Below are positions 1 through 64,000 of a stretch of 64,000 bases of DNA, in pieces (positions within the stretch are counted from its first letter, which is position 1; every line of letters starts with the position of its first letter). Where the stretch lies: assembly GCF_040687965.1 (NCBI RefSeq), contig NZ_CP156084.1:572501-636500 (forward strand). Reading direction: 5' to 3'. The stretch comes from Methylocystis echinoides. Lineage in GTDB: Bacteria > Pseudomonadota > Alphaproteobacteria > Rhizobiales > Beijerinckiaceae. Under the pieces are notes generated by a model. That model was given only the letters and a program-made list of their open reading frames with translations, ran no database searches and was not told the DNA's origin. The position numbers and the translations under genes were made by a program.

Positions 1-74
1 TCGGCGACGGAATCGAGGGCGCAAAGAAGGGCGACGGCGGACGCGCCGCCGCGCAGCAGGTGCGGGACGTGCAT
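1..74 (-). CDS. Exported protein, N-terminal fragment (runs off left edge)
   Basis: An ATG at 74-72 is preceded by AGGAG with good spacing and opens a reading frame that stays open to the window edge. The roughly 24 visible residues (MHVPHLLRGGASAVALLCAL...) look like a signal peptide: a basic N-region followed by a hydrophobic core. The gene lies about 80 bases downstream of a DUF2946-like gene on the same strand. In other proteobacteria such genes often precede TonB-dependent copper receptors, so a receptor is a reasonable but unproven guess. Nothing in the visible part identifies the mature protein. Confidence 0.5.
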   Translation of the reverse strand, partial: MHVPHLLRGGASAVALLCALDSVA

Positions 75-154
75 GTAATTCTCCTGATCGGCCGCGTTGA
101 GGGGCCGTGCGAACGAATGGAATTGGCGACGCGCCTGCGCCGCGGCTCATGCGC

Positions 155-580
155 TCAGGAGAAGAAAGGGGGCGCGCGCGAGGACCAGCTGCTTGCCCAG
201 CCGGCCGACTTCGGCCGTGCGTCTTTCGGCTCGGGATAAACGGCTGCTCGCGGCGCGGCGTCACGCATCAACGCGCATGCGATCCACGCCGATGCGGCGA
301 CGGCGACGAACGCCGCGTCGCGCGCATGGACCTGGCATAGGATGCAGCAGTCGTGGGGGTTGTGGCGCGCGCGCTCGGAGGGATCGCCAGCGTCGCCTTT
401 ATGGCAGATTTCGGAGTCGACCAGAGAACTGACCGACGCGCCGTCAACCGGGTGCGCGGCGTGGGCGACGGCGGCGAGGGGCGCCAGCAAGCCCTGCAAA
501 GCCAAGAACAGCGCCACGCAGCCGGCAATCAGCGCGCCGCGAGTCTCTGTCCATGGCTTTACCGGCTGGTTCCGCATCAT
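155..580 (-). CDS. DUF2946-like small membrane/periplasmic protein
   Basis: This protein of about 141 residues has one N-terminal hydrophobic segment (about residues 14-40, with AHAAH at its end) and a Cys/His cluster near residues 75-85 (HNPHDCCILCQVH). The second hydrophobic stretch is short (about 90-107) and the tail is Pro/Ser-rich. The layout of hydrophobic N-terminus, central HxxxxCxxC cluster and variable tail resembles DUF2946 proteins, which commonly neighbour copper-responsive TonB receptors. Translation may start at either of two adjacent ATG codons (580 or 577). It diverges from another protein of the same type at 712, so the 130-base gap probably holds both promoters. A metal-related role is inferred from the cysteines and the neighbours. 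No catalytic motif is visible. Confidence 0.6.
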   Translation of the reverse strand: MMRNQPVKPWTETRGALIAGCVALFLALQGLLAPLAAVAHAAHPVDGASVSSLVDSEICHKGDAGDPSERARHNPHDCCILCQVHARDAAFVAVAASAWIACALMRDAAPRAAVYPEPKDARPKSAGWASSWSSRAPPFFS

Positions 581-711
581 TGGCGAAAAACACCATCGCC
601 GGGGAATACGGTCAAGCTCGAGGCGGCAGGCTCGACTGAAAACAAACGCAGTGTGACTTGAACGTCACAGTTAGCTTGACAGCTGCGTCTTAGCGGTCCT
701 AGCTTCGACGT

Positions 712-1083
712 ATGCGCGGCGTCTTCAAATTTGTCAGGCTGGGGCTGGTCGCGGTCTACGCGCTCTCGACCCTTGTCGCCGTCCTGCTCGGCGCTGCGCA
801 CCAGTCGCCCGAACGCGGCGTCGAACATTCCGCGTCTGCGGCGCTGGCCCACGCCTTGTGCCTTGGCGGCGAAGAGACGAATGACGCGTCGAAACGGGCC
901 GGCGCCTGTTGCGGCGCCTGTCAGCTCAGCGACGCCGTCGGCCTCCCGGCGATCTCGACCGCGTCCTTCTTGATGCGTGATGAGGCGTCGACCCGGCGTG
1001 GCTTCGCCCAGCGTCTCGGGCATGTGACCGACGACACGCCGGACGATCTGCGCTCTCGCGCGCCTCCCGCGCTCGTCGTCTGA
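712..1083 (+). CDS. DUF2946-like small exported protein
   Basis: This 123-residue protein has an N-terminal hydrophobic segment (about residues 8-27) that could be a signal peptide or anchor. A Cys-rich patch follows near residues 65-73 (AGACCGACQLSD), then a polar tail. It has the same architecture as its divergent neighbour at 155-580 and the gene at 7134-7556, although overall similarity is low. It lies about 100 bases upstream of the PepSY gene on the same strand, so the two are probably co-transcribed. A small Cys-motif protein next to a PepSY protein and an OprC-like receptor resembles the oprC neighbourhood of Pseudomonas, which supports a copper-linked role. The function remains unknown. 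Confidence 0.55.
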   Translation: MRGVFKFVRLGLVAVYALSTLVAVLLGAAHQSPERGVEHSASAALAHALCLGGEETNDASKRAGACCGACQLSDAVGLPAISTASFLMRDEASTRRGFAQRLGHVTDDTPDDLRSRAPPALVV

Positions 1084-1184
1084 TCTCCCAAAACCGAAAC
1101 GCCCGCCGCAGGACTCACGCCGTCTGACACGGCTGCGCGCCAAGAGACGCGGCGCGGTTCGCCACTGTTGCGAGGGAGGCTCGC

Positions 1185-2894
1185 ATGACTTTTCTAGACT
1201 CCTTTTTTCGCCGGTCCGCCATTGACGACGCCCCTGGCGTGACGGAGACCGCCCAGCGTCCCGCGCCGAAGACGGAGGCGGGCGGCTCCAGGCTCTACCG
1301 ATGGTCGTTCGTCATTCACAAATGGGCGGGCCTGGCCGGCCTGGGCTGGCTCGCGGCGCTCGGCGTGACCGGCTTTCTGATGGATCACGACGAGTGGCGC
1401 TGGATGCAGCAGGGCAAGGCGCCCGCTTGGCTGACGCCCGTCGACCTACAGGACTTCGCCGCACGAAACGTGGTCCGTTTCCACCAGATCGACCCGACGT
1501 CGTCCTCGAACCGCATCGCCGGAGGCCCGCGCGGTTTGTGGGCCTCTTCCGACGGCGGCGCGAGTTGGACGGCCACTCGCTTCGTCGACGGCGACCATCC
1601 GCAAATTTCGGGCGTTACGCCCGATCCGGCTCTCGGCTGGGGACGTCTGTGGTTTGCGACCGACAACGGCGTCTATCGCTCGACCGACAAGGGCGCCGCC
1701 GCCGCGCCGGCGGGACTTGCGGGCGCGCATGTCACCGCGATCGCCGCGAGCGACCGGGCCGACCAGCTCCTGCTCGTCGTCGACAAGTCGAAAGTGCTGC
1801 GCTTCGGGACAGACGATGGCCAGATCGAAGAGATCGCGCTGTCGCCGCTCGACGAACAGACCCGGCCGCCGACCGTCGACCTCATCCACTTCGTCCACGA
1901 CCTGCATTTCGGCCGCGCCTTCTTTGATCCGCTGACGTCGCTTGTCATGAACGACATTGGCGGCCTCGGCATGTTTCTGCTGGCGCTCACCGGGCTGCTC
2001 TACTGGGGACTGCCAAAATATTGGAAGTCGCAGGGCCGTGAAGCGGGGCGCGCCTCGAAGGCCGCTAAGAAGACGACGATCAAGTGGCTCTTCAACCTGC
2101 ACAGCCCGACTGTCGGCTTGGCGTCGGTCGTGATGCTTCTCTATCTCTCGGTTACGGGGGTTCTGCTCGGCCATGGCCGCGAGCTCCTGATGTGGATGCG
2201 CTCGGTGCAGGTGCCGCAAGCCTATCTCACGCCGGCCTTCGCGCTGAAATCCTGGGACGGCTGGATCGAGGCCATCGTGGCCTATCCGGACGCGCCGGGG
2301 GTTTTCACGATCGGCAGCCGCATCGGCATGTTCACGACGGCGGACGGCGGCCAGACCTTCGCGCGCGAGGAAGACGCGAGCGGCCGGCCGGTGGTCGCCG
2401 CCGCACGGCTACGCCGAATCGGAGACAAGGTGCTTGTCGCCAATGGCATGGCGGGACCGTCCACGATCCGTCCTGACGACCGCGCCCAGGAAATCGTCGC
2501 CGCGCCCGAGAAATCGCGCATGCTCGGCGTACCCGGCCCCGGCGGGGCGCGTCCCGCTGCGCCGCCGGACGCGGCGGAACGACGGAAGAAACTGGGCATG
2601 GGCGGCATGGAAGGCATGTTCATGCCGACCGACGTGACTGAGCTCGACGACAGGCTGCTGTGGAAGAGTTCGAACAAGTTCTTCGTCACCGACGAAGAGG
2701 GTCATTCGCTGGAATCCTTCGAAGTCGCTCAACCACCAGACGAAGGCGTTCCCTGGATTAACTGGATCCTGCGTCTGCACATGGGAACGCTCCTCTGGTC
2801 GGAATGGAAGTGGATCAACGACGTGTTCGCGATTGGCGTCGTGGTTCTCTCAATCACCGGCCTCGTTCGCTGGTGGCGAAAGAAGTGGCTTTGA
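1185..2894 (+). CDS. PepSY-associated TM protein with BNR-like periplasmic repeats
   Basis: This 569-residue inner-membrane protein starts at an ATG with a strong GGGAGG site. The first membrane segment follows residue 40 (FVIHKWAGLAGLGWLAALG) and carries the His typical of PepSY_TM proteins. Two further membrane segments lie near 255-275 and 305-325, and a last one at the C-terminus ends in a basic anchor (RWWRKKW). The loops contain Asp-box-like repeats (SSDGGASWTA, TADGGQTFAR), suggesting beta-propeller-like periplasmic modules. A Met/Gly-rich stretch (GMGGMEGMFM, about residues 471-480) could bind soft metal ions. PepSY membrane proteins beside metal TonB receptors are thought to help metal reduction or transfer. 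Here that role is inferred from the oprC-like receptor encoded convergently downstream. Confidence 0.75.
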   Translation: MTFLDSFFRRSAIDDAPGVTETAQRPAPKTEAGGSRLYRWSFVIHKWAGLAGLGWLAALGVTGFLMDHDEWRWMQQGKAPAWLTPVDLQDFAARNVVRFHQIDPTSSSNRIAGGPRGLWASSDGGASWTATRFVDGDHPQISGVTPDPALGWGRLWFATDNGVYRSTDKGAAAAPAGLAGAHVTAIAASDRADQLLLVVDKSKVLRFGTDDGQIEEIALSPLDEQTRPPTVDLIHFVHDLHFGRAFFDPLTSLVMNDIGGLGMFLLALTGLLYWGLPKYWKSQGREAGRASKAAKKTTIKWLFNLHSPTVGLASVVMLLYLSVTGVLLGHGRELLMWMRSVQVPQAYLTPAFALKSWDGWIEAIVAYPDAPGVFTIGSRIGMFTTADGGQTFAREEDASGRPVVAAARLRRIGDKVLVANGMAGPSTIRPDDRAQEIVAAPEKSRMLGVPGPGGARPAAPPDAAERRKKLGMGGMEGMFMPTDVTELDDRLLWKSSNKFFVTDEEGHSLESFEVAQPPDEGVPWINWILRLHMGTLLWSEWKWINDVFAIGVVVLSITGLVRWWRKKWL

Positions 2895-3106
2895 GGGAAG
2901 AAGCGAAGGGAGGGCGCGTCGGTCCAATGGCCTTTCCCCCGTCTCCGATATCTCTCGGCGCGCTTCCCCCCGATTCGCACGCGCGGCGCCGCCTGAGCGC
3001 CCTCTGCGGTCCGCGTCGTGCGCCAAAGCACATACGCTTCGTGGTCGCCCGGAATATTGTCCGTCCATCGGCTGGCGGACCCCTGCGACCAACCCGCTGA
3101 CCGAAG

Positions 3107-3140
3107 AAGCCGCCGGAGTTTGAAACCCCTCCGGCGGCTT
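3107..3140. terminator. 12-bp perfect hairpin between convergent genes
   Basis: Positions 3107-3118 are exactly complementary to 3129-3140, giving a 12-bp GC-rich stem with a 10-base loop. It lies between the convergent ends of the PepSY gene (2894) and the TonB receptor gene (3211). The U-tract is weak on both strands, so termination may be Rho-assisted or inefficient. A bidirectional terminator is the simplest reading. Confidence 0.6.
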
Positions 3141-3210
3141 CGCTGGATTTACGACGCCGATCGCCGAGTGAATGGCGACCCTCGGCAGCAGGGTCGTCAG
3201 CCTTTCGCCA

Positions 3211-5729
3211 CTAAAACTTAACCGTCAAGCCAGCAATGACGTTGCGGCCCATTCCCGGCACAGGGCTCGGAACGGGGAAACGGCTGTAGTTGTAATTCGT
3301 CCAGACCATGTAGCCCGCCATGTTGAAGCCGCCCAGCGCTGGGAAATAGAGTGTATTGGTCAGATTTTCGATCGCGAAGTCGACCCTGAAATTTTGCCAC
3401 TCGTAGCTGCTGCGGAAGTTGAACAGCGTATAGGCGGGGGTCATTTGCTCCGCTCTTTGCACCGACACATGCGTCTTCGCGCCGACCGTGTAAACCTCAA
3501 AAGCGTTCGTCCAGCCGCCCAATTTGTGTTCCAGACCGACGCGCGCGTTTATCGGCATGATGTGGTAGAGACCGTCGCCTGCGCGCTGCGACGAGGTCAG
3601 AATGTAGCATTGCGTATCCTGGTAATAGTCCTGCAGGGTGACATTCTGCCCCGTGGTCGCGAGGCAATTCTGCGGATTGCCACGTCCAGATCGACGCCGT
3701 AAGTGTAACTTACGAGCGCGGTTAGATCGAAGCGACCGAGGCTGTCCTCTTCATAGAGTTTGGCGCGGCCATTGGCGTCGACGCCATAGATGATCGCCCT
3801 GTGGTTGACGAATTGCAGCTCCTGGAACGTATAGGGACCGGCATTGTAGTAGCCGCCAAAGCGGAAGCTGCTGACGCGCTGCGCGTTGATGAAATTATTG
3901 ACGAAGCTGAAATAGGGAGCGATCTTGGCCTCTATGCCGCGCTCCTTGTCCTTGAAGGCCCCCGAAACGGAAACCGTGTGAGCGACTTCCGGTTGCAGGG
4001 CGAGATTGCCGACATAGCCGTTGCCGTCGCCAAACTGATTGATCATCGCCGTCGTCATGGAGCTTACGCCCCAGGAGTAACGCTCATAGAGATTCGGCGA
4101 TCGAGTCTTGCGGGCATAGCCGGCCTCGAAGGCCGTATTTTCGGTCGGCTTGTAGCGAAACTGCGCGGTGATGTTGAAATTCGGATCGAAACGCCGGCGG
4201 TCCTGCTGGTTGAAGAGAGCGGCGGCCGTCGCGTCAGGATTCTGCATCTCTCCCGGGCGCCAGAGATTGCCGGAAGTCAGCATGGGCATGATCGTCGGAT
4301 TGTTGGGATCATACGCCTGGGCCGCGTCGACGTTGGAGAAGACCAGATCGCTGCGCACGCCAAAAAGCGTTTCGAGTTGCGGCGACCAGTTGGTTTCGAC
4401 CTCCGCGTAATGGCTCCAGCGGTTTCGCATTCCGTTTTGGATGTTCCACTGTGTGAAGGGCGTCATCATGAGCATTTTCATGCTGTAGATGTCCGGAAAC
4501 GGCGCCATGAAGGTCGTGTTGTCCAGCATCGTCATCACGCCGCCGCCGGGAATCGGCTCCCACCAGTCGTTCAGCCTGAAGCCATGGAATTCGCTCCCCA
4601 CTCGCAACAGGAGCCGCTCGTCGATCCTGTGATCGAGGTTGATCGAATAGCCGTAATCGAGGCCGGTTGTATCCATCGGCATGTTGTTGGGCTGCTTGTC
4701 CTGCAAGAAACCCATCTTGTGCGCGGTGGAATTCCAGTAGAGACGCGCGTCGACAACGCCCCAGTCGATCGTTCCGTTATATTTGGCCTCGGCCAGATAC
4801 CCCCGGTTCCCGATCATATCCATGCGCTGATTGACGAATCCCTGATAGGGGATGTTTTCGTACGCGACGCGCAGCGACGCCAAATGCCCATCGGCCCGAT
4901 AGGCCAGGGTTCCGGAATGATTCTCGGAAATGAAGTCTGTCGAGAACGCCTCTGCATTGTTTCCGCCTGCGTTGTAATTGCGGCCGCGCGCCCAAGAACC
5001 GTTATAGAGGAAGGCAAAACGATCCATTGCCTCGTTGACCGTCGCCGACGTGCTGATCCCGACGTTGTTCGAGCGATAGGCGCTTGAAATTTCTCCAGAG
5101 GCAAGCATGTTCACGTCCGAACCGTGCGCCCACTTACCCGCCTGGAACAACGGCGCCATCGTCCCGCCGACCTGTTTTTCCTCCGAGGCGCCGGGGCTCC
5201 GCGCCAAAAACACGGGCGATTTCGGCTCTGCAATGATGGTCCCACCGATGGAGTCGCCCCCCTTGCTGACGGGCACGACCCCCGAATAGACCTCTATCTT
5301 CTCGACGTTGTTCGAGCCGGTATAGGAGAGCGGCGGGTTCATATGGTTGGCGCAGGCGGAAGTGATGCTCACGCCGCCCGTGAGAATTTTCACACGATCG
5401 TCCGCAAGGCCCTGGATAACGGGAAGGCGGGAGACGCCGCCCGCTTCATACATGGTGACGCCCGGCGTCCGCTCGAGAAGCTTCGTAGCATCTTCGGACT
5501 GGACGCGCAGAACCTCGATCTTCTGTTCGTCGACGATCGAAGGTCGGCTGATCGGCGCCGTCTCCTGCACGGGCTGTGGCGGCTGCGCCGTCGTCGCCCG
5601 AACGGGCGTCGGCCGGCTTGCGGAAACGTAAAGATCCGGGAGCTTCGTCTGGGCGACGGCCTCCGAAACGGCAAGCCGTCCGACGCCCAGAACAATCGCA
5701 CTGCATGTCAGGAGTCGCGCTTGTAACAT
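3211..5729 (-). pseudogene. OprC-like TonB-dependent copper receptor, two compensating frameshifts
   Basis: The first 675 or so residues form a normal receptor: a signal peptide, a plug domain (IEVLRVQSEDATKLLERTPG onward) and barrel strands. C126 and M130 (in SACANHMNPP) plus H337 and M339 (HKM) reproduce the CxxxM...HxM copper(I) site described for Pseudomonas OprC. After YTYGVDLD (about 3690-3675) the frame is lost and reaches a TGA at 3597. A shifted frame (GNPQNCLATTGQNVTLQDYY) continues sensibly until about 3581-3592. The original frame then resumes with AGDGLYHIMPINARVGLEH and ends in a canonical C-terminal barrel strand (VIAGLTVKF). This equals one missing and one extra base. It may be an assembly error, or real inactivation. 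Product, if intact: outer-membrane, TonB-energised copper uptake. Confidence 0.75.
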
Positions 5730-5870
5730 CGCTTCACTCTCTCTGAGCGGAAAGCCGCCTGGCGCGCCGAAGAACGCAATCTGTCAGCGACGAGCAGTTT
5801 GGGTTTCGAACAGCGGCGGTCGCCGGAAGAGGGGGGACCCTCCTCCGGTAAGCTGACGACGTGGCGCGCG

Positions 5871-6863
5871 TCAGTATTTCGCGATGACCGGAGCGGAAGC
5901 GCCCCAGTTGAAGTGGTAATTGACGCCGGCGCGAGCAATCACGCCGTTTACGTTGACCCGCGTGTGGGGAAAGAGCCCCTGCGCTTCGCCGATCACCGCG
6001 CCCATTTGAGCAGGAAGCCCGGAAGCCGGCGTGTTCGCATATCCCTGCACAGTGAGATTGCCCAGATCGTAGTAGAACGCTTCAGCCTTCAAAGACCAGT
6101 TCGGCGTAAACAGCCATTCCAGGCCGCCGCCGGCGTTCCAGCCCACGAGCGTGGTCGACGCATTTCCACTCCCAAACCCAGTCTGCGAGTAAGGGTAATT
6201 CAGCATGCCCGTGTTGATCCAATTGGTTACGCTCACATAATTGGCGTTCACCGTAGCCCCGCCATAGGTCAGTCCGCCCGTGCCATAGACGAGAAGAGTG
6301 GGGGTGACGAGATAACCCAGGCGCCCGCGCACAGTGCCGAACCAGTCGAGGGACGCCTGTACGTTGCCGTAGCCGAACACCTGTCGGTCGGCGTGCGGCA
6401 TGTTCATTCTACCCATCCGGTAGGAGTCGACGGCGGCTCCCGCATAGCTCCCGGAACCATTCATGGTGGCGCCCTGTATGTCCGCCTCCAGGCCGATGAG
6501 CACGCTTGAACCCCACTGATAGTTGTAGCCAATCTGGCCGCCGCCGGCGAAACCGCTCAGATTCGCCGAGCCCTGCCCCGAGTTGGCGGCCTGGATCGCC
6601 CCGAATGTGCCCGCCAGATTTGGAACCGCCCATGTCGTGAAATAGGTTGACGCATATTGATCCCAGGCGGACGTCGCGGTCGTGACGCCATTGCTGCCGC
6701 CAAAGCCGTAGCCGGCGTTCAAACCGACATAGAAACCGCTCCACAGCGGCGGCGGCGGCGCCGGCGGCAACGGCGGGGCCTTGCGAGCGGGAAGGTCGGC
6801 GGCGAGCGCGCCGCCAGCGGAAAGCATGAGCGCGAACGCCGCGAGAGAGGCAGTCGATTTCAT
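5871..6863 (-). CDS. Outer-membrane beta-barrel protein (Omp25/31-like)
   Basis: This 330-residue protein has a clear signal peptide ending in ALAADLP, a Pro-rich linker (LPPAPPPPLWSG) and a barrel beginning FYVGLNAGYGFGG. This is the standard pattern of the Rhizobiales Omp25/Omp31 family, although it is longer than the usual 210-280 residues. Repeated aromatic and glycine strands (GQIGYNYQWG, GRLGYLVTPTLLVYGTGG, YHFNWGA) are consistent with an 8-stranded barrel. An AGGATGG site precedes the ATG. It lies upstream of the TonB receptor on the same strand, about 140 bases away, and could be co-regulated with the copper locus. No specific ligand is visible, and a structural or porin-like role is most likely. 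Confidence 0.8.
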   Translation of the reverse strand: MKSTASLAAFALMLSAGGALAADLPARKAPPLPPAPPPPLWSGFYVGLNAGYGFGGSNGVTTATSAWDQYASTYFTTWAVPNLAGTFGAIQAANSGQGSANLSGFAGGGQIGYNYQWGSSVLIGLEADIQGATMNGSGSYAGAAVDSYRMGRMNMPHADRQVFGYGNVQASLDWFGTVRGRLGYLVTPTLLVYGTGGLTYGGATVNANYVSVTNWINTGMLNYPYSQTGFGSGNASTTLVGWNAGGGLEWLFTPNWSLKAEAFYYDLGNLTVQGYANTPASGLPAQMGAVIGEAQGLFPHTRVNVNGVIARAGVNYHFNWGASAPVIAKY

Positions 6864-7133
6864 TGAAGTCCATCCTGGGTTGAAAGCTGCTTGCTGAAGG
6901 CCCTCCCCGCAGGCAAATGGGAAGCGGCCTGTTTTGATGGGCGCGGTTCAGCGTCGAGGAGGCTTCGCGTCGACGAGTCCTTTTCCCTGAATCGCAACGG
7001 CTCACGGGTCTGCGGAAGAGCCATCTTCAGGCCCCGCAGCCGAGAACAACTCATGCGCTGACGAACGCCGCCGTTTTGAAAGATTGTATGTGGCGGAAGA
7101 CGCGCTCTATTCGCCGACACGTCCGAAAGACGA

Positions 7134-7556
7134 TCAGGTCGAAGGCGGACCTTGCGATGTCCACGTGCTCGCCCAGCCCTCAAGGCCGGATGCGAGCGGC
7201 GGGTCTTCATGCGCATAACTCGGCTGGTTGGCGCTCTCCGGTCGCAGAATCGCCAGCAGGAGGGCCGAAAGCGGCGCGACGACGAGCCCCGAGCCCTTGT
7301 CGCCCGGCATCACGCATGAGGCGCAACTCGTCCCGCCCGCATGCCCGCCCGTGGGTAGGTCCGACTGGGACCCGTCCTTGGCGCATCTGACGCCGGCGAC
7401 CCACTGTGAAAGGGTGACGACCCTGGCGTAGCCCGCGTGACCACCCCCCCGCTCCAGCAGCAAGGAAACGCCCCCTTGAACGACAAGCGAGAAAGCCAGA
7501 GCGACCGCGATGAACGCGGCGGCGCATGACTTTCGACGATGGTCGAGCGTGAGCAT
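7134..7556 (-). CDS. DUF2946-like small exported protein
   Basis: From the ATG at 7556 this is a 140-residue protein (MLTLDHRRKSCAAAFIAVA...). It has an N-terminal hydrophobic segment, a central Gly/His stretch, a CxxC pair (GGTSCASCVMPGDK) and a second short hydrophobic segment (LVVAPLSALLLAIL). The frame is open further upstream, but the extension lacks a good ribosome site and would hide the hydrophobic N-terminus. It is the third small protein of this layout in the first 8 kb and the nearest gene upstream of the barrel and receptor genes on the same strand. The function is unknown, and a metal-related role is suggested only by the CxxC pair and the location. Confidence 0.55.
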   Translation of the reverse strand: MLTLDHRRKSCAAAFIAVALAFSLVVQGGVSLLLERGGGHAGYARVVTLSQWVAGVRCAKDGSQSDLPTGGHAGGTSCASCVMPGDKGSGLVVAPLSALLLAILRPESANQPSYAHEDPPLASGLEGWASTWTSQGPPST

Positions 7557-7841
7557 GGCCGTATATTCGAGAAGCGTCGCCTGAATAGCAACCGCATTCG
7601 GCGCCATGCGCGCAGATCGTGTCCAACTGTTGCTAACCAGCAACGCTCAAGCTATGACGAAGGCGCGGCCTCGGAAATCCCGCGCTCTCACGCCGCCGCC
7701 AAATTGCGTGACGCAGTCGGCTTTTCGGCGTCGCCGGCTTGCGGAGACTGCAACTTTGAGTTGGTGGCCGGAATGCATCAATGCGCCGCCAGTCCGAGCA
7801 ACGCGCGTCCGGGACGACTTTCGTGAGTGGGAGAAAGCCAA

Positions 7842-9149
7842 ATGACGACCGTCGTTGATAACTTCAACCCTGTTCTCACGGGCGTTTACTACGGCGACAG
7901 CAATCAAGACGCTATTTGGGCCGGGCATGGCATGCCGCCCGGCTATCTCGAGAACTTCGATTTCTCGCAGGCCGTTTTTTATAGTTTCGAGCAGATCAAT
8001 TACAACTGGATGGCGATGGACATGCCCGGCAAGGCAACCTTTTCGTCCTCTCAGTTCGGCGACGGCCTTATCGGCAATGACGTGCAAATCTACGGCGCGT
8101 GGGGACGAACGGACTTCATCGTAAACATGGCGAGCGGCGGTTCGCTGAACATGTCGGCCTGGCAGTTCGTACAGGGAAAATACTACAATTGGCTCACCGG
8201 TGAAGATTATGTATTCATCAATGGCGCTCCCGGTAATGAAACGATCATTGGCTCGCCTGTCGCCGACACCTTCGTCTTCAAGGGAAACTCCGCCGACTAC
8301 AAAATTTCTTCGAATGGAGCAGGGGGCTTTATCGTGAGCGACGCAGTCGCCGGTCGCGATGGCCGCGACAGCATTACCGGCGTGGAGTTTCTGCAATTCC
8401 GAGATCAAACGGTCGCGACATCGAGCCTCACTCCTGCGCCCCCCTCGTCGCCCCCGGCGTCGGCGACGCCTCAGCAATTGTTGCTCGGCCTTTATGCGGC
8501 CCTTTATGATCGGGCCGCTGAGATGCCCGGCTATTCCTATTGGGTTGACTACCTCCGCCAGCAACCTGACGCTCGGGGGGTGACATTGGCGAACGCGCAT
8601 GTGGGAAGCACGACGTCGCAAGACGCAAAGGCGCTCGGGCAGGCCTTTGTCACAACCCAGAGCGCCTTCTTCGACGCGACATACGGCAGGTTGAGCGATC
8701 CTCAGTTTGTCGAGGCGCTATACACGAACATCGGCGGGAACGCTGGCGATGCTGGCGGCATTCGATATTGGACCAGCCAATTGCAAGGCCTTCGAAGCGA
8801 GGGCCTGGGCACGCAAGCTGCACGCGCTCAAATCGCCGGCGCATTCGTGCAGGCGATGATCAGTTACGATATTCCCGCAAACGCAGCGAGCCTGTCGTCT
8901 TCAGAATTCCAAGCTGCGGTCGAGCGCCAGGATTCCTTCAAGAACAAGATCGCCGTTTCACTGGCTTATGCGAATGCGTCGGGGCAGACAGGCGGGGAGA
9001 TCCTCGTCCCCCATAGCGTCACGGATGCGGCCTATCAGGCCGCGATACGCGCGATTGATCACGTGACGTTCGACGTCCGCACAGTGAACGTCGCCATTCT
9101 GGGGATCAACAATTCTGTCGCGCATCAGGATCTGTCACTGATCGTCTGA
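7842..9149 (+). CDS. DUF4214-containing surface or secreted protein
   Basis: The ATG at 7842, preceded by GGGAGAAA, gives 435 residues; an upstream in-frame GTG would add five. Residues 1-105 are Tyr/Asn/Gly-rich without family signatures. Around 125-190 a bacterial Hint/RTX-like module appears (GAPGNETIIGSPVADTFVF; ADYKISSNGAGGFIVSDAV), as seen before RTX calcium repeats. After a Pro-rich linker (PAPPSSPPASATPQ), residues 210-370 contain DUF4214 repeats typical of large secreted or S-layer proteins (LLLGLYAALYDRAAEMPGYSYWVDYL). There is no N-terminal signal peptide, so export would probably use a type I system, which is not encoded nearby. A surface adhesin or matrix role is inferred. Confidence 0.75.
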   Translation: MTTVVDNFNPVLTGVYYGDSNQDAIWAGHGMPPGYLENFDFSQAVFYSFEQINYNWMAMDMPGKATFSSSQFGDGLIGNDVQIYGAWGRTDFIVNMASGGSLNMSAWQFVQGKYYNWLTGEDYVFINGAPGNETIIGSPVADTFVFKGNSADYKISSNGAGGFIVSDAVAGRDGRDSITGVEFLQFRDQTVATSSLTPAPPSSPPASATPQQLLLGLYAALYDRAAEMPGYSYWVDYLRQQPDARGVTLANAHVGSTTSQDAKALGQAFVTTQSAFFDATYGRLSDPQFVEALYTNIGGNAGDAGGIRYWTSQLQGLRSEGLGTQAARAQIAGAFVQAMISYDIPANAASLSSSEFQAAVERQDSFKNKIAVSLAYANASGQTGGEILVPHSVTDAAYQAAIRAIDHVTFDVRTVNVAILGINNSVAHQDLSLIV

Positions 9150-9313
9150 CAAGGGGCTTGCTCAAGAACTTCGCTGTTGACTTGTGGCTCTGCCATGAAC
9201 CTTGCCAACATGCTGAGCTCTCGGCGTCCGAGCCGTGGATGCTCGCCTTTTGCGACATCGCGCAAAGGGAGCGGATGAAGACGCCACCTTGCCTTTTCGG
9301 TCCCAAAGAAACA

Positions 9314-9445
9314 TCACGGGTCCATGCAGTAGCAGGCGGAGCCATCGAAGTTATTGAAACCCTCAGGAGCGGCGGAAGCCGTGCTAGCGAAGCCGATGCT
9401 CAGGGTCAGAGCGAAGGCCGCGAAGATCGTGATCAGCTTGGTCAT
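9314..9445 (-). CDS. Tiny exported peptide ending in CYCMDP
   Basis: A 43-residue open frame starts at 9445 with GGAG eight bases upstream. Residues 1-25 form a textbook signal peptide (MTKLITIFAAFALTLSIGFA then STASA-A). The mature part is only about 18 residues, with Gly, Asn, two Cys and a C-terminal Met-Asp-Pro. The CxC pair could bind metal or form a disulfide. It stands alone between a DUF4214 gene (opposite strand) and a tRNA. Codon use and the ribosome site support translation. The peptide does not match a family I recognise. It is not a methanobactin precursor, because those leader peptides are not Sec signals. Confidence 0.6.
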   Translation of the reverse strand: MTKLITIFAAFALTLSIGFASTASAAPEGFNNFDGSACYCMDP

Positions 9446-9710
9446 GGTGGGCTCCGTCAGTCCTGTCCGTGTTTCGATGATTGACGGTAGCTCATCCAAA
9501 AGCGAACGTCGGTGCGTCGGCGCACATGGCCCTTGAGCCGTTTCTCCCTCGGCTAGCGGCCTGCCGCCGCCATGGGAGGCGTTGCCACCTTTGGCGCCTG
9601 CTGTTGACGCAAGCGTGCTGGACGATGGCTGTCGGCTGCTCGCAGATAGCTGGGCGGCGGCTAAGCTGAGCAGCTCTCAGCCGCCCCTGCCTCTAGCTCT
9701 CTGATCTGAC

Positions 9711-9787
9711 TGGCGCGCCCGGCACGATTCGAACGTGCGACCTCTGCCTTCGGAGGGCAGCACTCTATCCAGCTGAGCTACGGGCGC
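9711..9787 (-). tRNA. tRNA-Arg (anticodon CCG)
   Basis: Read on the minus strand, the acceptor arm GCGCCCG pairs with CGGGCGC, followed by G and an encoded CCA (9713-9711). The D arm (GCTCAGCTGGATAGAGT), the T arm with GTTCGAATC and a 5-bp anticodon stem (CTGCC/GGCAG) are present. The anticodon loop is CTCCGAA, so the anticodon is CCG (Arg, codon CGG). Total length is 77 bases including CCA. Confidence 0.95.
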
Positions 9788-9900
9788 GTGACGCGAGTCC
9801 GGGTCTTCTTCTACAGGAAGCGGCGGCCGCCTGCAACGTCGGAGCCGCTTCTGGGCCAGGAAAGCTCATGCTATTCCGGCGCAATCACGGGAGGGTCGGG

Positions 9901-11034
9901 ATGGCGCGCTTTGTGGCACCTTTCTTTGAAGAGTGGCGGGACCGATTGCGGGCGTGGCGGGACCGCCTCATTGCTGATCCCCATTTCCAGCGCTGGTCGC
10001 TCGCCAATCCGTTCACGCGGCCCATCGCCCGCCGGCGCGCCCGCGCGGCGCTCGATCTCACGGCCGGTTTCGTCTATTCGCAGGTGCTGTTCGCCTGCGC
10101 GCGGCTGAAGCTTTTCGATGTTCTGGCGGCCGGGCCGCTGACGGTCCCGGCGCTGGCCGGCCGGCTCGGCCTGTCCGAGGCGGCGACCCGGCGGCTGCTC
10201 GACGCCGCGGCGTCGCTCGATCTCGCCGAGCGGCGTGGCGCCGAGCGCTACGGGCTCGGCCAGCTCGGGGCGGCCTTTGCGGGCAACCGCGCCGCGCTGT
10301 CGCTCGTCGAGCACCAGCCCCTGCTCTACGCCGATCTCGCCGACCCGGTGGCGCTGCTCAAGGGCGAAAAGCGCGCGCGGCTCGCCGATTATTGGCCTTA
10401 TTCCGATCTCGAACAGCCCACGGCGCTTCAGGCCGACGCGGTTGCGCCCTACAGCGCGCTGATGGCGGCCTCGCAGCCGATGGTGGCGCAGGAGGCGCTC
10501 GACGCCTATGACATCTCTCGCCACAAACGGCTGATGGACGTCGGCGGCGGCGAGGGCGTGTTTCTCTGCGCGGCGGCGGCGCGCGCGCCGCATTTGCAAC
10601 TGACCCTCCTCGATCTTCCCGCCGTCGCCGAGCGCGCCCGGACGCGGCTCGACGCCGCCGGCCTCCTGTCGCGGACGGACATCATCGGCGGCGACTTCTT
10701 GCGCGATCCGCTGCCGCGGGGCGCCGACGTCGTCACCCTCATTCGCATCGTTCACGATCAGGATGACGCGCGGGCGCTCGCGCTCTTGCGCAATATCCGC
10801 CAGGCGCTGGAGCCCGGCGCGACGCTTCTCGTCATCGAGGCGATGTCGGGCGTCAAAGGGGCCGAGCCGCTCGACGCCTATTATGGCTTCTATACGCTCG
10901 CCATGGGTCGCGGCGAGCCGCGCCGCGTTGAGGAAATCGAAGCGCTGTTGCGCCAGGCGGGCTTCGGCGGATTCGAGCTTCTCGGCAATGCGTTGCCGAC
11001 GCTCACGAGCATTCTCGTGGCGAAGGCGATCTGA
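9901..11034 (+). CDS. SAM-dependent O-methyltransferase (CrtF-like)
   Basis: The protein has 377 residues from the ATG at 9901 (GGGAGGG upstream); an ATG at 9868 with AGGAAA is an alternative. The N-terminal half is a winged-helix dimerisation domain (FVYSQVLFACARLKLFDVLA, then LAGRLGLSEAATRRLLDAA). The C-terminal half is a class I methyltransferase fold with the SAM motif DVGGGEGVFL. A later segment (DVVTLIRIVHDQDDARALALL) matches the plant-type and hydroxyneurosporene (CrtF) O-methyltransferase family. CrtF methylates a tertiary hydroxyl of acyclic carotenoids. No other carotenoid gene is in the window, so the substrate is uncertain. It follows the tRNA-Arg and is convergent with pgi. Confidence 0.75.
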   Translation: MARFVAPFFEEWRDRLRAWRDRLIADPHFQRWSLANPFTRPIARRRARAALDLTAGFVYSQVLFACARLKLFDVLAAGPLTVPALAGRLGLSEAATRRLLDAAASLDLAERRGAERYGLGQLGAAFAGNRAALSLVEHQPLLYADLADPVALLKGEKRARLADYWPYSDLEQPTALQADAVAPYSALMAASQPMVAQEALDAYDISRHKRLMDVGGGEGVFLCAAAARAPHLQLTLLDLPAVAERARTRLDAAGLLSRTDIIGGDFLRDPLPRGADVVTLIRIVHDQDDARALALLRNIRQALEPGATLLVIEAMSGVKGAEPLDAYYGFYTLAMGRGEPRRVEEIEALLRQAGFGGFELLGNALPTLTSILVAKAI

Positions 11035-11072
11035 ACTCCTCGCCGCTGATCGGGACAGGGGGGCGGGCGCGC

Positions 11073-12710
11073 TTACCTATGCGCGCGCCGCCACTCGATG
11101 AGCCCGGCGGTGGATTGATCCAGCCCCGTCGTCGGCCCCGAGGCGTTCTCGACGATCGGCGCGAGCCGGTTCGCAAGCTCCTTGCCGAGCTCCACGCCCC
11201 ATTGGTCGAAGGGGTTGATGTCCCAGATCACGGACTGCACGAAAACCTTGTGTTCATAGAGCGCGACAAGGCGGCCGAGCGTGCGCGGATCGAGGCGGCG
11301 ATAGAGAAAGACGCTCGACGGCCGGTCGCCTGAAAATACCTTATGCGGCGCGAGCCGCTCGACTTCTTCGTCGGAAAGCCCCTGCCCGCGCAATTGCGCC
11401 TTGGCCTCGTCGAGCGTGCGCCCGCGCATGAAAGCCTCGGCCTGTGCGAGGCAATTCGCAACGAGCAGCGCATGATGACGCGCGTCGGCGGCCGTCGGCT
11501 CGGCGGCGACGAGGAAGTCGATCGGGGTGACGTCGGTTCCCTGATGCAGCAGCTGGAAGAAGGCGTGCTGCCCGTTGGTGCCGGGCTCGCCGAAAATCAC
11601 CGGCCCGGTGGCGTGGCCGACGAGGCGCCCGTCGCGCGTAACGGACTTGCCGTTCGACTCCATATCGAGCTGTTGCAGATAGGCGGGGAAGCGCGCCAGA
11701 CGCTGGTCGTAGGGAATGACCGCATGCGCGCAGCGTTTCATCACATTGCGATGCCAGACGCCGAGCAGCCCCATCAAGACGGGAATATTGCGATCGAGCG
11801 GCGCTGAGCGGAAATGCTCGTCGATGTCGCAGCCGCCGCGCAGGAACTCGGTGAAATTCTCCGGTCCGACGGCGATGACGAGCGCAAGCCCGATCGACGA
11901 CCACAGCGAGTAGCGGCCGCCGACCCAGTCCCAGAAGCCGAAGACGCAAGTGGGGTCGACGCCGAAAGCGGCGACCTTGTCGAGTTTCGTCGACACGGCG
12001 GCGAAATGTTTGGCGACCGCCGCTTCGCCCAGCGCCGCGACGAGACGCGCGCGGGCGCTGGCGGCGTTCGCCATTGTCTCCTGCGTCGTGAAAGTCTTGG
12101 ACGAGACGATGAAAAGCGTGCGCGCGAGATCGAGGTTCGCGAGCGTATCGGCGAGATCGGCGCCGTCGACATTGGAGACGAAATGCGTGCGCAGCCCTTC
12201 ATCGGCGTAAGGCGAGAGAGCGCGCGCCGCCATCGCGGGGCCAAGATCCGAGCCGCCAATGCCGATGTTGACGACATCGGTGAATGTCTGGCCCGTCGCG
12301 CCCTTTGCGTCGCCGCTGCGAATGGCGCGGGCGAAGGCGAAGACCTTCTCGCGTTCGGCGTCGATCGCCGGGCGCATGTCGACGCCGCCGATAATCAGCG
12401 GCCGGCCCGAAAGATCGCGCAGCGCCATATGCATCGCCGCGCGCCGTTCCGTGTTGTTGACCTCGTCGCCGCGAAACAGCGCGTCGCGCCGCGCTTCGAC
12501 ATCGCGCGCCTTCGCGAGCGCGACGAGCAGATCAATCGTCTCGCGCGTGACCTTGTGCTTGGAAAAATCGAAGAGAAAATCATCGAGCCCGATGCTGAAA
12601 TTCTCGAAGCGGGCGGCGTCGGCGGCGAAGAGGTCGAGCGTCCGAACCGCTTCAAGCGTGGGCGCATGAGCATCGAGCGCGAGAAAAGCGGCGGCGACGG
12701 CGTGGGACAT
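11073..12710 (-). CDS. pgi: Glucose-6-phosphate isomerase
   Basis: This 545-residue protein is full length for the family. It interconverts glucose-6-phosphate and fructose-6-phosphate in the cytoplasm. Diagnostic segments are present: FTDVVNIGIGGSDLGPAMAA, FIVSSKTFTTQETMANA, the SIS-type motif FWDWVGGRYSLWSSIGL, the EPGTNGQHAFFQLLHQGT loop and NPFDQWGVELGKELA near the C-terminus. The catalytic Glu, His and Lys lie in the last three. It is convergent with the methyltransferase gene (38-base gap) and diverges from the Ntn-hydrolase gene, so the 173-base gap at 12711-12883 should hold both promoters. It feeds fructose-6-phosphate to GlmS, also encoded in this window. Confidence 0.97.
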   Translation of the reverse strand: MSHAVAAAFLALDAHAPTLEAVRTLDLFAADAARFENFSIGLDDFLFDFSKHKVTRETIDLLVALAKARDVEARRDALFRGDEVNNTERRAAMHMALRDLSGRPLIIGGVDMRPAIDAEREKVFAFARAIRSGDAKGATGQTFTDVVNIGIGGSDLGPAMAARALSPYADEGLRTHFVSNVDGADLADTLANLDLARTLFIVSSKTFTTQETMANAASARARLVAALGEAAVAKHFAAVSTKLDKVAAFGVDPTCVFGFWDWVGGRYSLWSSIGLALVIAVGPENFTEFLRGGCDIDEHFRSAPLDRNIPVLMGLLGVWHRNVMKRCAHAVIPYDQRLARFPAYLQQLDMESNGKSVTRDGRLVGHATGPVIFGEPGTNGQHAFFQLLHQGTDVTPIDFLVAAEPTAADARHHALLVANCLAQAEAFMRGRTLDEAKAQLRGQGLSDEEVERLAPHKVFSGDRPSSVFLYRRLDPRTLGRLVALYEHKVFVQSVIWDINPFDQWGVELGKELANRLAPIVENASGPTTGLDQSTAGLIEWRRAHR

Positions 12711-12883
12711 CTGGCGTCTCGAAATGGAAGGAGCCGCCGAATCGGTCGGGCTCGGGGACGAAAGTTTTAGCGGAAAGCGGCGTTTTCCGCAGCGCGCCCA
12801 AACCTATCTTATTTTTGACTGTATTATGACAGCCGGATATGAAATCCGTATCGCTTGGATGACGCTTCGGTGACAGGAACGCC

Positions 12884-13930
12884 ATGATGCACCCGATCCC
12901 CTTCCTCGACCTGCGCGATGGCGGCCCCATCGCTCACGCCAGGGCGCGGACCGAGGCCGCCGCGGCGCTTCGCGACGCCTGCCTCGGCAAGGCCGCGCCT
13001 TTCGGGCGCATTTGCCTGTCGCCGATCGATCGACTGGCCGCGAACTGGCTGCGCCGTTCGGCGTCGAAATACCGCGCCGAGCTCGAGCATGTTGCTGAAA
13101 TTCTCGGCTTTCCGGGCGCCGTTACGCTCAACATGGCCTATCTTTTCGCCTGCACGACCCAAGCCTTCGAGGGCGCGGACGGCCTGCCGCGCATCCGCCG
13201 CACGCTCGACTGGCCGTTTCAGGGGCTCGGCCAGGCCGTGGAGATGGCGTGGCAATCGGGGCCGGCGGGCGAATTCTACAACGCCACCTGGCCGGGCGCC
13301 GTGGGCGTGCTGACCGCCATGGCGCCGGGACGCTTCTGCGCCGTCATCAATCAGGCGCCGATGAAGCGTCGCCTCCGCGGTCCGCTCGGCTTCGCCTTGG
13401 ACGCCGCCGTCAATCTGCGCGACGCGCTGTCGCTCGAAGGCGGCTGGCCGCCGGACCATCTGCTGCGCTACGCCTTCGAGACCTGTGAGACCTTCGAGGA
13501 GGCGGTGCGTCTCATCGCTCGCGAGCCGCTGGGCCGGCCGACGCTCTTCACCCTTGCCGGCGTTCGGCCCGGGGAAATGGCGCTGATCGAGCGCACAGAG
13601 CGAGAGGCGCGGATCTACCGCGGACCCGCGATCGTCGCCAATGACTGGCAGGAGCCCCAGCCCGGCTGGCAGGCGCGCATGAGCGAGGCCAATAACATCG
13701 CGCGGCGGGCGGCGATGCGCGATGTCCTGCCGGAGGCGGCGCTCTTTTCCTGGGTGAAGGAGCCCGTTTTGAACCGCCTGACACGGCTCGCCGTGGAAAT
13801 GTCCGCAGCCGGCGACGGCGATTTCGCTGCGCGGGGCTATGAGTGTCCCTTCCTGTGGAAGGGCGAGCCGCGCGCGGTGACGCAGGACTTTCATCTGCGG
13901 ACGGCCGCGCCGGCGGCCTTGGCGGCCTGA
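12884..13930 (+). CDS. Ntn-type hydrolase (acid ceramidase/NAAA/C45-like)
   Basis: This is a 348-residue protein without a signal peptide. Cys90, in NMAYLFACTTQAFE, sits where the acid-ceramidase, NAAA and C45 families place the autocatalytically exposed nucleophile. Later features fit the fold: LDWPFQGLGQAVEMAWQSG resembles the family's R-x-D-W-P segment. GEFYNATWPGAVGVLTAMAPGRF and FCAVINQAPM match the beta sheet that holds the Asn and Asp partners. Family members hydrolyse or transfer amide-linked acyl groups (ceramides, N-acyl amines, penicillin side chains). The substrate here is unknown. The assignment rests on motif order, not overall similarity. The gene ends one base before the convergent Sua5 gene begins its stop codon. 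Confidence 0.6.
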   Translation: MMHPIPFLDLRDGGPIAHARARTEAAAALRDACLGKAAPFGRICLSPIDRLAANWLRRSASKYRAELEHVAEILGFPGAVTLNMAYLFACTTQAFEGADGLPRIRRTLDWPFQGLGQAVEMAWQSGPAGEFYNATWPGAVGVLTAMAPGRFCAVINQAPMKRRLRGPLGFALDAAVNLRDALSLEGGWPPDHLLRYAFETCETFEEAVRLIAREPLGRPTLFTLAGVRPGEMALIERTEREARIYRGPAIVANDWQEPQPGWQARMSEANNIARRAAMRDVLPEAALFSWVKEPVLNRLTRLAVEMSAAGDGDFAARGYECPFLWKGEPRAVTQDFHLRTAAPAALAA

Positions 13931-14893
13931 CTACAGCTTCGGGGCGGCGGCCCGGCGCAGACGGTCGTTGATGGCCTCGCCGAGCCCGCGTTCGGGAATA
14001 TGCGCGACCGCCACCCTCTCGACGCCTCGGGCGTCGAGCTCACGCAGAGAAGCGAAGAGATTGGCCGCGGCTTCCACGAGATCGCCGTTCGGGGACAAGT
14101 CGATCGTCACGGTCCCAGGCGGCGCGCGGCCGCTGAGCCGGCCCCCGAAATCGAGCGCCGCCTCCCCCTCGATGAGCTCATGGGCTTCGAGTCGAAGCCT
14201 AGCGTTGGGCGCATAATGCGAGGCGGTCATGCCGGGGGCGGTCACCTCCGCATGCGCCGGGGCGACGAGCTTCTGGCCCAGAAGCTTCTCGATCTTCTCG
14301 CGCGGGATCGCGCCCGGCCGCAGCAGCGTGGGCGCGTCCGCGCAGAAGGAGACGATCGTCGACTCGAGCCCCGCCGCCGTGCGGCCGCCGTCGAGGATCA
14401 TGTCCACCCGGCCCGCGAGGTCTTCCGCGACATGCGCGGCCGTCACCGGGCTGACATGGCCCGAGCGATTGGCCGAGGGGGCCGCGATCGGCCGACCGAA
14501 CGCGCGGATGAGCGCCATCGCTACGGGATGGTCTGGGATGCGCAGCGCGACGCTCGGCAGCCCCGCACGCGCGAGGTCGCACACCGAGCCGCCCGGCGCC
14601 GCGGGGGCCACAAGGGTGAGCGGGCCGGGCCAGAACGCCTGTGCGAGCGTCAACGCCGCTTCCGGGAGCAAAGCCTCGCGCTGCGCCGCGTCGATGTCGG
14701 AAACATGAGCGATCAGCGGATTGAAGGAAGGGCGCGACTTGGCGTCATAGATGCGCGCGACCGCCCAGCCGCTCGTGGCGTCGGCCCCGAGGCCATAGAC
14801 GGTCTCGGTCGGAAAGGCGACCAGCCCGCCGTCGCGCAAAATCTCCGCCGCGCGCACGATCGACGCCGGATCGGCGGGCGCGAGCGTGGTCAC
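13931..14893 (-). CDS. sua5: Threonylcarbamoyl-AMP synthase, Sua5 type
   Basis: This 320-residue protein makes L-threonylcarbamoyl-AMP from Thr, bicarbonate and ATP, the first step of t6A37 tRNA modification. Residues 1-200 carry the YrdC domain: GGLVAFPTETVYGLGADAT, the KxR motif in AKSRPSFNPLIAHV, FWPGPLTLV and the AAPSANRSGHVSPVTA loop. The C-terminal 90 residues form the extra Sua5 domain, after a linker containing PGMTASHYAPNARL. I chose the GTG at 14893 because the upstream frame belongs to the Anbu gene. GTG overlaps that gene's TGA as GTGA, so translation is probably coupled. t6A is normally completed by TsaB/D/E, which are not in this window. Confidence 0.93.
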   Translation of the reverse strand: MTTLAPADPASIVRAAEILRDGGLVAFPTETVYGLGADATSGWAVARIYDAKSRPSFNPLIAHVSDIDAAQREALLPEAALTLAQAFWPGPLTLVAPAAPGGSVCDLARAGLPSVALRIPDHPVAMALIRAFGRPIAAPSANRSGHVSPVTAAHVAEDLAGRVDMILDGGRTAAGLESTIVSFCADAPTLLRPGAIPREKIEKLLGQKLVAPAHAEVTAPGMTASHYAPNARLRLEAHELIEGEAALDFGGRLSGRAPPGTVTIDLSPNGDLVEAAANLFASLRELDARGVERVAVAHIPERGLGEAINDRLRRAAAPKL

Positions 14894-15642
14894 GGGGCGC
14901 GGCCTCGATAGGGCGGCGCGGGGATGGCCATATGCGCGGCGCGCAGCGCCTTGGACCAGCGCTCGCGCAAATCCCTGAAATACTCGTCGCTCGAATCGAT
15001 GCGCGTCGAGACTTCGAGTTGGAACGCGTCGCGGCGCAGCAGCGCAATGTCGATCGGCAGACCGACGGACAGGTTGGAGCGGATGGTCGAATCCATCGAA
15101 ATCAACCCGATCTTCAGCGCGTCGTAAATGTCGGTGTCGAAGTTGACCGCGCGGTCGAGGATCGGCTTGCCGTATTTGTGCTCGCCGATCTGCAGGTAAT
15201 TGGTGTCCGGCGTGCATTCGATGCAATTGCCGGCGGTGTAGATCATGAAGAGCCTCGGCGCACCGCCCGCGATCTGGCCCCCGAGCAGCAGCGACACGTC
15301 GAAGCTGACGCCGGCTGATTGTTCGGCGGAATTGAAAGCCTCCATGCGCGCGCGCCGCACGGCGCGGCCGACGAGTTGCGCGGCCTGGAGCAGGGTCGAC
15401 GCGGTCATGGCGTTTTCGACCTCGCCAGTGTCGGGATTCTCGAAGCCTTCGGAGAGAAAATTCACCACGCCCTGGGTGACGGATAGATTGCCGGACGTCG
15501 CCAGCAGAAGCACGCGCTCGCCCGGCTTCTCGAAAATATGCAGCTTGCGGAAGGTGGCGATATTGTCGAGGCCGGCGTTGGTGCGGGTGTCTGCGACGAG
15601 CACGATGCCGTCGCGCACCAGAATGCCGCAGCAATAGGTCAT
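14890..15642 (-). CDS. Anbu proteasome-like peptidase
   Basis: This 250-residue protein begins MTYCCGILV. Removal of Met would expose Thr2, the N-terminal nucleophile of proteasome beta-type subunits. Family features follow: [21 protein letters not shown] (Asp, Arg and Lys of the catalytic set), [16 protein letters not shown] and the [15 protein letters not shown] segment of Anbu (ancestral beta subunit) proteins. Anbu forms open ring or lock-washer assemblies with weak or undefined peptidase activity. It is usually grouped with ATP-grasp, alpha-E and transglutaminase-like genes. None of those is adjacent here. Instead the gene overlaps sua5 by four bases and diverges from mtnA across about 108 bases. 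Confidence 0.9.
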
Positions 15643-15750
15643 GGACGCTCCCCAGCCGACCGCGCCGCCCGTGCGCCGCGCCCGCCCCGTTTACAAGTTC
15701 CGGGCCAAAAGGCACAAGGGCAAATACCCGCCCCCTCCGACCGGCGAATC

Positions 15751-16845
15751 ATGCGCATCAACGGCCAGGACTTCCAAACGATATGGCTCGACGCCGACGG
15801 CCGGCGAGTCCATGTCATCGACCAGACCCGCCTGCCCCATCGTTTCGAGACCTCGACGCTCGCCACCATGGACGACGCCGCCAAGGCGATCCGCGACATG
15901 ATCGTGCGCGGCGCGCCATTGATCGGGGTGACCGGGGCTTACGGCCTCGCGCTCGCCGCTGCGGCGGACCCCGCGGACGCGGCGATCGCGGCCGCCTGTG
16001 AGACGCTGCTCGCGACCCGCCCGACCGCCGTCAATTTGCGCTGGGCGCTGGACCGGGTCCAAGCGCTGCTGCTTTCGGCGGCGCCGGCCGAGCGGGCGGC
16101 GTTGGCCTATGCAGAGGCCGGCCGGATCGCGGACGAAGACGTCGCCTGCTGCGCGGCGATCGGCGACCATGGCGCGGCGCTGATCCGCGCAGCGGCGGAA
16201 CGGCGGCGGGGCGAGCCGGTGAACATCCTCACCCATTGCAACGCCGGCTGGCTCGCCACCGTGGATTGGGGCACGGCTCTGGCGCCCATTTACAAGGCGG
16301 CGCGGGCGGGCGCGCCCCTTCATGTCTGGGTCGACGAGACGCGCCCCCGCAATCAGGGCGCGAGCCTGACCGCTTTCGAACTCCTGAGCGAAGGCGTGCC
16401 GCATACGGTGATCGCCGACAACGCCGGCGGCCATTTGATGCAGCACGGCCTCGTCGATCTCGTCATCGTCGGCACGGACCGCACGACGCGCAGCGGCGAC
16501 GTCTGCAACAAGATCGGCACCTATCTCAAGGCGCTCGCCGCCCATGACAATGGCGTGCCCTTTTATGTCGCTTTGCCGAGCTCGACCATCGACTGGCGCA
16601 TCGCCGACGGCGTGGCGGAGATCCCGATCGAGGAGCGCGGCCCGCGTGAAGTGACGCATATCAGCGGCCGCACGGCCGAAGGCGCGGTGGCGGAGGTGCA
16701 AGTGACGCCCGAAGGCTCGCCGGCGCGCAACTGGGCGTTCGACGTGACGCCCGGCCGCTATGTGACGGGGCTCATTACGGAGCGCGGCGTCTGCGCGGCG
16801 ACCGAAAGCGGCCTTTCGGAGCTCTTTCCCGATCTCGCCGGCTAA
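15751..16845 (+). CDS. mtnA: S-methyl-5-thioribose-1-phosphate isomerase
   Basis: This 364-residue protein converts methylthioribose-1-phosphate to methylthioribulose-1-phosphate in recycling of methylthioadenosine, a by-product of polyamine and homoserine-lactone synthesis. It starts at the ATG at 15751 ([12 protein letters not shown]). Signatures: [39 protein letters not shown] with the catalytic Cys, [18 protein letters not shown], and [20 protein letters not shown] with the catalytic Asp. The frame is open further upstream, but that part is antisense to anbu and lacks family similarity. The 3' end overlaps the convergent class II aldolase gene by four bases, which may be a functional pairing. 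Confidence 0.95.
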
Positions 16846-17501
16846 CGGTCGCGCGGGCCGTAGCTCTTGAAGCGTTCGACGGTCCGAAGGATTTCGTCGT
16901 CGGGGAGGATGACGGGCTCGCCCGCCACGGCGCCGAGGTAGTAGACCTGCGCCAGCGCCTCTAATTCCACCGCCCGCCACAAGGCCTTGCCCATAGTGTC
17001 CCCGACGACGATGGCGCCGTGATTGGCGAGCAGGACGCCGTCTCGGTCCTGCAACCCCTCGACCACGAGCCGAGAGAGCTCCGCCGTCCCGTAGGAGGCG
17101 TAGCCGACGCAGGGCACGCTCGGGCCGCCGAAAGCGGCGATCATGTAATGCACGGCGGGGATCTCGCGCCGCAGCGTCGCGAGCGTCGTGGCGTAGGTCG
17201 AATGCATATGCGCGACGGCCCGAACGTCCGGCCGCGCTCGATAGACGTCGAGATGAAAGCGCCACTCGCTCGACGGCGGCAGCGGCCCCTCATAGGCCCC
17301 GGTCGTATCCGAAAGCGGCATGCGGGCGATCATCTCCGGGCGCAGGTCCCGGGCGGAAACGCCGCTCGGCGTGACCAGCGCGGCCTCGCCCAGGCGCAGA
17401 GACAGATTTCCCGCCGAGCCGTGATTGAGCCCCAGCCGCTCGAGCTCCAAAGCTCCGGCCACGATCTCCGCCCGCGCCTCGCCTTCCTTCATCGTCCCCA
17501 T
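16842..17501 (-). CDS. Class II aldolase (candidate 5-methylthioribulose-1-phosphate aldolase)
   Basis: This is a 219-residue class II aldolase/adducin-family protein. [13 protein letters not shown] provides two zinc-ligand His residues and [11 protein letters not shown] the third. [13 protein letters not shown] is the phosphate-binding loop, and [11 protein letters not shown] and [19 protein letters not shown] complete the active site. Relatives include fuculose-phosphate aldolase, MtnB dehydratase and Ald2 of the DHAP shunt. Ald2 cleaves methylthioribulose-1-phosphate (or the 5-deoxy analogue) into DHAP and an aldehyde. Placement tail to tail with mtnA, and the absence of the other mtn genes (mtnC, D, K) nearby, favour Ald2, but sequence alone cannot separate it from MtnB. 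Two in-frame ATGs exist (MGTMKEG). Confidence 0.75.
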
Positions 17502-17571
17502 CCCTCGCGCGGCGATATTGCCCCTCCGACGGTTTGCTGTATAGGGACGTAACGCCCGCTCAATGGCGCAG

Positions 17572-17648
17572 GGGCCGGTAGCTCAATTGGTTAGAGCCGT
17601 CCGCTCATAACGGACTGGTTGGGGGTTCAAGTCCCTCCCGGCCTACCA
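17572..17648 (+). tRNA. tRNA with CAT anticodon (Met elongator or Ile2)
   Basis: Acceptor GGGCCGG (17572-17578) pairs with CCGGCCT (17638-17644; the first pair is G-U). A discriminator A and encoded CCA follow. The D arm (GCTCAATTGGTTAGAGC), the anticodon stem TCCG/CGGA with loop CTCATAA, and a T arm with GTTCAAGTC are present. The anticodon CAT reads Met, or Ile if the C is lysidylated by TilS; I cannot decide between these by eye. The 3' end is next to an integrase remnant, as expected for a tRNA used as an attachment site. Confidence 0.93.
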
Positions 17649-17670
17649 ATGCAAAATACAGGCATTGATT

Positions 17671-17988
17671 CTACTTTGCTTTCAGGTCTCCCGTCCGCAC
17701 GGGGGAGCCGGGTGCTCCATAGAACCCTGTTTCGTTCTCTCCGAACTTGGCCATTCCATCCCGCACGAGTCGTTTCCGGTCGGCCTTTTGGCTGTAGCGC
17801 GCCGACTCTTGCGAGCCGTCGGCCCAGCCGTAGATCGCGTTTAGTTGCCGCGCCGTCACGCCGTTATTTGCGAGTCTGGTGGCGCCCACCACCCAGCGGC
17901 CAATGCGATCAAGATGCCAGCGGCAAACTGTAGCAAACCACCAAGGCAGATTCGGAAAAGGTGAGATTGTCGACATCAAAATTGACAT
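17671..17988 (-). pseudogene. Tyrosine-recombinase (integrase) C-terminal remnant
   Basis: From about 17886 to 17671 the translation reads like the end of a phage-type integrase: GATRLANNGVTARQLNAIYGW, then SARYSQKADRKRL. These match the box II region with G-W(H) and the catalytic Tyr in a YxxKADRKRL context. The upstream part of the frame (residues 1-34) shows no integrase similarity, and the catalytic Arg and His blocks are absent, so the gene is truncated at its 5' end. It begins 23 bases past the 3' end of the tRNA(CAT). It is probably the leftover of an element that integrated there. Confidence 0.7.
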
Positions 17989-18047
17989 GTGGCGACAACC
18001 CCCCTTTATATGAACTTGGAATCATCCATCACCTGGAGGATTTCGTC

Positions 18048-18290
18048 ATGAAATCACTCTTTCTTGCTTCTATTGCTCTCGTCGTAACCTGTGGCGTTGC
18101 TTCTGCTCAACTCGCAATACAACCGTCTCTGAGGCCGGTTATTCCGATTAACCCGCTGGGAACTCCGCTCCAACCGAGACTGCAACTGCCGATACGCACC
18201 ACTCCAGTTCAGCCTCTCTTGCTGCCCGCAAATCCCCGCCAACCCAATTGTGCCTGTCCCGTTAGCGTTGGTGAACCGTTCCAATTTTAG
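18048..18290 (+). CDS. Small exported Pro-rich protein
   Basis: This 80-residue protein starts with a strong GGAGGA site seven bases before the ATG. Residues 1-20 form a signal peptide (MKSLFLASIALVVTCGVASA). The mature 60 residues are rich in Pro, Leu and Gln, with repeated P-I/L-P patterns, and end with a CxC pair (NCACPVSVGEPF). Codons are noticeably more AT-rich than in neighbouring genes. Together with the adjacent integrase remnant this suggests transfer. I recognise no family. A secreted or periplasmic location is inferred from the signal peptide. Confidence 0.6.
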   Translation: MKSLFLASIALVVTCGVASAQLAIQPSLRPVIPINPLGTPLQPRLQLPIRTTPVQPLLLPANPRQPNCACPVSVGEPFQF

Positions 18291-18446
18291 AACTATAACG
18301 CTTTCAGCCAACGGCTTTCGGGGCGAAGCTCGATTGCTAGGAGACGCCCGTGTGAATGGAGTTCCCTAGGCCAGTTTAGGTTGACATTGTAGCGCTTTAA
18401 CCGGTTGTCGCTTCTGTGTCGCCGCCGGGCCGGGAGCGCGAGGCGG

Positions 18447-18923
18447 TCAGCGGCCTTTCGGTTTTTTCCCCGGATTCGACGGCGCAGGCTTCTTTGCAAG
18501 CGAGGCGGTTGTCGCCTTCCTTGCAACCGGCGCGGGCTTCGGCCTGGCGGGTTCTCTCGTCATCCGGCTTTTGGGGGCTTGGCTCGAAGCGGGCGCGGCC
18601 TGCTTTGCAGGGGTCACCGACGGCGCTGGCGCGGGCGTGGGAGCGGCGGGTGTGTCCATTGCGGTCGGCGGCGACGGCGAGACAGGCTCTGCCGGGATCG
18701 GCGCCGGCTTTTCCGCAATCGGAGCCGCCGGCGGCGCGACAGCGGGAGTCACAACAGTCTCTGCAACATGTGGGGTCGGCGGCGTCGCCGCCGGCGCGGG
18801 CGCGCGAGCTTCGGCGTCGTCGGTTTTCCGCGAGGCTCCGGGAAGCGGCGGAAGCATCCACAAAACAAGGAAGCCGAAGAGCGTGAGACCAACCACGCCC
18901 AATAAAAAATTTCTCATAGGCAA
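18447..18923 (-). CDS. Single-pass membrane protein with Ala/Pro-rich tail
   Basis: This 158-residue protein has one N-terminal membrane segment (FLLGVVGLTLFGFLVLWML, residues 6-24). About 130 residues of low-complexity Ala/Pro/Lys follow, ending in a basic tail (KKPAPSNPGKKPKGR). Such tails often span the periplasm or bind peptidoglycan or nucleic acid. The antisense strand also has open frames because of the composition. The N-terminal MPMRN start with a clean membrane helix makes this strand the better choice. The function is unknown. Confidence 0.5.
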   Translation of the reverse strand: MPMRNFLLGVVGLTLFGFLVLWMLPPLPGASRKTDDAEARAPAPAATPPTPHVAETVVTPAVAPPAAPIAEKPAPIPAEPVSPSPPTAMDTPAAPTPAPAPSVTPAKQAAPASSQAPKSRMTREPARPKPAPVARKATTASLAKKPAPSNPGKKPKGR

Positions 18924-19033
18924 TCCTTTCGAAACCGAAGGAGCCGGATGTACTCAATTCTGCTCTAAAACCGTTACAGTTGGCAAATGCAAAGCCAAGC
19001 GAAATAAGGCCGCGCGCCTTCAACTTAGGAGAC

Positions 19034-19333
19034 TTAGTTTTTCCTGTCTCGACGATAGTGCGGCGGAAGCGGCGCAAAGCGTTCGAGCGCCGTGATGGAA
19101 AAGAAACCGCCGATCCATGCGCCGAGCGCGGCGAACAGAACATAGGCCCAATTCGACGTATAACTGATAACAGCGAAGGCTGACAGCACGTACCACGTGC
19201 TGCTCCAGCCGGCCGCTGCATAGCGGCGGCGCATCGACACCGCCGCATTGAAAAAGACATAGACGGCGTCGGTCAAGGCTGTCGATAAGACAACGCCAGC
19301 AGCGACCCAAGGGTCGATCGGGGGAATAGTCAC
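19034..19333 (-). CDS. Small integral membrane protein, unknown
   Basis: This is a 99-residue protein with two or three membrane helices: residues about 8-30 (VAAGVVLSTALTDAVYVFF), 44-62 (WYVLSAFAVISYTSNWAYV) and 63-80 (LFAALGAWIGGFFSI). A basic loop (SMRRRYAA) and a basic tail (HYRRDRKN) follow positive-inside expectations. It lies upstream of the Ala/Pro-rich protein on the same strand, with a gap of about 110 bases. I do not recognise the family. Confidence 0.65.
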   Translation of the reverse strand: MTIPPIDPWVAAGVVLSTALTDAVYVFFNAAVSMRRRYAAAGWSSTWYVLSAFAVISYTSNWAYVLFAALGAWIGGFFSITALERFAPLPPHYRRDRKN

Positions 19334-19502
19334 GTGAGGGTCACCGCGTTTAGTGGAAGGAGCATCAGGACTAAACGAGATCGCCGCTTACTGTAAATGC
19401 GATGTTTTTGGCGCGTCCCAGGCAAAGAAACGCAAAGCCTGGTCCAAGGCCGCGACCCCCGCTAATGATTTTGTTGTTATGCTTTTCGCGAAAGAGAATC
19501 GA

Positions 19503-20561
19503 ATGAGCGCACCAGGCCAAGACCCGACCAAGGCGACGGGCGACCGCGCCACCTGGTCCGGCGATGCAGGCGATCGACCGGCGACCGACGTCTGGCTCGC
19601 GCAATTCGAGCCGGCATGGCGCCCGCTCGATCCACAACTGCGCGACGTCCTGCGCATGATCTATGCGCGACTGAAGGGACTGCCCCCTCCGGCGCAGCTT
19701 TCGCCGGACGAACTTCGGACGATCAATTCCAGCCTGTCCTTTTTCTTCGGCGCAGGCGCCCCCGCGCTCCCGCATATCGAAGAGCGCACGATCAGCGTAC
19801 CAAGCGGTCGCGCGCGGATCAGACTCTATGATCCAGGCGCCGCCGCCCCGGCGCCAACGGTCATTCTGCTGCACGGCGGCGGCTGGGTCATGGGGAGCGT
19901 CGACACCTATGACGGCTTCGCCCGCCAGATCGCGCAAAGATCGGGTCTTCGGTGCCTGAGCGTCGACTATGCTCTCGCGCCCGAGCATCCTTTTCCCGCG
20001 CCGCTGGACGACTGCATCGCGGCCGTCCGCTGGGCGGCGTCCGAGGGATCGACCCTCGGCGTTGACGCAAGCAGATTGGCAGTCATTGGAGACTCCGCCG
20101 GCGCCAACCTCGCGCTCGCTCTCTGCCTCGCGCTGCGCGACGCCGGCGACAGCCCGATCCGCGCAGCCGCGCTGCTGTACGGCGCCTATTCCCTGGACCT
20201 CGAAACGCCGTCCCATCGCGCCTACGGCGGCGGCGCATATTTTCTTGGCTCCGCCGACATGGGTCGATACCTCAACGACTATCTTCAAAATGAAGCCAGC
20301 CGGCGAAATCCGCTGGCGGTTCCGCTACTCGCCAAGCTGACGGGCCTGCCGCCGCTCTACGTCGCGGCCTGCGAGTTCGATCCGTTGCTGGACGATTCCA
20401 GATCTTTGGCGGCGCGCGCCGACGCGGCTGGCGCTCAGCTCGAGTTTCATGCCTGGAACGGCGTCGTGCATGGCGTCGCAAGTTTGATGGGCTGGATCGA
20501 CGCCATGGGCCCGCGCGTCGATCATCTCTGCGATTTTCTCAGACGCGCCACCCGCCTATAA
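19503..20561 (+). CDS. Alpha/beta hydrolase, HSL family esterase
   Basis: From the ATG at 19503 this is a 352-residue protein of the hormone-sensitive-lipase (alpha/beta hydrolase fold 3) family. The oxyanion motif HGGGW lies in TVILLHGGGWVMGSV. The nucleophile Ser is in GDSAG (LAVIGDSAGANLALAL), the acid in CEFDPLLDDS and the His in NGVVHGVASL. Family enzymes hydrolyse short- to medium-chain esters. The longer open frame upstream lacks conserved features. The first 60 residues form the cap. It is a stand-alone gene followed by a small unknown gene on the same strand. Confidence 0.88.
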   Translation: MSAPGQDPTKATGDRATWSGDAGDRPATDVWLAQFEPAWRPLDPQLRDVLRMIYARLKGLPPPAQLSPDELRTINSSLSFFFGAGAPALPHIEERTISVPSGRARIRLYDPGAAAPAPTVILLHGGGWVMGSVDTYDGFARQIAQRSGLRCLSVDYALAPEHPFPAPLDDCIAAVRWAASEGSTLGVDASRLAVIGDSAGANLALALCLALRDAGDSPIRAAALLYGAYSLDLETPSHRAYGGGAYFLGSADMGRYLNDYLQNEASRRNPLAVPLLAKLTGLPPLYVAACEFDPLLDDSRSLAARADAAGAQLEFHAWNGVVHGVASLMGWIDAMGPRVDHLCDFLRRATRL

Positions 20562-20597
20562 TTTCCCTGAAGAGCTGAAGCGATAGTGGAGAGGCGC

Positions 20598-20891
20598 GTG
20601 ATCAGGATTGTCGAACACCGAAGCGCCCTGCCGAATGGGCCCATTATCGCCCTGCATATTCGCCGCGACGCGAACGCCGAGCCGTCCATTTTCGCCCGGG
20701 TCGCCATTGAGGTGTTCGGAAGAAGTCCCGCGCCGGACGCCTTTCCGGAGCGCTTGCCGGTTGCGGACGCTTTCCTGCAGGCGTTGTCCTATGCCGAGCG
20801 CCAGGGGATAGCGGTGATGTGGATCGATGATCCGCTCGGCCTGTTCCCGCCGCAAAAACGTCCGGCGCCAGACGCGCGCCTCGGCGGCTGA
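20598..20891 (+). CDS. Small hypothetical protein
   Basis: A GTG start at 20598 with GGAGAGG upstream gives 97 residues. The sequence is a plausible soluble alpha/beta protein (IVEHRSALPNGPIIALHI; VADAFLQALSYAERQGIAVM) with a Pro-rich tail. No family is recognised. It lies 36 bases downstream of the esterase gene and may share its transcript. It is convergent with the Crp/Fnr-type gene. Confidence 0.5.
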   Translation: MIRIVEHRSALPNGPIIALHIRRDANAEPSIFARVAIEVFGRSPAPDAFPERLPVADAFLQALSYAERQGIAVMWIDDPLGLFPPQKRPAPDARLGG

Positions 20892-20925
20892 TACATTCTT
20901 TCCCAAACCCTCTGGAGTTCGCACC

Positions 20926-21666
20926 CTAATCGCGGGGACCGGGATAGACGCCGCGCAGCGCGACGCCAAAATGCCGCCGCCATGCTTCGTCACACCCGCA
21001 GGAGACGGTTTCGAGCGCGCTGCGATTGAGCACCCGGATCATTCCGCGTCCCGTATCAATCAGCCCTCTCTCCCGCAGCGGTTTGACCACGCGGGTCAGA
21101 TAACTGCGGCCAATGCCGAGCATTCCCGCCAATTGATCTTGCGTGAGCGCAAGCTTCTCCTGGCCGGTGCGGTCCATCGCGGCGAGCAGCCATTTCGCCG
21201 TTCGCTGTTCGATCGTATGCGCGGCGTTACAGGCGACTGATTGAAACACCTGGGCGAGCAGGCAGTCAGCGTAGCGCGCGAAGAGGGTGCGGATAGCAGG
21301 CGAAGACCGCTTCGCCGCGTCCAACCGCTTGATCGGCATCCGCAGAAACTGACCCGCGGATTGCACCTCGGCGCGGGCGAAGGCGGGAAGATTTCCTTCA
21401 CTCACCACGCCCCCGATCGCGCCTTCTCGGCCCACGAGGGCGGCTTCGATAAGCTCTCCCTCCGGGAGCGGCGTCAAGAAGCAGGCGACGCTTGCGCCGC
21501 AGGGGAAATAGACATGGGTGACGTCGTCGCCGGGATTGTAGATGACCTGGCCGCGAGCGCCCGACCAGATCTCTAGATAGGGCGTAAGCAACGCCAGATC
21601 GTTTGGGCGGAGGGCGCGCAGCAGATTGTTGCCCTCCTGCTCACCGGCGCAGGGATTGGTAGCCAT
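20926..21666 (-). CDS. Crp/Fnr-family transcriptional regulator
   Basis: This is a 246-residue regulator. Residues about 15-135 form a cNMP-binding-like beta roll (GQVIYNPGDDVTHVYFPCGA, then EAALVGREGAIGG), but the canonical cAMP-binding residues are not evident. The C-terminal winged helix (LTQDQLAGMLGIGRSYLTRVV) is of the Crp type (HTH_Crp_2). Cysteines near the C-terminus (VSCGCDEAW) are not arranged as an Fnr iron-sulfur site. Family members of this shape are common in Rhizobiales and often respond to unknown signals. It diverges from a PAS histidine kinase gene across about 110 bases, so co-regulation is plausible. Confidence 0.85.
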   Translation of the reverse strand: MATNPCAGEQEGNNLLRALRPNDLALLTPYLEIWSGARGQVIYNPGDDVTHVYFPCGASVACFLTPLPEGELIEAALVGREGAIGGVVSEGNLPAFARAEVQSAGQFLRMPIKRLDAAKRSSPAIRTLFARYADCLLAQVFQSVACNAAHTIEQRTAKWLLAAMDRTGQEKLALTQDQLAGMLGIGRSYLTRVVKPLRERGLIDTGRGMIRVLNRSALETVSCGCDEAWRRHFGVALRGVYPGPRD

Positions 21667-21775
21667 TCTCCACCAGCGTGCGACTTCTGACCTTTAGTTA
21701 GGCGTTAACCGCGCTCCCCGGCCTTATGTTCATTTGTGAGCAGACAAGTCGCCCCGATTATGCTGCTTTAAAAGC

Positions 21776-23035
21776 ATGCTCTTGACCAACTCAGAAAGAC
21801 AAATGACCGAGCTCGAGGCTGACAACGATGGAGAGCTGAGCAAATCCATGCTCAACGCCGTGCTCGATGCGCTGCCAGTTGGCGTCATCATCGCAGACGC
21901 CCATGGCAAGATCATTCGTGACAACGCCGCCAGCCGCGATCTGTGGGGGGCCCCGCCTGTCACCGCGAATTGGGAGGGCTACTCTGATTGGGTGGGCTAT
22001 TGGCCGCACTCCGGCCAACGCCTGACGGCGCAAGAATGGGCGATGGCCCGCACCTTGCGAACGGGCGAGGTGGTTCGCAACGAGCTCGTGCAGTCCGAAC
22101 ACTTCCAGACCGGGGAGCGACGCTTCTTCTTCAACAACTCAGCTCCGATCGTCGACCCTCAAGGACGGATCGTCGGCGGCGTCGTCGTCGAGGTGGACGT
22201 TACAGAATACCGCAAGGTCGAAGAGCGGCTGCGGGAAAGCGAAGAACGGCTGCGCCGTCTCAATTCGGATCTCGAGCGTCAGGTCGAAGAGCGAACCGCG
22301 CAAGCCAAGGAGGCGTTGGCGAAACTCTTCGAGGCGCAAAAAATGGAGAGCATCGGCCAGTTCACCAGCACGGTCGTCCATGACTTCAACAATGTGCTGG
22401 CGGTCATCATGGCGAACCTGCGCGTGCTGCAGAGGCAATTGAAAGGGCAGCCCCAGGCCCATGCGTTCGACGCCCTCGCAACCGCAGAACGGGCCGCAAA
22501 TCTGGCCGGGCGACTGCTCCTTTACGCCCGGCGCACAGATTTTGAGCCCAAGCCGGTTTCTATCCCCGAGCTGCTCGAGGGCATGCGGCAGCTTTTGCAT
22601 TATTCGCTGGGGCCCGACATCGTCTGTGTTCTGAATGCGCCTCCCGGGCTGCCGGCAATCATGGTCGAGCCGCACCTGCTCGAGCTGACGCTGGTGAACC
22701 TGGCGACCAATGCGCGAGACGCAATGCCGCGTGGCGGCGCCTTTACAATCGAGGTCGTCGAGGAGCGGGTCGAGCAGGAGGCCCCGGATTTTCCCGCTCT
22801 GACCAAGGGCGATTATGTCCGGCTGACCGCCTCGGACACCGGTTGCGGCATGAACAAAGAAACGCTCGACCGCGCCGCGGAGCCGCTCTTTACGACAAAG
22901 AGCGGACAATCTGGCACAGGCCTCGGCCTTTCGATGATCCGGGACTTTGTGGCGCAATCGGGCGGCGCGATGCGGCTCAGGAGCGCCGAAGGGAAAGGCA
23001 CGTCTGTCGACCTCTGGCTGCCGCGCGCCTCCTGA
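21776..23035 (+). CDS. PAS-domain sensor histidine kinase
   Basis: This 419-residue soluble kinase has no membrane segment. The PAS domain spans about residues 25-150 (LNAVLDALPVGVIIADAHGKI; ending PQGRIVGGVVVEVDVTEYRK). A coiled coil (about 145-200) leads to the HisKA domain with the phospho-acceptor His in FTSTVVHDFNNVLAVIMANL. The ATPase domain has an N box (NLATNARDAMPRGG), a G1 box (ASDTGCGMNKE) and a G2 box (GQSGTGLGLSMI). The HDFNN-type box is common in kinases that carry a receiver domain, but none is fused or adjacent. The start may be 21776 or 21803. The signal is unknown, presumably cytosolic. Confidence 0.92.
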   Translation: MLLTNSERQMTELEADNDGELSKSMLNAVLDALPVGVIIADAHGKIIRDNAASRDLWGAPPVTANWEGYSDWVGYWPHSGQRLTAQEWAMARTLRTGEVVRNELVQSEHFQTGERRFFFNNSAPIVDPQGRIVGGVVVEVDVTEYRKVEERLRESEERLRRLNSDLERQVEERTAQAKEALAKLFEAQKMESIGQFTSTVVHDFNNVLAVIMANLRVLQRQLKGQPQAHAFDALATAERAANLAGRLLLYARRTDFEPKPVSIPELLEGMRQLLHYSLGPDIVCVLNAPPGLPAIMVEPHLLELTLVNLATNARDAMPRGGAFTIEVVEERVEQEAPDFPALTKGDYVRLTASDTGCGMNKETLDRAAEPLFTTKSGQSGTGLGLSMIRDFVAQSGGAMRLRSAEGKGTSVDLWLPRAS

Positions 23036-23558
23036 CGCCGCAGCGCCAAGCGCTTTCAAGAGAAGGCGGCCCGCCGAATGAGGGAAACGACGGACCGCCC
23101 AGCCGAACCGCTCGCAAGCGGCCAGCCCCAACGGTGGCCTCGCACGGGCGCCGCGGTCGGCGATGTGCTCACGAGCACAGACAGCCGTCGAGGCTCCGCG
23201 CGCTGAAATATTGCGGAAACAATGCTGACTGGGCAGCGGAGGCGGAAAGGCGATGGGCCCGAAACGCCAAGCTGATCTTTCTCTTGATCTTTTCACCGAT
23301 CAATCGCGACGCTCCGGCGCTGTCGCGTGCGGCCGTTCCTGCCCCGTCGCGTCCCGAGCGCGGGCCGTTCAGACACCGATGGGAAATTTTTCGGCAAGGC
23401 CGAGGCGTTACTTTCTAGCCTGCGCAGCAATGTAACCTGCGCCGGCGTGGCGGCTGTGGCGACTCGCGGCTGCGGTGGGGCGGTTCATTGGGCTCCCGTA
23501 TCCTCCCAAAGATCCGCCCCCGCCTGCGGCCGCGCGATCAACGCCAGGGACAAGGTCC
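23036..23558. other. Intergenic stretch without a convincing gene
   Basis: This 523-base gap lies between the histidine kinase and the aldo/keto reductase, which are convergent. The open frames present have poor codon use, no ribosome sites and no recognisable motifs. No strong terminator hairpin with a U-tract was seen. It could contain decayed sequence or an unrecognised RNA. Confidence 0.6.
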
Positions 23559-24551
23559 CTAACCTCTTTCACTGTCGAGATGGGCCAATTGGGCAGCGGG
23601 ATAGCGCGTTCCGCAAACGGAAGCGGCTAGAGCGTCGAGGACCTGGACCTCGTTTGGACCGAGTTCGACGCGCAGCGCCGCAACCGCGTCGACGAGTTGC
23701 TCCGGCCGCCTGGCGCCGATGATCGGCACGATATCCGCGCCGCGCGACAACGCCCAGGCGATTGCAATCTGGGCGACGGTGGCGTCGTGGGCCTGGGCGA
23801 CATCTCTGACCGTGTCCACCAGCCGGAGATTCTTCTCGACATTCGGCCCGAGAAAACGCGGGACTGCGCCGCGGTAATCATCGGCGGAGATCATTCGGTC
23901 CGCCGTCCAATTTCCGCCGACAAGCCCGCGGCCGAGGACGCCGTAGGCGGTAATCGAAACGCCGAGCTCACGACACAGCGGGAGGATGGACGTCTCGATA
24001 TCGCGGGAGAATAGACCGTACTCGATTTGCAAATCGACGATCGGATGGACGGCGACTGCATGGCGCAGCGTTTCCGATCCAACTTCCGAGAGCCCGATGA
24101 AACGCACGTAACCAGCTTTGACCATGTCGGCGATGGCGCCGATCGTCTCTTCGATCGGCACGGAAGGATCGAGACGCGCGGGACGATAGACGTCGATGTA
24201 ATCGACCCCAAGGCGCTTCAAGGAATAGGCGAGGAAGTTCTTCACGGCCGCCGGGCGACCGTCGACGCCCATCCATTTTCCGCCCGGATCGCGCAAAGCG
24301 CCGAATTTGACGCTCAGTAGAATCTGCTCGCGGCGAAACGGCCTGATCGCCTCCGCGATCAGCAGTTCATTCTCTCCCATGCCATAGAAGTCGCCCGTAT
24401 CGAGCAATGAAACGCCGGCGTCGATCGCCGCTCGGATCGTGGCTTGCCCAGTCGCGCGATCCGCCGGCCCGTAGAGATCGGTCATCCCCATACAGCCGAG
24501 GCCGACCGCCGAGACGATCGGACCATGGGCTCCGAGCCTGCGCTGCAACAT
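23559..24551 (-). CDS. Aldo/keto reductase
   Basis: From the ATG at 24551 this is a 330-residue NADPH-dependent oxidoreductase with the (beta/alpha)8 barrel of the AKR superfamily. The N-terminal motif is VSAVGLGCMGMTDLYGP. The catalytic Asp and Tyr lie in SLLDTGDFYGMGENELL, the Lys in ILLSVKFGAL, and the cofactor-binding C-terminal part in IVPIIGARRPEQLVDAV. The overall pattern resembles AKR11/AKR13-type (YajO/IolS-like) enzymes, which reduce aldehydes. An upstream in-frame ATG would add 16 unconserved residues. No partner gene suggests the substrate. Confidence 0.9.
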   Translation of the reverse strand: MLQRRLGAHGPIVSAVGLGCMGMTDLYGPADRATGQATIRAAIDAGVSLLDTGDFYGMGENELLIAEAIRPFRREQILLSVKFGALRDPGGKWMGVDGRPAAVKNFLAYSLKRLGVDYIDVYRPARLDPSVPIEETIGAIADMVKAGYVRFIGLSEVGSETLRHAVAVHPIVDLQIEYGLFSRDIETSILPLCRELGVSITAYGVLGRGLVGGNWTADRMISADDYRGAVPRFLGPNVEKNLRLVDTVRDVAQAHDATVAQIAIAWALSRGADIVPIIGARRPEQLVDAVAALRVELGPNEVQVLDALAASVCGTRYPAAQLAHLDSERG

Positions 24552-24719
24552 GGCCGCTTCCTCGCTTTGGCGCGCGTCGCCGGCTCCGCCCCCGGCCAAT
24601 GCTCGGTATGGTCTAGCCGACGCGGCGCGGCTCGCTTAAGTTGACTGAACTTTGGCGCGCGTCAATCGCCAAGCTTCCAGACGCTTTCTATTCCTTTCAA
24701 GAAATATAGAGACCCGCTC

Positions 24720-26123
24720 ATGGATCAGGATCACGACGGCTTCAAACGCAGTCTCGGCGTGCGGCAGATGCGGCTGCTTGCGCTCGGCTCCACGATTGGC
24801 GTGGGCCTGTTCCTCGGCTCCGCCTCCGCCATCAAAGTCGCCGGGCCATCGATCCTACTCGCCTATCTCATCGCCGGCGCCATGGTGTTCGTCATCCTCC
24901 GCGCCTTGGGCGAGATGGCGATCTATCATCCGGTGACGGGGTCCTTCGCCGCCTACGCCTCCCACTATGTCAGCCCCTTTCTCGGTTATCTCGTCGGCTG
25001 GGGATACTGGTTCTACTGGACGATCATCGCTATTGCCGAGGTCACGGCGGTCGGCATTTACATGCAATACTGGTTTCCGGGTTCGGGCCAATGGATCTGG
25101 GCCTTCTCCGCGATTGCGATGATGGGGATGGTCAATCTCTTCACGGCCCGCGTCTTCGGCGAGTTCGAGTTCTGGTTCGCCCTCATCAAGGTCGCGACCA
25201 TTCTCGTCATGATCGGGCTCGGCCTCTTTGTCATTATCTTCGGCTTCCCCGGCGAATGGGGGCCTGTCGGCCTTTCAAATCTGACGCAGATCGGCGGCTT
25301 TTTCCCCGAGGGCGTCGCCGGCTGCCTGCTCTCGATGCAGATGGTCGTTTATGCCTATGTCGGCGTCGAAATGATCGGCATCGCCGCCGGCGAGGCTGAA
25401 AACCCGCAGACGACGATTCCGATGGCGATCAATTCCTTCGTCTGGCGCATCATCATCTTTTATGTCGGCGCGCTGTTCGTCATCCTGGCTATTTTTCCCT
25501 GGAACCGGATCGGCGTCGACGGCAGCCCCTTCGTGCAGGTATTCCAACGCATGGGGCTCGAGAAAGCGGCGGGGCTCATCAATTTCGTCGTCGTGACCGC
25601 GGCCCTCTCCTCCTGCAACGGCGGAATCTTCAGCAGCGGCAGGATTCTCTACACGCTCGCGAAAGCGCAGCAGGCCCCCGCGTGGTTCAGTTTCATTGCG
25701 CCGAACGGCATTCCGATCCGCGCCATGCTGATGACCGTCGTCTTTCTGTTCCTGGGCGCCGGCTTGAACTATTTTACGCCGGCCCAAGCCTTCGAATATC
25801 TCACCGCGGCCGTGACCTTCATCGGCATCTTGATCTGGCTGAGCATCCTCTACACGCATGTCAAATTCCGGCGGCGGCTCGCTGAACAGGGCGAACCCAT
25901 TCCCGCGTTCAGGTCGCCGTTGTGGCCGTTCTCGAGCTTGGTCGCCGCAGCCTTTCTGATCGGCGTCATCGGCATTCTGGTCAGCGTGTCGGAAACAAGG
26001 GCCCCGGTGCTGATCGGCCTGCTTCTGCTTTGCCTGATTGCGGCGGGCTTTCGTCTGACGCCCTTGCGGCGGGTCCGCCCGCAGATCGCTGCGGCCCCGC
26101 CTTCGGCGCCAAGGGTCGGTTAG
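24720..26123 (+). CDS. APC-family amino-acid permease
   Basis: This is a 467-residue inner-membrane transporter with about 12 predicted helices. The first helix carries the AAT-family signature (MRLLALGSTIGVGLFLGSA) and helix 3 the motif ALGEMAIYHPVTGSFAAYA. The segment VVYAYVGVEMIGIAAGEAENP is the helix-6/loop signature of proline, GABA and aromatic amino-acid permeases. It imports an amino acid with protons; the substrate cannot be read from sequence. It begins after a 168-base gap from the divergent aldo/keto reductase gene and overlaps the convergent 26120-26545 gene by four bases. Confidence 0.93.
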   Translation: MDQDHDGFKRSLGVRQMRLLALGSTIGVGLFLGSASAIKVAGPSILLAYLIAGAMVFVILRALGEMAIYHPVTGSFAAYASHYVSPFLGYLVGWGYWFYWTIIAIAEVTAVGIYMQYWFPGSGQWIWAFSAIAMMGMVNLFTARVFGEFEFWFALIKVATILVMIGLGLFVIIFGFPGEWGPVGLSNLTQIGGFFPEGVAGCLLSMQMVVYAYVGVEMIGIAAGEAENPQTTIPMAINSFVWRIIIFYVGALFVILAIFPWNRIGVDGSPFVQVFQRMGLEKAAGLINFVVVTAALSSCNGGIFSSGRILYTLAKAQQAPAWFSFIAPNGIPIRAMLMTVVFLFLGAGLNYFTPAQAFEYLTAAVTFIGILIWLSILYTHVKFRRRLAEQGEPIPAFRSPLWPFSSLVAAAFLIGVIGILVSVSETRAPVLIGLLLLCLIAAGFRLTPLRRVRPQIAAAPPSAPRVG

Positions 26124-26545
26124 CGCCGGGATGCGTGAACGCGGGGCCGCGGCGCGCCACCGTCGGAATGGGCGGCTTTCGCCGCGCGCCGTCGCGAATG
26201 CAGCGAGATCACAGGCGGGATGCAGTGCACGTGGCCGACGTAGAAGCACTCGCACATGACGTTGGAAATGTCCTCGAAATGCGCCGGCGGCGCCTCATCG
26301 AGGTCGTCGCTGCACGAAAAGACGTCGTAACCGCCGCCGCGACGCGCCGGTCCGAAGGATGAATATTGATAGCGCCAGCTGAACCGGCCTTCGCTCTCGT
26401 CCAACAGGCGGGCCGCCATCAAGGAGAGCTTCGCGACGCCAACTTCGCGGAAAGTGCATTCGGCCCATTCGGGCGAGCGCGCGGCAAAGCGAGCGGAATC
26501 GCCCCGGATGCGCTCGCCGCCATGGTCGACAAGCACAAGACGCAT
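26120..26545 (-). CDS. Hypothetical protein
   Basis: From the ATG at 26545 this is a 141-residue protein (MRLVLVDHGGERIRGDSARF). It contains the motif FREVGVAKLSLMAARLLDES, then an aromatic segment (RFSWRYQYSSFGPARRGGGY) and a Cys/His-containing part (NVMCECFYVGHVHCIPP). The C-terminus is basic. The central part has the look of a conserved Rhizobiales protein, but I cannot name it. It is convergent with the amino-acid permease gene and sits upstream of nothing on its strand. Confidence 0.55.
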   Translation of the reverse strand: MRLVLVDHGGERIRGDSARFAARSPEWAECTFREVGVAKLSLMAARLLDESEGRFSWRYQYSSFGPARRGGGYDVFSCSDDLDEAPPAHFEDISNVMCECFYVGHVHCIPPVISLHSRRRAAKAAHSDGGAPRPRVHASRR

Positions 26546-26689
26546 GATGCAACTCCCCCCGGAACGCAACGCCTTTGCGCCAGAGTGTCATGCGTCGACG
26601 TGGTAGGCCAATCGGGAGAATCACGTAGGGCGGCGCGCCCGATGCGGGGCTGACCGGGAGAGAGGCCATCCCCGCTGGGCGTTTCTGGG

Positions 26690-27100
26690 CTAATGCCGGA
26701 AGCCGATGGTGCGAACGGCGCCCTCGCAGGCTTCTTCGCAGCGCCGACAGGATTCGGCGCAGACCCTGCAGTGCTCGTGACGAGATGCGTGTTTCTCACA
26801 CTCTTCCGCGCAGAGGCGGCAGGCCACCGCGCAGGTTTCCAGCATCGAACGGATAAGCTCTTCATTCGAGCCCGTGCGCCGCGCGCCCGTGGCCCCTGTG
26901 GCGAAACAGACGTCGGCGCAATCGAGATTGAGGCGAATGCACTGCTTCAGCTGATTCGCGTCTTGCTCGCCGAGGCAGGCGTCGGCGCAGGACAGGCAGG
27001 ACTGGCCGCAATCGTAGCACTCTTCGATGCAGCGGATGAGCGCGTCATTGACCTGACCCTTTACGTCGGGGTGCGCACTGATCATTTCCTGGACGTGCAT
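26690..27100 (-). CDS. csp3: Csp3-type cytosolic copper-storage four-helix bundle
   Basis: The ATG at 27100 has GGGAGGGA upstream and gives 136 residues with 18 Cys. These are spaced mostly every three or four residues along predicted helices (CIEECYDCGQSCLSCADAC; CRLCAEEC; CRVCAESCRRCEEAC). That is the pattern of DUF326/Csp proteins, in which Cys line the core of a four-helix bundle and bind many Cu(I) ions. There is no signal peptide, so it is the cytosolic Csp3 form rather than the Tat-exported Csp1 known from Methylosinus. The long open frame upstream lacks similarity and is not part of the gene. It probably buffers copper. Proximity to xoxG/xoxF fits a metal-handling neighbourhood. Confidence 0.88.
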   Translation of the reverse strand: MHVQEMISAHPDVKGQVNDALIRCIEECYDCGQSCLSCADACLGEQDANQLKQCIRLNLDCADVCFATGATGARRTGSNEELIRSMLETCAVACRLCAEECEKHASRHEHCRVCAESCRRCEEACEGAVRTIGFRH

Positions 27101-27274
27101 GAGCGTCCCTCCCATGGTTGGAGACCATCGGATAACATCCGCGCCTGGAAGATTGTTTCGCCCCCGCCGAAGCCAGGGGCGGCGCGCGGCCGATAAAGCG
27201 CGTCGAATGGCGGGAACTGCGCTGGGGAGAAAGCCCTCTCGACAGATAAGCTTAGGGATCGGTTGGAGACCAAA

Positions 27275-27490
27275 ATGCCAAGACAAATCGGGACCATTGT
27301 CTACTGGATCGGAATCGCCATCGCCGCGCCTTTCGTCTTGCTCATCGGCGTATCGATCGCGCGTATGTTTTCCGAAGGTCTCCAGCCAAAATATGTAAAC
27401 TCGGCCTTTCTCGGCCTCTTCGGCGCTATTTTCTCTTACGCCGTCGGGTTCATGCTCAGGCATATGATCAGAGAAAGCGACCGGGGCTGA
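27275..27490 (+). CDS. Small two-helix membrane protein
   Basis: The ATG at 27275 is preceded by GGAG and gives 71 residues. Two membrane helices are evident (about residues 7-28, IVYWIGIAIAAPFVLLIGVS, and 42-62, FLGLFGAIFSYAVGFMLRHM). It diverges from csp3 and is convergent with xoxG. The family is not recognised. Confidence 0.6.
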   Translation: MPRQIGTIVYWIGIAIAAPFVLLIGVSIARMFSEGLQPKYVNSAFLGLFGAIFSYAVGFMLRHMIRESDRG

Positions 27491-27544
27491 CGAGCCGAGG
27501 CCCAAGAATTCGAAAGCGGTAAACGTCAGCTATACGAGTAGCCA

Positions 27545-27565
27545 GACTGCGGCTGCGCCGCAGTC
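27545..27565 (-). terminator. Hairpin downstream of xoxG
   Basis: A perfect 9-bp stem (27545-27553 with 27557-27565) and a 3-base loop sit 12 bases past the xoxG stop codon. There is no U-tract on the minus strand, so it may act as a 3'-end stabiliser or a Rho-dependent site rather than an intrinsic terminator. Confidence 0.45.
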
Positions 27566-27577
27566 GGGCCAATTTGC

Positions 27578-28087
27578 TTACTTGGCGCTCATGCACTCGG
27601 CTTCGGCCTTGGCGAAGGCCTCGGGACGGGCTTCCTTCTTCTCCGGGCGGCCGGCCTGGATGGCGCCGGTCGAGAGCGCGCGGAGATAGACGTAAAGGTC
27701 GTCGACGTAGCAGACGGCGTTCTTGTTGTCGGCGAAGGCCGGCATGACGCTGTTGCCGTTCTGACGGCCGCCAATCACGATGCCGGCGAATTCCGCATAA
27801 TTGAAGCGCTTCACCGAATCCTTCAGCGCGGGGGCGTAGGTCGAGCCGCCGCCGTTCGGGCCGTGGCAGACGTGGCATTCGGCGTGATAGCGGCGATAGC
27901 CGGAGAAGGTGTACCAGTCCACCGTGCCGTCGGCCGCGACGTTATAGGTGGGATCGCCCTTGGCGTCGAAATATTTGCCGTCGGTCGATTTGACGGCCTT
28001 GGGGTCTCCGGGCGCCTCGGCCATGGCGGAGGTTCCCACAAAGGTCATGACGCCCAGGGCCAGCGCCCCGAAAAGCGACGATCTCAT
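27578..28087 (-). CDS. xoxG: Cytochrome c, electron acceptor of XoxF
   Basis: This 169-residue periplasmic c-type cytochrome has a signal peptide ending in TSAMA (residue 23). The heme motif is C71-H-V-C74-H75 and the probable axial Met is M115 (GNSVMPAFAD). YRRYHAECHVCHGPNGGGST and the length match the cytochrome cL family (MxaG/XoxG), which takes electrons from PQQ methanol dehydrogenases. It follows xoxF on the same strand after 85 bases, the usual xoxFG order. GGAGAGAAAGT precedes the ATG. No xoxJ gene is seen next to it; XoxJ is normally a periplasmic binding protein that follows. Confidence 0.9.
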   Translation of the reverse strand: MRSSLFGALALGVMTFVGTSAMAEAPGDPKAVKSTDGKYFDAKGDPTYNVAADGTVDWYTFSGYRRYHAECHVCHGPNGGGSTYAPALKDSVKRFNYAEFAGIVIGGRQNGNSVMPAFADNKNAVCYVDDLYVYLRALSTGAIQAGRPEKKEARPEAFAKAEAECMSAK

Positions 28088-28111
28088 ACTTTCTCTCCTC
28101 GTTACAAAGAC

Positions 28112-28142
28112 GGCGCTCGGCGGAATGAATTCGCCGAGCGCC
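28112..28142 (-). promoter_or_regulatory. 11-bp hairpin between xoxF and xoxG
   Basis: The arms 28112-28122 and 28132-28142 are perfectly complementary around a 9-base loop. The hairpin sits inside the xoxF-xoxG spacer and has no following U-run. This placement suits mRNA processing, 3'-end protection or partial termination that sets the XoxF to XoxG ratio. The stem is seen directly; the function is inferred. Confidence 0.5.
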
Positions 28143-28172
28143 GGTTGTTAGTTTACGGGCCTGCTTTGCCGT

Positions 28173-30098
28173 TTAGTTCGGCAGCGCAAACACGCTGAGC
28201 ACGCCGCCGAGCGCGGTGTAATTGGCGAGCGAGGCGTAATTGCCGACCGCGCCGAGGCCCTCGTTGGACTTGGAGAGACCGGCCGCCAGACCGATGCCCG
28301 CCCAGCCGCCGACGCCCGACAGCACCGCCACATACTGCTTGCCGCCCGCCTCATAGGTGATGACGTTGCCGATGATGCCCGACGGCGTCTTATACTTGTA
28401 GAGCTCCTTGCCGGTCTTGGTGTCGACCGCCTTCAGATAGCCTTCGAGCGTCCCGTAGAAGGTCACGCCGCCGTCCGTCGACGTCGCCCCGCCCCAAACC
28501 GAGAACTGCTCCTTGTTCGACCACACGATCTTGCCGACCTTCGCGTCCCAGGCGATGAAATTGCCGGTGTGGTTCGTCCCGTCGCCGAGAACCCGCCCCG
28601 CCGGGAACATCTCCAGCGTCGCGCCGACGTAGGGCTGGCCCGCCGTATAGCTCACGCGGAACGGCTCATAATCCATGCAGACGTGGTTCGTCGGCACCAG
28701 GAACAGACCCGTCGCCGCGTCGTAGGAGGCCGGCTGCTGGTCCTTCGACCCCAGCGCCGCCGGGCAGACGTTCTGCGTGTTGGTGTCCTCGCCATTGTGC
28801 TGCGTCGAATATTTGTCGACGACCAGCGGACGCCCATAGGTCGGCGACGCCTTGTCCATGTCGACCTTCGTCGCCCAGTTCACCGCCGGATCGTATTTCT
28901 CGGCGACCAGCAGATCGCCGTTGGTGCGGTCGAGCGTATAGCCGAAGCCGTTGCGGTCGAAGTGAACCAGCGTCTTGACCGTCTTGCCGCCGATCGGCTG
29001 ATCGGCCAGCACCATCTCATTGATGCCGTCATAGTCCCACTCGTCGTGGGGCGTCATCTGATAGAGCCACTTCACCTTGCCGGTGTCGAGGTCGCGCGCC
29101 CAGATCGTCATCGACCAGCGATTGTCGCCCGGGCGCTGCACCGGGTTCCACGTCGAGGGGTTGCCCGAGCCGTAATAAACGAGGTTCAGCTCCGGGTCGT
29201 AGGAATACCAGCCCCAGGTGGTGCCGCCGCCCGTCTGCCACTGGTCGCCCTGCCAGGTCGAAATGCCCGAATCCTTGCCCACGACCTTGCCGAGATGGGT
29301 GGTCTTGTCGGGGTCGATCAGCGTGTCGGCGTCCGGGCCCATCGAGTAGCCGCGCCACGCCTGCTTGCCGTCCTTCACCGAATAGGCGGTGATATGGCCG
29401 CGCACGCCGAACTCGCCGCCGGCGATGCCGACGAAGACCTTGTCCTTGAACACATGCGGAGCGGCGGTCGAGGTCTGGCCCTTGGACGGATCGCCGTTCT
29501 TCACCGACCAGACGAGCTTGCCGGTCTTGGCGTCGAGCGCGACGAGCGTCGTGTCGGCCTGGGCGAGGAAGATCTTGCCGTCGCCATAGGCGAGGCCGCG
29601 GTTGACCGTGTCGCAGCACATCACCGGCACGACCGACGGATCCTGCTTGGGCTCGTATTTCCAGAGGATCTTGTGGTCGGGATCCTTCAGATCGAGCGCA
29701 TAAACGATGTTGGGGAACGGCGTATGCAGATACATCACGTCGCCCACGACCAGCGGCGCGCCCTCGTGGCCGCGCAGAACGCCCGTCGAAAACTGCCAGG
29801 CGAGCTGCAGCTTCGCCACATTGTCGGCGGTGATCTGCTTCAACGCCGAATGGCGGACATTGGCGTAGTCGCCCGTCGGCGACACCCACTGCTTGGGGTC
29901 CTTCTGCAAAGCGAGAAGCTCGTCCGAAGACGTCGCGGCCGACGTCGAGGCGGCCGGCGCAGGCGCGGTCGCGGCAGGAGCAGGAGGCGCGTATTTCGCG
30001 GCATCTTCCGGCGTAAGCTGCCACTTCTGCGCGTAGGACTGACCCGATGTCACAAGAGCGAGGATACCCACTGAAGCCGACAGCAACAGCTTTCGCAT
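28173..30098 (-). CDS. xoxF: Lanthanide-dependent methanol dehydrogenase
   Basis: This is a 641-residue PQQ enzyme of the periplasm that oxidises methanol to formaldehyde or formate. A signal peptide of about 23 residues (SYAQ) leads into an unusual Ala/Pro-rich stretch (about residues 37-57), which XoxF proteins normally lack. The adjacent Cys pair C161-C162 ([10 protein letters not shown]), E229 (GGEFG) and N313 (GSGNPS) are in place. In [12 protein letters not shown] the D355-Y-D357 pattern marks the lanthanide type; the calcium-dependent MxaF has Ala at the third place. Eight-bladed propeller W motifs are present ([21 protein letters not shown]). GGGAGGG precedes the ATG. The gene is followed by xoxG. 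I cannot assign the clade (XoxF1-5). Confidence 0.96.
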
Positions 30099-30313
30099 TC
30101 GTTTTCCCTCCCAAAGGCGGTTTCCCGACCGCTTTACGGAACCGCGGCTTCATAGGGCATTTTCGAAGAGAAAACCAGAGCGCCCAGACAGCCAAGCGTA
30201 ATTGTCGCCAGTCGTTAGCAATAGACCGAAAGAAAAAGGCCTCCGGAAGCGATTCCCGGAAGCCCTTTAAGCCTTCGCTCATGCTGGCGGCAAGCCAGAT
30301 CGGCTGATCTTGA

Positions 30314-30805
30314 TCAAGCGGTGTGCTTCTTCCAGGCCGAGAGGCGCGACGTCGCCGCATCCATCCAGGAGGCCGCCAATTCACGCCACTCGGCGAGATT
30401 GCGCTTGGCGGCAAGTTTTCTTGCGCGCCGGGCGATCAGGCTGGAGAGCGGCATGCGCAGCAGCGAAAACCCGCCGTAGCCGCAATCGCACAGCAGCGCA
30501 TGCGCCTCGCGCATGGACAAGTTGAAGAAGGCCATGCCTTCGCCGACGCTGTCGCCCGTCAGGCCTTCGCGGCGGAACTGCGCATCGTGGTAAGCGACTG
30601 CGAGCGGCGAATGCTCCATCCGAAGCGTCAGACGCTCCCGTCTCGGATAGCATTCCATCGTTGAAAACAGCTTGACCGGCTCGCGCGTCGACTCGAGCAC
30701 GCTCGCGAGACGCTCCAGCCTGCGCCGGCGCACGGCCCACTCCAATTCCTCGGGTCCATAGACTCGTGCCGTCCCGACAAGCTCTGCTATGGCGCGGCGT
30801 TCCAT
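30314..30805 (-). CDS. Hypothetical protein upstream of xoxF
   Basis: From the ATG at 30805 (GGGAGG upstream) this is a 163-residue protein (MERRAIAELVGTARVYGPEEL). It is rich in Arg and predicted helices. It contains LFSTMECYPRRERLTLRMEH and a Cys-bearing segment (AHALLCDCGYGGFSLLRMPL). No family is recognised. The frame continues open upstream without conserved sequence. It is 215 bases upstream of xoxF on the same strand and diverges from the SemiSWEET gene. Confidence 0.55.
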   Translation of the reverse strand: MERRAIAELVGTARVYGPEELEWAVRRRRLERLASVLESTREPVKLFSTMECYPRRERLTLRMEHSPLAVAYHDAQFRREGLTGDSVGEGMAFFNLSMREAHALLCDCGYGGFSLLRMPLSSLIARRARKLAAKRNLAEWRELAASWMDAATSRLSAWKKHTA

Positions 30806-30940
30806 TTCCGCCTCCCTCTTCGAAGGTTCTTCCCCCAACGCAGAACCGATGTCGCAGGCGCTGGTTCCGAGAGCGTCCAGGCCGCTGGAACATCGAGCGC
30901 GCCGCTGTCGTTCATGCGCCATTGGCCGAAAGGAGCGGAC

Positions 30941-31237
30941 ATGGACGTCGCGGGCTTTATTGGGGCCGCCGCCGCCATTTGCTCGACGGCGAGCTTCGCC
31001 CCGCAAGCCTGGAAGATCATCAAGACGAGGGACACAGAGTCGATCTCCGGCAAGATGTATGTCCTGACGGTCGCCGCCTTCGCATTGTGGATGTCTTATG
31101 GCGTCCTGCGCGGGGACTGGGCGCTGATCGCGCCGAACGCCATCTGCTTTGCGCTTGCGGCGTTCATCCTGACGATGAAACAGCTGCCCCAGCGCAAAAA
31201 GGACGCCGTCGCCGACGCGCTGGACCCGGAAGCATAG
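30941..31237 (+). CDS. SemiSWEET-type sugar transporter (PQ-loop)
   Basis: This 98-residue membrane protein has three helices, and SemiSWEETs function as dimers. The hallmark PQ motif lies in STASFAPQAWKIIKTRDTESI near residue 21. The middle helix ends in LWMSYGVLRGDWALIAPN, with the conserved Asn. The length is typical (about 85-100). Family members allow facilitated diffusion of sugars, although many bacterial substrates are untested. AAGGAG precedes the ATG. The stop codon is seven bases before the convergent flavoprotein gene ends. Confidence 0.88.
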   Translation: MDVAGFIGAAAAICSTASFAPQAWKIIKTRDTESISGKMYVLTVAAFALWMSYGVLRGDWALIAPNAICFALAAFILTMKQLPQRKKDAVADALDPEA

Positions 31238-31244
31238 GCTGAGG

Positions 31245-32171
31245 TCAGCGTTCGAGCGCCTGGCCGTCCTGGTCCCGCAGCCAATTATGCGCTTTTGTGG
31301 CCGCGATGGCGCCGTGCCCCATGGCGACGCTGATCTGGTCGAGGCCGGCGACGACGTCCCCCGCGGCGTAAAGGCCCGGGACCTTCGTGCCAAATATGGA
31401 TTCAGCGCCTAAAGCGCCTGCGTCGTCCACGGCGAGACCGAGCTCTGTCGCCAGCTTGCAGCGTGGATGCAAGCCGAGCGCGGGATAAACAACGTCGAAA
31501 TGGGCTTCGCCGGCTCCGTTCTGGAATTGCAGCCTCATTTCGCGCTCTCGGAAAATGAAGCGCGCGACCGGGGCCTTGAGGACGCGCACGCCGGAGTCGA
31601 GCAGCTTCTGCAAGATCGCGCTGTCGAGATCGGCGTAGCGTCTGGGAATCAGCGTGACGTCGGCGGAGTATCGCCGAAGGAACAGCGCCTCCCCCGCGCC
31701 TTGCCGATCGCAGCCGATGACGGCGATGCGCTGGCCAATATGCTCATAGCCGTCGCAGATCGGACAATAGCGCAACACGCCGGCGTCGATCGCCGCCTGA
31801 CGCGCCCGCGCTTCGATCGGCACGTCGTTCTGATCGACGCCGGTGGCGAGGACGAGCGCCCGGCAAGACCACCCTGTTCCATCGTTCGAGCGAAGCGCGA
31901 AACCGCGGTCGCAGATCGACGCGCTTTCGACATGCGCGCCCACGAGGGCGGCGCCATATTCAACGGCATGGCGCGTCATTCTCGAGAGAAGCCGCTCGCC
32001 AGACACGCCCGACGGGCAGCCCGGCACATTATGGGTGAGCGGAATCTGGGCGGCCCGGCTGCGCCCGTCGTGAATGACGAGCGTCGATCGGCGAAAACGC
32101 GCCAGATAGAGCGCGGCGCTCAGGCCTGCCGGCCCCGCGCCGACAATGATCGCGTCCCAAATCTCGGCCAT
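31245..32171 (-). CDS. Thioredoxin-reductase-like FAD oxidoreductase
   Basis: From MAEIWDAIIVGAGPAGLSAA this is a 308-residue flavoprotein. The N-terminal GxGxxG binds FAD and the mid GCDRQGAGEALFLRRY segment is the NAD(P)H-binding region. The second FAD motif is in VPGLYAAGDVVAG. The CxxC pair sits in YCPICDGYEH, as in thioredoxin reductases. The fold matches class II TrxR and related ferredoxin/disulfide reductases. No thioredoxin gene is nearby, so the partner is unknown. An upstream ATG would add 19 unconserved residues. Confidence 0.85.
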   Translation of the reverse strand: MAEIWDAIIVGAGPAGLSAALYLARFRRSTLVIHDGRSRAAQIPLTHNVPGCPSGVSGERLLSRMTRHAVEYGAALVGAHVESASICDRGFALRSNDGTGWSCRALVLATGVDQNDVPIEARARQAAIDAGVLRYCPICDGYEHIGQRIAVIGCDRQGAGEALFLRRYSADVTLIPRRYADLDSAILQKLLDSGVRVLKAPVARFIFREREMRLQFQNGAGEAHFDVVYPALGLHPRCKLATELGLAVDDAGALGAESIFGTKVPGLYAAGDVVAGLDQISVAMGHGAIAATKAHNWLRDQDGQALER

Positions 32172-32263
32172 GCGCTCTTCCCAAGAATGAGGCGTCGCGG
32201 CGTCAGACTCGAACCGCGTCGCCCCCACCTAACGGTCGGGGCTGGCCCTTGTTCGCCCTTTCG

Positions 32264-33445
32264 TCACCGCCAGGCGGCGGCGAAGTCCTTCATCACAACG
32301 TCCCTGATCTGCTCGGCCCAGATGTGATCCGTAAGACCCGTCGGGTGGCCGTCGCCCGGGATGAACAGGGGGCGGCCGGGGTACGCCGCGGGATCAATCG
32401 GCTTGACCTCGGCGACATGCAGGCCGGCGGCGCGAAGCTTCTCCATGATGGCGTCGTTTCCATAGGCGGGGCCGAGCCGGTAACGCTCGGACGCGACATT
32501 GTCCGGCAGATACATGATCAAGGTCTCAGCGCCATACTTCTGGCGCGCAAGCTCCCCCGCCCTGCCCAGAACCGCGACGTAAAGATCGACATCCGCTTCC
32601 TCGATCGGCGGCTCCCGGGATTCGAAGAAGTAGTGAAACATTTCGGTCGAGCGCAGCAGCGCGCGGGCGGCGCCGAAGAGGCCCGACGCCGCCTCTGCAC
32701 AGGAGCCGCGATAGACCGGCGCTCCGTTTTCGAAGACATAGCGCGGCGCGTACCATTGGTTACGCTCCTTGCAGGAGGTCCGGCCCGCATGCCACGGGGC
32801 GGTGAGCATGACGAAAAGGCGAGGGTCCTTTTTCAGCAGCGCGTCGTGCTCGCCGATCTCCAGCGCGCGCAGAAACTGCTGCGGGCCATAGGCGGTCACG
32901 GCAAGATTGAGCACGCGGAAACGGCGTTCAGTCACATCGGCGAAGGCCTGCGGCAGGGTCTCATTATCGTTGAGGCCCGCGCCGAAGGTCATGGAGTCTC
33001 CGAAAAAGGCGACCGTCGGGCCCTCCGCAGCCGAGTTGACCTTACGCGTCAGATTCTCGTCGATGGTGTTGACGACGTCGTAAACGACGTCGCCGTTGGG
33101 CGCGATCTTCTTTTCGTGGATCGGCCCCGGGCGGGCTGGCCGCCAGCCGAGCTCGCCCACCCGCGCCCAGCTGCCTCGGTCCTTGTAGGTGGTCGCAAAG
33201 CCGCCGAGATGCAAAGACACGACTTCGATGATTCCGAAGCCAAAGGCGAGCGTGGCGCAGAGCAGCGCCGCGTCCCGCCAGCGTCCCCGCAGAATGGCGA
33301 TGAAATAGACAAACGTCGCGAAGACGATCGCCACGATCAGAAGAACCACGTAGCGAGACGGCTGCACGAAATTGAGGACGCCGAAAATTGCGGCTCCCGC
33401 AAGAAGGAGAGCGGCCGAGGTCTTGAGGGGGAGAGAGCGGGTCAT
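32264..33445 (-). CDS. Membrane-anchored SGNH/GDSL hydrolase-like protein (copy 2)
   Basis: This is a 393-residue protein. The N-terminal 85 residues hold three membrane helices (LLLAGAAIFGVLNFV; YVVLLIVAIVFATFVYFIAI; LCATLAFGFGIIEVVSLHL). A periplasmic domain follows with HEKKIAPNGDVVYDV and the SGNH block-I motif VAFFGDSMTFGAGLND. The last part contains the block-V DxxH motif (IPGDGHPTGLTD). It is closely similar along its whole length to the gene immediately upstream (33460-34644), a tandem duplication. SGNH enzymes of this shape act as esterases or O-acetyl transferases on glycans, but the substrate here is unknown. Confidence 0.75.
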   Translation of the reverse strand: MTRSLPLKTSAALLLAGAAIFGVLNFVQPSRYVVLLIVAIVFATFVYFIAILRGRWRDAALLCATLAFGFGIIEVVSLHLGGFATTYKDRGSWARVGELGWRPARPGPIHEKKIAPNGDVVYDVVNTIDENLTRKVNSAAEGPTVAFFGDSMTFGAGLNDNETLPQAFADVTERRFRVLNLAVTAYGPQQFLRALEIGEHDALLKKDPRLFVMLTAPWHAGRTSCKERNQWYAPRYVFENGAPVYRGSCAEAASGLFGAARALLRSTEMFHYFFESREPPIEEADVDLYVAVLGRAGELARQKYGAETLIMYLPDNVASERYRLGPAYGNDAIMEKLRAAGLHVAEVKPIDPAAYPGRPLFIPGDGHPTGLTDHIWAEQIRDVVMKDFAAAWR

Positions 33446-33459
33446 ATGCGGGGCCTCGC

Positions 33460-34644
33460 CTATTTTGCGTCCGCGGCGACGGACGTGAATTCCGAGGCCA
33501 CGTAATCACGCAGGCGCTCGCCCCAGATCCGGTTGAGAAGTCCCGTGGGATGGCCGTCGCCGGGGATGATGAGCTGCTGACCAGGATAGGCGGTCACATC
33601 AATCATCAAATCCACCACCTTCACGCCCCGTTGGCGCAGCCGCTCCATGAGCACGGCGTTGGTGATCGACGGCCCCAAATGGTAGCGCGGATTGGAAAGA
33701 TCGTCCGGCAGGTAGAGAACGATCGTCGGCACGCCGTATTTCTGCTTGGCGATGTCGGCCGCCCTGGCGATGATGTCGATGTAGAGCTCCATGTCCTGAG
33801 GCTCGACCGGCTTTTCGCGCTGACCAATGAAATGGTCATAGGCCTCCGTCCAACGCAGCAGAGTCGTCATCGCCCGTCTGAAGGTCGACTGCCTCGAGGC
33901 GCAGGAGCCGCGATAGACCGGTTCGCCATTCTCCAGTTCGTAGCTCGGTCCGAACCAGGCGTTGTCCGCCTTGCAAGAGGTGCGGAAGGCGTGCCAGGGC
34001 GCCGTTTGGATGACGAACAGACGCGGGTTCTCCTTGAGGACCGGATAGAGGTCCGTCTCCAGCGCGCGCAGCGTCTGCTGCGGCCCATATCCGGAAACCC
34101 CGAAATTGACGACGTGATAGGCGCCCTTGGTCAGATCGGCGAAAATCTGCGGCAGCGTGTCGCCGTCGTTCACGCCCGCGCCATAGGTAAAAGAATCGCC
34201 GAAGAAGGCCACGAGCGGCCCCTGCGCCGAATCGACCTTGCGCGTCAAATCGTCCTTGATCGTATAGGAGACGTCGAAGATCACGTCCCCATTGGCGGCG
34301 ATTTTCTTCTCATGAATGACGCCGGGTCGGATCGGACTCAAGCCAAGTTCGCCCTTTATCCCCCAACTGCCTTTCTCGCGAAAGGTGGTGGGCGAATTGT
34401 TCATCCGCCACAAAACGACTTCGATGGCCACGATCCCGAAGGCGAGCGAGGCGCATATCAAGGCGACGTCGCGCCAGCCGCCGCGGAGAACAACAACGAA
34501 GTAAGCAAACAGAAGGAATACGAGAAACACCTCGTAAAGGACAAGATGGCGGTTCGCTTCGATAAATGCATAGCCAGCCCACGCAAGAACAGCCGCAACG
34601 AGAATTGCGCTTAATACTTTGAGAGGACTTCTTAAATCAGGCAT
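33460..34644 (-). CDS. Membrane-anchored SGNH/GDSL hydrolase-like protein (copy 1)
   Basis: This is a 394-residue paralogue of the downstream gene, only 14 bases away, with the same order of features. It has three N-terminal helices (VLSAILVAAVLAWAGYAFI; FLVFLLFAYFVVVL; LICASLAFGIVAIEVVLW), then HEKKIAANGDVIFDV and the nucleophile motif LVAFFGDSFTYGAGVND. The C-terminal DxxH is in IPGDGHPTGLLNRIWGE. The central segment (APWHAFRTSCKADNAWFGP) shares conserved Cys and Trp residues with copy 2 and may be the substrate-binding face. Both are probably inner-membrane proteins with a periplasmic catalytic domain. Confidence 0.75.
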   Translation of the reverse strand: MPDLRSPLKVLSAILVAAVLAWAGYAFIEANRHLVLYEVFLVFLLFAYFVVVLRGGWRDVALICASLAFGIVAIEVVLWRMNNSPTTFREKGSWGIKGELGLSPIRPGVIHEKKIAANGDVIFDVSYTIKDDLTRKVDSAQGPLVAFFGDSFTYGAGVNDGDTLPQIFADLTKGAYHVVNFGVSGYGPQQTLRALETDLYPVLKENPRLFVIQTAPWHAFRTSCKADNAWFGPSYELENGEPVYRGSCASRQSTFRRAMTTLLRWTEAYDHFIGQREKPVEPQDMELYIDIIARAADIAKQKYGVPTIVLYLPDDLSNPRYHLGPSITNAVLMERLRQRGVKVVDLMIDVTAYPGQQLIIPGDGHPTGLLNRIWGERLRDYVASEFTSVAADAK

Positions 34645-34740
34645 GGAGCATAGGACCCCGGATCGCGGCCTGTCGGGATCAGAACGGCCGCCGTCTAAAA
34701 GCTGGCGGGACAGCTAATTCATAGCCAGAAAAATTGCAAT

Positions 34741-34830
34741 TCGAGCGCTTTCCAGGTGCGGGCGTCGAGCGCTTTCCAGGTGCGCGCGGGAGCGCTTTCC
34801 AGCTGCGCGCGGGAGCGCTTGGGCGTGCAT
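34741..34830. repeat. Short tandem repeat, about 24-bp unit, 3.5 copies
   Basis: The unit TCGAGCGCTTTCCAGGTGCG (then a variable GC end) occurs at 34741, 34765 and, with two differences, at 34789, and partly at 34812. The repeats are nearly exact. They lie in the 242-base gap between the divergent SGNH (34644) and archease (34887) genes, where promoter elements would be expected. They could be an operator array or slipped-strand duplication. Confidence 0.8.
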
Positions 34831-34886
34831 TGACGCCTGCCGGTTTTGTGCGCGACCATTGCTCCGGCGACCGGAGGCGCGCCGTT

Positions 34887-35342
34887 ATGAGCGATCCGCC
34901 AGCGATCCCCTCCCCGCCCGCCCCGAGCAAGCGCTGGGAGCATTTCCCGCATGACGCCGACCTCGGGATCCGGGGTTTCGGCGCGACGCCGGCGCAGGCT
35001 TTCGAGCAGGGAGCGCTGGCGCTCGTCGCCGCGATCACCGACCCCGCTCTGGTGCGCGGCGCCGAGACGGTCGAGATCGAACGGGAGGCGCCGAGCCTCG
35101 ATCTGCTGTTCCTCGACTGGCTCAACGCCCTGATCTTCGAAATGGCGGAGCGGCGGATGATTTTCGGGACCTTCGACATAAAAATCGGCAAGGGCCGTCT
35201 GACGGCGCGCGCTCATGGCGAAGCCGTCTCGAGAGATCGCCATGCGCCGGCTGTCGAGCCCAAAGGCGCAACTTTCACCGAATTGGCCGTGGCGGAGGAC
35301 TCGCCGGGCCAGTGGCGCGCACAATGTGTGGTCGACGTCTAG
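34887..35342 (+). CDS. Archease (RtcB-activating protein)
   Basis: This is a 151-residue protein (family length about 140-160). The conserved metal-binding entry HFPHDADLGIRGFGATPAQA and an acidic C-terminal half (LDLLFLDWLNALIFEMAERR) are typical of archease. It accelerates RtcB guanylylation and broadens its substrate range. The ATG at 34887 has a GGAGG site. The rtcB gene starts 28 bases after its stop codon, so the two form an operon. A tandem repeat lies directly upstream. Confidence 0.92.
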   Translation: MSDPPAIPSPPAPSKRWEHFPHDADLGIRGFGATPAQAFEQGALALVAAITDPALVRGAETVEIEREAPSLDLLFLDWLNALIFEMAERRMIFGTFDIKIGKGRLTARAHGEAVSRDRHAPAVEPKGATFTELAVAEDSPGQWRAQCVVDV

Positions 35343-35369
35343 GCGGAAGAGAGCGCGAGAGGGGCAGAA

Positions 35370-36800
35370 ATGGATATTTCCCGACTCGAGAAACTGTCCG
35401 AATCCGCCTGGCGGCTTTCGCCGCGTGACGGGATGCGGGCGCCGGCGATCATCTACGCAGCCGAGACGCTGGTTTCCGAAATGGACGACAAGGTCTTGGA
35501 GCAGATCGCCAATGTCGCCAAACTTCCCGGCGTGGCGCGCGCCGCCTACGCCATGCCCGACGCGCATTGGGGCTACGGCTTTCCGATCGGCGGCGTCGCC
35601 GCTTTCGACGCGGACGAGGGCGGCGTGGTCTCGGCGGGGGGCGTGGGCTTCGACGTGTCCTGCGGCGTGCGCACCCATCTCACGGGGCTCACGCCGGATC
35701 AGATCCACGCTGTCCAGGATGATCTCGCGGCGGCGCTCTATGAACATATCCCGGTCGGTCTTGGCGCCGAGGGCGAGCTTCGCCTGGACGATCAGGAAAT
35801 GACGGCGATGCTCTCGGGAGGCGCCAGATGGGCCGTCGAGCGGGGGTTCGGACGGGAAGAGGATCTTCTACGCATCGAGGAGCGGGGGCGGGCCGTTGAC
35901 GCCGATCCGGCCGAAGTCTCCGAATTTGCGCGCAAGCGTCAGCGCCGTGAAATGGGCACGCTCGGCTCCGGCAACCATTATCTCGAGGTTCAGGAAGTCG
36001 TCGACATTTTCGATCCCGTCGTCGCCGAGGGCTATGGATTGAAACGCGGCGAATGCGTCGTCACCATCCATTGCGGCTCGCGCGGGCTCGGCCACCAGAT
36101 CGGCACGGAATTCTTGCGCGAGATGGCGGTTTCGGCGCCGGCGCTCGGGATTGCGCTTCCCGACCGGGAGCTCGCCTGCGCGCCGATCAAGTCTGACCTC
36201 GGGCGCCGCTATCTCGGCGCGATGCGCTCGGCCATCAACTGCGCCCTCGCCAATCGCGAGATCATCGGCCATCTCACGCGGCAGGTCTTCGCCCGCTTTT
36301 TCCAGCACGGGGAACTGCCGCTGATGTTCGACGTCTCGCACAACACCTGCAAGGTCGAGCGGCACGCGGTCGACGGCGGGACGCGCGATCTTTATGTCCA
36401 TCGCAAGGGCGCGACGCGCGCCTTCGGTCCCGGCGACGAGCGGCTGCCCGAGTCGCTGCGGGCCTTCGGCCAACCGGTTCTCATCGGCGGCAGCATGGGG
36501 ACGGGCTCTTTTGTCCTCGCGGGCGTGACGACGAGCGAAGAGCGCGCCTTTTCCTCCGCCTGCCACGGCGCAGGACGGCGCATGAGCCGCCACGCCGCGA
36601 CGCGGATGTGGGGCGGCCGGCAGGTCGTCGACGACCTTCGCGCGCAGGGGATCATCGTCAAGAGCCCCTCGATGCGCGGCGTCGCCGAGGAAGCGCCCGG
36701 CGCCTATAAGGATGTCGGGGCCGTCGTCGACTCGGCGGAAGCGTCGGGCCTCGCCAAGAAAGTCGCCTTTCTCAGGCCCATGATCTGCGTGAAAGGATAG
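35370..36800 (+). CDS. rtcB: RNA-splicing ligase RtcB
   Basis: This 476-residue protein joins 2',3'-cyclic-phosphate or 3'-phosphate RNA ends to 5'-hydroxyl ends using GTP and manganese. Metal-binding and guanylate-site motifs are intact: GVGFDVSCGVRTHL (Cys and Asp), LGSGNHYLEVQEV, IHCGSRGLGHQIG and DVSHNTCKVERHAV. SMGTGSFVLAG and CHGAGRRMSR contain the His that is guanylylated. In bacteria it is linked to RNA repair and stress. The gene is preceded by archease and is convergent with pncA (three bases between stops). No RtcA or RtcR regulator is nearby. Confidence 0.96.
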   Translation: MDISRLEKLSESAWRLSPRDGMRAPAIIYAAETLVSEMDDKVLEQIANVAKLPGVARAAYAMPDAHWGYGFPIGGVAAFDADEGGVVSAGGVGFDVSCGVRTHLTGLTPDQIHAVQDDLAAALYEHIPVGLGAEGELRLDDQEMTAMLSGGARWAVERGFGREEDLLRIEERGRAVDADPAEVSEFARKRQRREMGTLGSGNHYLEVQEVVDIFDPVVAEGYGLKRGECVVTIHCGSRGLGHQIGTEFLREMAVSAPALGIALPDRELACAPIKSDLGRRYLGAMRSAINCALANREIIGHLTRQVFARFFQHGELPLMFDVSHNTCKVERHAVDGGTRDLYVHRKGATRAFGPGDERLPESLRAFGQPVLIGGSMGTGSFVLAGVTTSEERAFSSACHGAGRRMSRHAATRMWGGRQVVDDLRAQGIIVKSPSMRGVAEEAPGAYKDVGAVVDSAEASGLAKKVAFLRPMICVKG

Positions 36801-36803
36801 GCC

Positions 36804-37442
36804 TCAAAGACGCGCGAACGCGTCGACATGGACGCAGGCGACACGACAGGCGGCGAGGCTTTCGCGCGCAAGGGCGAGCGACCCGTCGCTGTCGATGGCG
36901 CGGGTGGCGTCTTCGACGATCACGGCCTCGAAGCCGAGACGCGTCGCGTCTTCGGCTGAAAAGCGCACGCAAAAGTCGAAGGCCAGCCCCGCGATGAACA
37001 CGCGCGTGAGGCCGCGCTCGCGCAAATAGCCAGCAAGGCCCGTCGGCGTCCTGGCGTCATTTTCAAAAAAAACCGAATAGGAATCGATGTCGCGGTGAAA
37101 TCCCTTGCGCATGATCAGTTCGGCATGGGGGATTGCGAGCGTGGGATGAAAGGCCGCGCCGAACGTTCCCTGCACGCAGTGATCCGGCCAAAGCTCTTGT
37201 TCGCCGTAGGACAGGTCGATGATTTCGAACGGCTTCCGGCCGGGATGTGCAGAAGCAAACGAGACATGCCCGGGCGGATGCCAATCCTGCGTCAGAACGA
37301 CATGGGGAAAGGCGTGGGCAAGCCTGTTGATGCGCGGGATGATTTCGTCGGCATTCGAAATCGCCAGCGCGCCGCCGGGGCAGAAATCATTTTGCACGTC
37401 GACGACGAGGAGCGCGTCGTTCTCGCCGACCTTGTGAGTCAT
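36804..37442 (-). CDS. pncA: Nicotinamidase
   Basis: This 212-residue enzyme hydrolyses nicotinamide to nicotinate in NAD salvage. LLVVDVQNDFCPGGALAI carries the catalytic Asp, QDWHPPGHVSF the metal-binding and substrate His residues, and VFIAGLAFDFCVRFSAEDA the nucleophilic Cys. The lysine is in ELIMRKGFHRDIDSY. It starts at the ATG at 37442, which overlaps the pncB stop codon as ATGA. The upstream open frame belongs to pncB in another frame. The product feeds PncB, encoded in the same operon. Confidence 0.93.
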   Translation of the reverse strand: MTHKVGENDALLVVDVQNDFCPGGALAISNADEIIPRINRLAHAFPHVVLTQDWHPPGHVSFASAHPGRKPFEIIDLSYGEQELWPDHCVQGTFGAAFHPTLAIPHAELIMRKGFHRDIDSYSVFFENDARTPTGLAGYLRERGLTRVFIAGLAFDFCVRFSAEDATRLGFEAVIVEDATRAIDSDGSLALARESLAACRVACVHVDAFARL

Positions 37443-38791
37443 GAAGGCGCCCCTCCCTCCGTGCGGCGATCGACTTCGGAGACCAACGCCCGCAACGCCG
37501 CGCCAATGTCGACGCAGTAGGTGGCGGCGGCGTCGAGCCGCTGCAAGGCGACAGGGAGCTTTGAGAGATTTTCCTTCGCGCGCGCGCGGCTTTCGGCGAG
37601 CGACGGCGTAGGCGCAAGCCGACGGCCCTGCCGCATCACGGAACGCAGCAGAGGCTCGCCTTCGTGCGTGTCGTCTTCCAGCGAAATCACGTCGCCGCAC
37701 ATTCCGCCGTCCGGTCCGAAACGCCGCCACACCTGTTTGCGTCCGGGATAGGTCTCCTTGCCCCTGGAGCGCTTGCGCCGCGCCACGCCCGCATATTCTT
37801 CGAGCTTATACGCGCAGTCGAGCGCGGGCGCATCGGAAGAGGTCGTGAGGCTCGTGCCGATCCCGAACCCGTCGACGGGCGCGCCCGCCTCGATGATGGC
37901 GCGAATGTCCGCGTCATCGAGTCCCCCGCTGACGAGAATGCGGACGTCTTTCAATCCCCCTGCGTCCAGGATCGCGCGCACGCTTTTCGACAAAGCCACG
38001 AGATCGCCGCTATCCAGACGAACCGCCTTGACGCTTACGCCGCGCGCGCCCAAGCCCGGCGCCAGCGCAACGAGCTTCCGCGCCGCGGCTTCCGTGTCGT
38101 AAGTGTCGAGCAGCAACACGAGATCATCGGGATGACTCTCCGCAAAAGCTTCGAAAGCCTTCCTCTCGTCGTCGAAAGCCTGGATGAAGGAGTGGGCCAT
38201 CGTGCCAAAGAGCGGCACGCCGAAACATTTGCCGGCGAGCACTGTGGCCGTGCCGTCATAGCCGGCGAGATAGCTCGCGCGCGCCGCCATCAACCCGGCT
38301 TCGGCGCCGTGGGCGCGGCGCAAGCCGAAATCGACGAGCTGCCGGCCTTGCGCCAGCAGCACATGGCGCGCCGCCTTCGAGGCGATCAGCGACTGAAGAT
38401 GCAGGATGTTGATGAGCCGCGTCTCGACGAGCTGCGCCTGCGGCAGAGGCGCCGTGACGCGCAGAATGGGTTCGTTGGGGAAGAAGACCGTACCTTCGGG
38501 CATGGCGTGCACGTCGCCGGTGAAGCGGAACGCCGCAAGCTGCTCGAGAAAGGCTGCGCCGAACATCCCGGTGCTGGCGAGCCAGTCGATATCCTCTTTG
38601 GAAAAACTGAGAGTTTCGAGAAAGGCGAGCGCCTGCTCGAGCCCCGCCGCCACCAGAAAGCCCCGGCTCGGCGGAAGCCGGCGGACGAAAAATTCGAAAA
38701 CGGCGGTCTCGACGACGTCTTGCGTCAGATAGGCCTCGGCCATCTTCAGCTGATAAAGATCGGTCAGCAGCGAACTCCCGGCGCAGTCCAT
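37439..38791 (-). CDS. pncB: Nicotinate phosphoribosyltransferase
   Basis: This is a 450-residue enzyme that makes nicotinate mononucleotide from nicotinate and PRPP. I start at the ATG at 38791 (MDCAGSSLLTDLYQLKMAEA), which has GGGAGAGAGG just upstream; an earlier ATG is less supported. Motifs of the family are present: SSLLTDLYQLKMAEAYL, DFGLRRAHGAEAGLMAARA, GTMAHSFIQAFDDERKAFE and ILVSGGLDDADIRAIIEAG. It overlaps pncA by four bases, and the STAS gene lies 61 bases upstream on the same strand. All three may share a transcript. Confidence 0.94.
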   Translation of the reverse strand: MDCAGSSLLTDLYQLKMAEAYLTQDVVETAVFEFFVRRLPPSRGFLVAAGLEQALAFLETLSFSKEDIDWLASTGMFGAAFLEQLAAFRFTGDVHAMPEGTVFFPNEPILRVTAPLPQAQLVETRLINILHLQSLIASKAARHVLLAQGRQLVDFGLRRAHGAEAGLMAARASYLAGYDGTATVLAGKCFGVPLFGTMAHSFIQAFDDERKAFEAFAESHPDDLVLLLDTYDTEAAARKLVALAPGLGARGVSVKAVRLDSGDLVALSKSVRAILDAGGLKDVRILVSGGLDDADIRAIIEAGAPVDGFGIGTSLTTSSDAPALDCAYKLEEYAGVARRKRSRGKETYPGRKQVWRRFGPDGGMCGDVISLEDDTHEGEPLLRSVMRQGRRLAPTPSLAESRARAKENLSKLPVALQRLDAAATYCVDIGAALRALVSEVDRRTEGGAPS

Positions 38792-38852
38792 CCTCTCTCC
38801 CTCATCGTCTCGAAGAGGTAACGCGCCGGACGGCGTCATCGAGCGGAAAGTC

Positions 38853-39191
38853 CTAGCCTTGGAGCGCCGCCGCAGCTTCCTGAACGCTCGGATGCGAACC
38901 GAGAATAACGTCGAAGCCGCTTACCGCCATCACCTCTTTGACATTGCCGCGCAGACCGCAAAGCGTCAGCGCGCCGCCCAGCGACTTTGCTTTCTTCGCC
39001 GCAATGAGGAGCGCTCTCAACCCCGCGGAGCTGACGTATTCCACTTGCGAAAAATCGACCACGACCTTGTGGGGGCCGTCGTCGAGCAAGGCCGCACATT
39101 GCTCCTCGAAAGCCGCGGCCGTGCCGCTGTCGATACGGCTCATCGGCCTGACCACGCGCAAGCCGTTCGAAAGCTCATGGGTCAAATCCAT
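38853..39191 (-). CDS. STAS-domain anti-sigma factor antagonist-like protein
   Basis: This is a 112-residue single STAS domain. The phosphorylatable Ser region is VEYVSSAGLRALLIAAKKAK, matching SpoIIAA/RsbV, and the N-terminal part (DLTHELSNGLRVVRPMSRID) forms the first strands. When dephosphorylated, such proteins bind an RsbW-like kinase and release its target. The start at 39191 has GGGGA upstream. The gene diverges, across 117 bases, from a transporter/kinase/phosphatase operon that encodes the other two partner-switch roles, so it is probably their partner. It is followed by pncB on the same strand. Confidence 0.88.
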   Translation of the reverse strand: MDLTHELSNGLRVVRPMSRIDSGTAAAFEEQCAALLDDGPHKVVVDFSQVEYVSSAGLRALLIAAKKAKSLGGALTLCGLRGNVKEVMAVSGFDVILGSHPSVQEAAAALQG

Positions 39192-39308
39192 TTTTACATT
39201 TCCCCGGTGACGGTTATGCAACCGGCACTTATTATCGGACGCCGCCGTAGCTTTAGACCCTCTCCCCGCCGGTCGTCCAGCGGGGGACGTTCTTTTCAAG
39301 GAGCAGAC

Positions 39309-41231
39309 ATGAGCATAGCCGTAGATCGCGCCGGGAGCCCGGTCTCCGTGTCGCAGATCAGCCTGATCGAGGAATTTCTGCTTCTCACCTTAGAGGACAG
39401 CGGCGGCGAATTCGACAGCGTGCCGGAAATCTATCTCAATTGTGGAATCGCCGGCGCGGCCTTGATGGATCTTGCGCTACGCGGGCGTATCGATTCGGAT
39501 CTCGACGGCGTCTACGCCGTGGACGCCGCGTCCACCGGCGACGCGGCGCTCGATACGGCGCTCGCCGAGATCGCCGCCGAGCCGCAGCGTCTCAGCGCGC
39601 AGGGCTGGATCACGCGCCTGTCCCGCCACGCGCCGGCGATGCGCCGGGCGGCGCTCTCCAACCTCTGCGCGCGCGGCGTCTTGCGCCAGAGCGATCACGC
39701 CTTTCTCTGGGTGCTCAAGGGGCGGCGGTATCCTGTGGTCGAGGGGCAGGAAAGGCCGGAGGCGAAGAAGCGCATCCTCGCTTTGCTCTATAATGACGAT
39801 ATCCCGTCGCCGACCGACGTCGCGCTCACGTCGCTCGCCGACGCATGTTTCGTCTTCGAGCGCATTCTGACGCCAAAGGAGTTACAAAGGGTCAAGCCGC
39901 GCATCCGCCAGATCGCGCGCATGGATTTGATCGGGGGCGAGATCGCGCGCACCGCGCATGAGGTCAATCTCGAGACGCGCGCCGCCGAGCGCCGGACCGT
40001 GATCGCCGGCCTCGCCGGCAATGTGATGGAATGGTACGATTTCGGCGTCTATGGCTTCTTCGCCGCCGCGATCGGCTCACAGTTCTTCCCCTCCGACGAT
40101 CCGTCCGTTTCGCTCATCGCCTCTTTCGGCGTATTCGCCGTCGGCTTTATCGCCCGGCCGCTCGGAGGGCTGCTCTTCGGCCATGTCGGCGACCGCCTCG
40201 GCCGTCGCGCCGCCGTCGTCGGCTCGGTCATATTGATGATCATCCCGACGCTGCTGATGTCGCTCCTGCCGACCTATGCGCAGATCGGCCTCGCGGCCCC
40301 TGCCCTGTTGATCCTGTTGCGTCTGGCGCAGGGTCTCGCCGTCGGCGGCGAATATACGACGTCCATGGTGCTGCTGGTCGAGGAAGCGCAGGCGAGCCGG
40401 CGCGGCTTTGTCGGCAGCTTCGCGCCCTTCGGCGCGCTCGGCGGTCTGCTGCTCGGCTCCGCGGTCGGCGCGGCGCTCATGGCGTTCCTGCCGGAGAAGG
40501 CGGCCGCTTCATGGGGCTGGCGCCTCGCCTTTTTTACGGGGCTGCTCATCGGCCTCGTCGTCTTCGTCATTCGCCGCCGCCTGCCGCCCGATCAAGCGAT
40601 CGTGCAGACCGAAGAAGCGCGCAAATCGCCGGTTTTCGAGGCCTTCCGCACGCAATGGCGCACCATCCTCAAGGTCGTGGGCTTCACGCTCGGCAACGGC
40701 GTCGGTTTCTATCTCTGCTTCGTCTATGTCTCGACCTGGCTCAAGGAACAGCAGCATCTTTCCGCCTCCACGGCGCTGACGCTCAACAGCATCGCGATCT
40801 TCTTCATGCTGATCTTCACGCCGCTCGCCGGCGCGCTCTCCGATAAAATCGGCCGCAAGCCCGTGCTGATGGCCGGCGCCCTCGGGCTCGCGCTCTTCGC
40901 CTGGCCGCTCTTCCGGCTGATGAGCGTCCCGCATCTCGGCGCCATCCTGCTTGGACAATGCGCCTTCGCGCTGTTCATGTCGGGCTATGGCGCGAGCCCC
41001 GCGTTTCTCGTCGAGGCCTTCCCCAAGCATGTAAGATGTTCCGGCCTCTCGATCGGCTATAATCTCTCGCTCTCGGTCTTTGGCGGAACGGTGCCCATGG
41101 TCGCAGTCTTCCTTACCAAGATCACCGGCAATCCGCTCGCGCCCGCCTTCTACCTGTCGCTCGCCGCGCTCATTTCGCTCGCCATGGCGACCCTGATCGG
41201 CGGCGACGCCGAAACGCAGGAGGCGTCTTGA
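39309..41231 (+). CDS. GPP34 (GOLPH3-like) domain fused to MHS-type MFS transporter
   Basis: This 640-residue protein has two unrelated parts. Residues about 16-215 fit the GPP34/GOLPH3 family: SLIEEFLLLTLEDSGGEF, an ALMDLALRGRID helix and LSRHAPAMRRAALSNLCARG with basic surfaces. RPEAKKRILALLYNDDIPSP and FERILTPKELQRVKPRIR follow. In eukaryotes this fold binds phosphatidylinositol-4-phosphate. Residues 228-635 are a 12-helix metabolite/H+ symporter: GNVMEWYDFGVYGFFAAAIG, GHVGDRLGRRAAVVGS, RLAQGLAVGGEYTTSM and SDKIGRKPVLMAGAL. This is the ProP/ShiA/KgtP type. No stop codon or shift separates the parts. AAGGAG precedes the ATG. It overlaps the next gene by four bases. The substrate is unknown. 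Confidence 0.85.
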   Translation: MSIAVDRAGSPVSVSQISLIEEFLLLTLEDSGGEFDSVPEIYLNCGIAGAALMDLALRGRIDSDLDGVYAVDAASTGDAALDTALAEIAAEPQRLSAQGWITRLSRHAPAMRRAALSNLCARGVLRQSDHAFLWVLKGRRYPVVEGQERPEAKKRILALLYNDDIPSPTDVALTSLADACFVFERILTPKELQRVKPRIRQIARMDLIGGEIARTAHEVNLETRAAERRTVIAGLAGNVMEWYDFGVYGFFAAAIGSQFFPSDDPSVSLIASFGVFAVGFIARPLGGLLFGHVGDRLGRRAAVVGSVILMIIPTLLMSLLPTYAQIGLAAPALLILLRLAQGLAVGGEYTTSMVLLVEEAQASRRGFVGSFAPFGALGGLLLGSAVGAALMAFLPEKAAASWGWRLAFFTGLLIGLVVFVIRRRLPPDQAIVQTEEARKSPVFEAFRTQWRTILKVVGFTLGNGVGFYLCFVYVSTWLKEQQHLSASTALTLNSIAIFFMLIFTPLAGALSDKIGRKPVLMAGALGLALFAWPLFRLMSVPHLGAILLGQCAFALFMSGYGASPAFLVEAFPKHVRCSGLSIGYNLSLSVFGGTVPMVAVFLTKITGNPLAPAFYLSLAALISLAMATLIGGDAETQEAS

Positions 41232-41656
41232 CGGACGCTCCTCAAACGCGGCGCGCCGGCTTCAGCCTCGCGGCCGGAGACATTCAGACGGCGGTCGCCT
41301 GGATCGCCTCTGAAGCGCGCGCGCTCGGCGCGACGGAGCGGCAGTCCTTCGGCGCGCAGCTTTGCGCCGAAGAGCTTCTCGTCAACGCCATGAACCACGG
41401 CGGGCGAGAGCGGTTGGCGGTGGCTATCGCTCTGGATCGCCTCCCCGACAGGCTTCGTCTGCGCCTCGAGGACGATGGCGCAGCCTTCGATCTTCTCGAC
41501 GCGCCGGAGAGGAGGAGCGATCCGTCCCTAAGCCAATCGCGGCCAGGCGGTTGGGGCGTCTCGCTTGTCCGGCGCTTCGCCGATCGCATCGAGTGCAACC
41601 GGTTTGAAGGCGCAAACGTCGTTGTCCTCGAATTTATCGAAGGCGGCGAGCCATGA
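41228..41656 (+). CDS. RsbW-like serine kinase/ATPase (HATPase_c_2)
   Basis: This is a 142-residue protein with a TTG start that overlaps the preceding stop (TTGA), indicating translational coupling. It has the GHKL ATPase motifs of anti-sigma kinases: the N box QLCAEELLVNAMNHGG, G1 LEDDGAAFDLL and G2 RPGGWGVSLVRRFAD. It lacks a HisKA domain, so it is a Ser/Thr-type switch kinase that would phosphorylate a STAS partner, as SpoIIAB or RsbW do. Its likely partner is the divergent STAS protein (38853-39191). What it restrains (a sigma factor or the fused transporter) is unknown. No sigma factor gene is adjacent. Confidence 0.88.
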   Translation: MTDAPQTRRAGFSLAAGDIQTAVAWIASEARALGATERQSFGAQLCAEELLVNAMNHGGRERLAVAIALDRLPDRLRLRLEDDGAAFDLLDAPERRSDPSLSQSRPGGWGVSLVRRFADRIECNRFEGANVVVLEFIEGGEP

Positions 41657-42945
41657 CGCAGCCGGGCGCGAATCCCTTCGAACTCTTGGACGGCGCGACG
41701 CGCGACGCGATCCGGAGCCTCGTCGCGAGCGCACGGAAGCTCGACCTGCAGCCCGGCGAGACGCTGGTGCGACAAGGCGATCAGAGCGACTCCGCCTTCT
41801 TTCTCGATGAGGGCGCCGTGCAAGTTTTTGCGGAGACGGCCTATGGCGCCGCGCCGCTCGCCATCCTGGAGGCGCCACGGCTCATCGGCGAAATCGGCGC
41901 CCTCGCCGGCTTGCCGCGCACGGCGAGCATGACGGCGGCGACGCCCGTGCGCCTCTATGAGATCGGACGCGTCGAGCTTCTCGAACTCGGGCGCCAGTCG
42001 CCCGAGCTTCTGCTGAAGGCGCTGGAGCAGCTCGGCCGTCAGCTCGGCGCCGTCAACGAAGCGCTCGGGCTTTATTCCAACGCGCTCGCCGCGCTCGAGC
42101 AACGCAAATTCGACAGCCGCATTCTCGAGGATCTCGGCAATCCGCCGCCCGCCCTCGCGACTTTCGCCGCGGCCTTCCGCCGCTTCGCCACCGAGATCGT
42201 CCGCAAGAGGCGCCGCGAGGATGAAATGGCGAGCGCCGCGCTCATTCAGCAGTCGCTTCTTCCCAAGGACGCGGCGATCAATCGCCGCCGCTCCGATGTG
42301 GAAATCGCGGCGCGCATGCGGCCCGCGCGCGAGGTCGGCGGCGACTTCTACGATTTTTTCATGCTGGACGACGACCGGCTCGCCTTCGCGATCGGCGACG
42401 TCTGTGGAAAAGGCACGCCAGCGAGTCTTTTCGCCTCGATTGTCGTCACGCTTCTGAGAACGCTCGGCCGCGACCGGCAGGATGTCGGCGAGATCGTCAA
42501 TCGCGCGAATGCCCTGCTCTGCGAAGAGAACGACGCCGCCATGTTCGCGACCGTTTTTTTCGGCGTCCTCGACTTGCGCACCGGCGCGTTGCGCTACGCC
42601 AATTGCGGACATGTGCCGCCGGCGCATGTCTCGTCAGCTGGCGCTCTCACGCGCCTCTTGTCGACTGGCGCGGCGCTCGGGATCGACGCAAGCTGCGTCG
42701 CGCGTATGGCCGAGGCGCAGCTCGAACCGGGCGATCGACTGATCCTCGTCACGGACGGCGTCACCGAAGCGATGAATGCGGCGAAGGAGGAGTTCGGCGA
42801 GAGCGGCTTCGTGCAGACGGTTCAAGCTGAGCCGGCGTTGGCGCCCGCCGCGTTGATGTCCCGGGTCTTTACAGCGGTCGACGATTTCGCGCAGGGCGAA
42901 GAACAGGCCGACGACATCGGCTGTCTTGTGATTGAGCGAAAATAA
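41653..42945 (+). CDS. cNMP-binding domain plus SpoIIE/RsbU-type phosphatase
   Basis: This is a 430-residue protein. Residues about 10-130 form a cyclic-nucleotide-binding beta roll (LVRQGDQSDSAFFLDEGAVQVF, then LIGEIGALAGLPRTASMTA). A helical linker (about 130-205) follows. Residues 215-428 are a PP2C-like SpoIIE domain with metal-binding Asp residues in VGGDFYDFFMLDDD, IGDVCGKGTPAS, VTDGVTEAMNA and DDIGCLVI. Such phosphatases dephosphorylate STAS proteins; here nucleotide binding may control the activity. It overlaps the kinase gene by four bases. It completes a kinase, phosphatase and STAS set with the GPP34-MFS protein as first gene. Confidence 0.9.
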   Translation: MTQPGANPFELLDGATRDAIRSLVASARKLDLQPGETLVRQGDQSDSAFFLDEGAVQVFAETAYGAAPLAILEAPRLIGEIGALAGLPRTASMTAATPVRLYEIGRVELLELGRQSPELLLKALEQLGRQLGAVNEALGLYSNALAALEQRKFDSRILEDLGNPPPALATFAAAFRRFATEIVRKRRREDEMASAALIQQSLLPKDAAINRRRSDVEIAARMRPAREVGGDFYDFFMLDDDRLAFAIGDVCGKGTPASLFASIVVTLLRTLGRDRQDVGEIVNRANALLCEENDAAMFATVFFGVLDLRTGALRYANCGHVPPAHVSSAGALTRLLSTGAALGIDASCVARMAEAQLEPGDRLILVTDGVTEAMNAAKEEFGESGFVQTVQAEPALAPAALMSRVFTAVDDFAQGEEQADDIGCLVIERK

Positions 42946-42970
42946 GCGACGCGCCTCGCGCCCGCTCGCC

Positions 42971-44065
42971 TCATTGGCCGCCGAGCACCCCCAGCTCTTT
43001 CACCGACTCGGCCAGAATGCGCCCCATCTCCTCATTGCCCCGGTCCGACAGATGCGCCCCATCGGCGCCGAAGAGATCCGCTTCGCCGCGCGTCCTGGCG
43101 TCGACGAGACGATCGGACGGCGCGGTAATCGGAACAAAGCCGGCTGCCTTTGCGACGTCGACCCAGATACGGTTGAAAGTCGAATCCTCGATGGGGCAAT
43201 CGACGAGCAGCGCCGGCGCCGACTCGAAGTTTTTGCGTATTTTTGCAAGCAGAAAACGGGTCAGATCGATCGCCTCGGGATCATAGGTCGTGGCCCGCAG
43301 TTCTTTCAAATAGGCGTCCTTGTCTTTCTGGGAAATCATCAGATAGCCGCCGTAATGATTTGACAGAGACACCTGCAGCGCCCTGTCGAAAAGTCCGAAG
43401 AGCGACGAACGAAACAGCATCGAGCGATAGAGCCGCGCCAGCGTCTCCTCGTGGAAAACGATCGTTTGCCGATCCTTGGCGAGATAGGGCCTGAGCATCC
43501 ACTGATTGAGAACGATGGACTTCCGTTCGAGTTCGAAACTGTTGTTGGCGAAATCATTGTCGCAAAACTGGTGAACCAGCAGCGTCGGCGTGTAGAAACT
43601 CTTGACCTCGTCGGAAAGCAACAGGCTTTGCAACGTGCCATAGCCCCCCGACGCCGCCGCGACGACATAGAAATCGTCGAGCGGCCGGTTGGTCAGGCGC
43701 GCAAGATGGCGCACGAAGGCCGCGTACCACATCTGATCGTCGGAGGCGTAGGGCTCGCCTGTGTAGGAATCGCCGAGCACGAGAATTTTCACCGGGGCGT
43801 CGCGATTGGCGCCGTAGGTTCGCGTCCCGAAGGGGTCAGTTGTCAGAGTCACGTCGAACTTGCGGCCGCTCAGCGCAGTTTTTTCGCGCTTGTAGATCAA
43901 GTTCTTTTTGAGCCGCCAGCCCAATTGCGCATCCAGCTCATTGACGCCGGTCGGCGAAAGGCGGGAGATGAGGAGATCGACTCCAACGAGCGCTGCGCAA
44001 AAAATCGCCACGCTGAAAACAAGGGCGGCGATTTTCACGCGCGGCGATGTGCTCGTCTTCTGCAT
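42971..44065 (-). CDS. SGNH/GDSL hydrolase-like protein with N-terminal anchor
   Basis: This is a 364-residue protein. One membrane segment (IAALVFSVAIFCAALVGVDLL, about residues 11-31) is followed by a periplasmic SGNH domain with the block-I motif KILVLGDSYTGEPYASDD. The C-terminal DxxH is in GADGAHLSDRGNEEMGRIL. It shares the general plan with the two tandem SGNH proteins at 32264-34644 but not their close sequence similarity. It is convergent with the phosphatase gene and diverges from the PLP-enzyme gene. The substrate is unknown. Confidence 0.75.
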   Translation of the reverse strand: MQKTSTSPRVKIAALVFSVAIFCAALVGVDLLISRLSPTGVNELDAQLGWRLKKNLIYKREKTALSGRKFDVTLTTDPFGTRTYGANRDAPVKILVLGDSYTGEPYASDDQMWYAAFVRHLARLTNRPLDDFYVVAAASGGYGTLQSLLLSDEVKSFYTPTLLVHQFCDNDFANNSFELERKSIVLNQWMLRPYLAKDRQTIVFHEETLARLYRSMLFRSSLFGLFDRALQVSLSNHYGGYLMISQKDKDAYLKELRATTYDPEAIDLTRFLLAKIRKNFESAPALLVDCPIEDSTFNRIWVDVAKAAGFVPITAPSDRLVDARTRGEADLFGADGAHLSDRGNEEMGRILAESVKELGVLGGQ

Positions 44066-44233
44066 ATCGTGTGTTTCTTCCGGAGGGGCCGAGGGGCTTT
44101 GGACGGACGGGGAAACTGCCCCAATTCGCTCGCGTGGACAAGTCCAAGCCCTGAAGCGGGCGAATGATCCTGCCGCAGTCGGCGCTATTTATTTGGTTCA
44201 AACAGACCGATCTCGAGCCGGAAAGGACCAGAC

Positions 44234-45511
44234 ATGGCCACTCCGCGTTATCACAAGTCCAAGATTGGCGAGCATGAGCTGCAGGCCGAAACGTTGATGC
44301 TCAGCTATGGCTACGACCCGAGCCTCTCCGAGGGGTCGGTCAAGCCGCCGGTGTTTCTCACCTCGACGTTCGTCTTCGAGACGGCCGAGCAGGGTCGCGA
44401 CTTTTTCGATTATATGGCCGGGCGGCAGCCGCTTCCCGCCGACGCGCCGCCTGGACTCGTCTATTCGCGCTTCAATCATCCCAATCTCGAAATCGTCGAG
44501 GATCGCCTCGCCATCCACGAGAAGGCCGAGGCGGGGCTTGTCTTCGCCTCCGGCATGGCGGCGATCGCCACGCTGATGTTCGCCTATGTGCGGCCGGGCG
44601 AGTTTGTCCTGCACAGCCGGCCGCTTTATGGCGGCACGGAAGTTCTTATCGCCAGAACGCTCGCGCCTCTGGGCGTCAAGGGCGTGGGTTTCACCGACGG
44701 GCTCGACGCGGAAAATATCCGCGCCGCGGCGAAACGCGCCAGCGCCGAAGGCCGCATCGCCATCATTTTCATCGAGACGCCCTCAAACCCGATGAACAGT
44801 CTGGTCGACATCGCGCTCGTGCGTCAGATCGCCGAGGAGATCGGACATCGTCAGGGCGTGCGGCCGATCGTCTGCTGCGACAATACGCTTCTCGGGCCCG
44901 TGTTCCAGTCGCCGCTGGCGCATGGCGCCGATCTGTCGCTCTATTCCCTCACCAAATATGTCGGGGGTCACAGTGATCTCATTGGCGGCGCAATCATCGG
45001 TTCGGCCGCCAATCTCAAGCCCGTGCGCACCATGCGCAGCGCCATCGGCACGCAGCTCGATCCGCACTCCTGCTGGATGCTGACGCGCTCCCTCGAGACG
45101 CTATCGCTGCGCATGGAGCGTGCGGCGACCAACGCCGCAATCGTGGCGCGTTTCTTGTCGGAACATCCTAAAGTCGCCCGCGTGCATTACCCGCCTCTCC
45201 TGGCAAACGACCACCCGGCCCGTCAGCTGATGGCGCGCCAATCCAAGTCGGCGGGATCGACTTTCTCGTTCGACGTCGCCGGCGGCCAGGCGGAAGCTTT
45301 CGCCTTTCTCAACCGTCTGCAAATCTTCAAGCTCGCCGTCAGCCTCGGCGGCACGGAGTCGCTCATCTGCCATCCCGCGACAACCGTCCATTCCGGCTTG
45401 AGCGAGGAGGCGCGGCGCGAGATCGGGATTACGCCGTCGCTCATACGCATGTCGATCGGCATAGAGCACGCCAATGATCTCCTTGCAGATATCACGCAGG
45501 CGTTCGGATAG
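44234..45511 (+). CDS. Cys/Met-metabolism PLP enzyme (cystathionine gamma-synthase family)
   Basis: This is a 425-residue fold-type I enzyme of the trans-sulfuration family. Diagnostic parts are [70 protein letters not shown] and the PLP lysine region [38 protein letters not shown] is the C-terminal signature. Members include cystathionine gamma-synthase, O-acylhomoserine sulfhydrylase and methionine gamma-lyase, which cannot be separated reliably by eye. The length (a little over 400) fits a distinct alphaproteobacterial subgroup. There is no met regulator or partner nearby. Confidence 0.88.
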
Positions 45512-45582
45512 TCTGCGCAAGGTGGTTGTTTCGAGGCGTCCGCCTAAATGAACGCTTGCGCGTTTTCTTCAAGGAGACGTCG

Positions 45583-46911
45583 ATGGCCGCCTTGAACCGT
45601 GAAAGCATCCGCTCGGCCGTGACGCATGCCCTCATCGGCGAGAGCGAGTCTCTCCCACCCCCGGAGCGCGCCGACGCCTTCGGACGATTCTTCGCAAAAT
45701 TCGGCGACGCCCGCGTCGTGCTGCTCGGCGAGGCGACGCATGGCACTTCGGAGTTCTACCGGGCGCGCGCGGCCATTACGCGTGAACTGGTTGCGCACCA
45801 CGGCTTCGCCATCGTCGCCGTCGAAGCCGACTGGCCAGACGCGGCGAGGATCGACCGCTATGTGCGCCATCATGCGCCGAAAGACGATTCCGCCGAGGCC
45901 TTCGCCCGCTTCCCGACCTGGATGTGGCGCAATGTCGAAGTCATGGACTTTCTCAACTGGCTGCGCGACCACAATGCGCGACGCCCGGCCGAAAGCCGCG
46001 TCTCTTTCCACGGTCTCGACGTTTACAGCCTCGGCGCCTCGATCGGCGCCGTCGTCGACTATCTCGATCAGGTCGATCCCGAGGCGGCGAAGGCCGCCCG
46101 ACGACGCTACGCCTGCCTCACGCCATGGCAGGACGCGCCCGCCATTTACGGGCGCGCCGTCCTGCGGGGTCAGCAAAAGCCCTGCGAGGACGAAGCGACC
46201 GAGCAGCTTATCGACCTGCTCTCCAGGCGGCTCGATTACATGCGAAGCGACGGCGAAGCGTTTTTCGACGCCGCGCAGAACGCAAGAGTCGTGCGCGCCG
46301 CGGAAGAATATTATCGGCTCATGTATCGCGGATCGCGTGAATCCTGGAACTTGCGCGACAGGCACATGTTCAACACGCTCCAGGCGCTGCTGAAGCATCG
46401 CGGACCCGGCGCGAAAGCCGTCGTCTGGGCGCATAATTCCCATATTGGCAATGCAGCGGCGACCGCGATGGGCTGGGCGGGGGAATTCAACATTGGCGAA
46501 CTCTGCCGCACGGCGTTCGGCGACGACGCCGCGCTCATCGGCTTCGGCACGGATCGCGGCTCGGTCGCCGCGGCGTCGGACTGGGACCATCCGATGGAAA
46601 TCAAGACCGTGCTGCCGGCGCGCGAAGATAGTTACGAATACGCGTTTCGCAGGAGCGGACTCCAACGATCGCTCACCAATTGGCGCGAGCCGCGCAAACG
46701 CTCTCTCGCGGAGGTCTTGAGCGAACCTATGCTAGAGCGCGCGATCGGCGTCGTCTACCGTCCGGATACGGAGTTCCTCAGCCATTACTTCGAGGCTGTT
46801 CTGGCAGAACAGTTCGACGCCTATGTCTGGTTCGAAGAGACGCAGGCCGTGACGCCGCTGCCGGGCGGTCGACCCCATGAAGCGCCCGATACTTATCCTT
46901 TTGGCCTATGA
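45583..46911 (+). CDS. Erythromycin-esterase-family protein
   Basis: From the ATG at 45583 (AAGGAG upstream) this is a 442-residue protein of the EreA/EreB superfamily. The conserved segment VVLLGEATHGTSEFYRARAA contains the catalytic His. FAIVAVEADWPDAARIDRY, MDFLNWLRDHNARRPAESRV and VVWAHNSHIGNAAAT hold other active-site residues. Many chromosomal members are not macrolide esterases and are of unknown substrate, and some are linked to succinoglycan or phosphoribosyl functions. I therefore do not call it a resistance gene. It follows the PLP-enzyme gene after 71 bases on the same strand. Confidence 0.85.
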   Translation: MAALNRESIRSAVTHALIGESESLPPPERADAFGRFFAKFGDARVVLLGEATHGTSEFYRARAAITRELVAHHGFAIVAVEADWPDAARIDRYVRHHAPKDDSAEAFARFPTWMWRNVEVMDFLNWLRDHNARRPAESRVSFHGLDVYSLGASIGAVVDYLDQVDPEAAKAARRRYACLTPWQDAPAIYGRAVLRGQQKPCEDEATEQLIDLLSRRLDYMRSDGEAFFDAAQNARVVRAAEEYYRLMYRGSRESWNLRDRHMFNTLQALLKHRGPGAKAVVWAHNSHIGNAAATAMGWAGEFNIGELCRTAFGDDAALIGFGTDRGSVAAASDWDHPMEIKTVLPAREDSYEYAFRRSGLQRSLTNWREPRKRSLAEVLSEPMLERAIGVVYRPDTEFLSHYFEAVLAEQFDAYVWFEETQAVTPLPGGRPHEAPDTYPFGL

Positions 46912-46961
46912 CCTACTGGAAAGGGACGGAGCGGGCGGCGCTCTCAGCCATGGTTGGAAGT

Positions 46962-47453
46962 CTAGAAGATAGAATGCGCTCGCGCGGCGAAGAGCACCCA
47001 GAGCAAGATGAAAAGCGCGAGCAGCATGAAGGCGATTTCGGTGACGCGCAGCGACAGCAGATATTTGTCGCGGCGCTCGGAAATCTCCGTCAGCATCGCG
47101 TTCTCGAATTCTTCGGCCGATTGCATATAGATGAGCCGCGCCGGGCCGATGGACTTGAGGCAACGCAAATCGGCCCATGCGGCGAAGCCGAACACGCCCA
47201 TAAAGGCAAAAACGCCCGCGCGAATGACATGCGCGTAAGGTGCGCCGCCGTCGACGAGCCCCAGCGAAAAGGTGAGCGCGGCAAGCACGACGGAGATGAA
47301 TTGCAGGAGAGCGGCGCTTTTCGAGTCGAGCGTCGCCATGTCGTGCAAGACGCTGTCGCTGATCGTCTGAGCACTGCCGCTCGACGCAATCCGGATCTTG
47401 TGAAAGGCGCGCTCGTCGTCGCGACTGTCACGATAGGGCCGGGGAATATTCAT
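46962..47453 (-). CDS. Uncharacterised membrane protein
   Basis: This is a 163-residue protein. Helices lie at about 48-67 (AALLQFISVVLAALTFSLGL), 76-95 (VIRAGVFAFMGVFGFAAWAD) and 135-156 (VTEIAFMLLALFILLWVLF). They are separated by a charged loop (EEFENAMLTEISERRDKYLL). The segment MATLDSKSAALLQFI before the first helix resembles a feature of DUF5706/Pycsar-effector-like membrane proteins, but this is weak and no cyclase gene is near. It is convergent with the esterase-family gene and starts just upstream of the coiled-coil gene on the same strand. Confidence 0.6.
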   Translation of the reverse strand: MNIPRPYRDSRDDERAFHKIRIASSGSAQTISDSVLHDMATLDSKSAALLQFISVVLAALTFSLGLVDGGAPYAHVIRAGVFAFMGVFGFAAWADLRCLKSIGPARLIYMQSAEEFENAMLTEISERRDKYLLSLRVTEIAFMLLALFILLWVLFAARAHSIF

Positions 47454-47512
47454 GCTTTCATGCTGCAGACTGGCGCGCGCGATCGAGGCGTCGTCGCGCG
47501 CCAGGCGGCGGC

Positions 47513-48037
47513 TCAGTCAGCGCCCTGGCCGTCGCCGAGGCTGGCGGCGACGGGAAGCTGCGTGCGGATCGCGGTGACGATGCGCTGAATGGAGGCGTTG
47601 GCCTCATCGGCGCGCTTTTCTGCGGACGCCGCGCGCTGCTCCATCGCCGCAAGATCGGCTTCCCTGGACGCCAGCAGCGATTGCAGCATCTCGAGATCCT
47701 TGTGCGCCTGCATGGCGCTCGCGGTAAGTTCGTTGATCTCCGCCTCGGCCTGGCGCAACCCCGCCTCGGCGCGCTCGGCGCGCGCGACCGTGCGCTCCAA
47801 TTTCTCCATCACCGTATTGGCGGCGTTATGCGCGCGCGCGACCGCCTGAGCGGATTGCTCCTCGAGCTTGCGGATCGCCTCGGCCGCTTCGGAAACGAGC
47901 GCAAGCGCCGCGTCGGCCTCGTCGCCGCCGTGCAATGACTGGCGGAGAGCCAAATCGACCGGACGCAGGTTTTTCGAGTTTTGATCGCCTCTCGGAATGA
48001 TTTCGTCGACGACCTGATCGAGATCCAGCGAGTCCAT
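47513..48037 (-). CDS. Coiled-coil protein, unknown
   Basis: This is a 174-residue soluble protein. Residues 40-160 form an almost uninterrupted heptad-rich, Ala/Glu coiled coil (AVARAHNAANTVMEKLERTV; READLAAMEQRAASAEKRAD). The N-terminus (MDSLDLDQVVDEIIPRGDQN) is acidic. No catalytic or membrane element is seen. The gene ends 59 bases before the membrane protein (46962-47453) starts on the same strand, so a two-gene operon is likely. A scaffolding role would fit but is speculative. Confidence 0.65.
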   Translation of the reverse strand: MDSLDLDQVVDEIIPRGDQNSKNLRPVDLALRQSLHGGDEADAALALVSEAAEAIRKLEEQSAQAVARAHNAANTVMEKLERTVARAERAEAGLRQAEAEINELTASAMQAHKDLEMLQSLLASREADLAAMEQRAASAEKRADEANASIQRIVTAIRTQLPVAASLGDGQGAD

Positions 48038-48363
48038 TTATGCCTCCGCGATACGCTAACGGATGGGTGTAGCGCTCCTCGACGCCTTATTGAAGAAGAT
48101 TGCGGCAAAATCTCAACATGTAAATAAGCTCAGCTCAAGTCAAAAATGCTGAAGACGGCGCTTGTTAGCTCCTTCTTTCAGAAGGTTGCGCGCAATTTCG
48201 ACCCGTCACAGGGGCGCCGGATATCGCTCCTTATTGTGACGCAAATAACATAAGCTTCACAGTAAAATCTTATTAACGCCTCGAATCGTAGCGGCAAATG
48301 ATCGCGACGCGGCTGGCGGCGCGGCGGTTATGCGGTCTTGAGCTTGGCTTTTAAGGCGACGCG
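48038..48363. other. AT-richer intergenic region
   Basis: This 326-base gap precedes the coiled-coil gene and follows hrcA, both on the minus strand. It is less GC-rich than the surroundings (AATAACATAAGCTTC, AAAATCTTATTAACG). It probably contains the promoter of the coiled-coil gene. No ORF with a ribosome site and no convincing RNA gene was seen. Confidence 0.55.
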
Positions 48364-49449
48364 TCAGGCGCCGCCCACCACGCGGGCGACGATCTTCGCC
48401 GTGTAATCCACCATCGGCACGATGCGCGCATAATTGAGTCGCGTCGGCCCGATCACGCCGAGGGCGCCGATGATGCGACGCTCGCTGTCGCGAAGCGGCG
48501 CCGCCACCAGAGAAGAGCCCGACAAGGAGAAGAGTTTGTTCTCGGAGCCGATGAAGATGCGAACGCCTTCGCCCTGTTCGGCGCGCTCCAGAAGGTCGAT
48601 CACGCCCGTCTTGGTTTCGAGATCGGCGAAGAGGAGGCGCACGCGTTCGAGATCGGCGGCGGCGGTGAGATCCTCGAGGAGATGCGCCTGTCCGCGCACA
48701 ATCAACTGGCGGCTTTCGCCGGATGCGCCGGCCCAGCTCGCAAGCCCCGCCTCGACGAGCCGGGCCGTCAATTCGTCGAGCTCAGTCTGTGCGGCGCGGC
48801 GCGACGCCTCTATGCCTTCGCGCGCCTCGGCCAGCGTGCGCCCGGTGATGCGGGCGTTGAGATAATTGGCGGCCTCCACGAGAGCCGACGCCGGAAGGTC
48901 CCGCGACACCGGAATGACGCGGTTTTCCACCGTGCCGTCGTCGGCCACGAGAATTGCGAGCGCCCGCTCCGGCTCGAGCCTGACGAAATCGATCTGCTTG
49001 AGGCGCACATTCTCCTTGGTGGCGGCGACGACGCCGGCGACCCGGGTAAGGCCCGAAAGCAGGCTCGTCGCCTCCGCCAGCACGCCCTCGAAATCACGAT
49101 CCTTGGAGGCGGCCTCGACACCGGCCTGGATGCGGACCCGCTCGGCGTCGGCGAGGTCGCCGATCTGGAGCATGGAATCGACGAAAAAGCGAAGCCCGAG
49201 CTCGGTTGGAAGACGGCCGGCGCTGGTGTGCGGCGCATAGATCAGGCCCAGCTCCTCGAGGTCCTGCATGACGTTGCGGACAGAGGCGGGCGAGAGGGTC
49301 ATCGGCAGCAGACGCGACAATTGCCGGGAGCCGACGGGCTCGCCGGTCGCGAGATAGCTGTCGACGAGCTGTCTGAAAATCTCGCGCGAGCGCTCGGTGA
49401 GCAACGCCAGATTGGCCGCGGGCGGGATGATCGGCGACTGTCGGATCAT
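48364..49449 (-). CDS. hrcA: Heat-inducible transcription repressor HrcA
   Basis: This 361-residue protein represses groEL/dnaK-type operons by binding CIRCE elements. The N-terminal winged helix is evident ([20 protein letters not shown], then [21 protein letters not shown]). [20 protein letters not shown] is a family signature, and the C-terminal GAF-like part ends with [20 protein letters not shown]. In many alphaproteobacteria hrcA lies next to grpE and rph. Neither gene is next to this one, and no CIRCE repeat (TTAGCACTC-N9-GAGTGCTAA) was seen in the window. Confidence 0.95.
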
Positions 49450-49502
49450 GAGCAGAAGAATAACGCATCGGCGCGCGGCGTCGAGACCGGGAAAAGCGCA
49501 AT

Positions 49503-49530
49503 AAAAAAGCCCGGCGGCGAGCCGGGCTTT
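49503..49530 (-). terminator. Intrinsic terminator of the beta-barrel gene
   Basis: A 9-bp stem (49506-49514 with 49522-49530) and a 7-base loop are followed on the minus strand by a U-run (A-run at 49503-49508). It lies 25 bases past the stop codon of the minus-strand beta-barrel gene (49555-50334) and ahead of hrcA. This is a standard Rho-independent terminator. Confidence 0.85.
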
Positions 49531-49554
49531 CGATTTTCTGCGGCGATCTGAGCC

Positions 49555-50334
49555 TTACAGCCCCAGGTTGGGCATGCCGATCAGAGCGCCGAAGTTCTTG
49601 ATGTTGTAATTGATGCCGATGCGGGCGATATGCGTGTCGAAGCCCGAGCCGACGAAGGTGCGATAGGCCTGCGGGCCGAAGCTCGAGCCGAAGTTGCCCT
49701 GGAGGCTCGTATAGAGATATTCGGCCTTCACGCTGATATTGTTGAGAACGGCGTATTCGAGACCCGCGCCCACCGTCCAGCCGGCCTGCCAATGGCTGAC
49801 CGAGGTCGGGAAGGGAATGCCCGCGAAGCTGTAAACGCCAGTGGTGTGCAACTGGCCATAGGCGAGGCCGCCCGTGATATAGGGCAGCAGACGGCCGAAG
49901 GCGTAGCCGAAACGCAGGCGCTCGGCGCCGAACCAGCGCAGATTGCTGCGCAGCGTGTCGCCCCATACGCCGCCGTTATTGGAGTTCACGTCCGCGTAGT
50001 TGAACTCCGACTCGTAGCCCACAACCACATTGTTGGGGAGCTGCCAGGTCGAACCGCTCTGGAAGCCGACGAGATAGCCGCTCGTGTCATAGGACGACTG
50101 AACGTTCGTCCATCCGGCGATGCCGCCGAAGCCAAGCGCGGAGATATTGGAATTGTAGCCGGCGGAGCCGCCGCCCCAGGCGCCGCTCACGCCGAAGTGG
50201 TAGCCCGTCCAATCGAACACCGCCGGCGGCGGGGGCGGCGGGGGAGCCTTGTAGCTGGGCAGATCCGCGGCGACAGCGGCGCCGACGGCGACAAGCGACG
50301 CGATCGCGCCAAAAACCGTAGCCTTGAAAGTCAT
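49555..50334 (-). CDS. Outer-membrane beta-barrel protein (Omp25/31 family)
   Basis: This is a 259-residue protein with a signal peptide ending AVAADLPS and a Pro-rich linker (YKAPPPPPPPAVFDWTGYHF). The barrel strands follow (GVSGAWGGGSAGYN; VVGYESEFNYADV; IGINYNIKNF). The length and layout match the Rhizobiales surface antigen family. It ends with an intrinsic terminator and stands alone, so it is probably a single-gene transcript. It is distinct from the longer barrel protein at 5871-6863, with which it shares the ADLP...Pro-rich entry. Confidence 0.88.
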   Translation of the reverse strand: MTFKATVFGAIASLVAVGAAVAADLPSYKAPPPPPPPAVFDWTGYHFGVSGAWGGGSAGYNSNISALGFGGIAGWTNVQSSYDTSGYLVGFQSGSTWQLPNNVVVGYESEFNYADVNSNNGGVWGDTLRSNLRWFGAERLRFGYAFGRLLPYITGGLAYGQLHTTGVYSFAGIPFPTSVSHWQAGWTVGAGLEYAVLNNISVKAEYLYTSLQGNFGSSFGPQAYRTFVGSGFDTHIARIGINYNIKNFGALIGMPNLGL

Positions 50335-50518
50335 TTGATCATCTCTCCAACAGCAAGGCCGCCCGGTCCCCGGCGCAGCATCGAAAAAACTCAGTCGTCA
50401 AATTAACACTCGACCTTTCAAGGCGAAATCTGCGGCGCCACCCATTTGGCCAATTTTGCGGCGGCGTTGCGGCCGGGTCACAGTCGCGCGCAAGTGCTTG
50501 AAATCGAGGGGAGAGAGT

Positions 50519-51751
50519 TTACGAGACGGCCGCCATCAGCGGCGCAGCCAGGGCTTGCAGCCCCGCCCGATAGGCGGCGAGCGAAAAACGCCTCTCGTAA
50601 TAGGCCCTGGCCGCGCTCGAGGCGCGCTGCGAATCGGAAGGGGGCGGCGCGACCGCGGCGGCCCTGAGCGCGGCGGCGAAAGCTTCGGCCGTCTCGACGA
50701 TCGTGACGCCCGGGAGCGCCAGCGCTGCGTCGTCCATGCCCCGCAAGGCCTGCGGCGTCGCGATCAGCGGCAGGCCGCTAGACATGGCTTCGACCGTCTT
50801 GATGGAAAGGCCGGTGCCGCCGATCGTGGGCAGCAGAACCAGCCGGGCGCCGGCGTAGACGGCGCCGGGCTCCGCGACGCGTCCGAGAAACCAGTTCTTG
50901 TAAGCCGCATAAAGCTCGCCGGCCCGCGCCCTGACGCCATCGGCGACGCTGCCGGCGATCTTCACTTCGACGCCCGGCGCCCGGGGGGCCACCTCGCGCA
51001 GGAACCAAATGAGGCTCTCGACATTGGCCGTATTGTCGCTCGAAACGATTACAATGTCCGGCCCGCCCGGTCCGGTGGGCGCCGGCGGCGTCGGCGGATA
51101 GAGCAGCGCGTGTCGCTTCTTGGGCAGAAGGCCGCGAAATTCCTCCGCCTCCCGCGCATTGAGATGCAGGAGAAGGTCGGCGCCGCGCATGGCGGCGAGC
51201 TCCTGCGCCAGCATCTCCTCATAGGTCACGCGCGGGCGCAACCAGGGCATGCGCTCATTGATCAGCGCGAATTGCCGCGCCTGAAGGTCGTGGGTGTCCA
51301 AAAGGATCGGCGCGCGACCGCGGGCGAGGCGCCGCGCCGCCGGCATCAGAAAGAAATGGTTGCAGTGGACAAGGTCATATTCCGCCTCCTCGACCCCCGG
51401 CGAGAACCGCGCGCGGGAGACGAGCCCGAGGCGGATCGCCGCCTGGTCGCCATGCAGATAGGGCCAGACGACTCCTCCGAAAAAGCCTGGCTCGAAGAGA
51501 ACATGCAGCGGCGCGCCGCCGAGATGGCGGGGGCTCCCGTCGAGCTCGGGGGTAGCGGTCAGAAAGGAACGCCATAGCCAGCGCCGTTGCGGGAGGAACC
51601 CCGGATCGGTGCTGATCGCGATGGGCGACGCCTCGGCGCCGAGGGCGCGATAGGCGGCGATCTGACCGAGCACGACGCGATAGGTGCCGCAGGAGTGCCA
51701 GGCCGGATGCAGAAGCGCGACGCGCCGGCCGGCGAGCGGGGAGCCGCTCAT
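50519..51751 (-). CDS. Glycosyltransferase (GT4-like), copy B
   Basis: This is a 410-residue protein with GT-B features. The N-terminal part starts LAGRRVALLHPAWHSCGTYR. The donor-binding C-terminal half contains FLGRVAEPGAVYAGARLVLL and TGLSIKTVEAMSSGLPLIAT, the E-x7-E-like region of retaining glycosyltransferases. It is clearly paralogous to its upstream neighbour (51748-53007), which shares the AWHSCG start and the GLSIK motif. The two overlap by four bases and may add successive sugars. The polymer is unknown, but ABC-export and lipid-transport genes lie close by. Confidence 0.85.
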   Translation of the reverse strand: MSGSPLAGRRVALLHPAWHSCGTYRVVLGQIAAYRALGAEASPIAISTDPGFLPQRRWLWRSFLTATPELDGSPRHLGGAPLHVLFEPGFFGGVVWPYLHGDQAAIRLGLVSRARFSPGVEEAEYDLVHCNHFFLMPAARRLARGRAPILLDTHDLQARQFALINERMPWLRPRVTYEEMLAQELAAMRGADLLLHLNAREAEEFRGLLPKKRHALLYPPTPPAPTGPGGPDIVIVSSDNTANVESLIWFLREVAPRAPGVEVKIAGSVADGVRARAGELYAAYKNWFLGRVAEPGAVYAGARLVLLPTIGGTGLSIKTVEAMSSGLPLIATPQALRGMDDAALALPGVTIVETAEAFAAALRAAAVAPPPSDSQRASSAARAYYERRFSLAAYRAGLQALAAPLMAAVS

Positions 51752-53007
51752 GCCGTGATCGTGTCAAGCGCCGCGGCGAGCGTGCGCGCATAGGCCTGCG
51801 GGCTGAACGCCTCCTCGTAGAGGCGCCGCGTATCGCTTGCGAGCGGCGGCGTTTCGCCTCGATCCGCGCGCGCCTGCGCCTCTTGCCAATATTGGGCGAA
51901 TTGCGCGGCGTCCCCGGCGAGCGCGACGTTGGAAAGCGCCGCAGGTTCGATATTCATGCCGCGGAAAGCGAGCGGCGTCGCCACCAGCGGCGCCCCGCAG
52001 GAAAGCGCCTCCACGGCCTTGATCGACAGGCCATGCCCTTCAACCGTCGGCAACAGCACGCAGCCGGCGTTGGCGTAGACGGCCCCGATATCCTCGACGC
52101 GGCCCTTGAACAGCGGGCGGTGCGACTCGTAGAGCGCCGGATCGCGGCGCTTCACGCCGCCGTCGACGTTTCCGTATATGGCGACTTTGGCGCCCGCCGC
52201 GCGCGGCGCGACATTCTCAAGAAACCAGCGTAGACTCAGATAGTTGGCGTAATTGTCGCTCGCGACGATGATGATGTCGCGCCCGCGCGCGCGCGGCGCC
52301 TCCGGCACGGCGGGATAGATGAGCCGATGCCTCGCCTCCGGCAGCAGTCGACGGAAGTCGCGGTCCTCCTCCTCATTGAGATGCACGCAGAGATCGGCGC
52401 GGCGCATCCAATCGAGTTCGATCTTCAACATGTCGTCATAGGTCGCATAGGGCGGGATGAAGAAACCGCCCTTGTTGCGCAGCGCATATTGGCGCGCCTG
52501 AATGTCCTGCGTCTCCAGCAGCACTGGAATCCGGCGGCCCTGCTTCAAAGTTTCGACAAAGGGAAGCGTGAAATAATGATTGGCGTGGATGAGGTCGACC
52601 GACTCGTCCGCGAAACCCTCCGGCAAAGGCGCGCGCTTGGCGAGTTCAACGAGCCAGCTCGCCTGATCGCCATGGATGAGCCGCCACCAGCCGTCGATCA
52701 GCAGCCGCCCCGCGAGCGCGGAAACGGGCGCGCCGGAATAAAACCGCCGGTCGGCGCCGACGCCCTGCGTCGCGGCGACATAGGACGGCCAGCGGCCGCC
52801 CTTCAGCGGCGGGGCCCCAATGTCGTCCATCATGGCGATCGAGAGGACGCGCGCCCCGAGCGCCCGATAGGCGGCGATCTGGCTGACATTGACCTGATAA
52901 CTGCCGCAACTGTGCCAGGCGGCATGCACGACGGCGACCGTTTTTCCCAAAAGCGGCCTGCCGAGGGGCGGCGCATCGCCCGGCGGCGCCTCGGAAATCT
53001 CGACCAA
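51748..53007 (-). CDS. Glycosyltransferase (GT4-like), copy A
   Basis: This is a 419-residue GT-B enzyme. The N-terminal part reads LGKTVAVVHAAWHSCGSYQV. The C-terminal half has GAVYANAGCVLLPTVEGHGL followed by SIKAVEALSCGAPLVATPLAF, the sugar-nucleotide-binding region. It overlaps copy B by four bases (ATGA) and diverges from the 53057-53950 gene across 49 bases. Duplication of this gene gave copy B, or the reverse. Substrates cannot be deduced. Confidence 0.85.
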   Translation of the reverse strand: MVEISEAPPGDAPPLGRPLLGKTVAVVHAAWHSCGSYQVNVSQIAAYRALGARVLSIAMMDDIGAPPLKGGRWPSYVAATQGVGADRRFYSGAPVSALAGRLLIDGWWRLIHGDQASWLVELAKRAPLPEGFADESVDLIHANHYFTLPFVETLKQGRRIPVLLETQDIQARQYALRNKGGFFIPPYATYDDMLKIELDWMRRADLCVHLNEEEDRDFRRLLPEARHRLIYPAVPEAPRARGRDIIIVASDNYANYLSLRWFLENVAPRAAGAKVAIYGNVDGGVKRRDPALYESHRPLFKGRVEDIGAVYANAGCVLLPTVEGHGLSIKAVEALSCGAPLVATPLAFRGMNIEPAALSNVALAGDAAQFAQYWQEAQARADRGETPPLASDTRRLYEEAFSPQAYARTLAAALDTITA

Positions 53008-53056
53008 TCGTCCGCCCCCTTGCTTTTGCCCGAATTTTACAAGTACACCCCCCTAT

Positions 53057-53950
53057 ATGAGCCTTCGTCTCCCGAATCCACCCCTGCAGGCCCCCGACGC
53101 CGAGGCCGGCGCGGCCGCCCCGCAAAAGCGCTATGGCGTCGCCATTGTCGGCAACGACAAGATCATCGACTGGCTGCTGCCGTTCCTCGAGAGCTACCGC
53201 GACACCAATTCGTCGCTGCCCCTCTATCTCATCCCCTACGACGACAATGTCGAAATGACCCGCCGCGCGGCGGACCTCTATGGCGCGACCTATGTCGCCG
53301 AGGAGCCGGTCGAGATCGACAAGCTCTCCCATGAGCTCTACCCCGGGATCTTCAACAGTAATCGCCGCCGTCTGCGCAAGCTGCAGGCGCTCGCTCTGCC
53401 GCTCGACGAAGTCGCCTATGTCGACGTCGACGTGATCCTGTTTCGCGACTTCACGCCGATCTTCGGCAGGCTCGAGGCCGGGAAAACCGAATTCATCGTC
53501 GCCTCGCCCAGCTTCGAATACGTCTACAATGATCGGCGCAGCAAATATCCTTTCCTGGACAACGTGCTGCTCTTCAACGACGGCTTCTGGGTCACGTCCA
53601 ACAAATATCTGACGCTTTCCAATTTCATCGAGACGATGAAGGCGGATTCGGAGATTTTCCACGACGTCCGCAAACGCGGCCAGCTCTTCGCGCAGCCGCT
53701 CGTGAATTTCGTCACCCATCGCCGCGGGCTCAAGATCGAGCTATTGCCCCATGTCGTGCCCGGCGCGTCTCACGAAAGCTTCTACAAGGCGCCGGGGGTG
53801 ACCTTCAAGGACGGCAAGCCGCTCGATTACGAGGGCAAGGAAATCTATTTCGCTCATTGGGCGGGCGCGACCGCCCTGCCCGCGCGCGGCGTCTTCGACC
53901 CCGCCTGGACGGAATATTCGAAGGCTGCATGGGCGCGTTTCAAGAAATGA
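53057..53950 (+). CDS. Putative glycosyltransferase (GT-A-like)
   Basis: This is a 297-residue protein. The Rossmann-like entry is KRYGVAIVGNDKIIDWLLPF, and the DxD motif is in LPLDEVAYVDVDVILFRDFT. IEIDKLSHELYPGIF precedes it, and DNVLLFNDGFWVTSNKYL and HWAGATALPARGVF occur near the C-terminus, as in nucleotide-sugar transferases. No signal peptide or membrane anchor is visible. It sits between the two GT-B genes (divergent) and an LptF-like permease (44 bases downstream), which supports a role in envelope glycan synthesis. Confidence 0.7.
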   Translation: MSLRLPNPPLQAPDAEAGAAAPQKRYGVAIVGNDKIIDWLLPFLESYRDTNSSLPLYLIPYDDNVEMTRRAADLYGATYVAEEPVEIDKLSHELYPGIFNSNRRRLRKLQALALPLDEVAYVDVDVILFRDFTPIFGRLEAGKTEFIVASPSFEYVYNDRRSKYPFLDNVLLFNDGFWVTSNKYLTLSNFIETMKADSEIFHDVRKRGQLFAQPLVNFVTHRRGLKIELLPHVVPGASHESFYKAPGVTFKDGKPLDYEGKEIYFAHWAGATALPARGVFDPAWTEYSKAAWARFKK

Positions 53951-53994
53951 CGCGGCAGGATGGCGCGATGACGACGAAGAGAGAGCCTTAGGCG

Positions 53995-55152
53995 ATGCCC
54001 CGCCTGCTGTTTTCCTATCTTCTCAAGCGCGTTGGCTTCTCCGTGCTCGTCGTGCAGCTCGCGCTCTCGGTTCCGGTCGTTCTGTCTTATCTTTTGTATC
54101 AGCTGCCGCCGGCCGCCGTGCGCGGCGGGCTCGTCATACCGGCCCTCGTCGGCGTGACGCCGACGGTGGCTTTCGTCACTTTGCCCATGGCCATCGGCGT
54201 CGCCGCCGCGCTGGAATTCTCGCGCATGGCGAGCGAGGGCATGATCGCCGTGATGTACGCGTTGCGCCTGTCGCCCTGGGCGATCTGCCGGCCGGCGTTG
54301 AGCCTCGCCGCGGTCATCGTCTTCCTCGGCTATGTCCTCGCAAATTTCGTCGCGCCGCATTATGCGAGCAATATGCAGGACGTGCTCAATGTCGTGCGCA
54401 ATTCGCTCAACCATCGCATGCTCGACGCGGCGCGGTTCTACAGCTTCTCTTCCGGCGGCAAGACTCTCTATATCGAACGTTGGATCACGCCCGACATCGC
54501 GGCCAACCTCTTCCTGCGGCAGCTCTCGGTCGAGAAAATGCAGGAAGAAACGATCACCGCGGCGCGCGCGGAATTCCGCCGCAACGAGGCCGGCGTCATC
54601 ATCGCGCTTTCGAACGGCAGCATTCAGACCCGCTCGATCACCGGCGGCGAGGTGCGCATCGCCAACTTCGACGAATACGCCATGGCGCTCCCGATGCAGG
54701 GCAACGGCGCGCTTCCCGACCGCGGCTGGCGCGGCGTTTACGAACTCCCCGGCCTCGCCTTCCTCGCCAATCGCACGACGGCGAAAGCCGACCCCCGACA
54801 ATATGGCGAGTGGATGGCGGAGGCCGCCAAGCGGTTCGGCGTGCCGGCGCTCGCTCTTGCCCACACGCTTCTGGCCATCGCGCTGACGCTCGCCTTCGGC
54901 AATATCACCGGGCGGCGCGGCGCGTCGGGCAGTCTCCCGATCGTCGCCGTCCCGGCGGCGCATATCGTCTATCTCGTGGCGCTGGAATCGCTGCTGCGCG
55001 TGAACGCCTGGTTCGCGCTTCTCCTTCTGGCCTTGCTCGCTGCGGAAATTTTCGTTTCGCTCTGGCTCATCGCGCGGCTGAGTTACAGCCAGAGGCCAAG
55101 GCGCGTCGAAGACTTCTCGACGGCGCCGGGCTACGCCGCGCCGATCGCCTGA
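53995..55152 (+). CDS. LptF/LptG-family permease
   Basis: This is a 385-residue inner-membrane protein. It has helices at both ends and a large periplasmic domain between: N-terminal RVGFSVLVVQLALSVPVVLS, with LPMAIGVAAALEFSRMASEG. The C-terminal helices begin at FGVPALALAHTLLAIALTLA and end near FALLLLALLAAEIFVSLWL. The beta-jellyroll-like middle part (about 130-270) matches LptF/LptG, which pair with LptB to move lipopolysaccharide. No lptG paralogue or lptA/B gene is adjacent, so it may be half of the pair or a related lipid exporter. Confidence 0.85.
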   Translation: MPRLLFSYLLKRVGFSVLVVQLALSVPVVLSYLLYQLPPAAVRGGLVIPALVGVTPTVAFVTLPMAIGVAAALEFSRMASEGMIAVMYALRLSPWAICRPALSLAAVIVFLGYVLANFVAPHYASNMQDVLNVVRNSLNHRMLDAARFYSFSSGGKTLYIERWITPDIAANLFLRQLSVEKMQEETITAARAEFRRNEAGVIIALSNGSIQTRSITGGEVRIANFDEYAMALPMQGNGALPDRGWRGVYELPGLAFLANRTTAKADPRQYGEWMAEAAKRFGVPALALAHTLLAIALTLAFGNITGRRGASGSLPIVAVPAAHIVYLVALESLLRVNAWFALLLLALLAAEIFVSLWLIARLSYSQRPRRVEDFSTAPGYAAPIA

Positions 55153-55259
55153 TCGACGCATCCCAGACCCACGCGACGCGTGCGGCCCCGCACAGCCTCC
55201 CGCCCTCTGCTCCATTACCGTCACAGCATGGAAATTCGGAAGCGGCGCGGAGAGCTAAA

Positions 55260-55532
55260 ATGTTCGCAACGATTCAGCGCTTGATCGAGGAAGAGATGAG
55301 CCTAGACGTTCCGGCGGCGCAGCTGACCCCGAGCGCCGATCTTTACGCCCTCGGCATGACGTCTTTCGATGCGGCGCGTTTGATGGTCGCGATCGAGCGC
55401 GCGTTCAAGGTCGATTTCCCGCCCGACGCGATGCGACGCGAAACCATGGCCTCTATCGTGGCGATCGCCCTGGCGGTCTTGTCGCTGTGGCAGGCCGAGA
55501 TGGACCGCCCAGACAGCCGAAAGGCGGCCTGA
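55260..55532 (+). CDS. Acyl carrier protein-like protein
   Basis: This 90-residue four-helix protein has a GGAGAG site before the ATG. The phosphopantetheine Ser is expected in LYALGMTSFDAARLMVAIE. The residue before Ser is Thr, where housekeeping AcpP has Asp, so this is a specialised carrier protein rather than the fatty-acid ACP. The helix-II/III acidic pattern (AIERAFKVDFPPDAM) is kept. It lies 107 bases after the LptF-like gene and ends at an intrinsic terminator. No ligase or synthase gene is adjacent. Confidence 0.85.
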   Translation: MFATIQRLIEEEMSLDVPAAQLTPSADLYALGMTSFDAARLMVAIERAFKVDFPPDAMRRETMASIVAIALAVLSLWQAEMDRPDSRKAA

Positions 55533-55564
55533 CGCGGGTAGTTGCTCTCTTTCAAGCCAGACTT

Positions 55565-55591
55565 AGCCCGGCCACGCCGGGCTATTTTTTT
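55565..55591 (+). terminator. Intrinsic terminator after the ACP gene
   Basis: An 8-bp GC stem (55565-55572 with 55576-55583) and a 3-base loop are followed by a T-run (55585-55591). It lies 32 bases past the ACP stop codon and ends three bases before the convergent ABC ATPase gene. Confidence 0.88.
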
Positions 55592-55593
55592 GG

Positions 55594-56355
55594 TCAACTC
55601 GCCTGAACAACAGCAGGCTGCCCAGACATCATCGCGGAGCGGTAATCGGCGATGATTTTGGCGGGCGCGCCGATCTCGCGGACCACGCCATTTTCCAGCC
55701 AAAGCACGCGGTCGCACAGATTTTCGAGGAAGTTGAGGTCGTGCGAGACCATCAGGATCGTGCCGGTCCGGCTGAATTCCTGAATATATCTTTCACATTT
55801 GCGCTGGAAGATTTCATCGCCGACCGACAGCGCCTCGTCGACGATCAGCACGTCGGCGTCCGCATGGGCGCAGATCGCGAAGGCGACGCGCGCGATCATG
55901 CCCATCGAATAGGTGCGCATCGGCTGCTCGAAGAAGGGCCCGATGTCGGCGAAAGCGGCGATGTCCTCGATCCGCGCGTCGACCTCCTTGCGGGACAGTC
56001 CCAGGATGGCGGCGCCGATGCGGGCGTTCTCGCGCCCGGTCAATAATCCGTCGAAACCGGAGCCGAGCGCAAGGATCGGCGCGATGCGGCCGTCGACCTC
56101 GAAAACGCCCTTGGTCGGCATGGTGATGCCGCACAGAATCTGCAGCAGGGTCGTCTTGCCCGCGCCGTTGCGGCCGACGATGCCGACCCGCTCGCCTTTG
56201 CCTACCGTGAAATTGACGTCGTGCAGGACCCATTTTTCCCTGTAGAATTTCTTCCACAGACCAAAGAGGACCTGCTTCAATTGATCATTCTGATGGGCGT
56301 AAAGCTGAAAGGCTTTGCCGATGCCCGCGCAGCGGATGGAGGGCTCAGATGACAT
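55594..56355 (-). CDS. Polysaccharide ABC exporter, ATP-binding subunit (KpsT/Wzt-like)
   Basis: This is a 253-residue ATPase. Walker A is VGIVGRNGAGKTTLLQIL, the signature is in YSMGMIARVAFAICAHA, and Walker B is ADVLIVDEALSVGD. Q-loop and H-loop positions are conserved (VSHDLNFLENLCDRVL). The FGLWKKFYREKWVLHDVNF entry matches the KpsT/Wzt/TagH group that exports capsule, O-antigen or teichoic precursors. It has no C-terminal carbohydrate-binding extension. It overlaps the permease gene by 11 bases, so the two form a transporter with two nucleotide-binding and two membrane subunits. Confidence 0.92.
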   Translation of the reverse strand: MSSEPSIRCAGIGKAFQLYAHQNDQLKQVLFGLWKKFYREKWVLHDVNFTVGKGERVGIVGRNGAGKTTLLQILCGITMPTKGVFEVDGRIAPILALGSGFDGLLTGRENARIGAAILGLSRKEVDARIEDIAAFADIGPFFEQPMRTYSMGMIARVAFAICAHADADVLIVDEALSVGDEIFQRKCERYIQEFSRTGTILMVSHDLNFLENLCDRVLWLENGVVREIGAPAKIIADYRSAMMSGQPAVVQAS

Positions 56356-57211
56356 CGACGATGACCGATTTATAGCGCATGAAGAACTGATAGCCGCCCA
56401 GGAAGATGGCGTAGGAGACGGCGACGACGATAAGATAGCCGAAAATATTCGGCAGACGCCCGTCGAGCGCCAGGGCGCGCATCATTTCTATGTAATCTCC
56501 GACAATATTGAGGCGTAGCCAATAGGCTGTCGAGGGCGACATCGCGTCGATCTGCTCCAGCCGGTAGAAGATCGGCGTCGCGAACATGAGCACCGGCACG
56601 ATCGAGGCCATGATATGGGCGACGTCGCGCGTGAAGGCGCCGAGCGCCATGAGAAACCAGACCACGCCCAAAATGAACAGCGCGAAGGGAACGATCAGCA
56701 GGGGCGTCAAGACGATCGTCAGCGGCAGCGTTCCCGCGGTGACCAGTCGGAAGGCGACGTAAACGGCAAAGGCCACGCCGGCGTAAGTGAAGGCGCGAAT
56801 GGTCGCGGTCCAGGCGATGGTCTCGCTTGGAAAAATCGAGCGTTTCACGAAATTCACATGCTCGTGGAGCAGGATCGGCGCGCGATAGGCGAGTTCGCTG
56901 AAGAGGTTGAAGACGATCAATCCGATGAAGATGCCGCTGGCGTATTCCGTCACGCTCATGCCGGCGGAGAGTTGCGGCACGGTGATGGAGAACAGCACCG
57001 TATAGGTGAGCAGCATGATGAGCGGCGAGAGCACAGCCCAGGCGGGGCCAAGCAGCGAGCCGCGGAAGCGTGAGATGAATTCGCGCCGCACCACGGCGCG
57101 GATCAGCTCCCGGTGACGCCAGGCCCGCTCGAAGGGGGCGACATAGGCGGGCGGGATGGATGCGAGCAACGGGTCGACGTCCTTTGCTTTGGCGCGGCCG
57201 CGCGGCCGCAT
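56345..57211 (-). CDS. Polysaccharide ABC exporter, permease subunit (KpsM/Wzm-like)
   Basis: This is a 288-residue ABC-2-type permease with six helices. The N-terminal amphipathic part (AWRHRELIRAVVRREFISRF) and the following RGSLLGPAWAVLSPLIMLLT are typical. VNFVKRSIFPSETIAWTATI and VVWFLMALGAFTRDVAHIMA are family hallmarks. It pairs with the downstream ATPase. No strong ribosome site is seen at the only Met. It may export a glycan made by the nearby glycosyltransferases, although co-localisation is the only evidence. Confidence 0.9.
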   Translation of the reverse strand: MRPRGRAKAKDVDPLLASIPPAYVAPFERAWRHRELIRAVVRREFISRFRGSLLGPAWAVLSPLIMLLTYTVLFSITVPQLSAGMSVTEYASGIFIGLIVFNLFSELAYRAPILLHEHVNFVKRSIFPSETIAWTATIRAFTYAGVAFAVYVAFRLVTAGTLPLTIVLTPLLIVPFALFILGVVWFLMALGAFTRDVAHIMASIVPVLMFATPIFYRLEQIDAMSPSTAYWLRLNIVGDYIEMMRALALDGRLPNIFGYLIVVAVSYAIFLGGYQFFMRYKSVIVDVI

Positions 57212-57285
57212 TGGCCCCGCATAGACCAGTTTGGGCGGGGCGCTGTCAATGGCGGGCGCCCGTCTGCCGTCGACGGGGGCCGCCC

Positions 57286-59121
57286 CTACTCCACGGTGAC
57301 GCTCTTCGCCAGATTGCGGGGCTGATCGACGTCTTTGCCCATGAACGTCGCGACGTGATAGGCGAGGAGCTGCGCCGGCACGGCGTAGACCAGGGCCGCG
57401 AAGGGACCGGCGACCGACTCGGCCATCTCGATATAGCCCGCCAGCTCCGCCGCCGCCGCGTCGCGGGCGCGCGGCGAGCCGATCAGAATGAGATGACCGC
57501 CGCGCGCCGCGACTTCCTGGAGATTCGAGACGGTCTTCTCCAGGCTCGCGTCCGGCGGCGCCAGCACGATCACCGGCATGGCGTAGTCGATGAGCGCGAT
57601 GGGGCCGTGCTTGAGCTCTCCGGCCGCATAGCCCTCGGCGTGGATGTAAGAGAGCTCCTTGAGCTTGAGCGCGCCCTCCATGGCGAGCGGAAACGAGGGG
57701 CCACGGCCGAGATAGAGGACGCTGGAGGCGCGCGCCACGTCGCGGGCGACGGGCTCGATCTGCGCCTCACGACTGAGCGCCTCGGCCATCTGGCCGGGAG
57801 CGGCGACGAGTTCGGCGACGAGCTCTTGCTCGCGCTCTTTGGTCAGGACGCCGCGCGCCCGGCCGAGCGCCAAAGCGAGGCAGGCGAAGACGGCGAGCTG
57901 GCAGGTGAAGGCCTTGGTGGAGGCGACGCCGATTTCCGGCCCGGCGAGGGTCTTCGCCACCGTGTCGCTCTCGCGGGCGATGGTCGACGTTTCGACGTTC
58001 ACGATCGACAGAATGTGCTGCCCATGCTCCTTGGCGTAGCGCAGCGCGGCGAGCGTGTCCGCGGTCTCGCCGGACTGGGAGACGACGATCATCAGCCCGT
58101 TGTCGGGAAGCGGCGGATCGCGGTAGCGAAACTCCGAGGCGATGTCGATCTCGACCGACAGGCGGGCGAAGCGCTCCAGCCAGTAGCGGGCGACGAGGCC
58201 GGCGTAAAAGGCGGTGCCGCAGGCCGAGATCGTCACGCGCGACAGCGACTTCGGATCGATATTCAACTCGAACGGCAGGCGCACGACACCTTCCGCGAGG
58301 TCGAGGTAATGGGCGAGCGTGCGGCCGACGACCTCTGGTTGCTCGTGGATTTCCTTCGCCATGAAGTGGCGATAGTTGCCCTTGTCCACCAGGAAGGAGC
58401 CCGGCGTCAGCGGCAGGCGGCGGCGCTCGACCGGCATGTCGGCGGCGTCGAAAAATTGCGCGCCGTCGCGGCGCAGCGCCACCCAGTCGCCTTCGTCCAG
58501 GTAAGCAATGGAGGTGGCGAAAGGCGCGAGCGCCAACGCGTCCGAGCCGAGATATGCGCCGTCTACGCTCCAGCCCACGGCCAGCGGCGAGCCGCGCCGC
58601 GCGCCGATGAGCAAATCGGGCTGATCGTCGAAGAGAAAGGCCAGAGCAAAGGCTCCCTTGAGCCGCTTGAGCGCCGCCGCGACCGCCGCCTCCGGCGCGT
58701 CGCCCGCGGCGAGCCGCTCGGCGACGAGATGGGCCACGACCTCCGAATCCGTCTCCGACGCGAACTTATGGCCGCGGCCAGTCAATTCCTCGCGGAGCTC
58801 CCGGAAATTTTCGATGATGCCGTTATGGACAACCGCAACGCGATCGGCCGCGGCGTGCGGATGCGCGTTGTTCTCAGTCGGCTTGCCATGCGTCGCCCAG
58901 CGCGTATGGCCGATGCCGATCGCGCCGGCCAGCGGCGTCGCTGCGAGCTTTTCCTCGAGATTTTTGAGCTTGCCGCTCGCGCGCAAGCGGGTGAGCCGGC
59001 CGCCGCCTTCAAGCGTGGCGACGCCAGCGGAGTCATAGCCGCGATATTCGAGCCGCTTCAGGGCCTCGACGAGCTGCCCGGCGACGGGGCCCTTTCCTAA
59101 AATCCCGACGATTCCGCACAT
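57286..59121 (-). CDS. glmS: Glucosamine-6-phosphate synthase (isomerising)
   Basis: This 611-residue cytosolic enzyme makes glucosamine-6-phosphate from fructose-6-phosphate and glutamine. Cys2 (MCGIVGILG) is the glutaminase nucleophile. IGHTRWATHGKPTENNAHPH is in the N-terminal domain. Two SIS domains follow (ISACGTAFYAGLVARYWLER; YLGRGPSFPLAMEGALKLKE). The C-terminus keeps the PRNLAKSVTVE isomerase end. GGAGG precedes the start at 59121. It is encoded 102 bases downstream of glmU on the same strand, so the UDP-GlcNAc pathway genes are clustered. No glmS ribozyme is seen upstream. Confidence 0.97.
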   Translation of the reverse strand: MCGIVGILGKGPVAGQLVEALKRLEYRGYDSAGVATLEGGGRLTRLRASGKLKNLEEKLAATPLAGAIGIGHTRWATHGKPTENNAHPHAAADRVAVVHNGIIENFRELREELTGRGHKFASETDSEVVAHLVAERLAAGDAPEAAVAAALKRLKGAFALAFLFDDQPDLLIGARRGSPLAVGWSVDGAYLGSDALALAPFATSIAYLDEGDWVALRRDGAQFFDAADMPVERRRLPLTPGSFLVDKGNYRHFMAKEIHEQPEVVGRTLAHYLDLAEGVVRLPFELNIDPKSLSRVTISACGTAFYAGLVARYWLERFARLSVEIDIASEFRYRDPPLPDNGLMIVVSQSGETADTLAALRYAKEHGQHILSIVNVETSTIARESDTVAKTLAGPEIGVASTKAFTCQLAVFACLALALGRARGVLTKEREQELVAELVAAPGQMAEALSREAQIEPVARDVARASSVLYLGRGPSFPLAMEGALKLKELSYIHAEGYAAGELKHGPIALIDYAMPVIVLAPPDASLEKTVSNLQEVAARGGHLILIGSPRARDAAAAELAGYIEMAESVAGPFAALVYAVPAQLLAYHVATFMGKDVDQPRNLAKSVTVE

Positions 59122-59223
59122 GGCAGCCTCCAAAAAACCCACAAAAGCGTCGCCATCCCGGCGCCGGAGCGCGCGGCGGAACGACAACAAGCGCGCGGCT
59201 GCGGCGAAATTGCAACCGGCGGT

Positions 59224-60582
59224 CTATTTCGCCGCCTTCTTCGCAGCCTGCGCGGCGCGGAACGACGCCGCCCAGCCAGCCTTCTCCATTTGCCGCCCGC
59301 GCGCCACGACGAGGGCGTCCGCGGCGACGTTCTTGGTGACGACCGAGCCCGACCCCACATAGGCCCCCGCCCCGATCTTCACCGGCGCCACCAGCGCCGA
59401 ATTGGAGCCGATGAAGGCGTTCTCGCCGATCTCGGTCCGGTATTTGAAGAAGCCGTCGTAATTGCAGGTGATTGTTCCCGCGCCGATATTGGCGTTCGCG
59501 CCAATGTCCGCGTCGCCGATATAGGTCAGATGATTGACCTTGGCCCCCGTCGCGACGTTGGCGTTCTTGATTTCCACGAAATTGCCGACCTTGGCCTTTT
59601 CGGCCAGCCTGGCTCCCGGCCTGAGCCGCGCATAGGGGCCGATCGTCGCCCCGGCCCCGACGCTCGCGCCCTCGAGATGCGAAAAGGCATGAATCACCGC
59701 CCCGTCGGCGATGGAGACGCCCGGCCCGATAACGACATGCGGCTCGATCAGCACGTCGCGGCCGAAAGCCGTGTCGGCGCAGAGAAAGACGGTCTCCGGC
59801 GCGACCATGGTCACGCCGGCCGCCATCGCGGCGCGGCGCAGACGGTTCTGGGCGACGGCCTCCGCCTGCGCGAGCTGAATGCGGTCGTTGACGCCGAGCA
59901 CTTCCGTCTCCTCGGCGCGCACGACCTGCGCCGTCCGCCCCGCGTCGCGGGCGATCTCGATCACGTCGGTGAGATAAAATTCGCCCTTGGCGTTCGCGGC
60001 GCCGATCCGGCCGAGCCAGTCGAGCGCGCTCCCGCCGTCGATCGCCATGAGGCCGGCGTTGCACAAGCGGACGGCGCGCTCGGCGTCGCTTGCGTCCTTT
60101 TCCTCGCGGATCGCGAGCAGGCGCCCCGAGTCGTCCTGCAGCAGCCGGCCATAGCCAAAGGGATCGGCCGCCGCGAAGCCCAGCGCCGCAACGCCGGCGC
60201 CCTCCGCAAGCGCCGCACGGAGAGCGAGGATGGTCGCGCCGGTGACGAGCGGGGTGTCGGCGAAAAGCACGAGAAGATCGTCGCAGCCGTCCGCAATCGC
60301 CTCCCGCGCGGCCAGAACCGCATGGGCCGTGCCGAGCCGCTCCGCCTGCACGAAGACCCGCGCATGCGGGGCGAGCCGCAAGGCCTCGTCGCGCACGTCG
60401 TTGCGGCCAGGGCCGACGACGACGGCCACCGATTCGACGCCGGCGACGGCGACGGCGGCGAGCACATGGGCGAGCATGGAGCGTCCCGCCACCTGATGCA
60501 GCACTTTCGGCCGGTCGGATTTCATGCGCGTCCCCTCGCCCGCGGCGAGGACGACGGCGAGCGCTTTGCGCTGGCTCGGCAT
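59224..60582 (-). CDS. glmU: Bifunctional GlcNAc-1-P uridyltransferase / GlcN-1-P acetyltransferase
   Basis: This is a 452-residue protein. The N-terminal domain has [20 protein letters not shown], the nucleotide-binding loop. The C-terminal left-handed beta helix is built of hexapeptide repeats (about residues 250-430). Acetyltransferase residues are in the [20 protein letters not shown] segment and in [20 protein letters not shown]. It makes UDP-GlcNAc for peptidoglycan and lipopolysaccharide. It starts at the ATG at 60582; the longer frame upstream is antisense to other sequence and unconserved. It diverges from opgG across 193 bases. Confidence 0.97.
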
Positions 60583-60775
60583 TACGGGCCTTTGGTTTCG
60601 AGGTTGCGGCGAAGGCGCGCGGTCGGCGGCCTGTTTGTTGCAGATTCGAGCGGGCGAGGGCAAGGGCCGACCCGCAACGCCGCGCGCCGGAACAATGCCC
60701 TTTCGGTTCCACGATTTTCTTCTATAGAGGAAAGACGCGACAAAGCCGCCCCCCGACCCCGCTCCCGGTTGCTCA

Positions 60776-62314
60776 ATGTTTGAACGAAGAGATGTCTTGA
60801 AAGCGGCCTTCGGCGCTCTCGCCTCCGGCCTCGCGCCCGCTGTCGCGCAGGCGCAGCCCAGCCAGCCGCCGGCCCCGCCGGCCCCAGCGCCCTTTTCCCA
60901 GCAGCTCATCGTCGATCTGGCGCGCGCGCTCGCCGCCAAGCCCTACGCGCCGCCGCCAAGCGATCTGCGCGAGCCATTCGCAAGCCTCTCCTATGAACAG
61001 TTCGTCGGCATCAAGACGAAGCCCGGCTCGGCGCTATGGACTGGAGAGAACAAGGGTTTTTCCATCGAGCCGCTGCACCGCGGCAATATTTTCACGACCG
61101 CCGTCGACCTGTTCGTCGTCGAGAACGGCGCCGCGACGAAAATCGCCTATGACCGGAACCGTTTCGACTATGGCGGCCTGAAGATTCCGGAAAAACTGCC
61201 CGATCTCGGCTATTCGGGCTTTCGCGTGCTTCACGCGGCGCCCGGCGGCGGCGAGGCGGAACTCGCGATCTTCCAGGGCGCGAGCTTTTATCGCGCCGTG
61301 GCGGCTGGCCAGAATCTGGGCGTCACCGCCCGCGGGCTGTCCATTCGCACCGCCGATCCGCGCGGCGAGGAATTTCCCGCCTTCCGCATGTTCTGGATCG
61401 AAAGGCCGACGCTCGGCGACAATGCGCTCGTCATTCACGCGCTGCTCGATTCGCCGAGCGTCGCCGGCGTCTATCGCTTCACCCTGCGCCCCGGCGAGGC
61501 GACGCTGATCGACACCGAGCTGACGCTCTTTTCCCGCACCAACGTCGATCATTACGGGCTTGCGGGCTTCGCTGCGGCCTCGCTTCACACGCCCCTCGAC
61601 TCCCGGCGACGCAACAACGATCTGCGGCCCATGGCGGCGGCGATCAATGGCATCCAGATGCTCACCGGCGCGGGCGAATGGCTGTGGCGGCCGGTCTCCA
61701 ATCGCGAGGAGCTGCAATTTTCGTCCTTCGTCGACGTCAATCCCAAGGGCTTCGGCGCGCTGCAGAGAAAACGCGACGTCGCCGACTATCAGGACGACGA
61801 CCAGCATTGGGAGCGCCGCCCGTCGCTCTGGGTCGAGCCGCTCGGCGATTGGGGCGAGGGCGCGATGCAACTCGTCGAAATCCCGTCCGAATCCGAGAAC
61901 AACGAAAATATCGTCGCTTATTGGCGGCCGAAGACGCCCCTGGTCGGCGGCGGCGCCGCGACGTTCGCCTATCGGCAGTTCTGGTGCTGGGACCCGCCGA
62001 GCCGGCCGCCCATGGCGGCGGCCGTCGACTCGCGGGCGGGTCATTTGCCAGGCCTGAAGCGACGCCGTTTTATTGTCGTTTTTTCGGGCGAGGTTCTTGC
62101 CGATCCGCAAAAAACCGCGCGACTTTCGGCCGCCTTGACCACCTCTCCGGGATCGGCCACCAACGTTCGCACGTTTCTCAATCCGCAGGCGAAGACGTGC
62201 CGCGTTGTATTCGACCTCGACCCGGCCGGCGAGAACTACTGCGAAATGCGCCTCGTCCTGCACGCGGACGAGGAGCCGATCAGCGAAACCTGGCTTTATA
62301 GATGGACTCCCTGA
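60776..62314 (+). CDS. opgG: Periplasmic glucan biosynthesis protein OpgG/OpgD
   Basis: This is a 512-residue protein with a Tat-like signal ([23 protein letters not shown]). The mature part has the OpgG beta-sandwich features [40 protein letters not shown] and [19 protein letters not shown] aromatics ([14 protein letters not shown]). It processes or branches osmoregulated periplasmic glucans made by OpgH. The Tat signal favours OpgD-like naming in E. coli, but alphaproteobacteria often have one OpgG of this kind. It overlaps opgH by 13 bases, so the two are an operon. Confidence 0.93.
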
Positions 62315-64000
62315 CACTCGCGCCCGTCGACGCCGTTCCCCCGGCGCAAAACAATATCGACCCTGCCGCGGCCCCGCCGACCCCCATCGAGCAGCGGCTG
62401 TCGATGCCGGCGCAAAACCTCTACAAATATGACAGCCGGCAGTTTCGCAAACCGCTGGCCCCGCAGCTGTGGGAGACTCCCTGGCTCGCGCGTCTCGTGA
62501 CGTTCGGCGGCGGCCTGGCGCTGACGGTTTACGGCGGCTGGCAGATGTACAAGGTCATCGACGTCGGCGGCGTCACGACCTTGAAATGGGCGCTGCTGGC
62601 GCTCTTCGTGCTCAATTTCTCCTGGATCGCGCTGAGTTTCGCGAGCGCCGTCGTCGGCTTCGCGGCGCTTCTCTCCAAGCGGCCGGCTCCCGCCCTGCCG
62701 GCAACGCTCGCTAAAAAGACCGCCGTGGTCATGCCGATCTACAATGAGGCGCCGAGCCGGGTCTTCGCGGCGCTGCAAACCATCTACGAAGACGTGCAGG
62801 CGACGGGCCTGGGCGAGCATTTCGACTGGTTCTTTCTGTCGGACACGACCAATCCCGACGTCTGGGTCGCGGAGGAACGGGCGTTCATCGGCATCCGCCG
62901 CCGGCTCGGCCCCAAGGCGCGCATCTACTATCGCCGGCGTGAAAAGAACGTCGGCCGCAAGGCCGGCAATATAGAGGATTTCGTCTCGCGCTGGGGCGGC
63001 GCCTATGCGCATATGGTCGTGCTCGACGCCGACAGCCTGATGACCGGCCCGACCATCGTGCGCCTCGCCGCGGCGATGGAGGCCGACCCCGACTCCGGCA
63101 TCATCCAGACGCTGCCGCTGATCATCAACCGCAACACGCTCTTCGCCCGCGTGCAGCAGTTCGCCGCGCGCATCTATGGGCCGGTGATCGCCGTGGGCCT
63201 CTCCTGCTGGATGGGGCGCGACGGCAATTACTGGGGACACAATGCGATCATCCGCACCGAGGCTTTCGCGCGCCACTGCGGCCTGCCGGATCTGCGCGGC
63301 CGGCCGCCGTTCGGCGGCCATATTCTGTCGCACGACTTCGTCGAGGCGGCGCTGATCCGCCGCGCCGGCTACGCGGTCTATATGATGCCGACGCTCGGCG
63401 GCTCCTATGAGGAGAGCCCGCCCTCGCTCATCGACCTTTCGATCCGCGACCGGCGCTGGTGCCAGGGCAATCTCCAGCACACGCGCGTGCTCTTCGCGCG
63501 GGGGCTCAGCTGGGCGTCTCGCCAGCACTTTTTGACCGGCATCTTCGGTTATCTCACATCGCCGCTGTGGCTGCTGCAACTCCTCGTCGGCATCGTGATC
63601 GTTTTCCAGGCGAGCTATTTCAAGCCGGAATATTTCACGAGCGAATTCGCGCTCTTTCCGACCTTCCCGCGATTTGACGCGGAGCGCTCGCTCGAGCTCT
63701 TCGCCTTGACCATGGGCATTCTGCTCGCGCCGAAATTCTTCGGCCTGCTCGTCGCCATCTACGAGCCGGAGACGCGCAGGGGCTCGGGCGGCGTTTTCAT
63801 GTTGCTGATCTCGACCCTGTTCGAGATCGTGCTGTCGGCGCTGCTGGCGCCGATCATGATGCTGATCCAGACCGGCCATGTCGTGCATATCGTCTTCGGC
63901 TTCGACACCGGCTGGGATCCCCAGCGTCGCGACGACGGCTCCGTGCCCTTCATCGACATCGTGCGCCGCCACCGCTCGCATGTGGCGCTCGGCGCGCTCA
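62302..64000 (+). CDS. opgH: Glucan glucosyltransferase OpgH (3' end beyond window)
   Basis: The ATG at 62302 opens a frame with no stop to the right edge (566 codons visible). The N-terminal cytosolic part leads to membrane helices near residues 60-80 and 92-118. The GT2 catalytic domain follows: KTAVVMPIYNEAPSRVFAAL, a LDADSLMTG DxD motif and the RRWCQGN motif (equivalent to QxxRW). More helices follow (FGYLTSPLWLLQLLVGIVIV; LLISTLFEIVLSALLAP). It polymerises beta-1,2-glucan into the periplasm from UDP-glucose. It starts inside the opgG end. Confidence 0.93.
   Translation, partial: MDSLTLAPVDAVPPAQNNIDPAAAPPTPIEQRLSMPAQNLYKYDSRQFRKPLAPQLWETPWLARLVTFGGGLALTVYGGWQMYKVIDVGGVTTLKWALLALFVLNFSWIALSFASAVVGFAALLSKRPAPALPATLAKKTAVVMPIYNEAPSRVFAALQTIYEDVQATGLGEHFDWFFLSDTTNPDVWVAEERAFIGIRRRLGPKARIYYRRREKNVGRKAGNIEDFVSRWGGAYAHMVVLDADSLMTGPTIVRLAAAMEADPDSGIIQTLPLIINRNTLFARVQQFAARIYGPVIAVGLSCWMGRDGNYWGHNAIIRTEAFARHCGLPDLRGRPPFGGHILSHDFVEAALIRRAGYAVYMMPTLGGSYEESPPSLIDLSIRDRRWCQGNLQHTRVLFARGLSWASRQHFLTGIFGYLTSPLWLLQLLVGIVIVFQASYFKPEYFTSEFALFPTFPRFDAERSLELFALTMGILLAPKFFGLLVAIYEPETRRGSGGVFMLLISTLFEIVLSALLAPIMMLIQTGHVVHIVFGFDTGWDPQRRDDGSVPFIDIVRRHRSHVALGAL

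What the first reader, a model, noticed from the sequence alone, without database searches (positions are those of the whole stretch)
38853..42945. Partner-switching module built around a GPP34-MFS transporter
Seen: a single-domain STAS protein (Ser in VSSAGL) diverges from three translationally coupled genes: GPP34-MFS, an RsbW-like ATPase with a TTGA junction, and a cNMP-binding/SpoIIE phosphatase. Known: STAS plus RsbW plus SpoIIE components form partner switches that normally control a sigma factor. Inference: here the switch lacks an adjacent sigma factor and starts with a transporter, so it may control transporter activity or localisation, with a cyclic nucleotide as input. I know of no described system with this composition, but have not searched.
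Basis: partly seen in the sequence, partly recalled or inferred. Interest (0 to 1): 0.82.

Follow-up and report, generated by a model that had tools for sequence, protein, structure and literature searches.

The report
GPP34 (GOLPH3-like) transporter with phospho-switch
An alphaproteobacterium carries a small protein-phosphorylation switch next to a transporter fused to a bacterial cousin of the human Golgi protein GOLPH3, and some related bacteria keep parts of the same switch right beside a GOLPH3-like protein that has no transporter attached, which gives a testable first guess at what these bacterial GOLPH3 relatives do.

Summary
Observation confirmed. The window holds a single-domain STAS protein (38853-39191, -), diverging from three overlapping genes: GPP34-MFS (39309-41231), an RsbW-like ATPase (41228-41656, TTG start) and a cNMP-SpoIIE phosphatase (41653-42945). 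Acceptor Ser, kinase N-box, phosphatase motifs and cyclic-nucleotide motif look intact; dN/dS is 0.12-0.30. The exact four-gene order occurs in 3 of 17 GPP34-MFS loci, all near relatives; 8 of 17 show no switch gene in the stretch read. The wider result: the more constant partner is GPP34, not the transporter. In an even draw of 385 alphaproteobacterial genomes (the window's included), 12 of 46 GPP34 genes (8 genera, 7 families) have STAS within 200 bp, against 0.15 expected within 1 kb; RsbW lies within 5 kb of 7, SpoIIE of 3. A Na/Pi cotransporter gene joins the set in 6 loci. No SigB/F/G sigma reaches the curated cut-off in 13 of 13 genomes. 0 of 15 actinobacterial GPP34 genes show a STAS neighbour. 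Best reading: a non-sigma partner switch whose output is the GPP34 domain, here tied to a transporter. Binding is not shown; GOLPH3's PI4P residues are mostly lost (1 of 4 kept). New variant of a known kind.

The parts
38853..39191 (-). Single-domain STAS protein (anti-sigma-antagonist type), 112 aa; divergent from the operon
   Evidence: Pfam STAS 69.8 bits; NCBIfam TIGR00377 64.3 bits over cut-off 53.45; PDB SpoIIAA/TM1442 matches
39027..39029 (-). Codon of Ser55, the predicted phospho-acceptor (second Ser of VSSAGL)
   Evidence: aligned with the Ser of MDSAGL in TM1442 and the first Ser of MDSSGL in SpoIIAA; present in 19 of 19 GPP34-adjacent STAS proteins
39309..41231 (+). GPP34-MFS fusion, 640 aa: GPP34 at residues 19-214, MHS-type MFS transporter from about residue 220
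   Evidence: AlphaFold model mean pLDDT 80.3, one continuous helix 207-259 joins the two parts (pLDDT 67-69 at 221-240)
41228..41656 (+). RsbW-like HATPase_c_2 protein, 142 aa, TTG start overlapping the previous stop; N-box Glu49/Asn53
   Evidence: HATPase_c_2 60.9 bits; alignment to RsbW 6m36 E 0.0011; N-box alignment
41653..42945 (+). cNMP-binding / SpoIIE (PP2C-type) phosphatase, 430 aa
   Evidence: SpoIIE 163.5 bits, cNMP_binding 58.8 bits; GE...PRTA motif aligned to a PKA regulatory subunit; phosphatase acidic residues aligned in 8 of 8 proteins

Best explanation
The four genes encode a partner-switching phospho-relay whose output is a GPP34 (GOLPH3-like) domain instead of a sigma factor. 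The RsbW-like kinase phosphorylates the STAS protein on Ser55; the SpoIIE phosphatase, gated by a cyclic nucleotide on its cNMP domain, removes the phosphate. One phospho-form of STAS (most likely the unphosphorylated one, as in SiaC and SypA) binds the GPP34 domain and so changes the conformation, membrane seating or oligomeric state of the protein; in this organism the GPP34 domain is joined by one long helix to the first transmembrane helix of an MHS-type transporter, so the switch would turn transport of an unknown small metabolite up or down. Shown here: the genes, intact catalytic and acceptor motifs, purifying selection, recurrent linkage of GPP34 with STAS and RsbW, absence of a SigB/F/G sigma over the cut-off. 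Inferred: all binding, phosphorylation and transport steps, and which phospho-form is active. An equally open sub-version is that RsbW itself holds GPP34, as it holds a sigma factor, and STAS frees it.
For: Domains and intact motifs. STAS within 200 bp of 12 of 46 GPP34 genes in an even draw of 385 alphaproteobacterial genomes, 0.15 expected within 1 kb (11 of 45 without the window's own); RsbW within 5 kb of 7 of 46 (0.20 expected), SpoIIE of 3 of 46 (0.17 expected). In 11 of the 12 the STAS and GPP34 genes point the same way. STAS adjacency is scattered over the alphaproteobacterial part of the GPP34 tree (12 changes, at least 8 forced by starred branches). Acceptor Ser in 19 of 19 GPP34-adjacent STAS. 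A second transporter family, Na/Pi cotransporter, joins the set in 6 loci. No SigB/F/G sigma over the cut-off in 13 of 13 genomes; 1 of 14 control genomes is over it. Precedents for non-sigma outputs: SiaC-SiaD, HsbA-HsbD, BgrV-BgrR (passages of PMC8457831), SypA (passage of PMC8256260), MlaB on an ABC transporter (passages of PMC7367683).
Against: 34 of 46 GPP34 genes in the same draw have no STAS within 5 kb. 8 of 17 GPP34-MFS loci show no switch gene in the stretch read. A same-genus genome with the fusion (G584; L168 and L192) has STAS but no RsbW or SpoIIE in the 19.5 kb read; the rest of that genome was not searched for them. 0 of 15 actinobacterial, 0 of 2 non-alpha and 0 of 4 further alphaproteobacterial GPP34 genes have STAS nearby. 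No natural STAS-GPP34 fusion among the 120 best of 3572 matches. GPP34-adjacent STAS proteins are not one clade (9 changes). Na/Pi-RsbW-STAS sets also occur without GPP34 nearby (G159, G182), so linkage to transporters does not always pass through GPP34. No complex could be modelled.
Confidence: 0.5

Rival explanations
1. The GPP34-MFS protein is an input, not an output: a transporter or transceptor whose substrate state is read by the switch, which then acts on an unlinked target such as a diguanylate cyclase.
For: Some sets carry further sensor genes: periplasmic binding protein and HAMP histidine kinase beside RsbW-SpoIIE-GPP34-STAS (L127) and SpoIIE-GPP34 (L125). Alphaproteobacterial BgrV controls a diguanylate cyclase (PMC8457831 passage).
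Against: The window's switch already has an input domain (cNMP); stand-alone GPP34 with STAS has no transporter part to read.
Confidence: 0.22
2. STAS is a constitutive structural partner of GPP34 (as MlaB is of MlaF), and RsbW and SpoIIE act on it only in some lineages.
For: STAS is beside GPP34 more often (12 of 46) than RsbW is within 5 kb (7 of 46) or SpoIIE (3 of 46); L168, L111, L114, L119, L121, L131 have STAS without RsbW in the stretch read.
Against: The acceptor Ser is kept in 19 of 19 adjacent STAS, also where no RsbW is close; RsbW-type genes exist elsewhere in the genomes of L111/L114, L119, L121 and L131 (G289, G288, G366, G341).
Confidence: 0.15
3. An ordinary sigma-factor partner switch whose sigma is encoded elsewhere; GPP34-MFS is just a co-transcribed passenger.
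For: STAS, RsbW-like and SpoIIE parts are the classic set; the genome has sigma factors that match the SigBFG model below its cut-off.
Against: No match over the SigBFG cut-off in 13 of 13 genomes; STAS sits beside GPP34 across 8 genera and 7 families.
Confidence: 0.08
4. The linkage has no functional meaning (chance, or shared ancestry counted many times).
For: Related genomes inflate the count; only 8 of 21 GPP34-bearing genera carry the pair.
Against: 12 of 46 against 0.15 expected; all 12 are within 200 bp, and widening to 5 kb adds no further GPP34 gene; gene order differs between families.
Confidence: 0.03

Closest known systems
SigB-type partner switch (RsbV/RsbW/RsbU with sigma-B; SpoIIAA/AB/E with sigma-F)
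   Same: STAS with conserved acceptor Ser, GHKL-type kinase, PP2C-type phosphatase
   Different: no sigma among the genes scanned; no SigB/F/G sigma over the curated cut-off in 13 of 13 genomes; a GPP34-MFS gene takes the place of the target
Non-sigma partner switches: SiaABCD and HsbA/HsbD (Pseudomonas aeruginosa), BgrV-BgrR (Sinorhizobium meliloti), SypA/SypE (Vibrio fischeri)
   Same: STAS phospho-state controls a non-sigma or unknown effector (passages)
   Different: in the passages seen the effectors are diguanylate cyclases or unknown; no GPP34 protein or transporter is named there
MlaB, a STAS protein of the MlaFEDB ABC transporter
   Same: a STAS protein regulates a transporter by direct binding; a phosphomimetic at the equivalent site weakens binding (passages of PMC7367683)
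   Different: ABC ATPase partner and no GPP34; phosphorylation in cells is not shown there
GOLPH3 / Vps74 (Pfam GPP34)
   Same: same domain family (3kn1 at E 1.9e-16 with the profile of 19 fusions); a hairpin with hydrophobic residues lies where GOLPH3 has its membrane hairpin (by eye)
   Different: PI4P residues W81, R90, R171 replaced (P39, A48, P109), only R174 kept (R112) (residues named in passages of PMC4414131 and PMC13408441)
SCO4440, GOLPH3-like protein of Streptomyces coelicolor
   Same: bacterial GPP34 protein with a membrane/cell-envelope phenotype (PMC12402492 passages)
   Different: next to a D-Ala-D-Ala carboxypeptidase; actinobacterial GPP34 genes read here have no STAS neighbour (0 of 15)

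Membership tests
SigB/F-type partner switch | single-domain STAS with phospho-acceptor Ser/Thr | tested here: met
   TIGR00377 64.3 bits over 53.45; Ser55 aligned with the TM1442 and SpoIIAA sites
SigB/F-type partner switch | RsbW/SpoIIAB-type kinase with intact N-box | tested here: met
   HATPase_c_2 60.9 bits, Glu49 and Asn53 aligned; but the RsbW equivalog models score under their cut-offs
SigB/F-type partner switch | PP2C-type SpoIIE/RsbU phosphatase | tested here: met
   SpoIIE domain 163.5 bits, acidic residues present in 8 of 8 aligned; the SpoIIE equivalog model is under its cut-off
SigB/F-type partner switch | cognate SigB/F/G sigma factor | tested here: not met
   0 of 13 genomes over the TIGR02980 cut-off; the best matches lie in frames of RpoD- and RpoH-like length
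Non-sigma partner switch (SiaABCD/BgrV kind) | STAS binds a non-sigma effector in a phospho-dependent way | not testable with these tools
   needs binding and phosphorylation assays
Non-sigma partner switch (SiaABCD/BgrV kind) | diguanylate cyclase effector encoded in the set | tested here: not met
   none among the four genes and the three flanking genes scanned
GOLPH3/Vps74 (GPP34) as a PI4P effector | GPP34 domain over Pfam cut-off | tested here: met
   136.8 bits, cut-off 29.1
GOLPH3/Vps74 (GPP34) as a PI4P effector | PI4P-binding residues W81, R90, R171, R174 | tested here: not met
   1 of 4 kept (R174 as R112); P39 and A48 are invariant in the 19 fusions aligned
MHS family metabolite/H+ symporter (TIGR00883) | score over the curated cut-off | tested here: not met
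   375.9 bits, cut-off 443.45, yet the best of 29 families: MHS-like, not filed as a member

The most novel reading that the evidence does not exclude
GPP34 domains in Alphaproteobacteria are a class of partner-switch output: reversible Ser phosphorylation of a STAS protein sets how a GOLPH3-like domain engages the membrane or a membrane protein, so that bacteria control transporters after translation with anti-sigma-factor machinery. The Golgi adaptor GOLPH3 would then have bacterial relatives that already work as regulated membrane-protein adaptors.
Probability: 0.35. Interest if true: 0.85.

Novelty: new variant of a known kind. Interest (0 to 1): 0.62.

Why it matters
Bacterial GPP34 proteins have almost no assigned function; the one experimental paper found says they had not been described in prokaryotes before (PMC12402492 passage). 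A recurrent, tight link to partner-switch genes gives a concrete, cheap set of binding and phosphorylation tests. If right, it adds a new kind of output (a GOLPH3-like domain, and through it transporters) to partner switching, and offers a bacterial model of how this domain is regulated.

Tried and rejected
1) GPP34-STAS natural fusion: searched with a joined STAS+GPP34 query; the top hit P0125 proved to be a tandem GPP34-GPP34 protein without STAS; the other 119 listed of 3572 show only PF05719 in the precomputed column and lengths of 208-228 aa. 2) 'RsbW' beside GPP34-MFS in L006: rejected for the gene at 3545-4690, a GAF-HisKA_2 histidine kinase; the second weak match there (7177-8739, 520 aa) was not scanned and not counted. 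3) STAS in L012, 874 bp from GPP34-MFS: a 779-aa STAS-TCAD9 protein, not a single-domain gene; not counted as a switch component, though it is one of the 22 STAS-labelled rows of the tree. 4) GPP34 linkage outside Alphaproteobacteria: 0 of 15 actinobacterial genes with STAS (one, L178, has a HATPase ORF 1.3 kb away), 0 of 2 non-alpha Pseudomonadota. On those flanks only session HMMs built from alphaproteobacterial seeds were run, not Pfam; matches below the GPP34 cut-off (5, 4, 1) were not followed. 5) One dedicated STAS clade: not found. 6) Structure: the 50 rows shown for the model of the fusion are MFS-type transporters, so the GPP34 fold rests on sequence profiles. 7) Papers: ten searches. 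No held paper has both 'GPP34' and 'partner switching' or both 'GPP34' and 'STAS'; in the other, partly capped listings I saw no title, abstract or count that links GPP34/GOLPH3 to a partner switch. 'GPP34' mostly returns the unrelated Bt toxin Gpp34. Subscription papers are not held.

Counting choices: I used the 38 best rows (45 bits or more) as RsbW type, from a listing that was itself cut, 32 of 37 rows (five weak ones dropped), rows of one gene were merged to 19 genes and one sub-cut-off row dropped, 47 rows merged to 46 genes, three of them short or partial (G313, G261:C1:645765, G065:C202). The window's own genome is in the draw. L133 was dropped from the tree as the same contig as L007 (equal length). 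The 19 proteins of A1 were picked by me among matches that carry both domains; some of the 120 listed lack GPP34.
Full report
WHAT IS IN THE WINDOW. A 112-aa single-domain STAS protein lies at 38853-39191 on the minus strand. Diverging from it are GPP34-MFS (39309-41231, 640 aa), an RsbW-like HATPase_c_2 protein (41228-41656, 142 aa) and a cNMP-binding/SpoIIE phosphatase (41653-42945, 430 aa), joined by TTGA and ATGA overlaps. The three flanking genes scanned (RtcB, nicotinate phosphoribosyltransferase, and a protein with a GDSL match under its cut-off) have no evident link.

ARE THE PARTS INTACT? STAS passes the anti-sigma-antagonist model TIGR00377 (64.3 bits, cut-off 53.45). Its Ser55, the second Ser of VSSAGL, aligns with the Ser of MDSAGL in TM1442 and with the first Ser of MDSSGL in SpoIIAA; that these are the phosphorylated residues is recalled, and SypA Ser56 and BtrV Ser55 are given as such sites in a passage of PMC8256260. 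The ATPase keeps the N-box Glu49/Asn53 (that this is the catalytic box is recalled) but scores under the RsbW equivalog cut-offs and matches RsbW 6m36 only at E 0.0011, so it is RsbW-like. The phosphatase keeps the acidic positions of the PP2C motifs in 8 of 8 aligned proteins (their metal role is recalled). The cNMP domain has the GE...PRTA signature, aligned with a PKA regulatory subunit, kept in 4 of 4 window-type proteins (window, L002, L003, L005); the genome has six PF00211 cyclase matches. dN/dS against L005 and L002 is 0.146 and 0.182 (STAS), 0.124 and 0.128 (GPP34-MFS), 0.270 and 0.301 (RsbW), 0.206 and 0.216 (SpoIIE).

THE FUSION. GPP34-MFS proteins are common among the 120 listed of 4253 matches; I aligned 18 of them, chosen to carry both parts, with the window's protein. 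The scan of named genomes returned 80 loci, of which 14 (L002-L015) have GPP34 with MFS by session HMMs and the other 66 an MHS-type transporter without GPP34. The model (mean pLDDT 80.3, 19 sequences) shows one continuous helix, residues 207-259, running from GPP34 into the first transmembrane helix, with pLDDT 67-69 at 221-240. Against GOLPH3, residues W81, R90 and R171 become P39, A48 and P109, and only R174 is kept as R112; that these four bind PI4P is stated in passages of PMC4414131 and PMC13408441. So this is a GPP34 domain, but PI4P binding in the GOLPH3 manner is not expected.

HOW FAR DOES THE SET OCCUR? Among 17 distinct GPP34-MFS loci (L002-L015, the window, L168, L169) the exact four-gene order occurs in 3 (window, L002, L005). 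In L003 the three switch genes are 3.5-4.4 kb away; L008 and L013 have all three in other orders within 5.2 kb; L009 and L014 have an extra GPP34, STAS and RsbW downstream; L168 has STAS only. The other 8 (L004, L006, L007, L010, L011, L012, L015, L169) show no convincing switch gene in the stretch read: L006 has a histidine kinase, L012 a 779-aa STAS-TCAD9 protein, and some contigs are short.

THE MORE CONSTANT PARTNER IS GPP34. In an even draw of 385 alphaproteobacterial genomes (the window's included) 29 have GPP34: 47 rows, 46 genes after merging. STAS, RsbW, SpoIIE and Na/Pi genes were located in the same 29 genomes. STAS lies within 1 kb of 12 of 46 GPP34 genes (0.151 expected, Poisson P 2.7e-19), in fact within 200 bp in all 12; widening to 5 kb adds no further GPP34 gene; 11 genomes, 8 of 21 genera, 7 families. 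RsbW lies within 5 kb of 7 of 46 (0.200 expected), SpoIIE of 3 of 46 (0.168), Na/Pi of 2 of 46 (0.072). The P value ignores relatedness. In 11 of the 12 pairs STAS and GPP34 point the same way and GPP34 is stand-alone; the window is the divergent exception. Two of the 46 genes are MFS fusions (G000, G264). A seed-free clustering of neighbours put STAS (22 loci, a mixed cluster with 14 of 23 members recognised as STAS), RsbW (7), SpoIIE (6) and Na/Pi (6) among the most recurrent families, level with an MMPL-type family (6) next to GPP34-P450 genes. On a tree of 82 GPP34 domains the STAS label (22 rows, L012 among them) is spread through the alphaproteobacterial part (12 changes, at least 8 forced, shuffled mean 19.6). 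Ser is kept in 19 of 19 adjacent STAS, which do not form one clade (9 changes against 16.5 shuffled); the own genome's second STAS (C1:1971477, with RsbW and, across a glutamate dehydrogenase gene, a PAS-SpoIIE gene) falls in another group.

TRANSPORTERS. A Na/Pi cotransporter family gene (PF02690 in the member scanned, about 550 aa) is part of the set in 6 loci: L008, L009, L013, L014, L139, L140. In L139 and L140 it overlaps the RsbW gene by 4 bases. In G159 and G182 a Na/Pi gene is next to RsbW and STAS without GPP34 close by; overall 4 of 19 Na/Pi genes are within 1.5 kb of RsbW, 0.034 expected. So two transporter families recur with these switches, which favours an output at a transporter but shows that GPP34 is not always the link.

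NO SIGMA. The SigBFG model finds nothing over its cut-off in 13 of 13 genomes; the best matches lie in frames of about 650-730 aa and 300-350 aa, the lengths of RpoD and RpoH (identity by length only, recalled). One of 14 control genomes is over the cut-off. This speaks against a classic sigma target.

OUTSIDE. 0 of 15 actinobacterial GPP34 genes, 0 of 2 non-alpha Pseudomonadota and 0 of 4 further alphaproteobacterial genes from the phylum draw have STAS within about 6 kb by session HMMs. In the own family GPP34 over the cut-off is rare: 3 of 248 genomes, the window's among them.

KNOWN WORK. Partner switches with non-sigma outputs are known: SiaC-SiaD, HsbA-HsbD, BgrV-BgrR (passages, PMC8457831), SypA (passage, PMC8256260); the STAS protein MlaB binds an ABC ATPase (passages, PMC7367683). 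Streptomyces SCO4440 is the one bacterial GOLPH3-like protein with published experiments that I found (passages, PMC12402492). No held paper has 'GPP34' with 'partner switching' or with 'STAS', and the listings of the other eight searches (several capped) showed no link.

VERDICT. I file it as a new variant of a known kind: a partner switch of the non-sigma sort whose most likely output is a GPP34 domain, here attached to a transporter. The mechanism is inferred from linkage and intact motifs; no binding was tested.

Noticed in passing
L143:4679-6784, L145:5962-8046; similar long ORFs in L144, L146, L147, and L148 (480 aa, no P450 match): GPP34 fused to a cytochrome P450 domain (Pfam in L143 and L145; L148 shows GPP34 alone); in these six loci a neighbour belongs to a family whose scanned member is an MMPL transporter.
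   Followed up: partly
P0125: A 444-aa protein made of two GPP34 domains in tandem.
   Followed up: no
L191:7472-14196 (own genome C1:1971477 onward): A second STAS-RsbW pair in the own genome, followed by an NAD-glutamate dehydrogenase gene and a PAS-SpoIIE gene.
   Followed up: partly
G159:C23:167915-170371 and G182:C1:778754-780406: Na/Pi cotransporter gene next to RsbW and STAS without GPP34 close by: a possible separate partner switch on a phosphate-type transporter.
   Followed up: partly
L127:480-7044 and L125:1128-6695: The GPP34 set is followed by genes for a periplasmic binding protein and a HAMP histidine kinase, suggesting another input than a cyclic nucleotide.
   Followed up: partly
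L012:4734-7073: A 779-aa STAS-TCAD9 protein diverging from GPP34-MFS, 874 bp away.
   Followed up: partly
L142:3724-4260 and the same cluster in L135, L151, L153, L168: Chromate-transporter family gene near GPP34 in five loci (Pfam run on one member).
   Followed up: no
window 36804-38839: A nicotinate phosphoribosyltransferase gene (37439-38839) beside an ORF that looks like a nicotinamidase (36804-37730; by eye, not scanned): a possible NAD salvage pair.
   Followed up: no
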